Assembly (NCBI GenBank): GCA_004764695.1
Contig: SMSO01000031.1
Span: 8,804,761 to 8,868,760, forward strand
DNA length: 64,000 bases
Source of the DNA: Schizochytrium sp. TIO01
Lineage: Eukaryota; Sar; Bigyra; Thraustochytrida; Thraustochytriidae
Direction of reading: 5' to 3'
In this document: one piece after another, positions 1 through 64,000 of the stretch
How positions within the stretch are numbered: the first letter of the stretch is position 1
How the letters are laid out: every line of letters starts with the position of its first letter
Made by a program: the position numbers and the translations under genes
Notes under the pieces: generated by a model
What the model saw: only the letters and a program-made list of their open reading frames with translations
What the model was told of the DNA's origin: nothing
The model's database searches: none

Positions 1-3000
1 AAGATAATTGCTCGTCATGACTCAAGAATCTGATGAAGAGTACATTCATACCTAGTCGCTGGTGGCGGGCTGCAATTGAAGGTGGGCTGGCCATTTCTAT
101 TGACTTTCTCTCGAGTATGAGGTGGAGGAGCAGTAGTAGGTAGATCATCAATTCTTAAGTGCAAAGGGCAAAGTGAGCAGGTGGAAGGGGCAGCGTAGGT
201 GCTAGAGTAAGATATAGAAGGGTGCTATGCAGTGAATGAGTAAATCAAATAGTTCGTTCTGTTCTTCAGAAGAACATGCACATACCTACATACCCATGGG
301 ATGCAATCAATGTCATATCAACATACATAGATACATAGATACATACATTGCTGTTACTCTTATTATCGTTGGGCTAAGTGAAAAGAAGGGAAAGGAACTC
401 AACTCCAGGAGGAAGAGCTTTAAAGTTTGTTGATGGTCGCAGTAATTCGAATATGAAGAGCGTGGACCGCGTTAAGGCTGAAGGTTGGATTAAATTCGCT
501 CTTCAAGACCTCCATACAGCTGCACAGAAATCATAGAACCTCGCAAGTTCAAACGTTCAACTCAACGTAGGCAAGCCTTCATTATTTTGTTTTTCTAGCT
601 AGACAGTGCGGAGAGAACAATTCCATTATGCATGTATTTATTTATTTATTCATTCTCATCGATCAAAATGTATTGCATGCAATTTTAGCAGAAGCAGCAA
701 ACTCTGCGAAACCCTTACAAGAGACAGGGTGATGTACTGCCTCCTAATTACCACTCTGTACGTCAGTGAACGAAGAAGACCTCGAGAAAGTCCTCGAACA
801 AGAAAGTGCACGGACTCCAAAAGCTTAAACTTCGAGTCGAGATCACCCACCGCACAGCACGTAGTACTAGGCAAACTTTCTTGTTCTTCACTCTTTTCTC
901 TTGGAAATATTGCTGGAGCTTCTTCCTACCATCGAGGTGGTTCTTCTTTCTGTTTTCCTACTCCAACCCTGACCCGTGCGTGCGTATCTACTTGCTTTCT
1001 TCACTCGCTAACGTCGGAGAGACCTTGTCTCACGACCAAGAATGAATGAAGCGTATTCGAGACATTGAATGACACTTAGAGTTCTCCTCGCACGTATTCT
1101 CATGCTCATGCAAACCTGATGAAGGAAGGCCTAATTCTTGAAGAAGAATGAAAAGCTGCTGATTTGTCAAGCACTGCCGAGTCGTTGATTATGGGCAGCA
1201 GAGCTGTATTTCTGCAGGCCCAGCGAGCTCGTTGTAAACAAGGCCTCAAGTCAAACGGCACCAGCCTTCAACGAAAGCCGAAGCCTTGAGATGAAGCGGC
1301 GAAGCCTTATTCGCTCACCATTTAGATTGGTTTCGTAAAAATACTTTTATTGTTAGTTTTTAATTAATAATTGATGATAGATGGTTCTAGCAGAGAGGAA
1401 GTAAGAGATGTTTATCTGTGTTTGTAAATAAACTTGCATGTGATGAAAATTTAGAAATTTAGAATATAAAGTAGAAAAAAAGTGGCGCTGAGTTCTGAAG
1501 TTCTAGCTCAACACCCACACGAACTTTGCAAGCACCTCCAACACCATCCCAAAGTGGCCACGGTCCTGAGCAGTTTGCGCCAATTGCTGTCATCTTCATC
1601 AGTGTGATTGGAGGTCACCTAGTTAGTGTTCCCGCACCAAGATTAGATTAGAACTCAAGCTCTAAAGAACCAAGAAATAAAGCGGTCCCAACCCAGGTCC
1701 GCTCGCTGTCGTCTTGCAAACAAGGCCACCATAGCACAGTAATTGTCAGTTATAGCACATTCGTTGTACGCTCTTGCGCACGCTCATCTGCGGTCGTTCC
1801 CGTTCCAACATCGACAGCTTTCTACCCAAGCTCAACCCGCTTCTGAGTTTGGTTTAATGTACTTTGCTTTGCTTTGCTTTGCTTTACTTACTTTGCTTTA
1901 CTTTGTTTGCACTTTGTTGATCAATCGAATTGGCAATTCGTCGATCGACTCATCGACTGATCAGCTTAGCTAGCTGTCCACCGACAGGGCCTGATCAAGG
2001 GCAGCCTTGGGAGGCACGGGTAACTTTCCATCAAGGCGGTCGAAGACTCGCAGGTAGGCACGCAGGTCCAACTCGAGAGTCTGGAGGTGGCAGAGGCGGG
2101 AGGGGATTCGAGCGTGGACCTCAAGGTGCGCAAAACTAGCGTGCGCTCGAAAAGCGTGTGAACAGAAAAAACAAAGGAAAAAAAAGAAAAAAAGAATTAA
2201 AAAAAGGAAAGAATTCGGAAGAAAGGGAAATCGAAGAGACAACTTGAAAAGAAAAGACAGACAGACATAGTACAAAAGGCAAAAGAAGACAGACAAACAT
2301 GTATTGATTCATTCATTCCTTCATTCTTCGTGCATGCATCGCAGCGAACGAGCGACCAGGCAAGCAAGCAGACAAACAAAAGACCAGGCAGACTCGAGTC
2401 AGCCGCCCGCTCTCCAGACTCGAAGCTGCTCGAAGTGGCCTGCGGAGCAAACTTTCAACCATCCTTCTACAAGCGGCATCGGCATCTCCACCTCTGGCGG
2501 TGACGACTCCTGTAGCAACAACAACTGCAACAGCGGTGGCGGCAGTCTTAGACTACAATACCAAATCCACCAACAACCTCAACAGCCTCAGGTATACTCC
2601 ACGACCTCGGAGAACCTCAGGGGCAAAATCTGCAAAAGTCCAACGAACCTGGGCTACAAACAGCGGAACTGAAAGGTTACCTAAGTGCGGGAGCCCATCC
2701 AGAGCAACAAGTGCTCATAAGAAGGCTGTTGGTCTACGGAGAAGCGATTAAGCTTTAAAACCCAAGCTCCAAATCAGATTCGCCACGGGAGGCGCTGGTA
2801 CTGGCAGGTCACGAGGGACAGGAGTAGACGGTGGTTGTGGGAACGACGTGCTCGATTGGCTGCTCCAAGATTGGCGAGATTAGGCGTGCGCCGCTTTCTG
2901 AGAGCGTCCCCTTAATCTTTTAAAGACCCCAATACCTCTTCGTTGGCTGGTGCTGTGAAGCCCGAGCCCTGGCGACGCAAAGCCAAAGCAACACAACGAG

Positions 3001-3597
3001 TAAATAACCAGGCAACCACTGGCGAGTCGTACGCTTACGACTCAAGCGTGCGCTTTGCCTGAGTTTGACTGCGTGACTCAACATCGGTGCCGTTATTGTG
3101 TAGGTTATATAAGCGCGCGTAAGTTCCTTAAACCAACCTTGGTGGTCCAAATTAATTATTTGCCGCTTAAAATCGGGCAGCAGCCTATGCACGGGAGGGG
3201 AGGGAACTAAACACGTCTGAACAGAGGAAGCGAAAGGAAAAGAAAGAGAATCACGACTCATCAGGAAGCGCAGCCAACCGAAAGCAACAACATATAGTAT
3301 CAATACATTAATTATCTCGTGAAAGCGCTTGTTAGATATAAGCGAAGGGAGCAGATCGTGTTTTAGCAGATCCAAACACGATTACATTGAATAATAATTG
3401 TATCCTGTGGTACACCGTTCATCCGTCCTCAACAGAGGTGGAAGCCTGTAGCAAAGTTAGACTGGCTGCAATCGAATTGGTGGCACATAAAGGGACAACA
3501 GCAACACCACATCGCACTCAAGTACAGTAGGCAGACCTAAAAAAGCAAATATCAACATCAGAAACAGGTGCAACAGTGGCTGTGAGCTCTGCATAGG
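1..3597. other. Gene-free stretch with simple repeats
   Basis: I recognise no gene here. Reading frames are short, overlap on both strands, and resemble no family. Visible structure: CATAGATA-type repeats near 316-350, TTTA repeats near 636-655, a TTTGC/TTTAC pentamer array at 1862-1918, and a purine-rich tract around 2160-2260. A TATATAA sequence at 3106-3112 lies about 490 bp before the PP2C start and could be a core promoter element, but nothing else supports that. The last few hundred bases presumably hold the PP2C promoter and 5' UTR. Confidence 0.6.
1862..1918. repeat. TTTGC/TTTAC pentanucleotide array
   Basis: Imperfect tandem pentamers (CTTTG/CTTTA) read directly from the sequence. 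There is no sign that the tract is coding. Confidence 0.85.
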
Positions 3598-5184
3598 ATG
3601 GGCGGATACCTGGACAAACCCAACACAAAAACGGCGCAACACAGTGGCAATGCAAAACAATCTGGTCTGCACTATGGCAGTGCTTGCATGCAAGGATGGA
3701 GGCCCAAAATGGAGGACGCTCATTTGACAGAGGTTGACTTGTCGGATAGTCATCGTCTTGTGGACGGAGTCTTTGCAGTTTTTGATGGGCATGGTGGCAA
3801 AGAGGTCTCGCAGTTTTGTGCAAAGTATCTCATGAAGTCATTACGCGCAGCACCACATTGGAAAACACAATCAGTAGGCATTGGAGAATGCTTCCGCGAA
3901 GCGCTTTTGCGACTGGACACAAGCTTGGTTACACCTAAAGGCCAAGCCTCACTTTACAAACTACAAAACGAAAAGGACACTGTTGTCTGCATCCATCGCG
4001 ACGTCTTTGCCTTTCTTGGCAGTCCTGAATCCCCGGTGCCTATGATCGATCCCTTGCCTTACTCCCGGTCGATGGGATCAACGGTGGAAAAACTCATTGA
4101 ACTTACATCAGAGCAGGCGAGCCTCGATGGGGCATCGAGTGCTTACGAACTTTGTCCTTCTCTCATCACTGGCGGTTTGCGTGCTCCTTCGCCGCTTGAT
4201 AGTCAGGCCACAGACCTGTTGACATGCTTTAGCTCCTCGCCATCTCCGATGCCACCCCCGCCACCAGGTTATGAAACTCATCCCAGTCTCCTTCAGAGTA
4301 TCCCTAGCGAACCTTCCCTGTACAACGATCTCAGCACCTTTGAATCCTGCAAGCGCAAGCGCAGCATTGACCAACCATCGCTGCTGGTAAAGCGTAAACG
4401 TACGCGCAAGGTCATGAAGCGGGTCAACCCTGTTTGGGAACGTATTCGTCAAATAGGTACTCAACGTGGACTTTTAGCAACGCCAGACGCTTTGCCACCT
4501 AGGCGCCCGGCAAACCGTGACCCATCTGTCTCCAGCGGACCAGGCATTGAAATTTTGCCTAGGGAAAAACTTATTACTCGCGATACCTCTGATATGGTGG
4601 TAATTGATAAGGATGAGCTTTCTAGCAAAGTCCCGGGCTATGACAGTGGAACTACAGCACTTATTGCTGTGGTGGAACCAACCACCGACCAGCGTGTAAA
4701 GCGTCTCACCGTTGTTAATGCTGGTGACTCGCGATGCGTTCTATGTCGCAATGGGACTGCTTTAGAAATGTCAAAGGACCATGCCCCTCACCTGGAAACT
4801 GAGCGTAAGCGCATCGAACGTGCTGGGGGTATTATTACTGAAGACGGACGGATCAATGGAAAACTAAACTTGTCTCGTGCTATCGGTGATCACCGGTTCA
4901 AGTCACGCAAGTTTCCCCTCAAGGACCAAATTGTTACTTCATGGTCTGACATTCGCGAGACATTTGTTTACGAAGGAATCGATAATTTCCTCGTACTTGC
5001 ATGCGATGGGATATGGGATGCGATGACATCTCAAGAAGTTGTAGACTTCATCCGCCCATTGCTTGCACAGGGTCTACCTTTGGCAGAAATTTGTTCTCGT
5101 CTTTGCAAGACCTGCCTCGCTAAGGATCCAGAGGTTGATCCAGGGACGGACAACATGAGTGTGATTATTGTAAATTTCTTTTAA
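3598..5184 (+). CDS. PP2C-family (PPM) Ser/Thr phosphatase with large basic/proline-rich insert
   Basis: Metal-dependent protein phosphatase, 528 aa, ATG start, no intron. PPM motifs in order: GWRPKMED (33-40, with Arg35, Glu39 and Asp40), FDGHGG (62-67, metal ligands Asp63/Gly64), DSGTTA (349-354), NAGDSRC (374-380), LSRAIGD (425-431), LACDGIWD (467-474, Asp470) and GTDNMS (516-521, Asp518). All catalytic and metal residues expected of the family are present. The catalytic domain is split between roughly residues 100 and 345 by a nonconserved insert. The insert has a proline run (219-223) and two basic clusters (CKRKR 251-255 and VKRKRTRK 264-271) that look like a bipartite nuclear signal. 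The N-terminus MGGYLDKPN resembles PPM1G/PTC2 relatives and has Gly2, so myristoylation is possible. PPM1G also carries an insert, but an acidic one. Family certain; orthology to PPM1G uncertain. Convergent with the downstream minus-strand gene. Confidence 0.95.
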   Translation: MGGYLDKPNTKTAQHSGNAKQSGLHYGSACMQGWRPKMEDAHLTEVDLSDSHRLVDGVFAVFDGHGGKEVSQFCAKYLMKSLRAAPHWKTQSVGIGECFREALLRLDTSLVTPKGQASLYKLQNEKDTVVCIHRDVFAFLGSPESPVPMIDPLPYSRSMGSTVEKLIELTSEQASLDGASSAYELCPSLITGGLRAPSPLDSQATDLLTCFSSSPSPMPPPPPGYETHPSLLQSIPSEPSLYNDLSTFESCKRKRSIDQPSLLVKRKRTRKVMKRVNPVWERIRQIGTQRGLLATPDALPPRRPANRDPSVSSGPGIEILPREKLITRDTSDMVVIDKDELSSKVPGYDSGTTALIAVVEPTTDQRVKRLTVVNAGDSRCVLCRNGTALEMSKDHAPHLETERKRIERAGGIITEDGRINGKLNLSRAIGDHRFKSRKFPLKDQIVTSWSDIRETFVYEGIDNFLVLACDGIWDAMTSQEVVDFIRPLLAQGLPLAEICSRLCKTCLAKDPEVDPGTDNMSVIIVNFF

Positions 5185-5610
5185 ACTTATCATGCCGTCT
5201 CTTATATGTGGTGGGGTGAGTAAGTTATTTGTGCTGTAGCGCGCTTCATTCAAACCGATTCCTTATTCCTGTGATTCTACTTATCTGATAGCAATTACAA
5301 CTGCTTTTACGAACATACTATACTCTCTTTCTCACGAACAAAATAATAATGTAATCTTTTTCACCAATTTTGACTTCAAATTGTTACATTACCTATATTT
5401 AGATTTAGTCTTACGTGTTTACCTGATCTAGAGCTTTGAAAATAAGGAGCTACCTTTAAAATAAAAAAGGATCGTCTGCAATACAACATATTTTGCTATG
5501 CTGTTTTCGAATAAGAAAAGTAAATTATGTGAATCAGTGTCCGACTCCCCGTCTCTGTTTAAACATACTAATCTTCTTTCCGACTGCCTTTTATTCATAA
5601 CCACTCGGCT
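5185..5610. other. Convergent 3' intergenic region
   Basis: AT-rich spacer between two convergent stop codons. It should hold both 3' UTRs. On the minus strand an AATAAA lies at 5595-5590, 16 bp past the stop of the WD40 gene. I see nothing else. Confidence 0.6.
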
Positions 5611-6909
5611 CTAGAGAATGTGAATGCTAACATTTCCATCTTCGCCGGCTGCGGCTAGAAGGCGGCCAGTTTTTGACATGCAAACGGAATGTACTGCGCC
5701 CTTGTGCTGGCGAAATACTCGATCTGGAGCTAGGGTGCTCCACTTAAAAACACGAATAGTCCCGTCCCAGCATGCCACCGCCACTAAATCTAGTTCCATA
5801 CTTGCCACCAAATCTGAAGCGCCGGCTCGAGAAGAAGCTAGCGACGTAGAAGGCCGCAGAGGAGCGGATACCTTCAACTTCTTTGACTTCCGCTTTTCCA
5901 TATCGATATAAAATGGTGTCAACTCTGGGTCCGCGCCTACTGCGGCCCCGAGAAATCGATGAGACTTTTGCTCACTCATAGGCACCATGGTCATAGCAAT
6001 AGGGACATTCTCCGTCAACCCATGTAAACTCACATCAATTGACCACATTCCTGCCCGCAGATCAAATACACCAAGCGACGCGCTCTCAAATAAAACAAAT
6101 AGCACATCATCTTTCAGCTCGATAGCCATGCAAATACCTAAACTAGCATCTCGCTGCGTAACATCTTTTGGTTGGGCTCCGTGGTCGAGGTAATGGTCTA
6201 AAAGATCGATCGTGACAATGGTTTGCACGGGACTTCCATCTTGAAGACTCCACAGCCCAAGCTCTCCGTCTTCGCCAAACGGACTCGCAAATAAAGTGAG
6301 ATTCAGACTAATTTTGCAAAACCCAAATGAATTCGTCTCTGTAGACCATGCCAACTCAAGCTCGGGTGCTAGCCAGCAGCGTACTGTGCCGTCTCGGCCC
6401 TGGCTGACCACAAAGTCCTTGCCATCTTGCTCAAACGATACCACATTGAGAATTCCAAATTCTCCAGTATGCGCACTTTCCCTGATCTTTTTCACCCGCC
6501 TTGTATGTAGATCCCACACGCGCAAGCAACCTTTTGCATCTCCTGTCACTACACTCCAGATCTCGTTCGACCCCAACATCTTTGCGCTGTTTTCTGCAAG
6601 CTCGACATTCTTTGTACCTCGCATACCTGAGCTTTGGTTCTCGTCCTTCGCAGTCTGCGAAAGCTCTTGCCCTAGACTTGCAGATTTTTCTCCATTATCA
6701 CATGCAACTTTGTTGGCTTCTTCTATCCTATTTCCGTCGTTAGCGAGGTCTTCATCGCTGCTCTTGAACTTGTCACTCTCGCAGCTGTTGTAATGGTCAG
6801 TCTTGTCTTCGCCAATACCGTGAGCAGCGGCAGAGGAGGTCTTCACTGTCTCTGGCAAGAAACAAACAGCCTGCACAGTGTTGGCATGTCGAAGCAGCCT
6901 CGACGCCAT
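5611..6909 (-). CDS. GNB1L: WD40 protein, GNB1L / ASTRA-associated protein 1-like
   Basis: Seven-bladed-propeller-type protein of 432 aa, read from the ATG at 6909. The longer frame to 7077 begins at GTG and its first part looks intronic. WD blades visible: GDAKGCLRVWDLHTRRVKK, the blade with SQGRDGTVRCW followed by SFGFCKISL, FGEDGELGLWSLQDG, and the last two blades with VACWDGTIRVFKW and LLAAAGEDGNVSIHIL at the C-terminus. The LxSQGRDxxxxxW...GFC pattern and the penultimate blade W-D-x-x-I-R-V-F-x-W match animal GNB1L and yeast Asa1, which support TTT-type folding and PIKK (ASTRA complex) assembly. A nonconserved acidic/serine-rich insert follows the first blade. AATAAA lies just after the stop. 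Divergent from the PhoD gene. Family WD40 certain; GNB1L/ASA1 assignment probable. Confidence 0.85.
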   Translation of the reverse strand: MASRLLRHANTVQAVCFLPETVKTSSAAAHGIGEDKTDHYNSCESDKFKSSDEDLANDGNRIEEANKVACDNGEKSASLGQELSQTAKDENQSSGMRGTKNVELAENSAKMLGSNEIWSVVTGDAKGCLRVWDLHTRRVKKIRESAHTGEFGILNVVSFEQDGKDFVVSQGRDGTVRCWLAPELELAWSTETNSFGFCKISLNLTLFASPFGEDGELGLWSLQDGSPVQTIVTIDLLDHYLDHGAQPKDVTQRDASLGICMAIELKDDVLFVLFESASLGVFDLRAGMWSIDVSLHGLTENVPIAMTMVPMSEQKSHRFLGAAVGADPELTPFYIDMEKRKSKKLKVSAPLRPSTSLASSRAGASDLVASMELDLVAVACWDGTIRVFKWSTLAPDRVFRQHKGAVHSVCMSKTGRLLAAAGEDGNVSIHIL

Positions 6910-6967
6910 CTTTAATTCTGGCGATGGATACCGCCTCGGTTTCAGGCTTGAGTCTATTCTGCGATCT

Positions 6968-7077
6968 CTATGAACGTGCGAAAAAGGAAAAAGTGAAAAA
7001 GCGACAATAGTGATAGCACTACAACTAATAATACTACTACCTAGAACGCTATCTAGAAGCGAAGATTTGCAACTCAC
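6968..7077 (-). other. Probable 5'-UTR intron of the GNB1L-like gene
   Basis: On the minus strand a GTGAGT donor starts at 7077. It is followed by a pyrimidine-rich run (CTTTTTCACTTTTTCC) and a CATAG acceptor ending at 6968, giving about 110 nt. The ATG at 6909 lies about 58 nt into the next exon. The putative upstream exon has no usable start, because the ATG in it meets a stop at once. The intron would therefore be in the 5' UTR. Prediction from splice-like signals only. Confidence 0.5.
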
Positions 7078-7273
7078 AGTTGACGATACCTAGATGCTTC
7101 TCATGGCATAGCCAAAACCAAAGTACTTGGCTAGGTGCTATCGGCAGTCTTCTGGCATCTTGAAGTCGAAGAGACTTTAAGTGACACATCTCGAAGCGGT
7201 TAGTGTTTCCTGTGCAACTCAGAAAAGTGGTTTGGCCTCTCTGACTTGAGGATTATTGCTGAGGCCAGGCAAT

Positions 7274-8623
7274 ATGGAGACGAAGCTGACCCCTTTGTGG
7301 GCTGTCCTGGGTGTTCTTAGCGTGCTTGCAACAAGTGTAGAAGCAGCTGGAAAGCAAGACCTTGGCTTGAGAATTAATTTTGGCAGCTGTAATAACGCCA
7401 ACCTTTCTCAGCCGCTGTGGCCTCAGATTATTGAACGCAAGCCTGATGCGTGGATCTGGGGCGGAGATAACATTTATGCAGATTGGCGTCCTCGCAAGCC
7501 TCAGGAGTGGTATCGTGTGTGGGAAGAGGATAGCAACCGAGTTCTTGAGGCACTCCCGTTACCACCATGGTACGGTGCATCGCCTGAAAAACTCAGGTTT
7601 CTGTACCAGAAACAGCTCAACATACCAAGTTACAAGCAATTTCTCGATGCGGTAGGTCGCGAAAACGTGTATGGCCTCTGGGATGATCACGATTTTGGGA
7701 TTAATGATGGTGGCAAAGAATATGAGTTTCGAAAGGAGTCCCAGGCTGAATTTCTCAAATTCATGGGTGTCCCGAAAGATGACCCTCGCTGGTCTCGAGA
7801 AGGCGTATACACAAGCACTCTTCTTGCCAATGGTCGTGTCAAGCTTTTCTTGCTAGATAACCGCTACCATCGCGACCCTTACTCAGATACTGGTGATATG
7901 CTTGGAGAGGAGCAGTGGAAGTGGCTAGAAAAGGAGCTTGCTGAGACAAATGCAGACTTCAACATTATTATGAACGGCATCCAAATCTTGCCCCGGATGT
8001 TCCTGCGAAGCTCGAGAGGCGAGAATTGGGAGCGGATGCCAAAGAGCCGTGCTCGTCTCATGAAAACCTTACAATCTTCCGAGGCGCGCGGGGTCTTCTT
8101 CTTAAGTGGCGACGTGCATATGGCTGAGTTGTTGAGTGCAAATTTTACTTGCGAGAATGGAAATAAGTTTGTTCTACCAGAGCTTACCAGCTCTGGGATG
8201 ACTCATTCCTGGAAGACATACCCCGCTCCGATGACATGGGCTATGAAATGTGCTCATCGCATATTGCCCTGGCAGGAAACTATGGAGTTTTACCTAGATC
8301 TCAACTTTGGTGAACTTGACTTTGATAAGGATTTCACAAAGGTAACCATGCGGATCTATAATGCTAACAGTTCAGTTCAGATCGAAAAGACATGGCACGT
8401 GGATCAGCTCAAGCCTCAAACGAGTTTTCAGTCATGTCAAGAAGTGGGGTTTAGAGGACCTGCTCCATCGCTCACTGTTCAATGGCTATATGTAGGATTG
8501 TGGTTCGTAACGACGCTTTTACCGTGGCTCTCCGCACTTTCGCTGGTTGGTTTGGCTTTATCAATGCTCTATCAAACCTTCACGAGATCATCTGCTCCTG
8601 TTGCCAAGGAGAAGGAGAACTAA
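7274..8623 (+). CDS. PhoD-like metallophosphatase with signal peptide and C-terminal membrane anchor
   Basis: 449 aa from the first ATG (7274); the longer frame to 7256 uses TTG. Signal peptide: residues 1 to about 25 (LWAVLGVLSVLATSVEAA). PhoD-family metallophosphatase motifs: NFGSCN (35-40), WGGDNIYAD (62-70), YGLWDDHDFGIND (133-145), LLDNRYHRD (193-201), MNGIQILPR (233-241), LSGDVHMAEL (277-286) and ELTSSGMTHSW (303-313). These supply the Asp/Asn/His ligands typical of the family, so it is probably an active phosphatase or phosphodiesterase. The substrate cannot be told from sequence. A hydrophobic C-terminal segment (about 398-435) followed by a basic tail (TRSSAPVAKEKEN) predicts a type I anchor, with the enzyme lumenal or extracellular. 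Convergent with the flavocytochrome gene. Confidence 0.92.
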   Translation: METKLTPLWAVLGVLSVLATSVEAAGKQDLGLRINFGSCNNANLSQPLWPQIIERKPDAWIWGGDNIYADWRPRKPQEWYRVWEEDSNRVLEALPLPPWYGASPEKLRFLYQKQLNIPSYKQFLDAVGRENVYGLWDDHDFGINDGGKEYEFRKESQAEFLKFMGVPKDDPRWSREGVYTSTLLANGRVKLFLLDNRYHRDPYSDTGDMLGEEQWKWLEKELAETNADFNIIMNGIQILPRMFLRSSRGENWERMPKSRARLMKTLQSSEARGVFFLSGDVHMAELLSANFTCENGNKFVLPELTSSGMTHSWKTYPAPMTWAMKCAHRILPWQETMEFYLDLNFGELDFDKDFTKVTMRIYNANSSVQIEKTWHVDQLKPQTSFQSCQEVGFRGPAPSLTVQWLYVGLWFVTTLLPWLSALSLVGLALSMLYQTFTRSSAPVAKEKEN

Positions 8624-9049
8624 AGCCAAAAGAGGGATGACATCAACGACGCGATGCGTGGCGTTGCCTTTTCCAATTCTGCTGTCTCTCTTCAAAATCC
8701 TTTTATGTCTGTTTTAAAAATATATAATAACCAGCCGCTGATTCCTTATTGAATCCTATCTTTGAGAGCTCTATAGTATTGTTGTTTGAGCGACGCTACG
8801 TTCTTCACCAGTCCAAATAGTTTTATATATAAATACATGAAAAGTGTTGTTTACCAAAAGCAATATGCATAATATATATGTTTTTATTATCTAATTAGTT
8901 TTGCAGCTTCCTTAAAACAGCTCGCTGCTAAAATTTTCTTGTGTTTTGTTCACGGATCCGACTTGAGTTGGGATTACAGACCTCCTCTAAGATGTAAAGC
9001 AAATGAATCTCAGCTTATACTGAACATGTTTAAACAAGATACAAAAGTT
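8624..9049. other. Convergent 3' intergenic region
   Basis: AT-rich 426-bp spacer with several ATATAT tracts (8720-8730, 8823-8830, 8873-8880). It should hold the 3' UTRs of both flanking genes. A minus-strand AATAAA at 8888-8883 may serve the flavocytochrome gene. Confidence 0.5.
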
Positions 9050-10495
9050 TCATAACTTGGCAATATGATCAATTCGGATGTCAGCAAGAGTTGCACACCC
9101 GGTCAACTTCATGACTGTCACAAGCTCTTGATTCAGGACATCCAAAACCTTGTCTACACCCTTGGACCCATTGTAGGCAAGCCCCCACAGGGCAGGGCGT
9201 CCAACAAAGACGCCCGAACAGCCCATAGCGAGGGCTCGAAACACGTCTTTCCCACGGCGAATCCCACCATCTACCCAGACAGGCAAGCTTGGATATTGAG
9301 CTCGCAGTGTTGGAAGGATTTCATAAGCAGCTGTTGCAGTAGCAAGTGCGGCATCGAGCTGTCGACCACCATGATTACTTAGCACCAAGCCATCGATGCC
9401 AAGTTTTGCTGCGTGCATAGCATCTCCCAGCGCGAGAATGCCCTTGAGCACAAGTCCAAGTTTGTGCGCGTGGCAAGTTTTGATAAGTTGGGCCACATCA
9501 TCCCAATCGAGCGCAGCAGAATGTCCAGGGTGGGGGCCTAAGCCGGTGATAGCTTCCAGGGCACGAAGTTTGGGCATCCCACCCCGCTCGGCATGTAACT
9601 GTGCGACCCATTGCGGGTTTCGGTAGGTTTTCTCACGGTTTCCATACGTTGCAGAGTCCACTGTCAAAACTATCGCTTGGATTGCCTTAACATTTTCTGC
9701 AATATGCGAAATTATCTGGTTAAGGTACCCGTGATTGACACTTGGGTCTTCTGAACTGTGGACAGGAGCATAAAGTTGAAGAAACCGCGGTGAATTTCTC
9801 GCTAGTTGCTCAACGGGTATTGAGGCATAATGTGGAATAACGTATAAAGCATTGTGCATTGTGGCTCCTTCTGATACAGCACGTTCGGCATGTTCTGGGT
9901 TTACAATAGCAGCCCCTGCAAATGGTGCAATCGCAATCGGGGTTGAGGCGTTCACATGTATATATCTTTCATTGATTGACATGGCGATTGAGCATTGACT
10001 AACATTTCGAAGGACGCGAGGTCTCAACGCAAAACTCGACCACGCCGCACGATTATTGCGCAAACTTTCCTCATCTTCTGCGCCAAGGTCTACATAGTCC
10101 TGAACTGCTGAGGGCATGTTCTTTATTGCTTGTTCGTGTACATTTTCCACAGAGAGTATGAGCTCTTGGAAGGAACTTTGACCAGACTGGGCTGCTGCAG
10201 CGAGGTGTTCTTGCATGCTAGCTCCAGGTTTCGAGTCTTGTACATTTGACGAGGCCGATGGTTTCTTCACCTGCCCTACAATCAGATGCTGATAATCTTG
10301 GAGGACCTTGGCGTTGTGCACTGAAGAGAACGCTTCTGAGGCATCACGCCCTGCCCAGTCTAGAAGCAGATTGGCTCCTCCGGGATGGACATCAAGGAAT
10401 CTGCTCACGTCGTAGACTTTGTTGTCAATCACTACCACTACACCTGCACTGCGACGGTCTTTGCTTGAGACCTCGTCCCATGCCCACTCACGCAT
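9050..10495 (-). CDS. Flavocytochrome b2-like FMN-dependent 2-hydroxyacid dehydrogenase (cytochrome b5 domain fused)
   Basis: 481 aa, ATG at 10495. Residues 1-78 are a cytochrome b5 domain with both haem-ligand histidines, FLDVHPGG (His37) and SVHN (His60). After a serine/glutamine linker, residues about 115-481 form an FMN-binding alpha-hydroxyacid dehydrogenase barrel: YVDLGAEDE (134-142), ALRPRVL, IAPFAG, QLYAP, VLTVDSATYGNRE (276-288), LVLKGI (348-353, Lys351), SNHGGRQLD (373-381, catalytic-base His375) and VDGGIRRGKD (408-417, Arg413). The order is that of yeast CYB2 (L-lactate:cytochrome c oxidoreductase). The substrate may be lactate or another 2-hydroxyacid such as mandelate or glycolate. 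There is no cleavable targeting sequence, since the cytochrome domain starts at residue 2-3, so an intermembrane-space location like CYB2 is not supported. Confidence 0.94.
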   Translation of the reverse strand: MREWAWDEVSSKDRRSAGVVVVIDNKVYDVSRFLDVHPGGANLLLDWAGRDASEAFSSVHNAKVLQDYQHLIVGQVKKPSASSNVQDSKPGASMQEHLAAAAQSGQSSFQELILSVENVHEQAIKNMPSAVQDYVDLGAEDEESLRNNRAAWSSFALRPRVLRNVSQCSIAMSINERYIHVNASTPIAIAPFAGAAIVNPEHAERAVSEGATMHNALYVIPHYASIPVEQLARNSPRFLQLYAPVHSSEDPSVNHGYLNQIISHIAENVKAIQAIVLTVDSATYGNREKTYRNPQWVAQLHAERGGMPKLRALEAITGLGPHPGHSAALDWDDVAQLIKTCHAHKLGLVLKGILALGDAMHAAKLGIDGLVLSNHGGRQLDAALATATAAYEILPTLRAQYPSLPVWVDGGIRRGKDVFRALAMGCSGVFVGRPALWGLAYNGSKGVDKVLDVLNQELVTVMKLTGCATLADIRIDHIAKL

Positions 10496-13119
10496 TGCAG
10501 CAGAGCCTCGGCACGTCAGTACCTCCGGTAAAAGGAATCGTTAAATACTTTATAGCAGCAGAGTTTGCAAGAGCTAAGTGATTGATTGTTGTGTGTTTTA
10601 TTGCACTTTATCAATCTAGGACCAAGAACACTTAGAAAGAAATTCGATAAGAAAGGTTTCTTTGGAAAGGTCGCACTCGTGAAAGTTTCCCTTCAAGGGT
10701 CTTTTGACCGTGATGCGGTGGCAAGTGCCACAACGGTGCCATGTGTGAGGAGTGCGTGCGAACGAAAGTTATGATCGCTTGCATTCTTTTCAGTGGCGAG
10801 GTCAAAACAGCACTTTCGACAATCGTGTGTGTACAATGTTGGTACCTGGCGCGTATATGATGACTCACTCTTAAACTAGGAGTAAGATCAAACGACAAAT
10901 TCAAGATGCAAACTCGGCATGCTTTACTAAAGCAAAGCGGGGAGTTATCCAAGTGCGTGCATCCAGGCTAAATCAGGGTCGCTTTGGCGTACAATCGCAC
11001 CATGCTTCTGCAGCACTTCTTTGGGATCACCTTTGACGGGTGCGTACGCTCGTGCACCCCAGCAATGGTTTTGCTCAGTTCATGCCAGATCAACTCAGCC
11101 TTGAGCTCTGGTCTGGGTTTGCTTCGCTTCGCATGTATCTATGTCTAAAACCTCATAACTCATTCGTACAGACAGACCTCGCTCGACCCATGCCATTCTC
11201 AATCAAGAACTCCTCGAATCTCCAGCTGCTGTCGTCTCCTCCATCCGCCTCGATTCACATCTGCCGCCATTCACCGCATCCGCATCAAAGGAGTATGTTT
11301 ACAAATGTAATGCCCTCCTGAACAACCCAAATCGATGCCGCCAGAATCTAAAGCCATCGCTGCATTTCTCAACGACAAACCTGAAGAAAGCTCAGTCCCA
11401 CCCACGTCGTCTCAAGTCCTATCCTTCGACGCCTTTTGTATCTTCGCGCCATCGACAGAACAGATATTCTTTTGTATTCCATGGCATGAGACAGCAAAGC
11501 CGTTCAACACAACGGTGGTGGAGTCTCTGGCCATGCCGACCATCGCCAATGATAGCCTCGAATACCCAGAGGAAATGCATTCGATTTAACGCCAATGCCA
11601 TCGTCATCGCACACGAAGACGTCTTCAGTTCGCCGAGCTGGTGCTCGTGATCGTCGTTCATCATGATCATGATCAGCGCCATCAGAGTGATTCATCTTCA
11701 CTCGAAGATGTGATATCATATGATATGATATGTATGACATCACATCACATCATATGATATCAAATGATATTCTCGCAAGGTACCTAGATCTGCGGCTTTC
11801 TCAGACCCTCCCCCCGCAGTTAGCGTTTCCCCCTCTGGCGCCACTCCCTCCCAGACACCTCGCAGTGAAGCCACGTCAGCACGTAGCGACGAATTTGCAA
11901 CACCCCACCACACAGCTGCCTCAAACCCCCCACAGCGGTCAACCGAATGTAAGCGTGGTTTATCGATCATCGCTCAGGATCGGAAGTACGCGGTCCCAAA
12001 GTCCGATGGCAATGCCACTTCAAAGCTCATTCATTGCAAAGCCGAAGGAAGTAATGAGTTTTGGAGGAACTTGAGCTTATTTGGGCGAAGATTGAAGCAT
12101 CAATCATCGTCGTCACTGTTTTCTCCTCGTTTTCCAAACTTTTCTTGAAAGTTTCCACTTTCCCTGTCAATTGGTCCAGTCCTAACACCCGTCTAGGGGA
12201 TACAATAGGAGCCGAGTGCATGGGTCGCAACAGAAAAGCGAAAGGAAGAGATGAAAGAAATGAAAGAAAAGGTGAAATGAAGGCAGAAATACTTTACTTC
12301 CGCCATGTAGAAAACGCGGATAAGCGCACTCGAGGCCAAAGCACTTCTCAGGACATGAAAGATAATGCACGTCTGAATAGAATCCACTCCTCCGCTGCAG
12401 CAGAAAGGCCCTGAGGCGAATAAGGCACAGCTTTCCCTAAGTTCGTGGCCAGAAAGGGTAAAAACGAGAAAGTCCTTTTCTTTTGCCTTTTCTTTATTAG
12501 AGTATATGAGTGAGAGGTGGTTTTTTATTATTATAGTCATACTGAGTACTTAGGTGTTATGTAATGTGGAAAGAATTTACTTCAACGTGAGCAGGCTCTG
12601 ACTTGAGCAGACCACCTTCGACCTCACGACGCAAACCGGATTAGAGCTCGCCAACGCTGAGAGCCTTTGTCGCGGTTCGTGCTGTTGCTGCTAGAGACGA
12701 CAGGGCTGTTCTAAATACACGGTACGTTTCTTTGCTGGGCTCTTGAGCTTCTACAGGCAGTCCCAAGACCTCGTCGAGCTGAATGAAGCCTTGAGCCTGC
12801 GTCCTAGACAAGACGAACGACGAGGAATCTGAGGGTGACAACCTCGAGGGTTGACGACAATGCTGCTGTTACTACTTGATAGACTTGTATGCGCGAGTAT
12901 GGACTGCTAAGATACGAGAAAGCAAACTGTAAAGATATTCGTGGACCCCAGGAAGATCGAGTTGATCATGTGAGGAGATGAGACTGACTTTAGGATTGAA
13001 AATGGCACATGCGGTCTTTGGAATGGATATCTGGTGACCTTGGCGATGACTGATACTCACCACGCTTCTAGAGTACTGTGATCTTGAATTTTTGGTTGAT
13101 TTTTTTTCCCTTAATAAAG
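10496..13119. other. Gene-free stretch with a palindrome
   Basis: No reading frame resembles a known protein or has a convincing ATG start. ORFs such as 11335-11589 and 12061-12414 are short and overlapped on the other strand. The clearest structure is the ATATGATAT-rich inverted repeat at 11711-11762. The last part presumably contains the promoter of the carrier-like gene, with a T-run directly before its ATG (13099-13107). Confidence 0.55.
11711..11762. repeat. Near-perfect inverted repeat (hairpin)
   Basis: The left arm 11711-11732 pairs with the right arm 11741-11762 over 22 bp, with two A/G differences that would be G-U pairs in RNA on one strand. They flank an 8-nt loop (TATGACAT). The arms consist of TGATATCATATGAT-type sequence. 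Purpose unknown. Confidence 0.85.
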
Positions 13120-13974
13120 ATGGAGCGTCAACAGCCGGATTTTGTTGCTCGCGTCATTGGCGCAGCAACCCAGGGCGCCGCCGGTGCCGTCGTGGGTGCA
13201 GTGCTCTCTGCCACCACTGAGCCTGTAGTAAACCGTGTGTTGGTCAAGCGCCAGACCCTGAAGGAAGCGCTTGCCGAGGTGGATCTTGAGACCGTGCAAA
13301 AGTTCTTCTCCACGGTTGTGGCTGCCAACTTTATTAAGTTCCCCTTCTTTGAGGTCGTCAACATCCTTGTTGGCGATCTCGACCTACCAGACACCGCCAA
13401 GGGTGCGGTCCTTGGTGCCGTTTTCACTACCGCCACGCTGCCTATTGGTAACTACCGGTTCTGTAAGTCTATGGGCATGCCTGTGGACGTGAGTTCGCTC
13501 TACAAGGCATACTTGCCTACCGTGGCTCGCGACGTTGTCTATGGTGTTGTTCGCCAGACTGTTGGCACATTCTTGGCCCAGAACTACCCGGGTCTCTTCA
13601 AGTCCGTTGGTGGACGTTTCATTGCCACCTTCATTACCGTTCTTGCAGCATGTGTCATTTCTGCTCCGGGCAATGAGGTCCGTGGCTACTACCTCCAGCC
13701 GGAGGACCGTCGTCTCCCTGTAAAGGAGTTCTTCAAGCCGGATCGCTTTATTCGCAGCACCACCATCGGTGGCCTTATCATGTCATCTGCCCTTGGCGTA
13801 GGCTCATTGGTTGTTGGCCCTGCCACCGTGCAGTTCAACGCCTTCAAGGCTCTTCTTGACGCCAATCCGGTTGCCAAAGTTATGGTTGGCATCTTCGTTG
13901 CACAGCAGTACCTCGCTGCCAAGCGCCACGCTGATCTTCTCGACAAGCTCGACAACACCAAGAAGTCGGCTTAA
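13120..13974 (+). CDS. Divergent mitochondrial-carrier-like (SLC25-like) membrane protein
   Basis: 284 aa from the ATG at 13120; the longer frame begins with GTG at 13078. The protein is rich in Ala/Val/Gly membrane segments and reads as three related thirds: residues about 10-85, 95-155 and 165-265. Each third has a proline kink followed by a basic residue: EPVVNRVLVKR (34-44), LPIGNYR (107-113) and APGNEVR (182-188). The first two also have the carrier-type second helix with F-I-K-F-P-F-F-E (71-78) and YLPTVARDVVYGVVRQ (131-146). In ordinary carriers the signature is P-x-[DE]-x-x-[KR]; here the acidic position is Val, Gly or Asn, so the matrix salt-bridge network would be missing. I infer a carrier-fold membrane protein, perhaps not a classical exchanger. 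Another helical membrane family is possible. C-terminus KKSA. AATAAA at 13~14193-14198 region (14193). Function unknown. Confidence 0.8.
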   Translation: MERQQPDFVARVIGAATQGAAGAVVGAVLSATTEPVVNRVLVKRQTLKEALAEVDLETVQKFFSTVVAANFIKFPFFEVVNILVGDLDLPDTAKGAVLGAVFTTATLPIGNYRFCKSMGMPVDVSSLYKAYLPTVARDVVYGVVRQTVGTFLAQNYPGLFKSVGGRFIATFITVLAACVISAPGNEVRGYYLQPEDRRLPVKEFFKPDRFIRSTTIGGLIMSSALGVGSLVVGPATVQFNAFKALLDANPVAKVMVGIFVAQQYLAAKRHADLLDKLDNTKKSA

Positions 13975-14940
13975 GATTTCCACTTCTGTACCGGCATTGC
14001 ACTCGTCAGCTACTCTCGTCCAAGTGTTTTCATCCATTCCATCGTCATTTCGTGGCGCTCGAGCGTGGCATATGTCTCATCTCAATTTAGTATTTTTCTT
14101 TTTTTTTTTCTTCTATTCTTGCAGCACGTTGCTCCAAGACTATTATGTAAAAGCTTCAGCGCGTATCTTGTTGATCTGGGAAATGGGACTTAAATAAAGG
14201 TCTTTCTATGAGAGAAAGTGGCCTTATGAGATTGCTTTGTTATCTACATATTATATATATCGGTACAATATATCATAATAGCCCTCTGAAAAGCCACACG
14301 ACATCAAAAAAGTATATAGCTTTTCTTCCATTCATCTGTCATCCACTGAGAGCAGTCCCATTCTGACCATTTCGCTAAGAGCAGTCTCATTCTGACTATT
14401 TAATTCACCACTTGTTTGCTTGTGCTCCATGTCCATTCCCCCCTCGTCCGCAGTCAGTAATAACATGTAGGAGTGTGTACTTTCTAATCAGTTCTCCCAT
14501 TTCTGACAATTTTCACTAAGAGCAGTCCATTCTGACCATTTTACGAAGAGCACTCCAATTCTGACCATTTGATTCGCAACTTGTATGCTTGTGCTCCATT
14601 TCCACCCTCCCCCTGGTCCACAGTCAGTAATAACATGTAGGGGCTAATCGGTACTTAAAGAGTTCATGGCGAATCCATCATCCACTTACTGAGTCCCATT
14701 TTCGTGAAGCAAACATAAGAGATATCGATCGACCCAGGGGGTACACGTATGAAGTTGAAGGTTTAGCAAACGCGAAACCTTGTAGCGATTGCAACCATAC
14801 AGTCTGCCTTGCGCAAGGTATAATCGAATTGTTCCTTCGAGAGTGTTTTCAAAACTTCAAAGTTCAATATCTACGCAACTTGCCAGTTTAGCAAGGAGTA
14901 AAGAAGCAAGGGAGCTCTAGCTTTGTGCCAAACAGAAAGA
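13975..14940. other. Intergenic stretch with a 130-bp direct duplication
   Basis: It holds the 3' UTR of the carrier-like gene (AATAAA at 14193) and the direct repeat listed separately. The remainder would be the channel promoter and 5' UTR. No coding frame was recognised. Confidence 0.6.
14343..14642. repeat. Direct repeat, two ~130-bp units, each with an internal ~30-bp doublet
   Basis: Unit 1 spans about 14343-14471 and unit 2 about 14513-14642. Both run from AAGAGCAGTC-ATTCTGACCATTT (occurring twice per unit), through CACTTGTTTGCTTGTGCTCC-like sequence, to CAGTCAGTAATAACATGTAGG. They differ by scattered substitutions, so the duplication is not recent. Confidence 0.85.
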
Positions 14941-16185
14941 ATGAGTCGGCATTCTACCTGCCAGAAGAGTCACGTGTCTTGTATGTCTTATCCTCATACA
15001 CAACGGCGTGAGTCGCAAGTATTCAGAGATGTTGGAGTTGCTTGCGAACTGCGGCTCATTAGTATAGATGATGTAAAGGAGTTGTTCAAAATCGCAGTGC
15101 TTGTGCATTGCCATTTCGAAAACTCAAGCTATTGCCAACCAGACCACCTGGCTGAAGATGAATTCGTACGGGACCACAAGTATGACACAGGCTCAAACTA
15201 TGTGCCAGAGATTGTCTTTGTCAATGTTGTGGACTCGCGCTGGGAACGGGACGAGCTTACTGTCCGGGTGAATCGCCACACAGGTGTAATTTGGGCTACC
15301 TTGAAGAACATTCACGATATCAACGAAAGCTTGGAGCTTTTTTCATTTCCGTTCGACCGTCAGCTTTTTCGTGTAGCATTCAAGTCGCCAAATGCATCAT
15401 TGCATGCCTGGGATCAACCAGTAGATGTGCTAGACTTGCCACCAATTATGAAGGATGGCCAAGTTGTCATGGAGAATGACTCACGGTTTTTCGTGAGTTG
15501 CGAGCTAAATGCATGGCACATGGTTGACTTGCGTGTTGTTCTGGACCAGAGTGATCCAGACGCGGTTTCACTTACCGCATCGGAGTTCGAGCTCACCATT
15601 ATGGCTGAGCGAAACCCCCTATATTATCTCAACAATTATGTTTTAGTCCTGTTTGTCATTGTCATGCTCAATGTATGCAATATGGCTTTGAGCATTGTAG
15701 ACTCAGTAGGGGAACGTCTCGCAGCTTCTCTTACATTGCTCTTGGCAGGTGTAGCCTTTAAGTCTGTCCTTAGCGAAATGCTACCGCGAGTAGCATATAG
15801 TACTTGGGCTGACGCCTATGTGCGAGTCGCTTTTCTTACACTCTTTTTTGGCTCTATTGAGAGTTTTGTTGCCTCTCCACGTATCTGGTGTTTGTCTGAA
15901 TACTTTAGTGCTGGCGATCCCACGGCAGTTCTTTTGCGTGTTGACATCTGCATCGAAAAGAAGCAACTCGCTGCAACTCAATTTGATTTGATCTTCCAGC
16001 TTGTGTACGGTGTGTGGTGGATTCTTTGCAATTTGATAGCTGCAATAATTTGCCTTCATCCTACGTTAGTGCAGCAGACCTGGGACACTGTCCTTGAGAA
16101 CCAGATTGGTGACACTGAAGCTACGACGCGACGCGCGAATGAAGTAAAACTTATCATCGACCGGGATGACGTAATTAGTACATAA
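14941..16185 (+). CDS. Pentameric ligand-gated ion channel subunit (Cys-loop/pro-loop receptor family)
   Basis: 414 aa from the ATG at 14941; the longer frame uses TTG. The N-terminal beta-sandwich domain (about 30-222) contains VPEIVFVN (88-95) and the pro-loop FPFDRQ (136-141). The flanking disulfide cysteines of animal receptors are absent, so the loop is Cys-less as in bacterial and other early-branching members. Four membrane helices: M1 about 225-250 (ERNPLYYLNNYVL before it), M2 258-281, M3 about 291-311, M4 about 349-372. M2 aligns without gaps to nicotinic receptors: Glu258 at -1', Arg259 at 0', Leu268 at 9' (the gate), Glu279 at 20', Pro282 at 23'. This is the acidic -1'/20' pattern of cation channels. 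The M3-M4 loop is short (about 37 residues). No signal peptide is visible, which is odd for an extracellular N-terminus. The ligand is unknown. Confidence 0.92.
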   Translation: MSRHSTCQKSHVSCMSYPHTQRRESQVFRDVGVACELRLISIDDVKELFKIAVLVHCHFENSSYCQPDHLAEDEFVRDHKYDTGSNYVPEIVFVNVVDSRWERDELTVRVNRHTGVIWATLKNIHDINESLELFSFPFDRQLFRVAFKSPNASLHAWDQPVDVLDLPPIMKDGQVVMENDSRFFVSCELNAWHMVDLRVVLDQSDPDAVSLTASEFELTIMAERNPLYYLNNYVLVLFVIVMLNVCNMALSIVDSVGERLAASLTLLLAGVAFKSVLSEMLPRVAYSTWADAYVRVAFLTLFFGSIESFVASPRIWCLSEYFSAGDPTAVLLRVDICIEKKQLAATQFDLIFQLVYGVWWILCNLIAAIICLHPTLVQQTWDTVLENQIGDTEATTRRANEVKLIIDRDDVIST

Positions 16186-16709
16186 CATTGGCAAGAAGAA
16201 ACATAATTATTTGGTCAACTTTTTCATTTGATTGTTTTTTGTTTTCGTTTGGCTGAGAGAGCGTGAAAGATTTATTTTTGCAATGAATGAATATTCAAAG
16301 AATGAAGAAGAAAAATTAATTTTCTTTGATAAGTAAGCAGAAATATTCAGTACAGACGTCGCTTTTGAGATGCAATTTGAAGAAGGTTTCAAAGTCACAA
16401 GTAATTTATGGCGAGTGAGCTGGAGAGGATACCTCTCGCGTAGTGTGGGACGCACGCTTTCCGCATTTGTGCTACATACAGGGGAAATAGAATGGGAAAG
16501 GGTCTACATCCGTGCAAATGAAGGTATCAGGAGATAGTTTGCTTACGCCACAACCAAAAGGTATTTCTAAAAAAGGGAGATTAAAAAAAGGGAGATATAC
16601 AAGCACTCACTCGATATTGCAATGGCTGGGCATACCATAGAACGTATGGAAAGGAAGCTAGCCATTGTCAATGCTTGATACAAAAGCAGCATCCTCGCCG
16701 TCAAATGCG
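16186..16709. other. Convergent 3' intergenic region
   Basis: AT-rich spacer between the channel and RING genes, with no coding frame recognised. It presumably contains both 3' UTRs. Confidence 0.5.
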
Positions 16710-17771
16710 TCATCGGAATGTAGGCGATGATACACGGCTAGAATCCTCAGAGGGGCTCTGGGAGTTAGCAGGTTCAAAGCTTTCTCGAACGATTATAGAG
16801 ACAAGAATGCGCAGGTCATCGATATCATCGAACTCGTCGTGCTCCACACCAAGCTCATCAAGAATGTTGCGTAAGGTCGCCTCGTCGACAGAGTCAAGAG
16901 GTTGACCATTAGGAAGAATCATGATTGGTGCTTCCCGCTGCATAATCTGACGTTGGCGAACCTCACGGTTCACTCGAGCCTCAGTTGCTGCAAGCTGGTG
17001 CAAGAGCTGCTCTAGAAGCTCGTCATCATCAATCGGAGGATACAGGGTATCCGAATCGTCGTCCTCGTAATTATGATATCCAAAGGCTGCCATACGGCGG
17101 TTGGCACGTCGCAACCGCGCCTCCTCGGCTTCACGGGTAAGGCGATCGGAAGCAAGTGCGGCTTCTACCATACTGAACACAGCGCATGGGTCGCCTGGGC
17201 AGCAGGCAGCAAGAGCAGCGCCACCTTCGTGAATGGCTGAACGTACAACCTCTTCGCTTCTTTCGCGAGCAAGCTCTAATTCTTCCTGAGGAGTTTGTTC
17301 GGGAAGCTTATGGCGGCAACTCGGGCAAGTATGGTGCGCTTGGAACCAGCGTTCTACACAAGTAGCATGGAAGGTATGTTCACACGGCAACCTAATACAG
17401 CTATCGCGCTTTTCGTATGCATCGAGGCAGATGGAACAAGACTCCTCGCCACAGCGAGACTCTGAGCCCCGGATGCGCTGCAAGGACCTCAAAGTTCGTG
17501 TTGAGATCGGGTGTGGTTGAGCTTCCTCTTCCATGTAGGTATCGTGCAGTTGGTTAACAATGAGGTCTGACATGTCATCGACGTCGTAGTCGGCAGCGAG
17601 TAATAGTCTTAAGGCATCTGGTCCTAGGCCTCCACGTCGAGACCGTCTTGGCGGTGGCGGTGTCGAACCCCGGAAGGGTGTTCCCATCGAGAAGATACTT
17701 GGCGACCTTCCACTATACCCTCCGCCATGGCCATGAAGACCTGGCACTCGGCCGCTCGCAAAGAAAAACAT
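16710..17771 (-). CDS. RING-H2 finger protein, probable E3 ubiquitin ligase
   Basis: 353 aa from the first ATG at 17771; the longer frame to 17786 starts at TTG. The RING-H2 finger has all eight zinc ligands: C112-x2-C115, C130-x-H132-x2-H135-x2-C138, C149-x2-C152, with the usual RW before the last pair. The N-terminal 60 residues are Gly/Pro/Arg-rich and disordered. After the finger come a charged helical region (160-290, with EEARLRRANRR and an acidic DDDSDTLYPPIDDDELLEQLLHQL) and a short C-terminal fold around ILPNGQPLDSVDEATLRNILDELGV. There is no membrane segment, unlike many RING-H2 proteins, so it is probably soluble. The substrate is unknown. The domain call is certain; ligase activity is inferred from the family. 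Confidence 0.9.
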   Translation of the reverse strand: MFFFASGRVPGLHGHGGGYSGRSPSIFSMGTPFRGSTPPPPRRSRRGGLGPDALRLLLAADYDVDDMSDLIVNQLHDTYMEEEAQPHPISTRTLRSLQRIRGSESRCGEESCSICLDAYEKRDSCIRLPCEHTFHATCVERWFQAHHTCPSCRHKLPEQTPQEELELARERSEEVVRSAIHEGGAALAACCPGDPCAVFSMVEAALASDRLTREAEEARLRRANRRMAAFGYHNYEDDDSDTLYPPIDDDELLEQLLHQLAATEARVNREVRQRQIMQREAPIMILPNGQPLDSVDEATLRNILDELGVEHDEFDDIDDLRILVSIIVRESFEPANSQSPSEDSSRVSSPTFR

Positions 17772-19296
17772 ATGTTTGGTAACCAATACTTTTCACGCAC
17801 GAACGTGGTAGCTTTGCCTGTCAAATTTCTTCAGAACGGCCTTCAAGGAGTTATTCTAAAAAGTCTGCAAGAAGTAAGCAACGCCTTTTTATACGTTTCC
17901 TTCGGCCCGCCCAAGTTGATGTGACCAAAAAAATAGATCACGATTGATAGAAGCCTGGTATTGGTGCACTTCTCAACGTGTTGCAACTAAATCAGTAGTC
18001 AAATACGAGGAGTTTCACTCCGAATCAGCTTGAAAAGTTCAATGGACCTCAATGCAATATGCAAAGATGCAATATGATGCAATGAAACGCGATGCGATCG
18101 ATACAGTGTAATAGATAAGAGATGCCACACCTCCTGGGCGGTCTCAAGAGACAGAGAAACAAGAAGCCAAAACTTAACCCACGCACGCGACGTTCGCGGA
18201 CCAGCGCCCGTTTAGAAGTTGTTATCGCCGTCAACAGCCCTGGTGGCTGTCTGGGGCTTCGCAGTTCCAGCGCCACGACAGTGGCAGCAAGGGCGACGGC
18301 GAGGCCAGCAAAGGAGACGCGGACGATTGCTGATCTGCTTTGTTTCTTTATTTCTATTTCTATTTCTTATGACTTCTTTCATTCTTCTTTCTTTCTTAGG
18401 CATCATCGTAACTACTTTGATTATAATGAAAAGTATTTTCTGCATTTTTATTAGTTTCTCTTCATTTTTAGCGAGTTCTATTCTGCTCGTCCGACTCCTG
18501 ACTAGAAAAAGAAATAGGCAAGGAAAGTAGTTGCTAGTTCATGACACTTATTCCTTGGTGGTGTTTCTGATCCTCCGGCATTCCTTACGGGCCTTGTTCT
18601 GGGTCCTGCTACGATGCAGTCCACTCTCAGAATACTTCGTTTGCTCGGAGAGGAGGATGTCTTCTTCTTCTTTCGATCTTCATTCTTTTCCATAATTCTG
18701 TTTCTCTTCTTTACGCCTCTCTTTTCGTCTCCTTTTTTCCGGTCCTACCAATATTGCTATATAGAACTGTACCATGGTATCATAATAATAACTCTGATAT
18801 TTGTTAGTTAGTTAGCAAATCATAATTCGTCGTCATCTTTAACAATCTTTGTCAGAATCTGTTGTAATCGTCACTATCGCCAACAAGACGGCCAATGTTC
18901 ATTCGATTCGCCGCGGCCTCTCGCAAGGTGCCAGCATCGGGGGTGCAGTCTGCGCCGTCTCCAGACCTGGCTGGCGCGTGAAACTCGTGCTGGCGTGGCT
19001 GCTCGACTAGATGTTCCTTCACCCGATGACTTGCTTGGCCGTCTTGCGGTTCTTGCTGTCGGCAGCTGGTTCTTCGCCGAGCCACCCTTGAAGTCCGTTT
19101 CTACCTCAAATTCTTCCTCCAGCCGCTCCTCCCAGGGTTTTGCTGGTCTCTTCAGCACCAACTTCGCCAGCCTTCACCATTGACTGCAGTCGCAGCCTTT
19201 GCACGATCGATGTTCACATCAAAAGCCGCCTTCACGCTCCTTCAGCTATACGTCAGCATCACCAGATTTATCATCGCAGAAACCATCACCACTATC

Positions 19297-19304
19297 TTCA
19301 TCAT

Positions 19305-19368
<64 letters not shown>
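19297..19368. repeat. CAT then (CAG)18 trinucleotide array
   Basis: About six CAT units (19297-19313) run into about 18 perfect CAG units (19314-19368). Translation would give poly-Gln, poly-Ser or poly-Ala, but the surrounding frames have no recognisable protein. Confidence 0.92.
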
Positions 19369-19369
<1 letters not shown>

Positions 19370-20634
19370 TCTCTGTTCACCGCTGAGCTGTCGTCGAACA
19401 TCGTCGATTGCGCTGAAGACGCGCAGCAGAGCTTACAGAAGGCAGACCTTGCCGGACACCACTTTTTGCATGCACGACTCGGAGCCAATGCACCAGATCT
19501 TCGATCAAATCGTCAATCCACCGGGACAAACGTCAACCCGCTCGCCACTCGCTACACTCGCGAGCGACGAGGCCACGCCACGGCGACTGCACCTCGAGGT
19601 AGGCGGTGAGCGAGTCCAGGAGTGGCGGAAGCGGAGGACATCAAGCGGCTCAATAGGATCTCTCGCTGAGCCCGTGCATCAGCAGCATCTCGCTGAGCGC
19701 GCCGGAGTCGCGCATGCACGAAAAGATTGCGTTGATTAGCGTTTGCCAACCTCTTTCGCAACAAAAGCCACGTTGCTATGGACGCCTGTGCTTCCTGAGG
19801 GCAAGTTTCTCGTTTCGTACTCTGAGATTCTCTAGAGCGTTCTATATATATTGCTGCTCGCCAGGTGAGTGAATAGCGTGTCTTCAAGCAGGCAAGTCGA
19901 TGGCCTCGGAAGACGACGCTTGAAGCGAGACAGATTTGGGTGTCAATGGAATGAATGGATTGCGAAATGGACGGCCACTAGGTAGCTAGCGAGCTAACTA
20001 TTTTAGCAACAACCAATGGGGGCATTTGGACGTTTGTGTCAATGCGCCAGTCGCGGGGATTTGGGCGAAGGTGATGGCGGCGATGGCGATGGCCAACTGC
20101 ATCGTTTGGCTCTGTATATCTTGTGTCTTGATAGCCTGAGCCTCGAACCGCCCAGGGGCGTGATGGATCTCGCTAAACCATCGCGCCGGCTACCCTGATA
20201 ACGACCTGGGTCTACATCTGAACGAGCATTTGGGGAATCATGAATAGCTGGCAAGCTAACAAGTTTATACGTAGCTGCGTGGCTTTCGAGATCTCCTTTG
20301 GCAGGAGCTCGCAAGCGGCTAATAGATGGGGAGTGTCAACCTGTGACGGTCCCAGCGATGGTACCTAGCTGCCACAAAGAGAGTCATCCTACTAGCCTTT
20401 TTGTCTATGGCCTCTTCTTACGTGATCGGGTGCTCTGGGATTAATGTTCGGAAATCTAAGCAACAGTGAGCCTGCGCGAAAGTTAATTGTGTTTTTGCAG
20501 CACCACGGAGAGTCTTTGCAGAAGTGCGCTCCTTCCTCTCTTGTTTGTTTGCTGCGTGCTTGCTTGCTTGCTCAAACGACGATGGTCGGAGTCGACGGAG
20601 ACTGGGACCGCCTGTCTCTGGTAGAGATCAATCG

Positions 20635-20674
20635 ACCAACCAACCAAACAACCAACCAACCAACCAACCAACCA
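20635..20674. repeat. (AACC)n tetranucleotide array
   Basis: About ten CAAC/AACC units with one AAAC interruption. Confidence 0.9.
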
Positions 20675-21274
20675 AGCAATACATCAATACAGGAAGACAT
20701 CAGGACATCACATCAGTTCAAGCGATAGATGGGGCAAATCATAAGATACAACATCTTGTCCTTTGAAGCTGTCAACCTCTCATGAACATCCTCAATATCA
20801 CCACATAGGAGCACCTTGATTACAGTAGGCATACTTTGTGTGACAACCAACAAAGAAGGTGTGCCCAAGAAGCAATCACTTTTATAAGCCTTGACAAACC
20901 TGGATTTTGTGAGTTCATACAGCGCCCTCAGATTCTGCTAAAGCAGCCGAAATAGAAAATCACTGGAAAAGGAAAGAAAATAGAATAGATCACGTGAAAT
21001 GGAAGCAGAACTGGCAAATGGAAAATAGATAAATCAAGCGAATAAGTAAGAACATAGTACATGACGTCATGGATGAGCGCGAGATAGATGATATCAACAC
21101 GAGGGACGATGTTGTGAAGAAAAAAGAAAGAAAGTAATCAAAATGAATGATTAAATAAATTGATGTGACTGAGTGGTGGCGAGACGAAGGAGCAAAGCGA
21201 GGCAGGCATCAAAGTACTCTGCGTCTCGCGTGCTCCGTCTCTTGCGAACTGAGTGAAGAAAACGCCTATTCAGT

Positions 21275-22144
21275 ATGGGGGTTGCAGACATCGTGGATCT
21301 AGTAGCCAAGGGGGAGGGGTGGCCTGCAAATGAAGAGGCTGCAAGCACTGCCTCGAGATCTCGTGCGTTGAGCACAGCTCTGGCGTACGCGCGGCTCTTC
21401 GCAACAAGGGATTTTGAGGCCAACAGCGAGGGGCTCTCCGCATCTGTGACAGCAGACTCAGTACAAAAGAATGACCAAGTTAACTCCCAGAACAATATTG
21501 AAAAGGCACCGGAACCTGCACCGATGAGCAAAAATGATGCATGTGAAGACGCGGATGGAAAGGATGGCGATGCAAACAGTACCTGCGTGCACATTGTTGG
21601 TGCTGACTTCGTAGAAGCAAATGACCAGGCGACGCAGGTATTTGAGGAATTCTCACGATGGCTGAAGGCGACTCAGGGTATAGATAAACTTAACGTGGTG
21701 CTTGTAGGACCCAATGTCCCACTTGCACTGGACGGGAGCGAGATGATAGACAAAGAGCTCGGTATCTCCGTGTATATGCGATCTTGCACATATGAAGAGA
21801 TGCTAGAGGCAAAGGATAAGGATGTCCCAAAGGCTGTTCTTGCCATGCTTTTCAATGCTGGAATTTGGGGCTACGATTCCTGGGCTGCAACCTTGTGTAC
21901 ATTAATGGACCTTGCCGTACCAACAGTGGTGACTTCATACAATGGCTGGGAGGCCGAGGATGATCAAGACAGTATCGAAGAAGCTCTGGAGGGCAAAGCA
22001 GTTGAGTGGCTCTGGGAACCTGAACAGAATCCGTTTGGGTCCAACATTCACCGCCCGGCTGGTGTCGAGAACCGCACTTGCGCGGATAACGCTTTCTGGC
22101 AATGCTTTCGACCAAAACAATTACAAAAGGTGAACCTGAAGTAG
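21275..22144 (+). CDS. MSS51 C-terminal-domain-like protein
   Basis: 289 aa, ATG start, with an in-frame stop 21 bp upstream. Residues about 107-275 match the C-terminal domain of the mitochondrial splicing suppressor 51 / ZMYND17 group: CVHIVGADF (107-115), LNVVLVGPNVP (about 139-149), AMLFNAGIWGYDSWAATLCTLMDLAVPTVVTSY split over about 186-217, and NPFGS followed by a Cys/Trp-containing tail. Proteins with this domain usually carry an N-terminal MYND zinc finger. Here the N-terminal 100 residues have no Cys/His cluster and look disordered (Asn/Ser/Asp-rich). In yeast MSS51 acts in COX1 translation, but that role depends on the whole protein and cannot be assumed here. Expression context: it stands alone between two repeat-rich deserts. 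Confidence 0.8.
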   Translation: MGVADIVDLVAKGEGWPANEEAASTASRSRALSTALAYARLFATRDFEANSEGLSASVTADSVQKNDQVNSQNNIEKAPEPAPMSKNDACEDADGKDGDANSTCVHIVGADFVEANDQATQVFEEFSRWLKATQGIDKLNVVLVGPNVPLALDGSEMIDKELGISVYMRSCTYEEMLEAKDKDVPKAVLAMLFNAGIWGYDSWAATLCTLMDLAVPTVVTSYNGWEAEDDQDSIEEALEGKAVEWLWEPEQNPFGSNIHRPAGVENRTCADNAFWQCFRPKQLQKVNLK

Positions 22145-22588
22145 TCTATGGTTAGGGTTTCTTCTCGCTTTATTTGTTTTTTGCGTATACCCGCTGAGAA
22201 AGACGTTTCCAGCAGATGAAATGATTTTTTTTTTTTTCAGAGGTATCCGTAATGGCGCAACCCCTTATCTAATTATGTAAACTGAACAATGACTATATAA
22301 CACCAGAGCTTATCTAGGGGAGAATGAGCGGATACTGGATATGGGCTCAAGAATGCGGCAGATTTTTCTGCTTCCCAGGCTATGACTAGCTTTTTAGACG
22401 AGCTCAAAGCTCTTTCGCAACGTATTTTATGTAGACGATTCCTTCCTTTAAAAGATATTTAGAAAACTCTGTTGAACGGTTAGTAATTGGATTCTTTGAG
22501 GCTCTGATTTGTTTAGATTACGTCTCAGGTAATCAAGCTAGCAAAGAACAATGTGTAAAGAACAATGTCGGCATGCCCAACCGCGTGG
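22145..22588. other. Spacer between the MSS51-C-like gene and the tRNA
   Basis: Contains the 3' UTR of the upstream gene and a T-run at 22226-22237. Nothing else recognised. Confidence 0.5.
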
Positions 22589-22596
22589 TATAAATA
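22589..22596 (+). promoter_or_regulatory. TATA-like element upstream of tRNA-Gly
   Basis: TATAAATA lies 33 bp before the first base of the tRNA gene, the spacing at which upstream TATA boxes assist RNA polymerase III in plants and some protists. The function is inferred from position. Confidence 0.5.
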
Positions 22597-22628
22597 CCTT
22601 GGTTCCGCTCTGCATTTCACGACGCAAT

Positions 22629-22722
22629 GCGCATGTCGTATATGGGTATTATCTTAGCCTTCCATCTACCAAATCGGTAGGCATGATAGCTGATGAAGGG
22701 GGTTCGAGTCCCTCCATGCGCT
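22629..22722 (+). tRNA. tRNA-Gly(UCC) with 23-nt anticodon-loop intron
   Basis: A complete cloverleaf can be folded by hand. Acceptor stem GCGCATG (22629-22635) pairs with CATGCGC (22715-22721), and the discriminator is T at 22722. T8, A14, G18-G19 and A21 are present in the D-arm, whose stem is weak. Anticodon stem TTAGC (22654-22658) pairs with GCTGA (22689-22693). The loop CTTCCA|A has anticodon TCC at 22661-22663. A 23-nt intron (22665-22687) sits directly after position 37, the canonical site, and contains its own CTACC/GGTAG hairpin. The variable loop is TGAA, and the T-arm GGGGG-TTCGAGT-CCCTC contains a perfect B box. Mature length is 71 nt, usual for tRNA-Gly. CCA is not encoded. Confidence 0.93.
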
Positions 22723-22727
22723 CATAA

Positions 22728-22733
22728 TTTTTT
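22728..22733 (+). terminator. Pol III T-run terminator
   Basis: TTTTTT begins 6 bp after the tRNA, as expected of a polymerase III terminator. Confidence 0.85.
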
Positions 22734-24341
22734 CCTTTTGCAGTTAATATTTTTTTTTGGTTATTCTGTTCTCCATCATGTCTTTAGATACGTCCGTCTA
22801 TGTCTATATAAGGGTTGATAGGAGTAGTTTTCAAAACAGAAATACTTTTTTGGAAGAAAAAAATCCTGTCTAAATTCTAGTTCTAATTCTCTTTTCTTTC
22901 TTTTTTTAATAATTTTTAATTTTAATTAAAAATATATATATATAATTTTAATTTAAAAAAACTTAAAAAATAATAATTTTAAAATAGAAAATAATATAAA
23001 GGTATTCGTTTTTAAAATTTTGCTTCCAAGGCGAACCTCCGTTGAGTTGCATTGTGAGCGAAATGACCTCTATTTCGACGCTCCTTTCTAAATTGCAGTG
23101 AAGTCTGCAAACACACACACACACACACACGAAGCTTTCTCATGATTATCTGGAGCTCTTCTTGTTGCGCAATGGCCGACCCAGATCTGCGTCGACTTTT
23201 TGCTGTCTCATATCACAGGTACGCTAGTTAGAGAGTAACAAACACCCTGCTCCTTCGACTATTGCAGCCAGTTTGTTTGTTGTGGTATCAGAAGCCATGT
23301 ATCTTGTCAGCAGTGCTTGATTTAATTACGCTCAAGGTATTTATTTATTGCTTTGTGAGAGCGCGAAGGTTTGCCTGCACCTCGCAACTTGACCCCAAAT
23401 GACTCTTGAAGTGCTAGTATGATATCAACTCTTTCCAAACTGTGTAAGAACCTTCGAACAGAAAACAGGCGATAAATCAACTGACCGAATTTCCCCTTCA
23501 GAAGTTAAGAGTTCTTCCAAACTGGTTCTCCCAGGTGTCTGTTTATCAAGGGCCTGGTGTCGTACCCAAATTCGAAGGAAGACGATAAGAATGCCATCTT
23601 TGCCGACTGGAAGCCTTTGCAAGAGTCCGTCCAGCTTGTGAGTTTCATGCTATCCAGAAACAGTAGCTTTTGCTGTTTTTTAATTAAAGTTTGTCCGCCT
23701 AAGTGTATGTTTGAACCGGTCATTTCATCAAGATATGTTTTTAGCTCTGTATAATAATGACACTTCGTGTTCGAAAGTGCTTGCAGAATTTCTCGCGACG
23801 TATGGGTTGACCTGATAGGCTGGCACAGGCAGGGCATCGCGCTAGTCGCAGAATGCTTGTCATTTGTAGATATGGCGCATAACTGAACGAAACGCCTGCT
23901 CGAGCTGGTCACATGCATCCCTGTCAATCCTTCTGCTTGAGTGAAATTTGATGTAGATAGATACCGTGCCACGCCAACTACCCCGATTGCAATCATAATC
24001 TTTGCGCAGAAGCTCTAAAATCCTACAGCCCCGGCAATAGCCATCATCACAGAAGGAATAACATCTGTATTTTTCTTTGCGATTACAGTAGTACACACCC
24101 CAAGAGTTCTTCTCAGGCTCTCAACCGCAAAGTGGGCGCTTCCTTTTCATATGAAGGCGTGCTTGTTGCTTTTAAAGACACAAGGTGCTTTCCCTTCCTG
24201 TGAACAAGACCTTCTGATCTCCCCGGTCGCTAGCTAGCTACCTGAGGTCTCTCTCTCGAGCCAGGCGCCGCGAGTGAGTGTGTCTCAGACCAGTCTAAGT
24301 GCTTATTGGCTCAAGTTCAACCATCTCGTCGAACCCCTCCC

Positions 24342-24405
24342 ACTGTAGCAAGCACTCGTTGTAGCACTCACTCGTTGTAGCACTCACTCGTTGTCGCACT
24401 CACTC
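24342..24405. repeat. Four 16-bp minisatellite units
   Basis: The unit GTTGTAGCACTCACTC is repeated four times with minor changes (the first copy is the most diverged), then decays into ACTC tetramers to about 24417. Confidence 0.85.
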
Positions 24406-26791
24406 ACTCACTCACTTACTGTCTGGTCCCACCCTCCCTCACGCTCGTTTCTCGTGCAATGAAAACACAAGCGGTGGATGCCAGACTTTTATTCTCGCGA
24501 CTTGAGCCGCGATGGTTCTGCCATTCGCCAACCCCATTCGTGTCCTCGATGTCCTCCTCGATGTCCTCCTCGATGTCCTCGATGTCCTCATCCATCAAAA
24601 ATTCATTCTTGTTACTCCATAATGCACGTTTCGTACTACAGCAGAAGTCTTCTGCTAATTGGCAGTTAGCCAGCACAACTTTTGGAAGCACTTTGCGAAC
24701 CTGGCGATCGATCTGCGACAATCAATCACTCTGTCTCACTGGCATCTCGAAGTTGACATCTCGAAGTTGGCCTCATCCATCCCTTGCACCCGCGGCCTCC
24801 AAGCTGCTGGTCGATGCCTGGGCGTGTGCCTGCCTGCCTGCCTGCCTGCCTGCCTCTGGACGCCAGCCAGTTCTTGTCGTGGGCCTCAGCGAGTGAGCTC
24901 ATCTTGATGAGCTCTTGCAGTGCTTCGCCGGGCTCGAAGCAGAAGTTTGTGCTTCTGCGATCAGCATCGTCTTTCTCGATATATACTTGCTTGTGCGTGT
25001 ACGTTTGTTCGTGTGTGTATGTGTGTCAACCTTCTGGTGGGGTGAACGGAAAACGTTTCGAGAGGGTTTTATTCATGCTCAACTCGAGGAGTTCTGGAGG
25101 ATTTGAGATCACCTCGGCGGGCTAGGAAACGGCCAGCCGGTCGCTTATGATGGAGGAGACCGACTCACTCGTTTGGCGATGGCTTCCTGGTTGCACGCGA
25201 GGGCCGGGTCTATCGTGATGGTTGTTTGTTTGTCTGTTTCGTTGGTTGTTGGGTTGGTTGGTTGGTTGGTTGGTTAGTTGTTCGTTTGGTGCTTGCATCA
25301 GCTCGACTTGTGCTCATGGTAGACTCGCAGGCAGCGAAGCAGGCAGCGAAGCAGAGAACGAGAGCAACAGTGAACGAGGAAATGGGCAGAAGTAGTGCAC
25401 GACCTCGAGCTGGCTGTCGGAGTGGCGGGAGTGCCTGAGCTGCAAAACATGGACACCAATGGTAGTTAGGTAGGTAGGTAGCTGAGCCGCAGAAATAACA
25501 AATGTAATTGTAATCCTGAAGAAGCCATGCGCTTACTTCACACCTTCGCTACGCTATGCTGTGATTGACTGCTCAACACATAGATTGTAAATCACGCTGG
25601 CTGACTGACTGAATGTCTTCTGCGACTGTCTCGCACACTATGGCAGCCACCACGAGCTGGTAGCGCTGCGGTTGGTTGGCAGGGCATCATCAATATTGTT
25701 CATGGTGACAAATCCTGATGATGGAACTCATCGTGCTCAAAAGAAAGCTGATCATGTGGGCAGCAGCGATGCTCTGTAACACTTTTCGCTTCGAAGCCAT
25801 TCCTCTGCCACGAACATAAATGGCTCGAGGTCGTCAAAATATCTTATTAATCTGTGCAAGTGGAGAAGCAGCTCGCCGTGGGCTGGCTAGTTGGCCGGCT
25901 TGGAAGACCCCCACTCACAGCGGTTTCACAGCCCACCACGCCCTACTTTTGCTCCTTCCGCAGAGATCTTCGAAATGGCACTTCACTTTGTTGAGGTCGC
26001 CAAGGTTCTTATCCATTCTAGTCCCGCCGCCGTGGCATATTTCCCAACACAGGTTTTGTGATTCCCATCATTTCTCAGATGTACGGCACATTCATCTACA
26101 CCTTGGTTCATCGTGAAAATTGACAGTCTCAACCGCAAATCTTTCGCAGCCTCGCGAGCGTATTGTTTGGCCTTCGTAAACAAGACTCCCTAAGCTCGAA
26201 ACCTGAAGCGCTTGAAGCAGATGTGCAGGAATGCAATTCGAGTGACTTTTGCTGACGGATCGAGACATGAGCAGACAGCAACGAAGCACTCATTTCAGAA
26301 GTCGCAAATGTCAAAACCAACGCGTGTAGTGCACATCGCAAGCCGCGCGCATTCATTTTACCGCCAAAGACCAATTATCGCAGAGCATGGAGGGGCTTGA
26401 CTTGCGAATCATTGATTTGATTTCCTGCCCTGGCAGCAGGTACCCTCGTGCTTGCGTTCTTTCTTTCTTGCGATCTGTTCCACCCAAACCCAAAGGAACA
26501 CCTACAAAAGGAAAGCGCGAACGAACGAACGAATGAATATGCTTTGGGAGTAACCACTTTGAGACCGACTCCGTCGCTGGCCGGCCAGCCAACCAGCCAA
26601 CCAGCAGCGCCAGCGGAAGGGCTCTTGCGGAGAGAACGGTACTGCACGCAACGGTGCCAGCCGGCTCGTACGCTTGCCGGTTTGCTGCCTGCCTGCCTGG
26701 CTTGCTTGCTTGCTTGCTTGCTTTGGCTGCGAAGTCTCGAGGCGAAGTCTGTTTTTGATGCAATGAGAAACGACGATTCTTTGCAATCTTT

Positions 26792-26823
<32 letters not shown>

Positions 26824-27299
26824 TTCATCTCATTTCATTTCTTTTCATCTCATTTGGCTCTCCCAGCTCTATAAGAGTCCTATCATAACTGTCTAAGAGA
26901 TGGGTAAAACTTTCTTTTAATTGGATTGTTATTACTTTTTACTATTATTATTATTTTATTTTAAATGAATAGCGCTCAAAAGTGATAGGCGGTCTGTAAG
27001 GAAGCTGTTTCTTTCTTTTAAAAAGTAAAAGCTATCGTGATGGAAAGGAAAGGAAAGGAAAGGAAAGGAAGCTTTCAAGAGAACCTGAGATGCCATGAAA
27101 CTCCGGCAAATCTGCGGAGACCGTGTGGAGAGAAAGCTATGCAAACAGACGGTTTGAGGCTGGCTGTTGCCCTTGAAGGTCCTCTGGATGGTTCGATTGG
27201 GTGCGTGGCAGGTCTCCTGAATTTAGGCTGGCTGGATACACTGGTGTTGCTGAAGATATTCAGTGATTGAAACCATGGAGTAGGATTGACGGAATGCCT

Positions 27300-27360
27300 T
27301 TTTAATTCAAGTTATTAATTATTAATTATTAATTATTAATTATTTTTAATTGAATTAAAA
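27300..27360. repeat. AT-rich inverted repeat around an ATTAATT array
   Basis: TTTTAATTCAA (27300-27310) is the exact inverse complement of TTGAATTAAAA (27350-27360). The space between is a tandem ATTAATT array. Confidence 0.8.
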
Positions 27361-28475
27361 GAACAGGATGAAACGAAGTGGAGAACCCAAGAACTCCAAG
27401 GCACAGCACGGAATCTGGTCACCGAAATTGACGCAAATGGAAACCCGATCGAGAGGCGTGTCTTTCAAGGTGGAGCTAGCGCTTGCGACGGGATCCTCGT
27501 GTGCATCTTGATCTCTCCATTCATGGCTTACTTACTGCACCGCACATCATTCTGTCGTCGATCTTGTGCAAAATTCGTGGAGTTAAGTATCTCAAGGACC
27601 GATGAAACCCCCAATCGTCTTTCACCTTTTTTCTTTTTTTCTTTTTTTCTTTTTTTTAAACGTTTCATAAAATTGTTTATATAGTAGTTATGTATAAAAA
27701 TCTATTTGCTTATTTCTATTTTCTTATTAAACAGTAAAAGTAAAATAACATCCGCTAGTCGTAAGGCATGCATAGCCACTACTACTACATCGACCTCTCT
27801 TTTCTATCTTGCAGTGAAACTATTTTTTATTTTATGTTATTTTATCTATAATAAGTGATAGTGTCTAACACCTCGATAGTAGTTGGAGTTCTTTATCTTC
27901 TTTATTGCAAATCTAAATCAAAGAAAGAACATAACATTTTCGACGTCCTGCCGTGGCAAAGGATAGTAGAGGCAAGAGGCACAAAGGAAAGTATCCAATT
28001 ACACCCCTGCGTTCTCATGGACGCTGTCCTATTCGCGAGGCCTGCCAGTGCTTCAGGCGCCCTCTGGGATGACCAAGCATTCTTAGAAAGCACTGAGCTA
28101 CATTCCCTTTTTCATAAAGTTAAAACCCAATATACCATCAAAACAAAAACTCCGCCTGTCGATAGTACTAAGGACCTGCTACCTAGTGCAGTATGTATGA
28201 GCATCGTGAAAACGTTTTAACTTTAATTTAGAAAAGGAAATAAAAACAAGTTTATGGGAAAAGAGTGGAAAGAAAGAGAGAACAAACAAATCAATTGAAT
28301 TGAGATTCCGATTGGCAGTCAAATCAATCCATTCCACAATCGACTTCGGAGACGACCAGCTTTGGCGCCTTCTTCGTCGTCGAGGCCAACTCCTGCTGCT
28401 CCCACTTCGTCCACACCAGGCTTGAGGCAGCCTTGGCTGCGCTCCGACCCGTTGTGACTCCCCTGCGCCCCTCGG

Positions 28476-30998
28476 ATGGGCAACTCCTCTTCTTCTGCTG
28501 CTTCTGCTCAGAAGCGAGGCAGCAGCGGCATGGCCGGCAGCAGGCGCAGCGTCGCGAGGTCGCGGCGCGGACTGCATCGCCGCAAGTCACCGGAGCTTAC
28601 CATTGATGACTTCTCCTGCGTAAAGGGCTTTCCGTCCAATATTGGAGAGGGAGGCTTCGGCCGCGTGCTCGCAATGGTGCGACGCGATGACCCAATGCGC
28701 CGCTTTGCGGTCAAGTGCATGAACAAGGCCAAAATTCTGCACAGGAAGCAGGTGGACAATGTGCTCAACGAGCTTGGAATCTTGCGTAGACTTGATCACT
28801 ACCCGTACCTTGTGAACCTCTTCTATGCCTTTCAAGATAGGAACAATGTCTATATGTGTACAGATCTCATGCTTGGAGGCACCCTGCAAAGAGCTCTGCG
28901 CAAATCTCCGAATGGCAACTTTAGCGATGAACCTGACCGCATCAGACTCTACGCAGCAGAACTGTCGCTCGCACTTCAATTCTTGCACGCCAATAACGTT
29001 GTGCACAGAGACATTAAGCCCGACAACGTCTTGCTCGACGCCAACGGCCACGTGCATATCACGGACTTCAATGTATCAATCTACGTGGAGCCAGGCCAAG
29101 AAGAATCTCAGAAACACAACGATGGGTGGGGAACAAGAGGGTACAGAGCACCTGAAGTATACCTTCGCACAGGAGCAGGGTTCATCTTTGCATGTGATTG
29201 GTGGAGCCTGGGATCCATGATCTATGAAATGTACACCGGACGCGTGCCATACACAAGGCAGCACAAAGATGAGCAGAGCTCAGATCTACTGCTAAGGATG
29301 AATGCCGAAAACGCGGATTTTTACCAAATCGAAAGCGAAATCACGCGTGACTTTTTGAGGAAAATGTTGAGATTTGACCCTGAATTGCGACTGGGATGCC
29401 AACATGGATCCAACAGCGAGGTCATGATTTTGGCACACCCGTTCTTTAATGGTACTGACTGGGACTCTCTTGAAAAGTATAGCAACCCCAATGATGTGGA
29501 AAGGGCTACGAGTGAAGGAAGTCGTACGACAGACAACTCTGACCATATCGAAGCACCTAACAGCGTTGCTGGAACGGAATCAATGTCCACCGTGCTTGGA
29601 GGACAAAATCTACCATCGCACGCAGGTACAGCAGCAATCATGGACGCACCTGCGTCGGGAAAACCGACCTTCACAGAGGGAAAGTCTGTAAGAGCCTCCG
29701 GACCACGCGATATTCGAGAGTACATGGATAACTTCGATCACTCTCTTGACCAGAAAGAGAAACTTCGTATTTTGCAGCGGAATATGGGCATCTTGGGACT
29801 TAACGGTTTTGAGAATATTGAAGATGACGAGAACCAATTCCCGGCGCTCACACCCGAGCAACAGCAACTCTTCAAAGATTGGCAGTTCAATGTGGACTTT
29901 AAACTCGAGCAGCTGCAGATGCCGCAATTTACCCTGCTGCAGACGGTCTCGTCTATGAGTCCGCTCGAGATCAAATCGTGGGTCGGCACGAGCAAACCTG
30001 AATCGATTCGTGCGCTGTGCTCAGAAATGAAATCTTACAGAGAACAGGCAATGAAAGAAAACTTTGATCACGTCATGGCAGAAATGAGAATAGATCGTCT
30101 GATTGAAGAGAATCTTCGACTCACACGTCGCATCGCACAACTAGAGCAACGGGCCGGCATCCGCCAGACTCAGGATGACCCCCTGAATGACACAGAATTA
30201 GGATTTCAGCCTACATCGCTTACACGTAAGTCTTCACGCTCGTCACGGGCATCTATGGCTGCCGCAGAAATTGGAGTCAGTATCCCTGACTCTCATTACC
30301 CGCCTACTGAGCGTCAGAGGTCAATGGGCTCCACCGGTGCTGCATCCACGACTTCTGCAGTACCTGTTTCAGCAGTGCGCCCCGTGTCCAACGCCTACCC
30401 AGTGTCTCCGGTATCTGCATTTAACAACCAGCAACAACAAATGCAGCAGCAACAACAAGATGCCACACCCACTGCAGAGTCCTCTGTAGTTCTTTTTCAT
30501 GCGGGATCAGACGGTGATGCAAACTCGGATGATGACGACATTGACGACATTGACAAGAACGAAGCGATGCCCCCTATCCCACCAAAATCTGCTGCTGCTC
30601 TGCAACGCAGCCGGGAATCGCAAGGTCTGGAACCCGACGACGAGAAGGATTATGAAGGTAACGAAGATGCCGAGAACACATCACCGCAGCCTTTCCCCGT
30701 CTCGTCGACACCTGGCAGATCGCCTATGAAGCAGGCTGTTGCTGATGCGAAAGTATCTCTTCGTAGCAAGAATGGCGTTGGTGAAGATGATGATGATGCT
30801 ACATTTTTTGAGGACCCCAACCACTTTATTGATGTCTCGTCATCTGGAAACAAAAAGAATAATACCCTCAAGCAGCCTTTACCAACAGCCTTGAAAAAGA
30901 AGCCCGTGTCTGTGAACAGTAGTGATGAAGTTAATGAAGAATCACCTCCCTTGGACGAGCAAAATTCCGCAGCGGCCGCGCCAACGATGTCCTCATAG
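28476..30998 (+). CDS. STK32: STK32 (YANK)-like AGC protein kinase with coiled-coil and low-complexity tail
   Basis: 840 aa, ATG start, intronless. The kinase domain spans about 46-335: glycine loop GEGGFG (57-62), catalytic Lys80 (FAVKCMNK), Glu99, HRDIKPDN (177-184), DFN at 197-199 in place of DFG, GTRGYRAPE (219-227) and DWWSLGSMIYEM (241-252). The DFN motif, with HITDFNVSIYV around it, is a hallmark of the YANK/STK32 kinases, so it does not indicate loss of activity. The start MGNSSSS is a good N-myristoylation signal, suggesting membrane attachment. Residues about 410-570 are charged and helical, with a coiled coil around IDRLIEENLRLTRRIAQLEQRA. The tail is Ser/Gln/Asp-rich, with QQQ runs (about 650-665) and acidic clusters. 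The tail is far longer than in animal STK32 proteins (about 400 aa). Target unknown. Convergent with the MORN gene. Confidence 0.93.
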   Translation: MGNSSSSAASAQKRGSSGMAGSRRSVARSRRGLHRRKSPELTIDDFSCVKGFPSNIGEGGFGRVLAMVRRDDPMRRFAVKCMNKAKILHRKQVDNVLNELGILRRLDHYPYLVNLFYAFQDRNNVYMCTDLMLGGTLQRALRKSPNGNFSDEPDRIRLYAAELSLALQFLHANNVVHRDIKPDNVLLDANGHVHITDFNVSIYVEPGQEESQKHNDGWGTRGYRAPEVYLRTGAGFIFACDWWSLGSMIYEMYTGRVPYTRQHKDEQSSDLLLRMNAENADFYQIESEITRDFLRKMLRFDPELRLGCQHGSNSEVMILAHPFFNGTDWDSLEKYSNPNDVERATSEGSRTTDNSDHIEAPNSVAGTESMSTVLGGQNLPSHAGTAAIMDAPASGKPTFTEGKSVRASGPRDIREYMDNFDHSLDQKEKLRILQRNMGILGLNGFENIEDDENQFPALTPEQQQLFKDWQFNVDFKLEQLQMPQFTLLQTVSSMSPLEIKSWVGTSKPESIRALCSEMKSYREQAMKENFDHVMAEMRIDRLIEENLRLTRRIAQLEQRAGIRQTQDDPLNDTELGFQPTSLTRKSSRSSRASMAAAEIGVSIPDSHYPPTERQRSMGSTGAASTTSAVPVSAVRPVSNAYPVSPVSAFNNQQQQMQQQQQDATPTAESSVVLFHAGSDGDANSDDDDIDDIDKNEAMPPIPPKSAAALQRSRESQGLEPDDEKDYEGNEDAENTSPQPFPVSSTPGRSPMKQAVADAKVSLRSKNGVGEDDDDATFFEDPNHFIDVSSSGNKKNNTLKQPLPTALKKKPVSVNSSDEVNEESPPLDEQNSAAAAPTMSS

Positions 30999-31584
30999 CC
31001 TCCTCCAAGGAGTATAGTATCTGACATAATGGGCTCTCGACTGTCGATTTACATGTTGAAGACAGTGTAAGCTCTTCTCATAGACGTTAGAAAAATTCAT
31101 GTGCCCGCATGAATTATTACGTGAGTTTCACGCTTCTTCTTCCTTCTTTTTTTGGTCTTATTCGTCATCTGTCTGGCATGATTTTTCATTTGCAAAGAGA
31201 CAGAATTCACTGCATCGAAGCAAAGTTGATCTGCTTCAAGTAAGTCGGCAACCACAAGTAGACAATATACACAAAATTCCTGCATTTTTCAACATTTTAG
31301 TATGTAGAGGTGCATATAGCTATATCCTAAACGATCACAACGACGAGCCCATTTACCAAACCATTTCGTTCATACATGCTAGTAAATAAATACTTTCGTC
31401 ACGCTGCGTCTTGTTTGCGATTCAATTTAATAAAAAAAATAAGATAAGAAGAAAGCCTGTGTAACTTGTAGGTCTGGAATCTACTTCCATGGCATCTGTG
31501 AAGTACTGACAACGCACTAGCAGCGGCAAACCGACTGAGTAAATAAATCAACGGCCTATTTTGAAATTCTTTTCTTAATTACAT
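30999..31584. other. Convergent 3' intergenic region
   Basis: AT-rich spacer between the kinase and MORN genes, with no coding frame recognised. It contains several AATAAA/TTTATT-like hexamers on both strands. Confidence 0.5.
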
Positions 31585-33819
31585 TCATGGGGCTGCTAAG
31601 CTGAAAATTTGCAGTTTATCAAGCCCGCGCAGTGCAGTCTCTTCGAGGGCTTCCTCCATATCCTCGTCCGTGGATACGACGACGAGGTCTCCATCTGCAT
31701 TGTAGAATGCAAATGGTCCATCTCCTTGGGGAAGTTTTGCGCCCGCAAAAGGAGGCTCTGCCATAGCCATACGAAGATAAAGATTTTCATCGAACTGAAC
31801 ATGTTCTTTACGGGCTTTTGATGAGCCCTTCTTCTTACTCGCCTTCTTGTTACTATTTGCCTTGGACTTTAAACAAGTGGAAGAATTATTGCTCGTATGC
31901 GACTGGTTGGATGTCGCCACTATTTTATGTTCAGATATGCCCGGTTCGTCAGCCCCTTCGTCATCAGCATCCTCATCGTTCCCATTTTCATCACTTGATA
32001 CACCTTTGTTACACTGATTGTGAAGTTCGTCTTTCTTCCTTTTGACTGGGGCTGAAATCCCGTCCACAGAAATTTCAGGTAGTAAAAGTGCCATCTCTTG
32101 GCAAGCTGGCATTGGGCAGTAAAATACAAGGTGGTCGCCAACATGCTGCCGCAACTGCTTAAGTTCGCGTTCTTCTAAATCCTCACAATACAACGCACGT
32201 GCAAGGTCCCAGGAAGGAAATTGCCGTGCGGTACGACCTAGACAATCTAGATGCATTCGCATTCCACAACTTGGGTTCCCACATGTTACCCACTCTTTAT
32301 CATCGTCTTCTGATGACATGCATCCCCAGCATTCAGCACCGGTCCAGCGTCCATCAGGATGGTCTGAGAATTTTGCTCTGCGGCGAGCAGGAAAGTTGAA
32401 CAGGTTTTGCTCATGTGCAGCAATTGGCTTCCCGTCCGCACGATGGAAGTCAAACTCATCAAAAAATTGGCCATCTTTGAACTGCACAATACACCGAATC
32501 GCACCTAAGTGCGCCATAGCATCTAAAGTTACTGCAAAAGGCAGTAAAGGCGAGCCTGCAGGCCAAGTCCACCAACCAAGTCCATGTTGTTTGCCATCCC
32601 GAAAGAAGCCTACGTATCGAATACGATCTTTGGAATTGTTTTCGGAAGTTAGCCCTGAGGCTTGTTTAGAAAGATAGACGGAACCAAGTCCATGCCGTGC
32701 GCCATGCCGCCACCAGCCTTCATATATCTCCCCCGTGTCTGTGCTTCCAGTACGCAGTTCGAGACCAAACCCGTGCCGTTTGTCATGCCTCCATCCACCA
32801 ACATAAACAATTTTCTCCGTACGTTCGTCGACGACTTGGCCTACACCATGGCGCTCACCATTTTTCCATTCGCCTGTATATAGTTGAGAACTTGTCGCAT
32901 CCATCCGTTGTGTACCAATACCATGCGGTTGACCTTTCTCATTTGTATCGCCGTCGTACGCAGCAGGGTCGAGCAAGCGTGGTGGAAACAATCGAGTCCA
33001 TGGCGATCCCCGGCTCTGAAGAATGTCTTCAATATTTGGCTCATGAGAAAATTGTGCATGCTCATTCAAGAGCTTTTCGGCTGCCTCTCGATGACCTAGT
33101 AAAGCCTCACAAATAGCATCAACAGTCAGGTCAACACGTTTCGAATGTCCAGATCGAAGATCAAATGGTTCCTCGCCATCCGGCAGCTCCCAAAGTTGTG
33201 CAAATGATTCAGACAAGTTGGTCACTGCGACCCGCTTCCCGCACGCGGAGAATCCAATAGAAGTTATTGTATTTGTTCGGGCTGCCGCGCTTCCGATATA
33301 CTCGACTTCAACATCAAACTTCGAAGGGTGCAACCAAAATCGCCATAAGTGAGCCCTGCCGATGCCACGGCCAGAGCCGACAAGTACTGGTTGACCTCGA
33401 GGATCTTCAGGACCTGTTAATAGCACCTGTACACCAGTCAAGCCACGTTGTTTAGAATGCGACTCAAAATCCAGGGCTAGGTCATATGGTTGTGCTTTAC
33501 GCAGCCTAGCAGCATTCCCCACGACAGAATGCACGTCAAATGCTTGCAGAACATTACGAGATCCTCTTTTAGCTCCAACAAAGATGTACCGCCCCAAGCA
33601 TGTAACAACATTGACATGAGGATCTTGAAGATTGCCAGAGGTTACGACTTCACCCAGAAGGACTCTAATATTTGTTGTGAGATCGAGCATCCAGATCTCG
33701 CCATGAGCAACTCCAGCCAAGAACCCTTTTTCCTTACTCACATTACTGGCACCTGAGGTGCTTTGACTAGGACTACCCGCTGCATCTAAGGTGTCTGGCC
33801 AGCTAGCGAGAGCACTCAT
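31585..33819 (-). CDS. Multidomain WD40-like / MORN-repeat / PHD-like zinc finger / PB1-like protein
   Basis: 744 aa from the first ATG at 33819; the longer frame begins with TTG. N-terminal region about 30-215: propeller-like beta repeats (GVAHGEIWMLDL, GSGRGIGRAHLWRFW, SACGKRVAVT...SFAQLWEL). Four to five MORN-type repeats at about 289-418 (YTGEWKNGERHGVGQ, YVGGWRHDKRHGFGL, YEGWWRHGARHGLGS, YVGFFRDGKQHGLGW), commonly membrane or scaffold modules. Zinc-binding region 497-573: C497-x2-C500, C513-x4-C518, H523-x2-C526, C545, C568-x4-C573, in a PHD/ZZ-like order. Then a KR/acidic/Ser-Asn linker and a C-terminal PB1-like segment (about 690-742) with YNADGDLVVVSTDEDMEEAL resembling the acidic OPCA motif. 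I do not know a named family with this combination. It looks like a scaffold or adaptor. Divergent from MTFP1. Confidence 0.85.
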   Translation of the reverse strand: MSALASWPDTLDAAGSPSQSTSGASNVSKEKGFLAGVAHGEIWMLDLTTNIRVLLGEVVTSGNLQDPHVNVVTCLGRYIFVGAKRGSRNVLQAFDVHSVVGNAARLRKAQPYDLALDFESHSKQRGLTGVQVLLTGPEDPRGQPVLVGSGRGIGRAHLWRFWLHPSKFDVEVEYIGSAAARTNTITSIGFSACGKRVAVTNLSESFAQLWELPDGEEPFDLRSGHSKRVDLTVDAICEALLGHREAAEKLLNEHAQFSHEPNIEDILQSRGSPWTRLFPPRLLDPAAYDGDTNEKGQPHGIGTQRMDATSSQLYTGEWKNGERHGVGQVVDERTEKIVYVGGWRHDKRHGFGLELRTGSTDTGEIYEGWWRHGARHGLGSVYLSKQASGLTSENNSKDRIRYVGFFRDGKQHGLGWWTWPAGSPLLPFAVTLDAMAHLGAIRCIVQFKDGQFFDEFDFHRADGKPIAAHEQNLFNFPARRRAKFSDHPDGRWTGAECWGCMSSEDDDKEWVTCGNPSCGMRMHLDCLGRTARQFPSWDLARALYCEDLEERELKQLRQHVGDHLVFYCPMPACQEMALLLPEISVDGISAPVKRKKDELHNQCNKGVSSDENGNDEDADDEGADEPGISEHKIVATSNQSHTSNNSSTCLKSKANSNKKASKKKGSSKARKEHVQFDENLYLRMAMAEPPFAGAKLPQGDGPFAFYNADGDLVVVSTDEDMEEALEETALRGLDKLQIFSLAAP

Positions 33820-34364
33820 TAGGTTCCTACGCAAAGAGGCCTTTCGTTGACAAACCTGTGCTGCGTTTTTATTTGCCTCTCGATGAAAGATGCGGTTCTT
33901 GCTCTTGTTCTTGTAGCGTTAACAAGTGGCTTCGAAAGTAACCAGACGGGGGGAAGCAAGGTCAAAGCTCACAGAAGCTACCCTCCCTCAACGGGAGTCC
34001 GCCTCAATGAGCTTTAAGGCTCCTTGCAAACCTCGGTGAGTCCCTGAGGAACGGGCTCTGCCGAAGTCTCAGTTTGGCGTCGTTGTAGTTGAGCGAGCGC
34101 TACTGGTTCGCTCGGGCGCGTCGCGCTACACCCACCTCGAGTAGACCACTAACGAGGCGACGAACTCTTGGCAAGAGCTCAAAAATTTCCTACCCCAGAC
34201 CCTCCTGCCCTGCGGTACATCCCACGGCTGCAAAATCTTGAAAGGATTCGTGTCAAGTCAGAGCACTTTATCTCGGGAGCGTCAATCGCTGAGGTCTACA
34301 AGCCAATCGCAACTTCTCACACTGAACAATAGAAGTACTCGTTAGAGTAACACGAAAGAGACCA
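33820..34364. other. Divergent promoter region
   Basis: 545 bp between two outward-facing ATGs, presumably containing both promoters and 5' UTRs. It is less AT-rich than the convergent spacers. No clear TATA box seen. Confidence 0.55.
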
Positions 34365-34874
34365 ATGGAGATGCCGAACCAAGCCCAGAAGATTGAGGCA
34401 GATATTGCCCATGCAGAGGAGGTTTTTGAGCACGATGTCTTTCGGGATTCGCCTTTGAGGCTGGCAGGTTATGCCAACGAGGTTGGTGAGGCATTTCGTC
34501 CTCTGTTCCCGCGTTGGGTGCTTCCTTCATATTGTGCGGCGTTTGGTTATGTGTTTGCTGACACTGCTGACAAAGGTTACAAGCTTGGCCCTATCGGAGC
34601 GCTTGATACACTCGTGTGGCAAACATTTGCTAGTGTTCTGATTCCTGGGATGATCATCAACAGGGTGGTTTGGGGCTCCTCGCAGCTCTACAACACGCCG
34701 ATGATGGCCAAATGTTTCCCCTCTACGGTGCTTCGCTTTGCTCCAGTCATGACAGGTCTTGTAGCAATCCCCTTCATTGTGGAGCCTATTGACAAGTTTG
34801 TTCACTTTGCTATGGATAAAACTTACCGCATTGCGGTAGAATCGATCATGAAGGACAAGAAGGAGAACCAATGA
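34365..34874 (+). CDS. MTFP1: Mitochondrial fission process protein 1 (MTP18 family)
   Basis: 169 aa, ATG start (a second ATG two codons later is possible). It matches the MTFP1/MTP18 family along most of its length: FRDSPLRLAGYANEVGEAFRPLFP (about 26-49), SYCAAFGYVFADTADKGYK (about 55-73), DTLVWQTFASVLIPGMIINRVVW (about 80-102) and a last helix with IPFIVEPIDKFVHFAMD (about 139-155). The animal protein is a 166-aa inner-mitochondrial-membrane protein that promotes fission, so length and membrane helices agree. Location and role are inferred from the family. Confidence 0.95.
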   Translation: MEMPNQAQKIEADIAHAEEVFEHDVFRDSPLRLAGYANEVGEAFRPLFPRWVLPSYCAAFGYVFADTADKGYKLGPIGALDTLVWQTFASVLIPGMIINRVVWGSSQLYNTPMMAKCFPSTVLRFAPVMTGLVAIPFIVEPIDKFVHFAMDKTYRIAVESIMKDKKENQ

Positions 34875-35399
34875 TACAATTTCACTGTCCTGCTTGCCTA
34901 TATTGCAGTACATTACCACAGCTTTCACACTCATTCCTTTTGCGAAAATTCCGCTGATCTGCTTTTCATTTCTATACACTGTACGGCTTTGCCACTAGGA
35001 TCAGGGATGTGATAGTTACATCCCTCGTCGTTGCGTATATCATGAGCCTCATAAATAGTAGAAGACTCATTCTATGCCACCATCCCATATTATGCTCGTA
35101 GAACGCTCTCACAGGTGCTTAGCCCATACCCTAGCTCCCTTCTCTGTATGTGTCAAATTGCGGCATTAAGTAAATACTAGTGCAGACCTTCTTCAGATTG
35201 AACTTTCTGCTAGGCTTGTAAAGTTGACGTATCCACAGAAACTCCAAAATAAATTCTTCAAAAATACCAATTTCTTCCCGATATAGGAATAAACGAGACG
35301 AGAACTTCAAGCCAGTTTATGCATATGTTGAAATGAACTTATTATTGTTAAGAGCTTCTGAACTGAAGTCACAAATCCTACAATTTTAGGGGTTGCTCA
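34875..35399. other. 3' region of MTFP1
   Basis: AT-rich. Contains the MTFP1 3' UTR. No gene recognised. Confidence 0.5.
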
Positions 35400-35900
35400 A
35401 TGGTGTCTAGTTTCTTTATTATGGTGGCGTTAATTGATACTACAATGTTCCGGCTATCTCACATAAACCTTTTTTTTTTTCTGTCAGTGTGTGTCCTTCA
35501 GTCTCACAAAGAATATTGTAAAGCTCTGCGTGATAAACAAATTAAGTTCGACTCTGAAAATAACAAACTTGTGTGGATACGACTTTGTAAGTCAGGGAAA
35601 ACATTGCGCACAGAGAAACTGACAGGCTACAACACTTCAGTGAAGGAGCTCATTTGTATTCTTGAATAACCGGTGAATATTGTGAATACTGAAAACTTCG
35701 GTCGGCTCAAAAGCAAACTTAACGCCCTAAACATAGACTCCATCAAGGAGATTGAAACGATTGCAGGTTACAAGGTTGAAGTTGCGGAGATTACGAGATA
35801 GTTTAACTCCATGAAAAGTATTGAATTGCTTGAACAGGTCAGAAGTATTGATACCAGAATGTATTAGTTTGAAGATAAGATTGAAAGTGTTCAGACTCCA
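35400..35900 (+). pseudogene. Decayed reading frame of unknown origin
   Basis: From a pyrimidine tract with AG acceptors (about 35470-35503), the frame reads SHKEYCKALRDKQIKFD... to a stop at 35667-35669. The same frame then continues with coding-like Lys/Glu/Ile composition (FGRLKSKLNALNIDSIKEIE) interrupted by further stops up to about 35880. This looks like the last exon of an abandoned gene or mobile element. The 89-aa ORF from the ATG at 35400 starts with hydrophobic residues translated through the pyrimidine tract, so that part is probably not real coding. Family not recognised. Confidence 0.35.
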
Positions 35901-36382
35901 GTTCAAGAATGACTTAAGAAAATAGCAACTAGCGAAAAAAAAAATCCTGAAAATTGACCTCCTCTACCACAAGCACTATTCCAACAGCCCCCGTCTTGCA
36001 GAGTAATCCGCTCTCGCCACGAGAGTCTAGTTTGAGTCGCCAAATGGTGATATGAAAGTGATCGATTCAGATTTGCATGATTTCCTTCTGAAGATCGCGG
36101 GCTTGCCAAAGTAAGAAGGGAGCGAAGACCTTCCTCACATAAATAAGATTCTCAATGAGTCTTCTTTTGTGATGTGAAAAATTTCAAAGTTTGGGCTTTG
36201 GTCGAACTATACAGTCTACCCAAGATACATTGTCTATCAATGAATTCTTCTCTAAGATTTAAAAAAGAAAAGAAAAAAAACAAATCGCTGTCTAGGTGAG
36301 CAACTGCCTTAGGAACAAGCGCAGAGAACGCAAGCCGATCATCTCACCGTTAACATTATTTTTAGAGTTATTCAGACACAAA

Positions 36383-37937
36383 CTATTTCGATTCAGCATT
36401 GATACCTGACACGTCAGGAGCTATAATTACATTCCCATTGCCATACTCAGAAAATATCTCATAAAGAAGGAATTGAGGTGCACCAATAGAAGCCCCATTA
36501 TGATGAACAAGCTTTGTAATTGCCAGAAGACCCATTCCAGATGACGGAGACGTCTTGACGTTATTTGATACTAATTCATGAACCCTGGAATCTTTGACAT
36601 CCAAATCGCTCAATGAAGAAAGACCTACAATTCTTGTAGAAATAAGGATAATTTTCTCCTCTTTTCGAAGCTTATCTTGTTCTTGAGCACCCTCAAGTAC
36701 TAGTTCTTACTGTCATCTTGGAGTCAATGATGAAACAGATGAATGTTGTCAACTCTCAAAAGTCAAAATGTGAGATTCTATTCGACATCAACTACCTTGA
36801 GGAGAATCTCTTCAGAACACCATTCTCTGTTGACGTATCTTGGACTTGGTATTCAAATAAGAGAATGGCTCGAATCTTAGAATTGAAGATATTAACAATG
36901 CCACGTTTGCTTATTTTTTTATGAAAAAGAAGGAATCTAGTTGCCCGCTGTATCAATATTTGCTCGAGGAGCATCTGGTGACTGCTTTAGCTGCCATGTA
37001 GTGTAAGTCGTGACATCTTGTCGTATGTTGCAGAGCCCAGTAAACGAAAGTTCTGTAGCCCATTCGCCCGCGAAATCCTCAGAAATGAACAGCAAAAGCT
37101 TATTGGCAGGGTTTAAAGATTTACATTTCATTTCTGAGTAACAGTCTCAAGCTCTTGAACAACTGGTGTTGAGTCATTTATGTACAAGGTCGTACAAGAA
37201 CTGAAATAACTTTGACTTAAAGTTCTGGAAATCATGGGCACTGGCGGCACTGCTGCAAAACTTCGTAGTCAGCGGAAGGGTTTTCTTCTGTATCTTAAAT
37301 CAGCTCTCAGCTTACATCATAGGTACGGGATACCGTCACGACTTGAAAGTTTCCTACATTTGCTTCAACTTGAGACATCCTGTCTTTTGTTATGCAACCT
37401 TCTATATACCCACCGCCCACTTTGGAGCTTTCCTCTACTCGAATATGCCAAGCCATTGGCCTGCCTCATAATTTTCGATGCCAAGGCAAAAGCTCTTCAA
37501 CAAAGTTGCCTCAGACCAACCCTGTCAAGTTCCAACTCTTCTTTTCATATCTTTCCACAAATTTCATACCAAAGCTCTTCAAAATTTTGTCTAGCCGGTA
37601 GTTTGCTTCGCCACTAATCTTCGACCTCAATATCATCGTTTTCCAAAAGGCGGTGAACCTGCGAGAAGGCATCTATCATCGCTTCCATAATCCGATTTCT
37701 TAGTCCGCCATTCTTTGCAGTACTGTGGGCATCTTGATTTCTCATCGCAAAGTTGCCATCATCAGGGCAAGAAATCTTACGAACAAGGAGACTTAGGACC
37801 ATAGGCACCGATGCACTGAGAATGATCAACTCGAGCCGGTCCACCCCTCCAGAAGAATTGATCCAAGGAGAGAATAAACAATGCAACTCACAGAAGTCTG
37901 CAATTCGAAATTGGAATAGCTCCGAAACTCTGGCCAT
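36383..37937 (-). pseudogene. Multiply interrupted protein-coding remnant, family unknown
   Basis: On the minus strand several coding-like pieces follow each other, separated by stops and frame changes. An ATG-started 107-aa piece (37937-37614) ends in a stop and is followed at once by ISGEANYRLDKILKSFGMKF and RVEESSKVGGGYIEG (about 37615-37330, three or more stops). Next is a 64-aa piece (37131-36937). Last is a 107-codon open stretch (36706-36383) with EGAQEQDKLRKEEKI, NVKTSPSSGMGLLAI and GNGNVIIAPDVSG. Composition and consistent direction argue for one former gene. The last piece loosely recalls the helical end of SPFH/band-7 proteins, but I would not rely on that. It could also be an unspliced multi-exon gene in this otherwise intron-poor window. 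Confidence 0.35.
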
Positions 37938-38210
37938 TTAATGCTAGCACACCTCTTGGTCTTGCTTTTATTGCTGTTTTTGTTGCAGATCGTTGCTGCA
38001 ACGAATTACCAAGTGAGGCAGAAAGTGCTTTGGCGATTGATGAAATTTGACTGTGCCTTTTTGAGATGTCGAAGTAAGGTTTAAAGTAGGAAGGCTTAAC
38101 AGACCTCTAATACATATGGCAGTTTGGGCTTTGGGATTTTCTGTTCTCATCAACAAACCAATTTGCAGGTTTGCCGACAAAAGCGCAGCGACGGGAGTTC
38201 AGGCAGAATC

Positions 38211-39398
38211 ATGCTTGTGCGAGAGCTTCAGGCAGCGCTGGGCAGCGCAACTGTTATGCCTGGACGCAAGAGGGCGTGTGTGGCACTTCTGCTACGTCTT
38301 TCGCCAGCTGCATTGCGCCAGAACCCAGAGGTCACTGCGCTCATGGAGGCCATTTCTAGCCCAGAGGTAACCCAGAGCCGCGCAAAACTCGTGGAAGCCA
38401 TCTTTAACAGCGTGAATGTTGAAGATCTTGAAGCGTTTTTCATTCTGAGGGCCAGCAACGAAAACGACCGCTGGGGAGGCCAGGTGGGACTCCCTGGAGG
38501 TCGCCAAGACGTTGGTGAAAGCGACCTCGAAACAGCTGCTCGAGAAGTCCTTGAGGAGGTCGGCCTTATATTACCAGGACTAGACCTTTCAGAAATTATG
38601 GAAAATCCAAGAATTGCACGTATTTGGAGCGATTTAGAGGATAAATGTGACTTTAAAAACAATAATGATAGACGTCTGGAGAGCAGATTTGAAGTCCTTG
38701 GGCGAGTGCATGACCGCAAGGTCCTCCAAGGTCCCGATGGCCTGGTAGTCAGTGGATTCGTCTTCATGCAGGTAGCAACAGAAACTCCACACATCAATCC
38801 TGAGCATAGCGAAGTGGCAGCGTGTGGATGGTGCCCACTAAACCATCTTTTGGGTGAGAATGTTGCAAGTCCAATGGCTTTTAGTATTGCCAAGATGACC
38901 TTTCCCCAAGAGCACCCTGGAGCCTTCAAAGTCATGGAAATGCTCGGCCTTGATGATCTCTACTTCACCAAAGTTTCCTTACCGATGAATCCTCTGTACA
39001 TATCTGCCCATGCCGACCCGAACTCGGGCAGGGCGCTGACTACCCTAGAGGTTGCTGCCAGCGATACTAACACAGAGGTTGCTGTACGTGAGGCCTTCTT
39101 TCTATGGGGTATGACTCTTGGCATTATCAATGATTTGCTGACTGACATGACAGGCTTACGAAAGGAGCGCATTGGTGTTTCAGACACTATTGTACCGGGT
39201 TGGGTCAAGGTTGAGAAAATATTCGCAAGCAAGATCCACAATCTTGGTCTCCATACACTTAGAAGGGGCTACCAGCTTACGTTTTCTGAACCTATGCCTT
39301 GGAGTCTGTACATGATGGTATATCCAATAATGGTTCTAGGTTGTGTCTCAGGCCCCCCTCTTGTAGCAGCCGCTAAGTTCTTTAGATCACGTATGTGA
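38211..39398 (+). CDS. Nudix hydrolase, CoA-diphosphatase (NUDT7/8)-like, with C-terminal hydrophobic segment
   Basis: 395 aa from the ATG at 38211; the longer frame starts with TTG at 38124. The Nudix box is complete: G97-x5-E103-x7-R111-E112-V-L-E115-E116-V-G-L, preceded by WGGQVGLPGG (88-97). The GQVxxPGG run before the box recalls the UPF0035 signature of CoA pyrophosphatases, here with Leu for Phe. Expected reaction: hydrolysis of a nucleoside diphosphate derivative such as CoA, needing Mg2+. The protein is much longer than typical NUDT7/8 proteins (about 230 aa). Extra sequence lies between the box and the C-terminus, and a hydrophobic stretch near the end (MMVYPIMVLGCVSGPPLVAAAKFF) suggests membrane association. 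An AG acceptor-like site at 38162-38168 leaves an upstream exon possible. Confidence 0.88.
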   Translation: MLVRELQAALGSATVMPGRKRACVALLLRLSPAALRQNPEVTALMEAISSPEVTQSRAKLVEAIFNSVNVEDLEAFFILRASNENDRWGGQVGLPGGRQDVGESDLETAAREVLEEVGLILPGLDLSEIMENPRIARIWSDLEDKCDFKNNNDRRLESRFEVLGRVHDRKVLQGPDGLVVSGFVFMQVATETPHINPEHSEVAACGWCPLNHLLGENVASPMAFSIAKMTFPQEHPGAFKVMEMLGLDDLYFTKVSLPMNPLYISAHADPNSGRALTTLEVAASDTNTEVAVREAFFLWGMTLGIINDLLTDMTGLRKERIGVSDTIVPGWVKVEKIFASKIHNLGLHTLRRGYQLTFSEPMPWSLYMMVYPIMVLGCVSGPPLVAAAKFFRSRM

Positions 39399-39886
39399 GT
39401 TCAAGGTTGTAAATGTAGCAAAAATTATTTTCACTATTTGTTTCTGTCTTTGTCTTCTGAGGAATATCTTCTTTCTATTTCCCCATGGCTCTTTGTATCC
39501 TGCATACTTGCCTTTTCAAGATTAAAAGGATATTTCACATATTATGCAGAGATGTAAAATAGTAGAGAGGTGGTGCTGCTGGCGTATTAGAAGGGGCATG
39601 AACATAGTTTTTTTGATCCATCAGCACATACAAGAAGGGTTGGCGACTTCCAGACCTTCGTTTCTACGCCCAAGGAACAGCTCTTAAAGGAAGCAAGCAG
39701 GGTGAAATATATGGAGGAAAAGAAAGCTTTTGTTTGGGTTATGGATTGTGTCTTATCCCAATATTTGCGATAATAAAGTTGCCCTAGGTACCTAACTTAA
39801 TTTGAGATACAAACCATCTGTCGCGGCTACGCAGAATCCACTTAGAGTCTTACACAACCACATATCTCGGTGCTAACATGCCCATT
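39399..39886. other. Convergent 3' intergenic region
   Basis: AT-rich spacer. Contains a CTAGGTACCTA near-palindrome around 39784-39794. No gene recognised. Confidence 0.5.
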
Positions 39887-42016
39887 TTACGACCATTGAG
39901 TGTGATGAGGGGCTTGGCGTTGAGGAGGAGGAGGCGGAGGAGGAGGCGGTGCCTGCCCATACTGACCATATTGTTGTACCCCATTGTAAGTTGAGCTCTG
40001 AGGAGGTGGAGGCGGCGGAGGTGGTGGCGTTGACTGTCCATACTGAGGGGTTCCGTTGTACAAAGTCCGCGGAGGCGGAGGGGGTTGCTGTTGCTGTTGT
40101 TGATACGGATAATTTCCGTAGCCCTGAGCAGCTTGCGAATGCGGTGGAGGCGGTGGGGGAGGGGGCGTAGAATTCCTCGTCGGAGCAGACCTCATTGGTA
40201 TGCTGCGATTGGATGCACCCCTTGCAGGAGGCTGTCGACTGGGCGCCTGTCGGCCAGGTGGTTGTCGTGCAGGCGGGGGGGGTGCTCTAGAAGGAGGTCC
40301 AGAGTGATGCGAAGATACGGATGACTGATGCGAAAGCGGAGGAGGTGGCGTTGAAGACGTTGAGCTTGAGTTCGAAGGCCGAATCTCTGGTTCGCCTTGA
40401 GGAACGTACGGTGCTGGCATCGGAATATGTGGCGCTCCATAACGAGGGTCCTGACTCTGCATAGGAGGCTGCGAGTTGTGATTCTGCGCATACTGGGGAG
40501 ACGGTGTCGGAGCCATAATGTGCGACGGGGGCTGCTGCTGCTGCTGGTGTGGAGACGGCACTGGTGGTTTGTAGGTTGGGTTCTGTTGGGGAGGAACTAC
40601 ATGTTTATTTTGGGTATCATCGTCGCCATGGTGGCGGTGGAACATGCCGGAGAACTTATGACGATGTATACCACTCGGAGGAGGCGTTTGAGACCTCGAC
40701 GAAGACCTTGACGAGGATCTCGGTACGGGGTTGGAGCCATCGTCGTTCATCGTAGCGTTGTGGCCGTAGTGAGGGTTCGCCATAGATACGTGGCGCCCCT
40801 GCTGGCTGCCTGCAGGAGGATGGTATCCAGCCCCAGCCATGACGTTGTTAGAGTATCCTGAGTGCTGCGCAGGTTGCTTGGGCTCGCGGCGCGAGTGAGC
40901 AAATTGCGGAGCTGCCATAATATTGGAGTGGTTTGAGTGTTGTGCAGCCTGCTTCGGTTCGTGACGAGAGTGATTGAACTGTGGTCCTGCCATCGAAAAC
41001 TTGTGCGGCTTGGGCTGCGCCTTTGCGACTGTGGGATCTCCGTTCTGAGCTCTTTGCTTACGAGCCATAGCCTTGGCTTGGATCTGGGCCATCATATCGT
41101 TCGCTGGTGCTGCAGGCTTGGGAGCAGCAGCAGCTGCTGCTGCTGGGGCTGATGATGGGCCTGGGTTTTCAGGCAGGTCAGACTTCTTGAGTTTATTTTT
41201 GTTAAAACCTTGGATGCTTGCAAGAAGCGGGTTTCCGCCGGCTGCTGCTGTAGCTGGAGGCGCGGGAGCTGCTTGGGGCTGCTGCTGCTGAATATGTTGA
41301 GCAGGTTGTTGTTGATATTGCTGGGAGGGTGGAGGCTGGTAAGCGGGAGCAGGAGCAGCGGGTGCAGGAGCAGGGGCTGAGGCTGCACCACTACCAAAGA
41401 AGTCTTGGGGCAAGCTCACACCGTCTCTCTGAGCTGCTTGAGCAACAGCTCCTTCAGGTAGCCCTGCCTTAAGCATCTTAGCGTACTTGTCAAATTGAGG
41501 ATTGCTTTGAGCTGCGGCCTGAGCTTGAGCTACGACACCTGAGGATGCAGAAGGAGCAGCTGCAGAAGATCCCATACCTCCTGAAGAAAAGAAGTCTGCG
41601 GGCAAGCTCACACCATCACGTTGAGCAGCCTGTGCTACAGCACCTTCAGGGAGTCCCGCCTTGACCATTTTATGGTACTTGGCAAAAAGAGCATTGTCTG
41701 CTTCGCTCGGAGGAGGCGGCATCGGCTGTTGCTGTTGTTGCGGCTGTTGTTGATATTGATGTTGCTGTGGCATTTGCTGGCCTCCTGGAAATCCAGGATT
41801 CTGTGCAGCATTCCCGGGTCCAGAGTTCTGCTCTCGAGGAGCAGAGATGTATCCTGAGGGTACAGCACCTTGGCTTCCAGATCCGTCAAGAAGTCTTGTT
41901 TCGGTCCAGCCGTCACCGCAGTCCTCGAGGAACTCCAAAGTTTGACCTTGGCGCACTGTCAAAAGAGACTGCGCAGGGTCTCCCTGAAAATCATACAGCA
42001 CGTCAACAACGCGCAT
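39887..42016 (-). CDS. SH3 / KMxKAGLP-repeat / WH2 / polyproline actin-regulator-like protein
   Basis: 709 aa, ATG at 42016. Order: SH3 domain 1-60 (VLYDFQGD, GDGWTETRL, GAVPSGYI); a Gln-rich linker; two near-identical 35-residue repeats (107-143 and 173-207) with KYxKMxKAGLPEGAVAQAAQRDGVSLPxDFF; a WH2 actin-binding motif (262-285, NPLLASIQGF...KLKKSDLP); and a second, weaker WH2-like piece (307-325, DMMAQIQAKAMARKQR). A set of short His/Ser/Lys repeats follows (REPKQ-AQHS, about 340-400), then about 270 residues of proline-rich sequence with PPPPPPP runs up to the C-terminus. The KMxKxGxPxGAV pattern is seen in WASH-complex subunit CCDC53 and related actin proteins. WH2 plus polyproline suggests G-actin and profilin binding. 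No acidic Arp2/3-binding tail follows; the protein ends HHTQWS. Function inferred, exact family unknown. Confidence 0.85.
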   Translation of the reverse strand: MRVVDVLYDFQGDPAQSLLTVRQGQTLEFLEDCGDGWTETRLLDGSGSQGAVPSGYISAPREQNSGPGNAAQNPGFPGGQQMPQQHQYQQQPQQQQQPMPPPPSEADNALFAKYHKMVKAGLPEGAVAQAAQRDGVSLPADFFSSGGMGSSAAAPSASSGVVAQAQAAAQSNPQFDKYAKMLKAGLPEGAVAQAAQRDGVSLPQDFFGSGAASAPAPAPAAPAPAYQPPPSQQYQQQPAQHIQQQQPQAAPAPPATAAAGGNPLLASIQGFNKNKLKKSDLPENPGPSSAPAAAAAAAPKPAAPANDMMAQIQAKAMARKQRAQNGDPTVAKAQPKPHKFSMAGPQFNHSRHEPKQAAQHSNHSNIMAAPQFAHSRREPKQPAQHSGYSNNVMAGAGYHPPAGSQQGRHVSMANPHYGHNATMNDDGSNPVPRSSSRSSSRSQTPPPSGIHRHKFSGMFHRHHGDDDTQNKHVVPPQQNPTYKPPVPSPHQQQQQPPSHIMAPTPSPQYAQNHNSQPPMQSQDPRYGAPHIPMPAPYVPQGEPEIRPSNSSSTSSTPPPPLSHQSSVSSHHSGPPSRAPPPPARQPPGRQAPSRQPPARGASNRSIPMRSAPTRNSTPPPPPPPPHSQAAQGYGNYPYQQQQQQPPPPPRTLYNGTPQYGQSTPPPPPPPPPQSSTYNGVQQYGQYGQAPPPPPPPPPQRQAPHHTQWS

Positions 42017-43897
42017 CTCGCAATTATTTATCTAGAGATACTGTGACCCTGAATTAAGCTCGAAAACCCTTACACGAAGCTGCAAGATATCGTCCGTAAA
42101 AGCTCGGCACTTTCCGACGCACGTCCAGAGGTTTCTGAGGATAAGCTGCCCACAAGTTAAGTTAATGAGGCGCTAGCTCGAGATTTTGCGTTCACTCGCT
42201 TGCTGCCTTGCTACTTTGCTCGATCAATCGGTATCCCAGCCAGTACAGGTACGGTGGAGCCTGTGGAGGGGGGTTGGTTCTTTCGGTGACCGCGCTCCGT
42301 TCCTGGGCGGACTCGCTCAAGAGATTGGGGAATTGCAATCTGACGCGGAGCGATCGAGATTAGCTTCGGCTCAAGATTTCTTTCTTTCCTGCTATCAATT
42401 GTCTATTGATCTATTTAATGTCTACTTTCTGATTCACCTATTTTCCACTTGCGCTTCTGCCCCAAAGTGAGTTATACTTGGATAGCCTATAGTGTCACAC
42501 TCTGTCAATACTCGAAGAGGACTGACTAGGACTCACATAAGTCGCTTTATGCCCTTCGATGAAGATCTTCTCATCGAGCAGCGTTATGAATTGGTAACGT
42601 TGTAGAACAAAAAGGTCAAAGGTCAAGGGAGCGCTTTGCGGGGTCCACTAGATGATTGATTGCCGTCACCGCGAAAGTCAGCATTGGAGAACAATCTGCC
42701 ACCACATGCACCGGGGATAGGTGAGCGCCACGTGGCGTTTTAAGGCGCCAACACAGCAATGTAGCGCATTTCCTCCACGAGAATCACTCACTGGCACTGC
42801 GAGAACTTTGCTGCCGGGAAAACCCTTGCACTTATGCACTAAATACTACGCCCATAGGGAGTGTGATCCCGTCGCAAGAATGCCCTCTGTGCAGTATGAA
42901 ACTATCCAAAGACCGGGTCACGAATTGGAGAACTTGTAGAGCCAGATGTACTTTTCACGCGCAGATTTTTTTTACGAGTGCATACATGTCTTTTAATTAA
43001 AAGTGAAAAGAACTCTTATTGGTAAGAAAAGTTTTGACATGAATGAATGAATATGAATGAATGATTAATTACTCTTTTGTTTTTAGAAGCTGTCTTGTTC
43101 CGGCCCACAAAGCTTCTCAGAAGTCGCGTGGACGACTTTGACCACTTGGAGGTCTTCACCGTGTTTGTGGCAGGCCACAAGCAATAGAGGCTAAGTATCA
43201 AGAAGACACCACCTCAAGTCGTTTGCCACGGAGTTGATGAACGCAAGGCCATCCTCAGGAGCGCCATGTTTGCCTCATTGCTACCGTTCTTCTCAAAATT
43301 TATGCTTTACTTAAACACTGTTCTTCTTAAACTTTACATGCTTTACTTAATTGCTGTTCTTCTTAAACTTATGCTTTACAGCTCAATCTTTTTCCTTCAC
43401 TTAGCCTGACTGACTCCTACTGTTCTCCTCAAACTTTATGTTCTTCCTGAACTTTATGTCTTGCTCAATGTTATTCACACTGTTCTGCTCAAAGTTTATG
43501 TCTTCTCAAAGGTTATGTATTCATTCTACTTACGAGTACGAGAGAAATCATGAATCCTCACATAGTTCTTCCACGGAATAGCTCTATTTAGGCGTTCTGT
43601 TCTCATTGCGCTCACAATTTGGCACTCACCTTTACAGTAAAATTTAGCATTCACATAAGCGAAGGCCATTCTCGTCCCAATGCGAAGCCACTGTACCTTG
43701 CAAGAGAATGATGGTTGACTTCTCGTTTTAATATTCAATTTCGTTCATTCCGTCAATGGAGTCTAACTCAACTATCCAACTGGTCGATACATTCACTTGT
43801 ATTTGAAACACCGCACTTCAGTGACTGAGCATATGTTGGTAGTAGTCTCATATCTTTGATTGGAATAACAAAAGACTCATTGAGCAAATCCTGAATC
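42017..43897. other. Gene-free stretch with degenerate minisatellite
   Basis: No coding gene recognised. From about 43290 to 43515 a degenerate repeat of CTGTTCTTCTTAAACTTTATG-like units runs with spacings of about 40-50 bp. The left end should hold the promoter of the SH3/WH2 gene, and the right end that of the UBA/F-box-like gene. Confidence 0.5.
43290..43515. repeat. Degenerate TGTTCTTCTTAAACTTTATG repeat
   Basis: At least six diverged copies of a TGTTCTyCTyAAACTTTATG core, alternating with TGCTTTACTTAA. Confidence 0.65.
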
Positions 43898-44635
43898 ATG
43901 GCTCTTCAAGCTTCTCGCGTGCACGATACCTTAACCCGCCTTGGCTTTGCTCCTGCAAAAGCACAAACAGCGCTTGGGGACTGCCATCAAAACTGTCTCA
44001 AAGGAGGAACAGGCAGTGAAAGCGGAGTCCCTCGCACTGAAGACTTGGACGATTTAAAAGGTAAGGCCGTGGCCCACAGAGGGTTCATGGGACCCTCTGT
44101 CTACAGTTTCGGCGGCTGGGAGCAAGATGAAAATGCAATACTAGCTCGAGTTATCGTCGTGAGGCCCTCCCCTCGTGCTGATCGATATATTGTGTACGCC
44201 CAGGCGGTGAGGAGGTCGAGCTTTTGCGATTTTTTGCAAGATCTTGAACTCGCTCTTGAAAGTCGTGCAAATTCTGCTAAACTAGTTGCTAAGACTGCCT
44301 CTGGAATCGATGATGATTGCGACTCTTCAGACCTACCAGATGTTGAAGATGTCATTGGGTCAGGGCCAGTTAACGCAGTCAAGTTCCATGGTGATATTAG
44401 TGAGGCAAGGCTTCAGGCGCTAGTGGCCTCTCATCTGCTCCGAGGCGAACTTTCTCAAGGAGGCCGAGCTCACCGTAGCCTGCCTACCATGCCGCGGGCG
44501 CTATGGTTGCTTGTGGCAGATATGCTGGAGCCCACAGCGATTCGCGCGGTTCTTGCAACATGCCGTATCTGTCGTACGTGGCGTCAAGACCGCGTTTTAC
44601 GCCAAGCTCTCGCTGCACGTGCAGCTTCGACATAA
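43898..44635 (+). CDS. Hypothetical protein with UBA-like N-terminus and F-box-like C-terminus
   Basis: 245 aa, ATG start, intronless. I do not recognise the whole protein. Residues 8-32 (VHDTLTRLGFAPAKAQTALGDCHQN) have the pattern of a UBA domain: a helix, a GF turn, a helix with Ala-Leu. The middle is acidic and uncharacterised, with the conserved-looking GFMGPSVYSFGGWEQDE and ILARVIVVRP. The C-terminal 50 residues (LPTMPRALWLLVADMLEPTAIRAVLATCRICRTWRQD) follow the F-box pattern LPxxxWxxxxxxLxPxxxxxxxxxCRxWR. If both calls hold, it may join ubiquitin binding to an SCF-type interaction. This is inference from short motifs. The coding status itself is well supported by length, start and composition. 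Confidence 0.7.
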   Translation: MALQASRVHDTLTRLGFAPAKAQTALGDCHQNCLKGGTGSESGVPRTEDLDDLKGKAVAHRGFMGPSVYSFGGWEQDENAILARVIVVRPSPRADRYIVYAQAVRRSSFCDFLQDLELALESRANSAKLVAKTASGIDDDCDSSDLPDVEDVIGSGPVNAVKFHGDISEARLQALVASHLLRGELSQGGRAHRSLPTMPRALWLLVADMLEPTAIRAVLATCRICRTWRQDRVLRQALAARAAST

Positions 44636-45670
44636 TGCTCTGCTATACCAGTGCTAGCTTGATGCATGGAAGATTTCATCTCTTCGTGGTTTGCTCATGA
44701 TCCCCTTCCCCTTCGCTGTTGGCTTATTGAATATAGCTGAGCGCTGAGCTAGCCTTTGGGGGCAAAGGAAACGCACTTCTCGCTGACTGGTCTTCTTCAC
44801 TCACCAGCGTACTGGTGAAAACATTCAGAATTTTTCTTTCTGAGTACTATTCACATACTTGGTTTACATCACCCAGGTAGATGTGTTTAAGTGTAATCTA
44901 TGACGCGTAGCATATTAGAGGATTAACAATTAATCGAAGCGGTACTTGCGAAGCTTGATTGTGAATGTCTTGATAAATCAAGCATTTTGATCCACAATAG
45001 CTCTGCAGGAAACAAGCGCTATTTTTGTTACATGTTTAATTCCTATGACTATAACTAATGAATAAATCAAATTTGGACAAATGATGAACCCATTATTATC
45101 TTATCTCTTAATGTTTTTAGAAGCCGGACTCCTCGACTTCTGTTGAAAATGAATTGCACTCTCTTTTTAATTGGTGTGCGTACACAAACCGAAAGATACT
45201 GAATTTCTAGTTTATAGCTGTATCCGATTTACGTAGGCAATACATAAATCTTATGAGTTATATTCCTGTAACTTGATCTTGACATCTTTAAATCAAATAA
45301 TTCTTGAAAAACCGCAGGTTTTCCCGGTGGTAGTTTGGCTCTTTTCTTCTTCTTTAAAGTCACTCTAATCGTAGAGCCCTTAGCGTGATTTCGCACCTAT
45401 CATCGCGTAAATTCTGCTCCTTCAGCGTTTTTGCCAAATTAAACTTCCCTCCGCCGCCTCCGAATACACTATTTGAGCCGCACCTTGAGACTACTTCATT
45501 GTACTATATATTCCAGCCTGTTCCGTTCCCACTCAATTATATAAAATCAAAAGAACACGAAGGAAGGTGAAGAACTTGAACTTCTGAAAGATAGACAACG
45601 CATCCAAACCTCAAGTCGCAAACCTTAAACTACAAAGTCCGAATCCCCGATCTGCAGAGTAGCCGCCGCA
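44636..45670. other. Spacer between the UBA/F-box-like gene and PSMD5
   Basis: AT-rich. TATATA at 45505-45510 and TATAAAA at 45539-45545 lie 125-165 bp before the PSMD5 ATG and may be promoter elements. No gene recognised. Confidence 0.5.
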
Positions 45671-47428
45671 ATGCCATCTGCAGATTCCTCTACCTCCTCG
45701 GCGTCCTCAAACCCTAGCTCCTGGGCTCTCGTCGAGGCTTTGGGTGCCGAGTGTCGAGCTGTGGGCAGTCTTGGCTTTAGCCCTTCGGAATGGAATGCTC
45801 GCGCAACACAGTTTCTGCAGCACGTGCCACTTCATGAACTGCTTGGAATGCTAGAATCTTCGAGCAAGAGCGGCGACTGGTCCAGAGTAGACCTCGTTGC
45901 TGATGTCCTGAGGCACCTGCTGCGAGCGCCTGTTGCTCAGGCCCAGCTCTCTGACGCTGGTCTGGCGCCACGACTTGCTCAGGGCGTACGGCATCCACTC
46001 GAGAGTGTGCGCAGGCTTGCCGTGAGGCAGATCAGATCCCTTGGTGTCGCAACCTTTCGTGACAATGAATCTCGTAAAGCTTTAAGTTTGGCTCTTGCGA
46101 AATCCCTTCATGACGAGGATACCGGGATTGCAAGTGAGGCTTCGGAAGCACTTGCGGCACTCGCGACGGAGGATCTTGATGCTGCTCTCGAAGCTTTGCG
46201 CAAGGCCAATTCAAGCTCAGACTCTGGATCAGAAGACGATGGTGTGGCATCTGCTGAGGAGTCAGTAGCACAATTGAGGGAGCTCCACATTTGTGCAAGG
46301 ATTGCAGCGGCATCTAATGAGGCGTTGAAGAAGGTGGCAGAGAGCGGCCTCTTGCAACCTCTCTTGGATATAGTACGTGGGGATGACATTTTGGCTCAGA
46401 TGAATGCATTGATTCTTGTACCGTTAGTAGCTGCAACTGATGCTGGTCTGGAGATATTGCAGAATGCCAGGGTTGTGGATATTCTTGCAGGAATGGCAGG
46501 GCTTGGCGCTGACCAAGACCCCATCCTTGGTGACGAGGCCCTGAGAGTAATGTCACAACTTTCTGCGAGGTCTTTGGCAAAAGGAGACTCTGAAGCTGCC
46601 CAGGAGCTGGCAAATAGCTTTTTATTGGCAATGAGAGAGAGGCTGGATTCCATGCCGAGTCCAGGCTCACCGCTTGCGCTCGGTGCAATGGAAATGCTTG
46701 GCGCATTTGCCGGGGCACAACCGCCTAGGAGCATGCACGCCGTTGTGGAGCCCTGGCGCCAGGATATTTTGTTGCCATGGATGCAAATTGCAGCAGTGAG
46801 TGCAGATCCTGGTAAGTCTGCCGGTCCGGCCTCTATTGCCATGGCACTTCGTGGCGGTGCACTTTTGGAGAGATCAAATGCCACAGAAGTGAATTTGCGA
46901 TACCAAAGCGCCGATGATGTGGCTTTCACAGCACTTCTTGAGGAGAGCGCGGTAAAACCATCTGATGATGATAGAGCTGAGGCAGCTGAGCTTGGCCGGG
47001 ACCTCTTCCTTGAGTATGGCAAGGCGTTACGTGAGAGAACCCGAGTAGGCGTGCCGGATCCTCGAGCACCTGCTGATGTTGTAAGCTTGGTTGTGGATAA
47101 GCTAAGAGAGCCAATCGACGAGCAGCGGTGCGCAGTTTTTGCTTTATTGCGTATTGTGGCATTGCAGGCCAAACCATGGGGTCTCCGTGCTATTTATGGC
47201 GCTGGAGCTGAAGTCGAACGTCAATTTCTTGATCGATCTTTGGCCATGTCAAAGGAAGCCAAGGAGTGGAGATTTGCTTTTCTTGAGGCTGTTCATGCAA
47301 GCCCATTTCGCGACGAGGTTCTTGGTGAGTCTCGTCTCAACATGCTTCGGGACTTTTTGCGACGCGGGCCGTTCCGCGGACCATCTTCGGCACCTGTTCC
47401 AGAGATCAGTCTTGGAGAGGCTGCTTAG
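45671..47428 (+). CDS. PSMD5: 26S proteasome non-ATPase subunit 5 (S5b) assembly chaperone
   Basis: 585 aa, ATG start, intronless. The protein is an alpha-solenoid of ARM/HEAT-like repeats over its whole length and matches PSMD5. Early region: QFLQHVPLHELLGML. Central repeats: LLQPLLDIVRGDDILAQMNALILVPLVA and ILGDEALRVMSQLSA. Well-conserved end: DEQRCAVFALLRIVALQAKPWGLRAIYGA (about 480-508), FLDRSLAMSKEAKEWRFAFLEAV (about 517-539) and LNMLRDFLRRGPF (about 554-566). PSMD5 helps assemble the proteasome base by binding the RPT1/RPT2 end and is released before the mature 26S particle. It is longer than the human protein (about 500 aa) because of an acidic/serine insert (about 178-200). AATAAA at 47457, 29 bp past the stop. 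Confidence 0.9.
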   Translation: MPSADSSTSSASSNPSSWALVEALGAECRAVGSLGFSPSEWNARATQFLQHVPLHELLGMLESSSKSGDWSRVDLVADVLRHLLRAPVAQAQLSDAGLAPRLAQGVRHPLESVRRLAVRQIRSLGVATFRDNESRKALSLALAKSLHDEDTGIASEASEALAALATEDLDAALEALRKANSSSDSGSEDDGVASAEESVAQLRELHICARIAAASNEALKKVAESGLLQPLLDIVRGDDILAQMNALILVPLVAATDAGLEILQNARVVDILAGMAGLGADQDPILGDEALRVMSQLSARSLAKGDSEAAQELANSFLLAMRERLDSMPSPGSPLALGAMEMLGAFAGAQPPRSMHAVVEPWRQDILLPWMQIAAVSADPGKSAGPASIAMALRGGALLERSNATEVNLRYQSADDVAFTALLEESAVKPSDDDRAEAAELGRDLFLEYGKALRERTRVGVPDPRAPADVVSLVVDKLREPIDEQRCAVFALLRIVALQAKPWGLRAIYGAGAEVERQFLDRSLAMSKEAKEWRFAFLEAVHASPFRDEVLGESRLNMLRDFLRRGPFRGPSSAPVPEISLGEAA

Positions 47429-48160
47429 AATGGTGTTCCACTGATGTTGCCCATGTAATAAATACCTTGTGTGGACCCACTTTAGCATGAGTTATCAAGT
47501 GACATAGTATAATAATTGCAATCCATTTGATACGTTGAGGAGAAAGATATACCTACTTTTCTCAGCTCAAGATAAATAAACAAATTAAATAATTAAATAT
47601 ACTCGGATGGGGCAACCTCACAACCTGAAGTACACGTATTTGTTTCAAATACAAGTCTAAGAAGAAGTTATTGTATAGAAGCGAAAGTAGGTCTTAGACA
47701 ACGACGGGTTCACCTGGCGGTGCGACCTGAATGAGAATAGACGAGGCGGAGTCATCACTTGCTTTAAGTCAGAAAGGCTAGTAAAATCACAGTTCTGTGT
47801 GGCATAGGTTGAGTGAGTCACCAATATTCTGAAAGCGGTTCTTGTGAAGGAGATACTTGCGGTTCTCTTTAACATTGAGAGTACGAAATGGGCGAAGGGA
47901 ACTTATCTGGCGCGTGCTTGATATTTGTTACGGCAGGTACGGTCCAGAGCTTGGTATTTACTATGGGCGCTTCGTAGGAATCTTCGAGGTATCGCAGGAG
48001 GTCTTTATTGGTAGGTACAATGAACTGTGTGAAAGAGAAGAGGTTAGTGATGTAAAGTATAAGTTGGTTTCGTTTTTGCTTGGTATCTAGAGTCACAACA
48101 TAATGTGTTCAAATAATATTACAAGAACTTAGGCCTGAGTTTATTCAATCTGGGTCTCCA
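47429..48160. other. AT-rich spacer after PSMD5
   Basis: PSMD5 3' UTR, then AT-rich DNA. From about 47860 coding-like fragments begin (WRVLDICYGRYGPELGIYYG, on the plus strand), perhaps the left part of the element described next. Confidence 0.4.
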
Positions 48161-49509
48161 GTTGATGGTTTGCAGAATTCCCCTACGGGTTCAACCTGTG
48201 AAATTCATCATGATGGCGGAGGAGAATATTGACATGCCTATTAATAAGTATGCAGATCTAGAGATTGAGGATGACACTTGGGGCCAACATAGCCTAGATT
48301 GTCGTTGCAAGTCCATTAAATTTATTCAAGTTGCACATAAAAGGTTTTTTGTGTGAAGATTGGAGATGCTCGTGAACGGTTTGATAGAATTAACAAGAAA
48401 GCTTGTTAGTGGTGGCCTTCGTGGAGACTGGAGCATGCTAAGCAGTATGATAAGGACTAGTTTTATGCTAGAGATGCTCGACGTGGCATCCTGCAAAGAT
48501 GTTTCGTGAAATGCAAAATATTAGTCTGTCCGCATTGCGATAGCCCAATTGACCATCAAACTGGTGAATGACTTGACATCAAAGCCACTGCCCCCAGCAT
48601 CGTCCAGAAAATTATGCGTAATTAAATCTCTCTTGCGAAAGAGTGATCAAAGTTTGGAGAGAAGAAGATCTACTAAAGATACCGTGACAAATATATACGA
48701 ATATCGGTCTTATGTGCCTCCTATCAGAGACAGCAACATGTTGCCCGCTGAGAAAACTTTTAGGAATGGCAATGTAGTGACGCTAAAGAAGATGGCTGGC
48801 ATGCTTCATACAAGTGACCTTTTGCCAATTTCTTTGCCAGAATTTCCTCAGAAACGTACTCAAGGATGTGTCAAGTCTGATATTCAGTTGGAACTCCGGC
48901 TTGATCATGCAATGATAAACTCGAGCTCAGGATCTTTACAACGTGTGTCTCAAACTCTCTCATGAATCTTTTCTTGCAGATGCTTCAAGAGAAACAGGTG
49001 AGTGTTGAGGAACGTCGTCGCGAGACAGTTTTCTTGATATCTTTTCGCACCAACATCAACGAGGACTTGAACATAGACTTGAAGAAAATTTCCAAGAATT
49101 CTCTCGAGCAACGTGAATTTGCCAAATTCAAGAAGAGTAATCCATCGCCCACTCTGCTGTTCCCTCATATGTAAAGAGAATCATGATGTCCCCTTTAGCA
49201 AGCCGTTGGACCTTGGTGATGCTGTGTTATAAAGATAAAACTCTCTATACATATGACCCTCTCAAAAAACGGGATGATGGTTGTCATGACGAAAGGATTG
49301 AGAGCATTCTCTGACAGCTCGAGTTGGACGAATCTAACTGGTCAGTCAAGAGATTCTCTGGTCATCAAGAGAATGGCTACGGCTGCGGAGTGTATATTAT
49401 GGCTGTAGTCAATGGTCTTTTGCATGGGGAAATCGATATTACAGCGCTTGCAGAGAGTATTATGCCACCCTATGGAAATGCTGACCTGATGGAACATCAG
49501 AGGTTGTAG
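48161..49509 (+). mobile_element. Decayed transposon-like region with broken Ulp1-type (C48) protease
   Basis: Several plus-strand coding-like fragments separated by stops and frame changes: 48162-48356 (with HSLDCRCKSIKFIQVAHKRF); a short zinc-knuckle-like piece near 48500-48570 (CFVKCKILVCPHCDSPIDHQTG); 48549-48965; and 48962-49174. Finally, about 49200-49509 reads RWTLVMLCYKDKTLYTYDPL, then a stop near 49313, then HQENGYGCGVYIMAVVNGLLHG. The last part has the C48 layout: W after the missing His (Arg here), Asp in YDPL, Gln-x-N-G-x-x-Cys-Gly. Ulp1-like proteases are often carried by eukaryotic DNA transposons. The copy is inactive (stop and lost His). The element class cannot be decided. 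Confidence 0.45.
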
Positions 49510-49863
49510 TTTGCGACTTTGCTGACATACTTCTGGACACAATCGATTTTACGCTTGCGAAAGCTTCTTCGACATGAGAGGAGCTTTTAAGCTCTTTCAT
49601 CCTTGACTTCAAGCCTCAATAATTCGAGAAAGGGGTTGTTGCGATTGTTCAAGAACCCTCTCCGGCTGTTGACGATTCCTTTGACACTATGTTAGAGAGT
49701 TCTATCAACCTATTTTGAAATTCGAAGGCTTCCAAACGCGTCTCCTCATAACGCTTACTAACGTTCTCTTCAAGTCCACCTTAGCACCTTAAAACTTCCT
49801 TAAATTATAAACCACTTTTCATGTTCTTCCAAGTTCCTTGATTAGAGATAATATGGATGTAGA
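49510..49863. other. Spacer between the element remnant and the foldback repeat
   Basis: Coding-like traces without an open frame. Nothing recognised. Confidence 0.4.
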
Positions 49864-50383
49864 GACCAGGGTGGTCTACTCTGGAACGAAACGGTCAAAT
49901 GCTACATAGAACCTTAACTTATCAGAGCAGGTGTAGAGTATGTACGAAGCTTTGAGAATTGTATAATGACCAAATACATCAAAATATTATCTCGGAAGTT
50001 AGCATTGACATTTATATGCCAAGACAGTTCAATCAATAATATTCTTTTCTTGAGCAGTTAAAGTTAAGAACAGAGCGTGATGGAACTTAGTGAAGGAGAG
50101 GTTCATTTAGCATTCAACCGTTTCGACCAAAATACCCGAAATGAACCTCTCCTTCACTAAGTTCCATCACGCTCTGTTCTTAACTTAAACTGCTCAAGAA
50201 AAGAATATTATTGATTGAACTGTCTTGGCATATAAATATCAATGCTAACTTCCGAGATAATATTTTGATGTATTTGATCAGTATACAATTCTCAAAGCTT
50301 CATACATACTCTACACCTGCTCTGATAAGTTAAAGTTCTATGTAGCATTTGACCGTTTCGTTCCAGAGTAGACCACCCTGGTC
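49864..50383. mobile_element. Foldback element: 245-bp inverted arms, 30-bp spacer
   Basis: Arm 1 (49864-50108) and arm 2 (50139-50383) are inverse complements over 245 bp with six mismatches by eye, four of them C/T transitions. The ends are themselves palindromic (GACCAGGGTGGTC). The spacer 50109-50138 contains AGCATTCAACCGTTTCGACC, which resembles AGCATTTGACCGTTTCGTTCC at 50344-50364 within the arm, so the middle may be an internal copy of the end. There is no coding capacity, and no clear target-site duplication at the edges. It could be a foldback or MITE-type element, a hairpin RNA source, or an inverted duplication. The mismatches argue against a simple assembly artefact. Confidence 0.85.
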
Positions 50384-51149
50384 TTTTGACGATTCAAGTT
50401 AAGTGTGACTAACTGCTATATGACTTTAAGACCCCCCCTCCTATATCGTTAGAGATTGTTTCGTAGAGGTTTTTCTCTCAAAGACCAGCAGTGAAGCGCT
50501 AAGTATGCGCGTCAGATAATCTTAATTAATTTATGCTCCTATCTAAAATTTCATGAGCTCCAGACAACTGTTAGGTCCTTCCTTGATCAGAAAGCATCTC
50601 CGAAGGAATGCTTAGCTATTGTAACGACGTTTCCAACGTTTGTAGTAACGCATTCGGATGGTTGAGATAGTGGGATAGAGTTGACGACGCGGAATGCAGA
50701 CTTAATCGGGTGCACACTTCTCTTCCATTTTTTTTTCATTGGACACCTTGCATTTCATTACATTCCACTGCATTCCATTCTGCACCAAAATCTTCAAGTC
50801 CCAGATTCTCTAGTTTGCGATGGGTGGTCAAAGAAAAGAAAAGAATGTTATAGGCCTCTAGAACTCTGCACAAGAGTTTCTTCTTTTGGTTCGAGCGAAG
50901 GTCTTACTCGCGGCAAGGAAGTCGAGGCGAGATAGGCATATAGGTGTAGTTGGAATCAAAGCTTGGGCTTAGACAACTGTTTGCCACCTACAAAGTAATG
51001 AAGCATTAATAAGCTTCAAACAGGAAGATCTTCCTTTCGAATGAGCAGCATTGATTCTTTACAGCAGCAAAACCCTAATACATCGATTGCTTGCCGCATA
51101 GGCGAGCTAGGTGCAGGTAGGCGCAGGGCGCCACAAAGGCAGGCGAGAG
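50384..51149. other. Upstream region of the first SGNH gene
   Basis: No gene recognised. AT-rich on the left. From 50930 on it presumably contains promoter and 5' UTR sequence. Confidence 0.5.
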
Positions 51150-52919
51150 ATGATGAAAAGTTTCAATAATGCGAGTGCGGTGATTGCTGCCCTGTCAATG
51201 CTCTCTTTGATGACGATTTATTTCCTAGCCTCAGGACATAGCGCACCGATGAGAATCCACATGAGGGAATCCTCCAATGTTGCAGACCATTCAGGGCCAT
51301 GGACACTGAAGTTAAACTCTGTTAATGTGGATGGGGAAGGTGAACAAAAGCCACTGCACTTGAGGCCGTCCCCACTTGATCAAAATAACAATTACAATCA
51401 CGATGGTGATGTTAGCGATGAGGTCAGCGATGATAAGGAATGGACCGAAGAAGTTGCAGAGGAATTGCCAGAACCATCTCTTAATAGCGTCGACGAAGAA
51501 CAAGATCAAGATCTCCTACATAAATTCGCTCCGCCGCAATCTCGAGAGATTGCATTGGAGATGCTTACAAGCCTCGAGCAGGACTCTCAAGAAGGTCGGT
51601 CCTTTGGGCTAGGTCCTGCACACAAAAAACTCAAGCGGATCATATCGCACGCAGTCCATGGTCGTGCTGTGAAAGTCACAGCCGTAGGTGGGAGCGTGTC
51701 AGCCGGCGGTGGAAATGTCCCGGAAGACCAGAGATACTTTGGAAACTACGTCAAATGGCTAAAAAATATTGCACCCGATGCTGACCAAATTACTCTCGTG
51801 AACTCTGCTCAAGGTGGTGAAAACTCTATGTACGGTGCCCTCTTGTTTTCAGCTATTATTCCAGCTGACACGGATATTCTCTTCTGGGAGTTTGCCCCAA
51901 ACGATAGGAGTATTTCGAACGGTAAAAGATGCTGCGACGAAACCGATATGCTCTTTATCCAAGACCTCTTTCTTCGCCGTGTTGCTGCCATGCCAAATCC
52001 TCCTGTGGTTATCCTCGTTTACACTTGGTCAATTCCCTCACACGAAAGCAAGAAAAGCATGATTAAGGACATGTCGCTTCAATCTACAAAAGCCCATGCC
52101 ATGAACTTTCCTCTCGTTGGCGGCTACGTTAGCCTTGTGGAAAAACTCCATCGAGATGCGTCACTTCCCCATTTCGTACAGGATGTGAGAAAGGCCGTGT
52201 TTGCCGATAAGGCTCATCCTAACGAAATTGGCCACGCTATCATGGGAAATCTTCTCATCCAACTTACGAATGCTGCTTATCGCTCTGATGCAGGCGAAAT
52301 GAGGTTGCAAATCGACGAGTCCTCTTACCCTGCGCCGAAGTGGCCTTGCGGAGAATACGGTAGCTTTATTGAAAACACCTTGATGAATATGCGCACTTCG
52401 ACCGCCTGGACGTCCTTAAAACCTTCTCTGGAGGATCAACAGCTTCCTCTCAGCCACTTCAGTGCCAACCAAGATAAAATCAGCTCTGTGGAAGGCAAGC
52501 TCAAGACTGTTCTCTTCGGTAAGACCAGCCCTATCCGCAAAGATCGCAAACTCTTTCTAGAGCTACCTTGCTGCAGTAGAGAAGAATTCCTTCGCTTCGA
52601 CTTCTCATCCCTCCCGAGTCAGAGCGCTCTTCACTTTGCAGTCGAAGAGACTAGAAGCACTGCAGTTTTTCTTTCCTCGACACCAAAGCTTAAATTTGAT
52701 AACGCTAAGAGGGAACCTGTAGAGGATGCAATGTCATGGAAAACCTCGTGCGTTGTACGCAATTTCCCTAATAACGAGTTCCGGGCATGGGTGGACTTGG
52801 AGAACTCCCAAATCAAAAACCCAAAGTATGCTTTCTTGTGTAATACCCGCTGTAGCACCTTTAATACTGTGCGATGGTTTTCAGTGATTGAAAGAAATAA
52901 TTTAAGCACCCATGAATAA
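51150..52919 (+). CDS. SGNH/GDSL-family hydrolase, secretory pathway (paralogue 1 of 3)
   Basis: 589 aa from the tandem ATGs at 51150/51153; the longer frame starts with GTG. A hydrophobic segment at residues about 8-28 is a signal peptide or type II anchor. An acidic, disordered linker (about 60-125) follows. SGNH blocks: I, AVGGSVSAGGGN with nucleophile Ser182; II, NSAQGGENSMYGALL (Gly222/223); III, LFWEFAPND (Asn251); V, FADKAHPNEIGH (Asp353 and His356). All catalytic residues are present, so an esterase, acetylesterase or lipase-like activity on a secreted or Golgi substrate is likely. A second region (about 390-585) shares with the paralogues WPCGEYG, AWTSLKP, SPIRKDRKLFLELPCCSREEFLRFD and FRAWVD. 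It looks like a beta-rich accessory domain that I cannot name. Its stop codon lies within an AATAAA. Confidence 0.88.
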   Translation: MMKSFNNASAVIAALSMLSLMTIYFLASGHSAPMRIHMRESSNVADHSGPWTLKLNSVNVDGEGEQKPLHLRPSPLDQNNNYNHDGDVSDEVSDDKEWTEEVAEELPEPSLNSVDEEQDQDLLHKFAPPQSREIALEMLTSLEQDSQEGRSFGLGPAHKKLKRIISHAVHGRAVKVTAVGGSVSAGGGNVPEDQRYFGNYVKWLKNIAPDADQITLVNSAQGGENSMYGALLFSAIIPADTDILFWEFAPNDRSISNGKRCCDETDMLFIQDLFLRRVAAMPNPPVVILVYTWSIPSHESKKSMIKDMSLQSTKAHAMNFPLVGGYVSLVEKLHRDASLPHFVQDVRKAVFADKAHPNEIGHAIMGNLLIQLTNAAYRSDAGEMRLQIDESSYPAPKWPCGEYGSFIENTLMNMRTSTAWTSLKPSLEDQQLPLSHFSANQDKISSVEGKLKTVLFGKTSPIRKDRKLFLELPCCSREEFLRFDFSSLPSQSALHFAVEETRSTAVFLSSTPKLKFDNAKREPVEDAMSWKTSCVVRNFPNNEFRAWVDLENSQIKNPKYAFLCNTRCSTFNTVRWFSVIERNNLSTHE

Positions 52920-53620
52920 AAATTAAAATTAGTCTAATAAGAACAGTGTTTCTGGCTAGGTATTCGACAAGATAATATTCTAAAGGGTATTCGTTGAAGG
53001 ACTTTATTTGCAATTTTATTATCCAAAATTGCCTAGCCACTTTTATTTTGATCCCTTACAAAGTAACAAATTCTAAACATATATTCAATTGGTTTTGAAT
53101 TGAAAATCAAGCCTGATGGAAGGATCCTTCGAAGTAATTTTTCATATCAGAGCATCGTGTTTCAAGATTAAGTGGTTCCCTACGCTCCAAACTTACAAGG
53201 CACAGGAGTAAGCGCTTTCGACAAGCTCTTCCATCTTCGGCCCTGGTCCCGATCTCACTATTCATTGGCTATTCCTTAAAGTAGGAAAACTCAAGTCAAA
53301 GCATCTTGGTCTGACCTTGATACTCTTAGTGACCTTGTGACTGTGGAATAAATACCATACGTATCAGGCACGTGACTTTGTCCAGAAATAGCTTTTTAGT
53401 ACACTTTCCAATTTAAGACGTAGTACTTTTCAAAAGTACTACATCTAAGCTCCTTACCACTCCGCCCATGTAGGTACCCTAGTATATCTTAAAATTTGCT
53501 CCTAGTACTACAACTATCTTCAGACAGAATCATAGCAACTGATCAAACTGACCAAACCAGCTTTCCAGGAGCCTAGGCACCAGTGACAGACAAGCCAAGA
53601 CCCATGGCCGATAGCTCGTC
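52920..53620. other. Spacer between SGNH paralogues 1 and 2
   Basis: AT-rich, with no coding frame. It contains the perfect 23-bp palindrome at 53420-53442 and TAGGTACC at 53471-53478, both within 205 bp of the next start codon. Confidence 0.55.
53420..53442. promoter_or_regulatory. Perfect 23-bp palindrome upstream of SGNH paralogue 2
   Basis: GTAGTACTTTT-C-AAAAGTACTAC has 11-bp perfect arms. Its position 180 bp before the ATG fits a dimeric regulator site, but no such factor is known to me. Function is inference. Confidence 0.45.
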
Positions 53621-55429
53621 ATGGCGAGTTGCAAGGCGCTGGCGTTTCTCTTGGTGGCTTGTATCTTTGGCGTTGGCCTCTCGTTTCTAAGTGAATCTGA
53701 AACGTTGTCAAGGCTATGGGCTCTCGACGACACAGCTCCAAGTAAAGAAAGGCCAAAAGAGCGCCAGGACAAAAAGGTGAAAAACATTGGAAACGAAGAA
53801 CTAGTAGAAGCGAAGAAGACCTCGGGTCAAGCACAATACTCCCATCAAAACTTGGGCGATAATGCAGTCAAGCGTTCTAAAGAGTTAGCCAACCACAGTG
53901 TCAACGAGACTCCAGCAACTGCCTCACCATCAATAGTTTTCCAAAATGAAGTTGGCCAGGATTTCTTGCCATCAAGCTCTGAATCAAAGCCCCACAATCA
54001 AAGTGGTGACTATTTGTCATTCAAGGGCACATTTTCACCCACTTCAGAAGATTTGGGATCTGGACCCAGGAATGAGAAAATCCCATGGCCACAGGAACAA
54101 CAAAACCGAAGCCGCGCCTTTGGGTTAGGTATCGCGCATCCTAAGCTTAAAGATCTCTTAGAGCGAATTCGCAATGAAACAGCTGTCAAGATTGCAGTGC
54201 TTGGCGGAAGTGTCTCAGCAGGAGGGGGTAACATAACAGCAGAAAAACGCTATTTTAGCCACTATACGCACTGGCTGAAAAACCTAACGTCATCACCTAG
54301 AAAAATCACGCTTTCTAACTATGCGCAAGGCGGGGAAAATTCATTATATGGGGCTCTGCTTTTCTCAGCTATTGTTCCTTTGGATACTGATTTAATATTT
54401 TGGGAGTATTCTCCAAATGACAAAACGTATCCTGGATTAAATGGCTGTTGTAGACCCAACGATATGATATATATCCAGGATGCGTTTCTTCGGAGGGTTT
54501 CATCTATGAATCCATTGCCAGTTGTTATTCTAGTGTATACGTGGTCGATTCCTTCTCACAAAGATTTGATCCGAGGGCGTTCAATTAAAGATAAGTCTCT
54601 TCGTAGTACCAAAGACCACGCCCTCCAATTCCCATTTGTTGCGGGCTATGTTAGCCTCGTGGAGGAGCTCTTACAGAACCCAAACCTCCCAAAGCTCGTT
54701 CCAGAAGTAGAAGAGATGTTTTTTGCAGATAAGGTACATCCAAATGAAAAGGGGCACACTCTTATGGGTAAATTACTTATTGATCTTTCTGTCATGGCAA
54801 GCTCCTCATCATCCAAGTCAGCTACAAATGGTGCTTCCCTTATCCCACAGCCAAAGTGGCCTTGCGATGACAATGGACTCTCTATCAGGAATGCGTTAGC
54901 TGAAGTGCAATACACTCAAGCTTGGACTGCTTTACAGCCTTCCATTCCCAACCAGCAACTTTCTCTCGTATTTTATGAAGCTAGCCAGAAGAAGGTTTCA
55001 CCTATTGAGGACAGACTTAAATTTATTATCAACGGAAAAACGAGTCAAATTAGAATTGATCGTAAATATTCTCTGGAGCTTCCATGTTGCTCTCGCGACG
55101 AATACCTTCGGTTTAACATAACCTCTGCAACGCGTCAAAAGGCTTTGAATTTTCGTGTTGATTATCCTGATGACCTTATCGTATATATTAGCTCATCAGC
55201 TGATCTTGATTCCACATTTGTATATAAAGCCCCTTTAATTGACGCCTTCAGTTGGACATCAACATCATGCGTACTTCGTACTTTTCCTAATGGGGAATTC
55301 CGTTTGTGGGTAGATCTTGATTCCATCGCCGTAGACCCGAAATATGTGTTTATTTGTGAAAATATATGCAACAAAAGCGACACGCACAATACACTGAGAT
55401 GGTTTACCGCGATCGGTGGCCAAGTATGA
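53621..55429 (+). CDS. SGNH/GDSL-family hydrolase, secretory pathway (paralogue 2 of 3)
   Basis: 602 aa, ATG start. Signal peptide or anchor at about 5-25 (ALAFLLVACIFGVGLSFL). A long hydrophilic linker (30-165) has several N-x-S/T sites (Asn91, 95, 126, 162, 185), consistent with a glycosylated stalk. Catalytic blocks: VLGGSVSAGGGN (Ser197), NYAQGGENSLYGALL (Gly237/238), FWEYSPND (Asn266), FADKVHPNEKGH (Asp370, His373). A conserved Cys pair (GCCRPND, 276-277) and the C-terminal region with WPCDDNG, SQIRIDRKYSLELPCCSRDEYLRF and FRLWVD match paralogue 1 closely. Third codon positions are visibly richer in A/T than in paralogue 1, although the proteins are close relatives. Probably an active secreted or membrane-anchored carbohydrate or lipid esterase; substrate unknown. 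Confidence 0.88.
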   Translation: MASCKALAFLLVACIFGVGLSFLSESETLSRLWALDDTAPSKERPKERQDKKVKNIGNEELVEAKKTSGQAQYSHQNLGDNAVKRSKELANHSVNETPATASPSIVFQNEVGQDFLPSSSESKPHNQSGDYLSFKGTFSPTSEDLGSGPRNEKIPWPQEQQNRSRAFGLGIAHPKLKDLLERIRNETAVKIAVLGGSVSAGGGNITAEKRYFSHYTHWLKNLTSSPRKITLSNYAQGGENSLYGALLFSAIVPLDTDLIFWEYSPNDKTYPGLNGCCRPNDMIYIQDAFLRRVSSMNPLPVVILVYTWSIPSHKDLIRGRSIKDKSLRSTKDHALQFPFVAGYVSLVEELLQNPNLPKLVPEVEEMFFADKVHPNEKGHTLMGKLLIDLSVMASSSSSKSATNGASLIPQPKWPCDDNGLSIRNALAEVQYTQAWTALQPSIPNQQLSLVFYEASQKKVSPIEDRLKFIINGKTSQIRIDRKYSLELPCCSRDEYLRFNITSATRQKALNFRVDYPDDLIVYISSSADLDSTFVYKAPLIDAFSWTSTSCVLRTFPNGEFRLWVDLDSIAVDPKYVFICENICNKSDTHNTLRWFTAIGGQV

Positions 55430-55499
55430 AAGTGGAAAGTGGTTTGTTGAAGGCATGGTACTGCAGCTAACATTGAAATATCCTGATTCTTTTTAAGAC

Positions 55500-55950
55500 T
55501 GTTGAAAGACAAATCTGGTCAACTCAAAATTGACTATGAAGACGAAGTCAAGAGTCTAGATGAAAGCTTGATGAAAGCTTCAGAAATCATGAGAATATAT
55601 GGCTTTACGCGTTAGCGATCTGCTGTCCCAGAGTTATAGATTCCAGGGCAGAGTTGTTCGTGTTACAATTAGGAGACTATACCAAGGTTGATATGTGATA
55701 AGCGTATTTGAAGAGGTTTGGCGAAGTGGTCCTTTCAGCAATCAATTCAAATCTCACTATACTTCATTCTAGCGAAAACATATGTACACTTTTGATCTTT
55801 AATTCCACAGCCAAACAACTGTAGTTTAGTATTTCTATTTCTATTTCTATTTTATGTAAATCTTAAGTCCTCAATGGCTTACAATTGAACATTTAAAACT
55901 CTAGCAATATGTTATCTCCACTAGTTTACGGATTGGAAATTCCACCATTT
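55500..55950. repeat. Diverged dispersed repeat, copy A
   Basis: Shares ordered anchors with copy B about 0.97 kb downstream: GTTAGCGA..CTGCTGTCC (55611), GATTCCAGGGCAG (about 55638), ACAATTAGGAGA (about 55664) and AACTCTAGCAATATGTTATCTCCACTAGTT-like sequence (about 55896-55925). Confidence 0.7.
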
Positions 55951-56479
55951 TCATTTAACTATAGATTTGTGTATATGCAATGCTAAAGAACTGCTTCTGG
56001 TGCAGACATTTGATATTACAAAGTTCAATTTATTTCGTGCATGTTATTTATAGTATATTTATTGCCTTTGACGTATTTCAAGATAGCTAGAACCTCTTGC
56101 AGTAGCTCAGTATATTCTATTTGGCCCCAATCTTCGTGTGACAAGTAGATCGCTGGGAAACTTGGGTGCGGGGGGCGGCTGCAAGTCTTAAGAGCAGAGG
56201 TATATTTTAAAAGAAAACAGAGAATTGACAAGGTGTGGATATATCGGAGGGTGTAGGATTAAAACCTGAGGTCTGTACATGTTAAATAGAATGAACTTCA
56301 ATAGGAGTAACCAAATTCTTTTGTTCAGGAGATAAGAAGAAATCGCCCCCCAACTTCGAATCTGTGTAAGCAAATCTTATCCATCATAGATTGCTTAATA
56401 CAATATGACCAGTAGACCGCAGATGCATATATAGATTAATCGTCCATAGCCTGCTCAATATTCTTTAAGTCGTCAAGCC

Positions 56480-56925
56480 CCTTAACTTCATTTTATCATC
56501 TGCTGAAAGGTGATACTGATTAGCTTGAGGTTGACTGTAAAGATGAAGGCAAGAAGCTTGATGAAGGCTTTAAGAAGCTTGATTCAAGTGTTAGCGAACT
56601 GCTGTCCTGGAGAATGGATTCCAGGACAGTTGGGTTCATATAGTAATTAGGGAGATTAAGACATTTTTGCAAGTAGTTAGAGATAATTGATGGGGTTAGG
56701 TTAATTCAACTTCTCCAACCATCGATTCAAGTTACACCATGCTTGGATGTAGGTAATGTGTATTCACACTTCAAGTTCTTGGCTCTGGCAGCCACATGAG
56801 TCTGGCTGCCTATTCTTTCTCTATTGTAAACCTTATGTCTAACTGGGTTTAACAAAGGGACACCAAGAACTCCAGCAATGTCTTGTCCACTAGTTCCTTC
56901 GACTGGAGATCTCAGCACCATCCAA
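56480..56925. repeat. Diverged dispersed repeat, copy B
   Basis: Matches copy A in the same order: GTTAGCGA..CTGCTGTCC (56590), GATTCCAGGACAG (about 56617), TAATTAGGGAGA (about 56643) and AACTCCAGCAATGTCTTGTCCACTAGTT-like sequence (about 56869-56895). Possibly fragments of an old mobile element. The minus strand has a short open frame (IAGVLGVPLLNPVRHKVYNR) that is broken in copy A. Confidence 0.7.
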
Positions 56926-58860
56926 ACCTCTTGCAAATTGTTCTTAGTGTTTAAGAATAAAAAAAAGTTTACATCAGCAATCGCGAAACTAATCTTGGAA
57001 TGAAGTTTATTACTCTAATTTAAATGCCCAGACTTCAATGAATGTTCAAAAAAATCACGGCTCATCGAGACAATCAAAATTGTGAAGTTTATGTTTTTGG
57101 AGGAAATACCCAACCTGGAAATCGAATTGCAAAGGTGTGATATCCCCTGCCACTGAAAATGAGTCGTCCAATCAAGCTTTCTAGCTGAATTTTCTGTAAT
57201 AAGAAGGCTTTGGATGATATTAATTTCTAACCATTAGAGAACGTTTCCTAGGAATAAAATAGATTATGTTGATCAATAAACAAATGAGGTGGCCGCTTCA
57301 TTGCTGAAATCGACAATTGAAGATTCATGTGAATACTATATTACGAATGTCGTTGGCACACTATTATAAGTCGTCAACTGTTAGGGTTGTAGCTGATAAT
57401 AACTTGGTATAAGGCTGTGAGGCCAAGGGAACTCAAGAATGAAAATACACTATTTGACCAAGTGAAAATTTATGAGCATGCCTGTGTTAGTGGTTTTCGA
57501 AGCAAGTTGAGTCTGTCCTAGCCTTCAAATTAGAATATGAAGCAGTTCATTTTATCGCTTGTCTTCAAGGTCCGCAGATCGCTATATCTATAGGCGTATT
57601 ATATATACTACTGTCTTAAAAAAGTCTTGTCATACATTCCAAGCCTTTTGCCTCCATCTTCCCAGGCAGCCTCTAGCGAACGAGAGATATGCTTTCAGCG
57701 GTGTGCCGAGGACTCTGTTATTGTTTTGTGCACACGTCCCTAGGTAATCTGAGCAACACTTCACAGACTGTGCGGCATTGATTTTGCACACTTCCAATCG
57801 AAGTCAATGCATTTCTTTTTATAACACATCAATCGTGGACTCAGTTCTACAAATGGAGTCTATTATGCCTTCAGCCAGGCAAATAGCTCATATCTTCTTT
57901 CTCTACCCCCGAATGAATTGTTATGTTATAAGTAGCACTTCTTTCCATATAGTATGTATGAGACACCATAAGGTAGGTAAAAATTTTGAGTTAAATTAAA
58001 TTACCAAATATATTAACAAAAAACGGCCATAGACCGCCGCTAACTAGAAGTCATAAAAAAGCTGTCAAAATTTCAGTACCATCTATATCAGGTCACCATA
58101 TGCTTTGCCTGGTTTTCCCCGCACATAGTTTTGGAGGTAAGAAACGTGAGGTGCTGGAGCACGGTTTACCCTTCATACTAGTTGAAGGCACACTGCAGGC
58201 CAGTAATTTCATGCAGTGGATTGAACTAGAGAAAATTCGAGCCCCATAAGTAACAAAAGGGACCGTAACGGTCACATAAGTTTCCTATTCCCAAACAGGA
58301 ATATTTGTACATCTTCACTTCATCATAAATATTTCGCAAGTCTGCCTAATCAGGAGCTAGGTACTGTTGAGTTGTACTAAAAGAAAGAAAAAACGAACCT
58401 TTGATGATTTACGAAGTTGTGATCAGCTAATCAGCATAATTGCAGGGGACTATTTCTCACCCTCCACCTCCAAATATTCGGTGATTTTGGTCCTCTTTGT
58501 AACATTCGCTTGTATAAAGTCTTCAGGTGGTTACAAAACCAGGCGCAGTAAGCGACTATTGTTGAAACGGTAGAAAGGCTGCTTCGTTATATTGTTTTTC
58601 TAGCATGACCCTTAAACAAAACATAGATCCCACCTATTTTGGCACGAATAATAACAGTACTAGTAGTTATGAAAGGCAATGACAATGTGACGAAAGTGAC
58701 AACGTACTACTTACCTATGGTACCTAGTAATAATAGGTAAAGGGTACACACGTGGCTGCAGGATGGCCGAGGGTCACTGTAATTGAACTGAGGAAACGGA
58801 AGCAAATTTTAGAACAAACCTCAAATCAAGTGCAACTTGGGTTAGGCTTCGCTTGAGAGT

Positions 58861-60447
58861 ATGTTGAACCGCCCTTTAAACTTATGTGTCTCGTTTGTAT
58901 GTTTCCTTATGGTGGTTTCGATGCCTTTGTATCGGCGTATTAACTGGAACCCCCAGTCAACAAGAGAAATTGCAGGTCAACACAGCGCAGACTTTTTGCA
59001 AAACAAGCCTGGGGTTGCTCTAGATGTCGAGGAGAAATCGGGCTCTTCGTCAGTCTGGAATAAAAGTTCGTATACAATACCGTATGTGGATTTGCAGTCG
59101 AAGCGCGATGCCCCGTTTGGCTTTGGTGCTGGCAAAGATGATTTTAAGAAGTTGCTAGAGCAAGTACGCAGCGGAGCGAAGGCCAATATAGTCACAGTTG
59201 GCAGCAGCATCACAGCGGGGGCCGGTGACGTACCATCATCCGAAAGGTATTTTGAGCATTATATCAACTGGTTGACATCTTGGGCTAATATATCTACAGA
59301 GGCTGTGCCGGAAAGAATTAACTTCACGAATGCTGGTCAAGGCGGGGCCACATCAGTGTATGGTGCCTTGCTTTATTCTGTACTAGTACCCGAAGGCACT
59401 GACCTGCTTTTTTGGGAATTCTCTGTGAACGACAAAAGCTTAGAAGATGACGGCCTTTGCTGCTCTAAGGAGGACATGCTTTTTATTCAGGATTTATTTT
59501 TGCGGCGTGTTGCTGCGATGAAGAAGCCGCCTGTCGTCGTGTTAGTTTATGTGTGGTCATCTCCTCTCGTCAAAGATTTACTAGCGGGGGTTAACTTATA
59601 CGATTCGTCATTCGAAAGTACATCGGAGCATGCATTAGCGTTCCCATTTGTTGCCGGTTACGTTAGTATGGTCAATGAAATCAAGAGATGGGGTGATGAC
59701 ACATTAAAGGTCCAGAAGGCCCGAAAAAAATTATTCGCTGACCGTGTACACCCTAATGGAAAAGCTCATCGGATCATAGGTCAACTTTTACGAAATCTTT
59801 CAATTGCAACATTGGAAAGCTCGCCAAGCAGTACAGACTTAAAAATAACACCAAAACACATGTTGACATCCAGAGAAAGTATTGATTGGCCATGCCAGAC
59901 ATATGGACTTAAAATTGGGCGTGCTTTACAGTCTATGCGAAAGACATATGCCTGGACTTTACTTGAGCCAACAGACCATGGTCACAATCTACCAGCGACG
60001 ACCTGGAATAGAGTAACTGGTGAGACCAGGAATGTCCTTGAAACGTCTAAGACTGTTCTGACTGGCGTGACGAGCTCCATTCGTAAGGATCGTAAATATG
60101 CACTCACACTACCATCTTGTTCTGATCACAATTATATTCGCTTTGACCTGACAGGTGTACAAAGACCAGCTGCATTTCAAATCTTTGTGGATGATGCAGA
60201 TTCCGTCGAAGTCTACACCGCAAATACGTCGAACCCAACTGCAATAAAGATGCACAAGTTGGAAATCGAAGATGCTGGCGCGTGGACTGGAACAAATTGC
60301 ATGTTTCGAACCTCACCTCGTTCTGATTACCGTGTTTGGGCGCATATTAATCCTGTTCTGGAAGCAAGTTATGCTTTCGTGTGCCAGCCCCAGAGCTATG
60401 GTGACACCCCCGCCCTAATGCGCTGGTTTGCAGTCGTTGAGGTTTGA
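58861..60447 (+). CDS. SGNH/GDSL-family hydrolase, secretory pathway (paralogue 3 of 3)
   Basis: 528 aa, ATG start. N-terminal hydrophobic segment about 6-22 (LNLCVSFVCFLMVVSMPL) followed by RR, so a type II anchor or signal peptide. The linker is shorter than in the other two. Catalytic blocks: TVGSSITAGAGD (nucleophile Ser116; the second Gly of the paralogues' GGS is Ser here), NAGQGGATSVYGALL (Gly161/162), FWEFSVND (Asn190) and FADRVHPNGKAH (Asp294, His297). The Cys pair GLCCSKED (200-201) and the C-terminal region (WPCQTYG, SSIRKDRKYALTLPSCSDHNYIRFD, YRVWAH) are kept, with PSC replacing PCC. It is the most diverged of the three, so the array is not a recent tandem duplication. Role as for the paralogues; it may act on a different substrate. 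Confidence 0.87.
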   Translation: MLNRPLNLCVSFVCFLMVVSMPLYRRINWNPQSTREIAGQHSADFLQNKPGVALDVEEKSGSSSVWNKSSYTIPYVDLQSKRDAPFGFGAGKDDFKKLLEQVRSGAKANIVTVGSSITAGAGDVPSSERYFEHYINWLTSWANISTEAVPERINFTNAGQGGATSVYGALLYSVLVPEGTDLLFWEFSVNDKSLEDDGLCCSKEDMLFIQDLFLRRVAAMKKPPVVVLVYVWSSPLVKDLLAGVNLYDSSFESTSEHALAFPFVAGYVSMVNEIKRWGDDTLKVQKARKKLFADRVHPNGKAHRIIGQLLRNLSIATLESSPSSTDLKITPKHMLTSRESIDWPCQTYGLKIGRALQSMRKTYAWTLLEPTDHGHNLPATTWNRVTGETRNVLETSKTVLTGVTSSIRKDRKYALTLPSCSDHNYIRFDLTGVQRPAAFQIFVDDADSVEVYTANTSNPTAIKMHKLEIEDAGAWTGTNCMFRTSPRSDYRVWAHINPVLEASYAFVCQPQSYGDTPALMRWFAVVEV

Positions 60448-63400
60448 TTGGAATTTGTATTAAAACATGATTATTTATTTCTACTTTACCACCGTGGTCA
60501 ATAACCTTTTCGATAGATGCGAAGTCCTAAGGTATCCCTTTTGTTAAGAAAAATAAGACAAATTCTAGTTCTCAGCTGTGATCTCCAAACCCAAACTTAT
60601 TTAATTCGGCTTTGTTTAAGCAGCGAGAGCAAGAATAGAGAGTTCTTCACATCCTGCCTGAGACCTGTCCTTCCCGTTGATGTTGTCAAAGAGCCCAAGG
60701 AATTCGACTTTTCTACTTGTAGATATACTCCAAGAATCCAATTTTCATTAAGCAACAGAACAACGTTGGTAATTCCCCCATTTCCTGCTTTGCTAATTTG
60801 ATCTGCCGTTGATGGTGCACTGTTACAAAGTCCTGCCCAATACTCTCCCTCTACTAACCCGCCATACATCTGGCATCAAACATTCAGCACGAGACTGACC
60901 TTAAATCTTGCTTTAAAGAAAAAGAATGGTCTGCTAATGTCGGATGGTTCTCAAATAGACTTTGCGTTGCAATTGGGATTTCACCTGAAGTCGATCTCTT
61001 GGCACCTCTTAAGGTCCTCCCCTTTGCGGGGACCATTCGATGCGAGCTTGAGCCTTGGAATAATCTTTCAACATTGGTACAAAGCCAAAGTCCAGCAGGC
61101 AAACTCCAATTTCCTCCCACGATGTAAAAGTTCTCACCCTCAGGAGCGCCCGCACCCTCAGAGGGTTCTCGGAGTAGGTAGCTACTACGATGCGACCATG
61201 ATATCTGAGCTTCTTTTTTACTTTTCTAGGGTAGCCTGGACGCAGGCCAAATATGAATTAAACGCAGCTCCACCTGAAACGAAAGCCAGTCCTTATCTGC
61301 GTAGTGCGATATTTCATTCTGGTGTGTCAATTCCCGCTCATCGAGGCTTCATCCGATTGGAGTTCTTTACATCACACGGGCAGGGCAGGTTGCCAGCTTA
61401 TGTTGTGCACGAAGGAAGGAAAGTAGGTAGGTAGGTAGGTACCTACGTGAAGCATCCGCCTGATTGCTCATCCACGCGGTCACAAGTTGACGGACGGAGA
61501 TTTCAAGCAAAGGCCAGGGGGCGTCGCGGAGTTATGCAGACCGGGGACGTAGGAAGGCACTTGTCCAGCTGGTTAGTGTCTAGGTACCCACTAGTTGCTG
61601 CGTTTTCAGGACTCGAAGGCTGTAATTGAAGTATCTCGAGCCATCGCTCCAAAAATCGGATCCGGCGCGATCCTTTCCTGGGTCATCTCTGACCTCCCAT
61701 TTAGGGGCGCCATCTTCACTGTTCGAGTGAATTTCCGTTCTTCAAATTGAAGCAGCTTAGGCGGATTCCAGTCTTGTGGCCGACGAGTGCCGGCGCCTGA
61801 GCTCCATCAGGACTCTCTCGGTCAAGGCTTGAGACCCACGCTGCCTAGTTCGAGCATAAGAGCTGCACAACCTCTTTCGGAAAAGGAAAAGCCCGCGGGA
61901 GCGTTGCGTCGGGCATCGTCTACTGGCCATCCAAGAGTGACGACAAGAACTTCGTACTACTCGAAGCCACCAGAACCGAACTCCCAAATATCGACGCGAC
62001 TTCGCAACAGCGGCGCCGCTGCTTTGGTTCCAGCGCCACGGCCTGCGCGTGGCGTCGTCCTTCCGTTCGCGCAATTTATAGAGCCACCGACACGACACCC
62101 GCTGCGCCTATGAGCCCCAAACGAATTCAGGCGGAGACAAAACGAACAAAATTTACATTTTAATGCGAAAGAAAGCGAAAGCGCTCTTTCTTTCAAGGAA
62201 AGCTTTCGTTTCTGCCGCCAACATCCTGTGCTCGCTTGAGGCACCTATCTGCCAACCTACGCACATTGTCAAATCGCAAACGTGGCGACGATTGAAGCTG
62301 CTCAAGCTCAACTCACACGTTTGCGCCAGCTTTTGCCACCTTCAAGAATATGCATACCTCGCTACTATGCCTTATATGATTGAGACGAACAACCTGCACC
62401 TTGAAGAAGCTATTTTATTTGTTTACAGGCAAGAAGGCTGCGAGAAGAGGCAGTGGCGACGGTGGCACATCTGCGCTGACGAAACCATTGTCCGAGCCTC
62501 GCAGCTCCCGTGGGCCGAGTTGCAGACAGGCTTCAGAGTAGTCCGAGTTGCAGACAGGCTTTAGGGAAGGAAGTCTGTCTCGCTTTGATTAAAACTAATT
62601 TATTTATTGTTGTTATCATCCCCCCCAAAAGATTAAAAATTAAATCAAAAATAGAAAGTGAATAAATCAACTTGACAAAACAAACACGCGCCCAAGAAAA
62701 AGAAAAGACATGCAGGGATGACTCACAAACAAACAGAACGGAGCTTTTGCTCTTATGAAAAATCAAATTGAACTTGAACGTCTCGGGTACCTAGGCAACA
62801 GAACCTGTAGGAGAAATAAGAATCCTTAAAAAAGAAAAAGAAAAAGAAAAAGAAAAAGAAAAAAAAAGACAGGTCGTAAGCCCTCCTCTGATTTATTTTA
62901 TTTTATTCTACTTTTTCGATTTCACCATTTGCGAGGCGCTTTTTCAAGCAGCGCTGCACTATACTACTGCTCCCCGCTCCTTTCCTGTTCTATCCATCCT
63001 TGATATGGTCGATTGATACCTCCTAACGTAGGTATTTCATTCTCCAATCTTTCTTTTCTGTGGAGAGGGCCCATGGCGTCCACCCGTTCATGCTCTATAG
63101 CCTAATCATAAGGCCTGCTACGGGAGCAGAGTAAAAAGAATCAATCAAATTCGTTCTCGCTATTATAAAAACTTAAGATCTTCTTGCGTGCGAGTGGTAA
63201 GCTCAACTTGAAGCCAAAACAATCCCTCATACGTGGATCAAATTCATACCTTCTAAGCGGCTGGGTGCTCTTGCCAAAGTCCTCGTCCTAGAACAAGCAA
63301 GTCTGCTTGCGAAAGCATCGTTGACTTCGCACTCATTTACACAGAGAGAGAGAGACTTACATTACAGCAAATGACTCCAAACTGGAGATAGACAGCGATG

Positions 63401-64000
63401 TTCTCATAAAATTGGACGAATCGAAAGGCGTGAGGGATTACAACCTAGCTACACTACAAACACTGCTTCCGTGGTGCCATCGTCTTCGCCGTGACCTCCA
63501 AGTGCGGCCTGTGGCTTTCCATCATCTCTGGAGGCAGAACGTATTAGTTGTAATGGGCGCCAACTTCTGTGCACCTTTGTCGGCTCAAACCCTGTGCACA
63601 GGGACCGCGTGCGTCCTCCGATTGGCGCTCAAGAGGTCGGCCCACGAGAGGTGCACTCGGAGACTTTATGAAGTAGGCAACGTGCAGCAGAGCAATGGCG
63701 TGCGTGGTCGTCGTGGTAGTCGTCGTAGCGCAATTGATAATGTCTGTCACCCTCGTGGAAAACTAACTTCATGAGAACATTGCCCACAGAATTTGCATCT
63801 CTTCAGATCGACCAATGCAGAATAAATGACACAGTATGGTCCGTTTAACTTGACGCTGAAGACTTAACAAGCAAGCTCTCGACCCGTCGAAGAGATATAT
63901 CTATCGAGATACCTGTCTTCAGTAAATCCAACTTCTTTCTGTAAACTCGTTTCGGGTCAGGTGCACAGGTCAGCGGTGTGGCCCGTTTTCTTCTGCTTGA
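60448..64000. other. Gene-free right end with simple repeats
   Basis: No recognisable gene. The 165-aa ATG frame at 60937-61434 has no family resemblance and ends inside a GTAG array (61422-61440). Other structure: a 19-bp direct repeat CCGAGTTGCAGACAGGCTT at about 62516-62534 and 62543-62561, and an (AAAAAG)n tract at 62829-62866. A gene could begin beyond the window edge. Confidence 0.55.

Follow-up and report, generated by a model that had tools for sequence, protein, structure and literature searches.

A predicted Cys-less pentameric ligand-gated channel subunit in a thraustochytrid and the likely orientation of its binding domain

What kind of protein is encoded by the open reading frame at positions 14941-16185 of a 64,000-nucleotide stretch of the Schizochytrium sp. 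TIO01 genome (contig SMSO01000031.1; the whole stretch is called the window below) and, if it is a receptor channel, on which side of the membrane would its ligand be sensed? A preliminary description, made from the letters alone, had proposed a protist pentameric ligand-gated channel (pLGIC) with a nicotinic-like cation pore. The reading frame is not interrupted between its ATG and its stop. When its synonymous codon choice was compared with that of the neighbouring genes, values of 0.042 in frame, -0.026 in the shifted frame and -0.010 in antisense were obtained, and its codon preference fits that of these genes. The features of the gene are the following.

14941..16185, plus strand: complete single-exon ORF of a predicted Cys-less pLGIC subunit, 414 amino acids (codons), ATG at 14941, stop ending at 16185
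14941..15039, plus strand: N-terminal 33 residues, polar and basic, without hydrophobic signal peptide
15040..15606, plus strand: predicted ligand-binding beta-sandwich domain, with N-x-S sequons at N61, N128, N151 and N179
15346..15363, plus strand: Pro-loop FPFDRQ, residues 136-141, without flanking Cys pair
15610..15612, plus strand: R224, the pre-M1 arginine, shared by all aligned sequences
15619..15687, plus strand: predicted M1 helix, residues about 227-249 (226-248 in the model), with Val236 at the M1 proline site of the family
15712..15783, plus strand: predicted M2 pore helix, E258 (-1') to L281 (22') (256-280 in the model)
15805..15870, plus strand: predicted M3 helix, residues 289-310
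15988..16056, plus strand: predicted M4 helix, residues 350-372, modelled together with the preceding segment as one long helix (327-372)
16057..16182, plus strand: 42-residue tail beyond M4

Some observations concern the surroundings of the gene. Upstream of it, positions 14358-14641 contain two diverged copies (83-94%) of one segment with a spacing of 169-170 bp, and this repeated segment is probably located in the promoter region of the channel gene. Elsewhere in the window, three adjoining paralogous ORFs, each with a hydrophobic stretch at the N-terminus, are found at 51150-52919, 53621-55429 and 58861-60447; they weakly match the SGNH/GDSL hydrolases (for the first, Pfam E 0.0076, below the cut-off). 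The 744-aa product of an ORF on the minus strand (31585-33819) appears, as judged by eye, to combine WD-repeat and MORN repeats with a PHD-like zinc segment. The same genome contains an omega-3 PUFA synthase gene, matched above the NCBIfam cut-off, and its genes are long, uninterrupted and eukaryotic, features which together suggest a thraustochytrid.

When the translated protein was compared with PDB chains by phmmer, the best match was ELIC (E 3.7e-10), followed by the muscle nAChR beta subunit (6e-6), 5-HT3A and GLIC. In the reciprocal direction, ELIC used as a query in the genome retrieved the window gene and two Cys-less paralogues, and nothing further. The profile search which the preliminary description had proposed as a check matched both channel families of Pfam, the ligand-binding one (PF02931, E 1.3e-4) and the transmembrane one (PF02932, E 0.01). 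Both matches lie under the gathering cut-offs, so that automatic annotation could overlook this gene. In a 23-sequence alignment with bacterial relatives, four columns were invariant, namely the Pro-loop P137, the pre-M1 R224, L268 (9') and P282 (23'). The superfamily marks present in the protein comprise FPFD at 136-139, R224, the beta9 tryptophan W192 and the M2-M3 proline P282. No bacterial relative was found on a plasmid or in a viral contig.

Structure prediction, the other check proposed at the outset, gave an AlphaFold2 single-chain model (pLDDT 74, pTM 0.70) in which a beta-sandwich is followed by four membrane helices. With this model, Foldseek returned pLGICs only among the best 50 matches listed, and VIA-align superimposed its residues 20-385 on GlyR, GABA-A and nAChR chains with Z values of 21.6-22.9 and an rmsd of about 5, for 300-340 aligned residues. 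Since the alignment given to the model held known relatives, the agreement of the fold is supportive rather than fully independent proof. Sequence matches, conserved residues and predicted fold all support the assignment of the window gene as a subunit of a Cys-less pLGIC (Pro-loop superfamily), in agreement with the family proposed initially.

The FPFDRQ loop had been described as devoid of flanking cysteines, and this was confirmed by the ORF translation and the alignment: the cysteines of the binding domain are at positions 35, 57, 65 and 187, and none of them flanks the loop. As the Cys-loop disulfide is absent, the protein is not filed as a nicotinic receptor. With these receptors it shares the GE[K/R] filter motif, L9' and E20', but the match is weaker (E 6e-6) and K15' and A13' differ. 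The M3-M4 loop, presented at first as short and like that of bacterial channels, is indeed short by animal standards; with about 40 residues versus 12-28 in 19 bacterial relatives, it is however longer than the bacterial ones. The tail after M4 is also longer, 42 residues versus 0-15 in these relatives.

With ELIC of Dickeya, the identity is about 30% over the ELIC piece used, and FPFDRQ, RNPxYYL, ERL at -1' to 1' and A13' are shared. Unlike the window protein, ELIC possesses a signal peptide, the M1 proline and Phe16', and it has no C-terminal tail. Furthermore, the residues which we take to form its amine site (E77, E131, F133, Y175 and F188) are not conserved: V, K, P, S and A, respectively, are found opposite them in the alignment, which is uncertain in the region of loop C. 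Owing to these replacements, the ligand of the window channel is probably other than an ELIC-type primary amine.

The search for channel genes covered 64 Mb in 37 contigs. The two paralogues are Cys-less single-exon genes, and both proteins match solved pLGICs. One, P0002 (G000:C31:7394257-7395447, minus strand), shows 26% identity. The other is at G000:C31:8767579-8768877 on the plus strand (L020:802-2103). For the L020 protein no Pfam match was obtained at E 0.1, although its assignment is clear from phmmer and from the fold model (Z 23-24, rmsd about 3). Its gene would probably escape standard annotation. In the tree, the three Cys-less proteins form one group (87/88) joined weakly near ELIC, with long branches that warn of a false join. 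A fourth, distant channel gene, L004, is located on G000:C30 at 1190204-1192636 (L004:61-2436, about 1190264-1192639). In its product, a signal peptide and an additional N-terminal domain of ~220 aa are combined with a membrane region of the pLGIC type and, at the C-terminus, with a SAM domain (Pfam E 4.9e-5, above the cut-off); its loop reads YPFQDQ, and M2 has an anion-type look, being basic at positions 19' and -2'. The Pfam transmembrane model also matched at L005, L006, L007 and L009, of which L006 and L007 were inspected and rejected as channels, the former sitting in a coiled-coil repeat region and the latter being a HEAT-like protein.

With R259 at 0', M2 reads E-1' R0' L1' A2' ... L9' ... 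A13' F14' K15' S16' ... E20' M21' L22' P23', so that the register and the residues assigned to -1', 9', 20' and 23' in the preliminary description were exact. The inner end carries the GE[K/R] motif (G257 E258 R259). By contrast, Ala13' and Lys15', which had been called unusual, are not: among the 19 bacterial relatives, Ala13' occurs in all 19 and a basic 15' (Arg) in six, and a small residue at 2' (Gly/Ser) in 14. The pore is therefore of the bacterial type, with an acidic ring at either mouth. E-1' itself is found only in the ELIC orthologue among the 19, and E20' in two. The nicotinic-like cation pore stands in part only: the acidic -1' and 20' are consistent with cation selectivity and the GER motif is of the cation type in animals, but according to Jaiteh et al. 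2016 (PMC4795631) this motif is not enough to tell the selectivity of protist and prokaryotic channels. Cation selectivity of the window channel is a reasonable guess from its residues.

The M1 14' proline deserves separate consideration. It is missing in all three Cys-less proteins (Val236 in the window protein) and kept in 19/19 bacterial relatives and in L004. Together with the replacement of four residues of the presumed ELIC site (E131, F133, Y175 and F188), this loss would suit a non-conducting or regulatory pLGIC-like subunit in which gating, the M1 kink and the known amine cage have been lost. However, the coupling residues FPFD, R224, the M2-M3 proline and L9' are all retained, ligand sites are variable by nature, and the M1 proline is conserved in just 77% of the superfamily (PMC4795631), being typical rather than defining. 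A non-conducting subunit is consequently regarded as unlikely.

Concerning the orientation in the membrane, no hydrophobic run after a Met and before beta-1 was found in any of the three Cys-less ORFs. Their best 9-residue mean hydropathy was 0.04-0.3 (0.3 for the window gene), versus 2.1-3.5 for the bacterial relatives with the 5' end present (L042 and L017 showed a hydrophobic run without ATG in the tested stretch) and 3.5 for L004. In addition, the hydrophobic N-terminus is encoded within the same exon in four other ORFs of secretory type in the window. These data would agree with Cys-less subunits, at least the two paralogues, that are inserted without signal peptide and expose their binding domain to the cytosol, so that the channel would sense an intracellular ligand or sit in an organelle membrane. 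The K+R bias of the paralogues is the lowest in the set (P0002, +1 to -4; L020 protein, -1 to -5), bacterial values never falling below +1, and their binding domains contain no sequon; both traits lean to a reversed topology for these two proteins. The positive-inside rule is however a tendency, 5' exons may be missing from the predicted gene models, and the lack of sequons in two domains this short, where about 1.0 and 1.5 would be expected, carries no significance by itself. The window gene itself leans the other way: its bias of +4 (0 to +4 across boundary choices) falls mostly within the bacterial range, and its binding domain holds four sequons versus 1.1 expected (P 0.015), which leans towards normal topology, the binding domain facing the outside or the lumen. 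Cytosolic binding domains are thus given a low probability. The same low weight applies to a broader scenario, in which a thraustochytrid branch of pentameric receptors lost both signal peptide and M1 kink and in which at least some members have reversed topology and are gated from inside the cell.

The sequons and charge bias of the window gene would also suit an ordinary pLGIC that in fact starts further upstream, in an unrecognised exon encoding the signal peptide. A short 5' exon is often retained in intron-poor genomes. The search for such an exon yielded a single GT-AG joinable candidate with a hydrophobic run, at -869 (about 14072). It derives, however, from a T-rich tract close to where the upstream gene ends, ahead of the AATAAA-like signal of that gene, and shuffled DNA gives a candidate as often (37%), so that it was rejected as being at chance level. 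No joinable exon was found in the 1.2 kb examined upstream of P0002. A hidden exon, which is a variant of the preferred explanation and compatible with it, is judged plausible but somewhat doubtful.

The preferred explanation, which we consider rather probable as a whole, is that of a thraustochytrid Cys-less subunit gated by its binding domain. It would assemble into pentamers, alone or mixed with the two Cys-less paralogues, with M2 lining the pore. A small molecule would bind the beta-sandwich domain, and the signal would be relayed by the contact between the Pro-loop (FPFD) and the pre-M1 R224 and by the M2-M3 loop, so as to open the Leu9' gate. On account of the charged rings formed by E-1' and E20', the pore would prefer cations. 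For the window subunit the normal orientation appears likelier, with insertion by an unrecognised route or by way of an upstream exon. Against this explanation, the standard secretory route is unsupported by an ORF without signal peptide and without convincing upstream exon, and the M1 proline kink of the bacterial relatives is missing.

Single-celled eukaryotic members, called rare in the preliminary description, are so only in relative terms: 22 protist genera, including stramenopiles, were reported to carry pLGIC genes, most of them Cys-less (PMC4795631), and such genes occur in many diatoms (PMC11085791). With the Cys-less receptors that Jaiteh, Taly and Henin (2016) described in protists, among which are stramenopiles such as diatoms and oomycetes, the window protein shares the Cys-less Pro-loop, the pre-M1 Arg, a basic M2 0', Leu9', the M2-M3 Pro and an origin in a eukaryotic microbe; it differs, by comparison with their description rather than their sequences, in having no M1 proline and no signal peptide found. 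Cys-less pLGICs are thus already known in stramenopiles, and the window gene adds a member. The text of Jaiteh et al. 2016 (PMC4795631) mentions no labyrinthulomycete by name, and our literature search found no paper on thraustochytrid pLGICs. What is new here is the presence of three related Cys-less genes without signal peptide or M1 proline, and of a fourth channel gene that encodes a signal peptide and a SAM domain. The preliminary description had noted neither the lack of signal peptide and M1 proline nor the three additional channel genes.

As of 2016, not one pLGIC from a unicellular organism had a known biological role (PMC4795631). A neurotransmitter-gated channel orthogroup is among the indicators of phagotrophy in MAST stramenopiles, in a study where thraustochytrids were counted as osmotrophs (PMC8163842). 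The window gene would be a marine protist's version of the channels by which animal nerves sense neurotransmitters. The part that merits pursuit is the question of topology, which the missing signal peptide makes clearly and cheaply testable. Thraustochytrids can be cultured, and genetic transformation has been reported for some of them; the four channel genes are therefore practical for asking what such receptors do without nerves.
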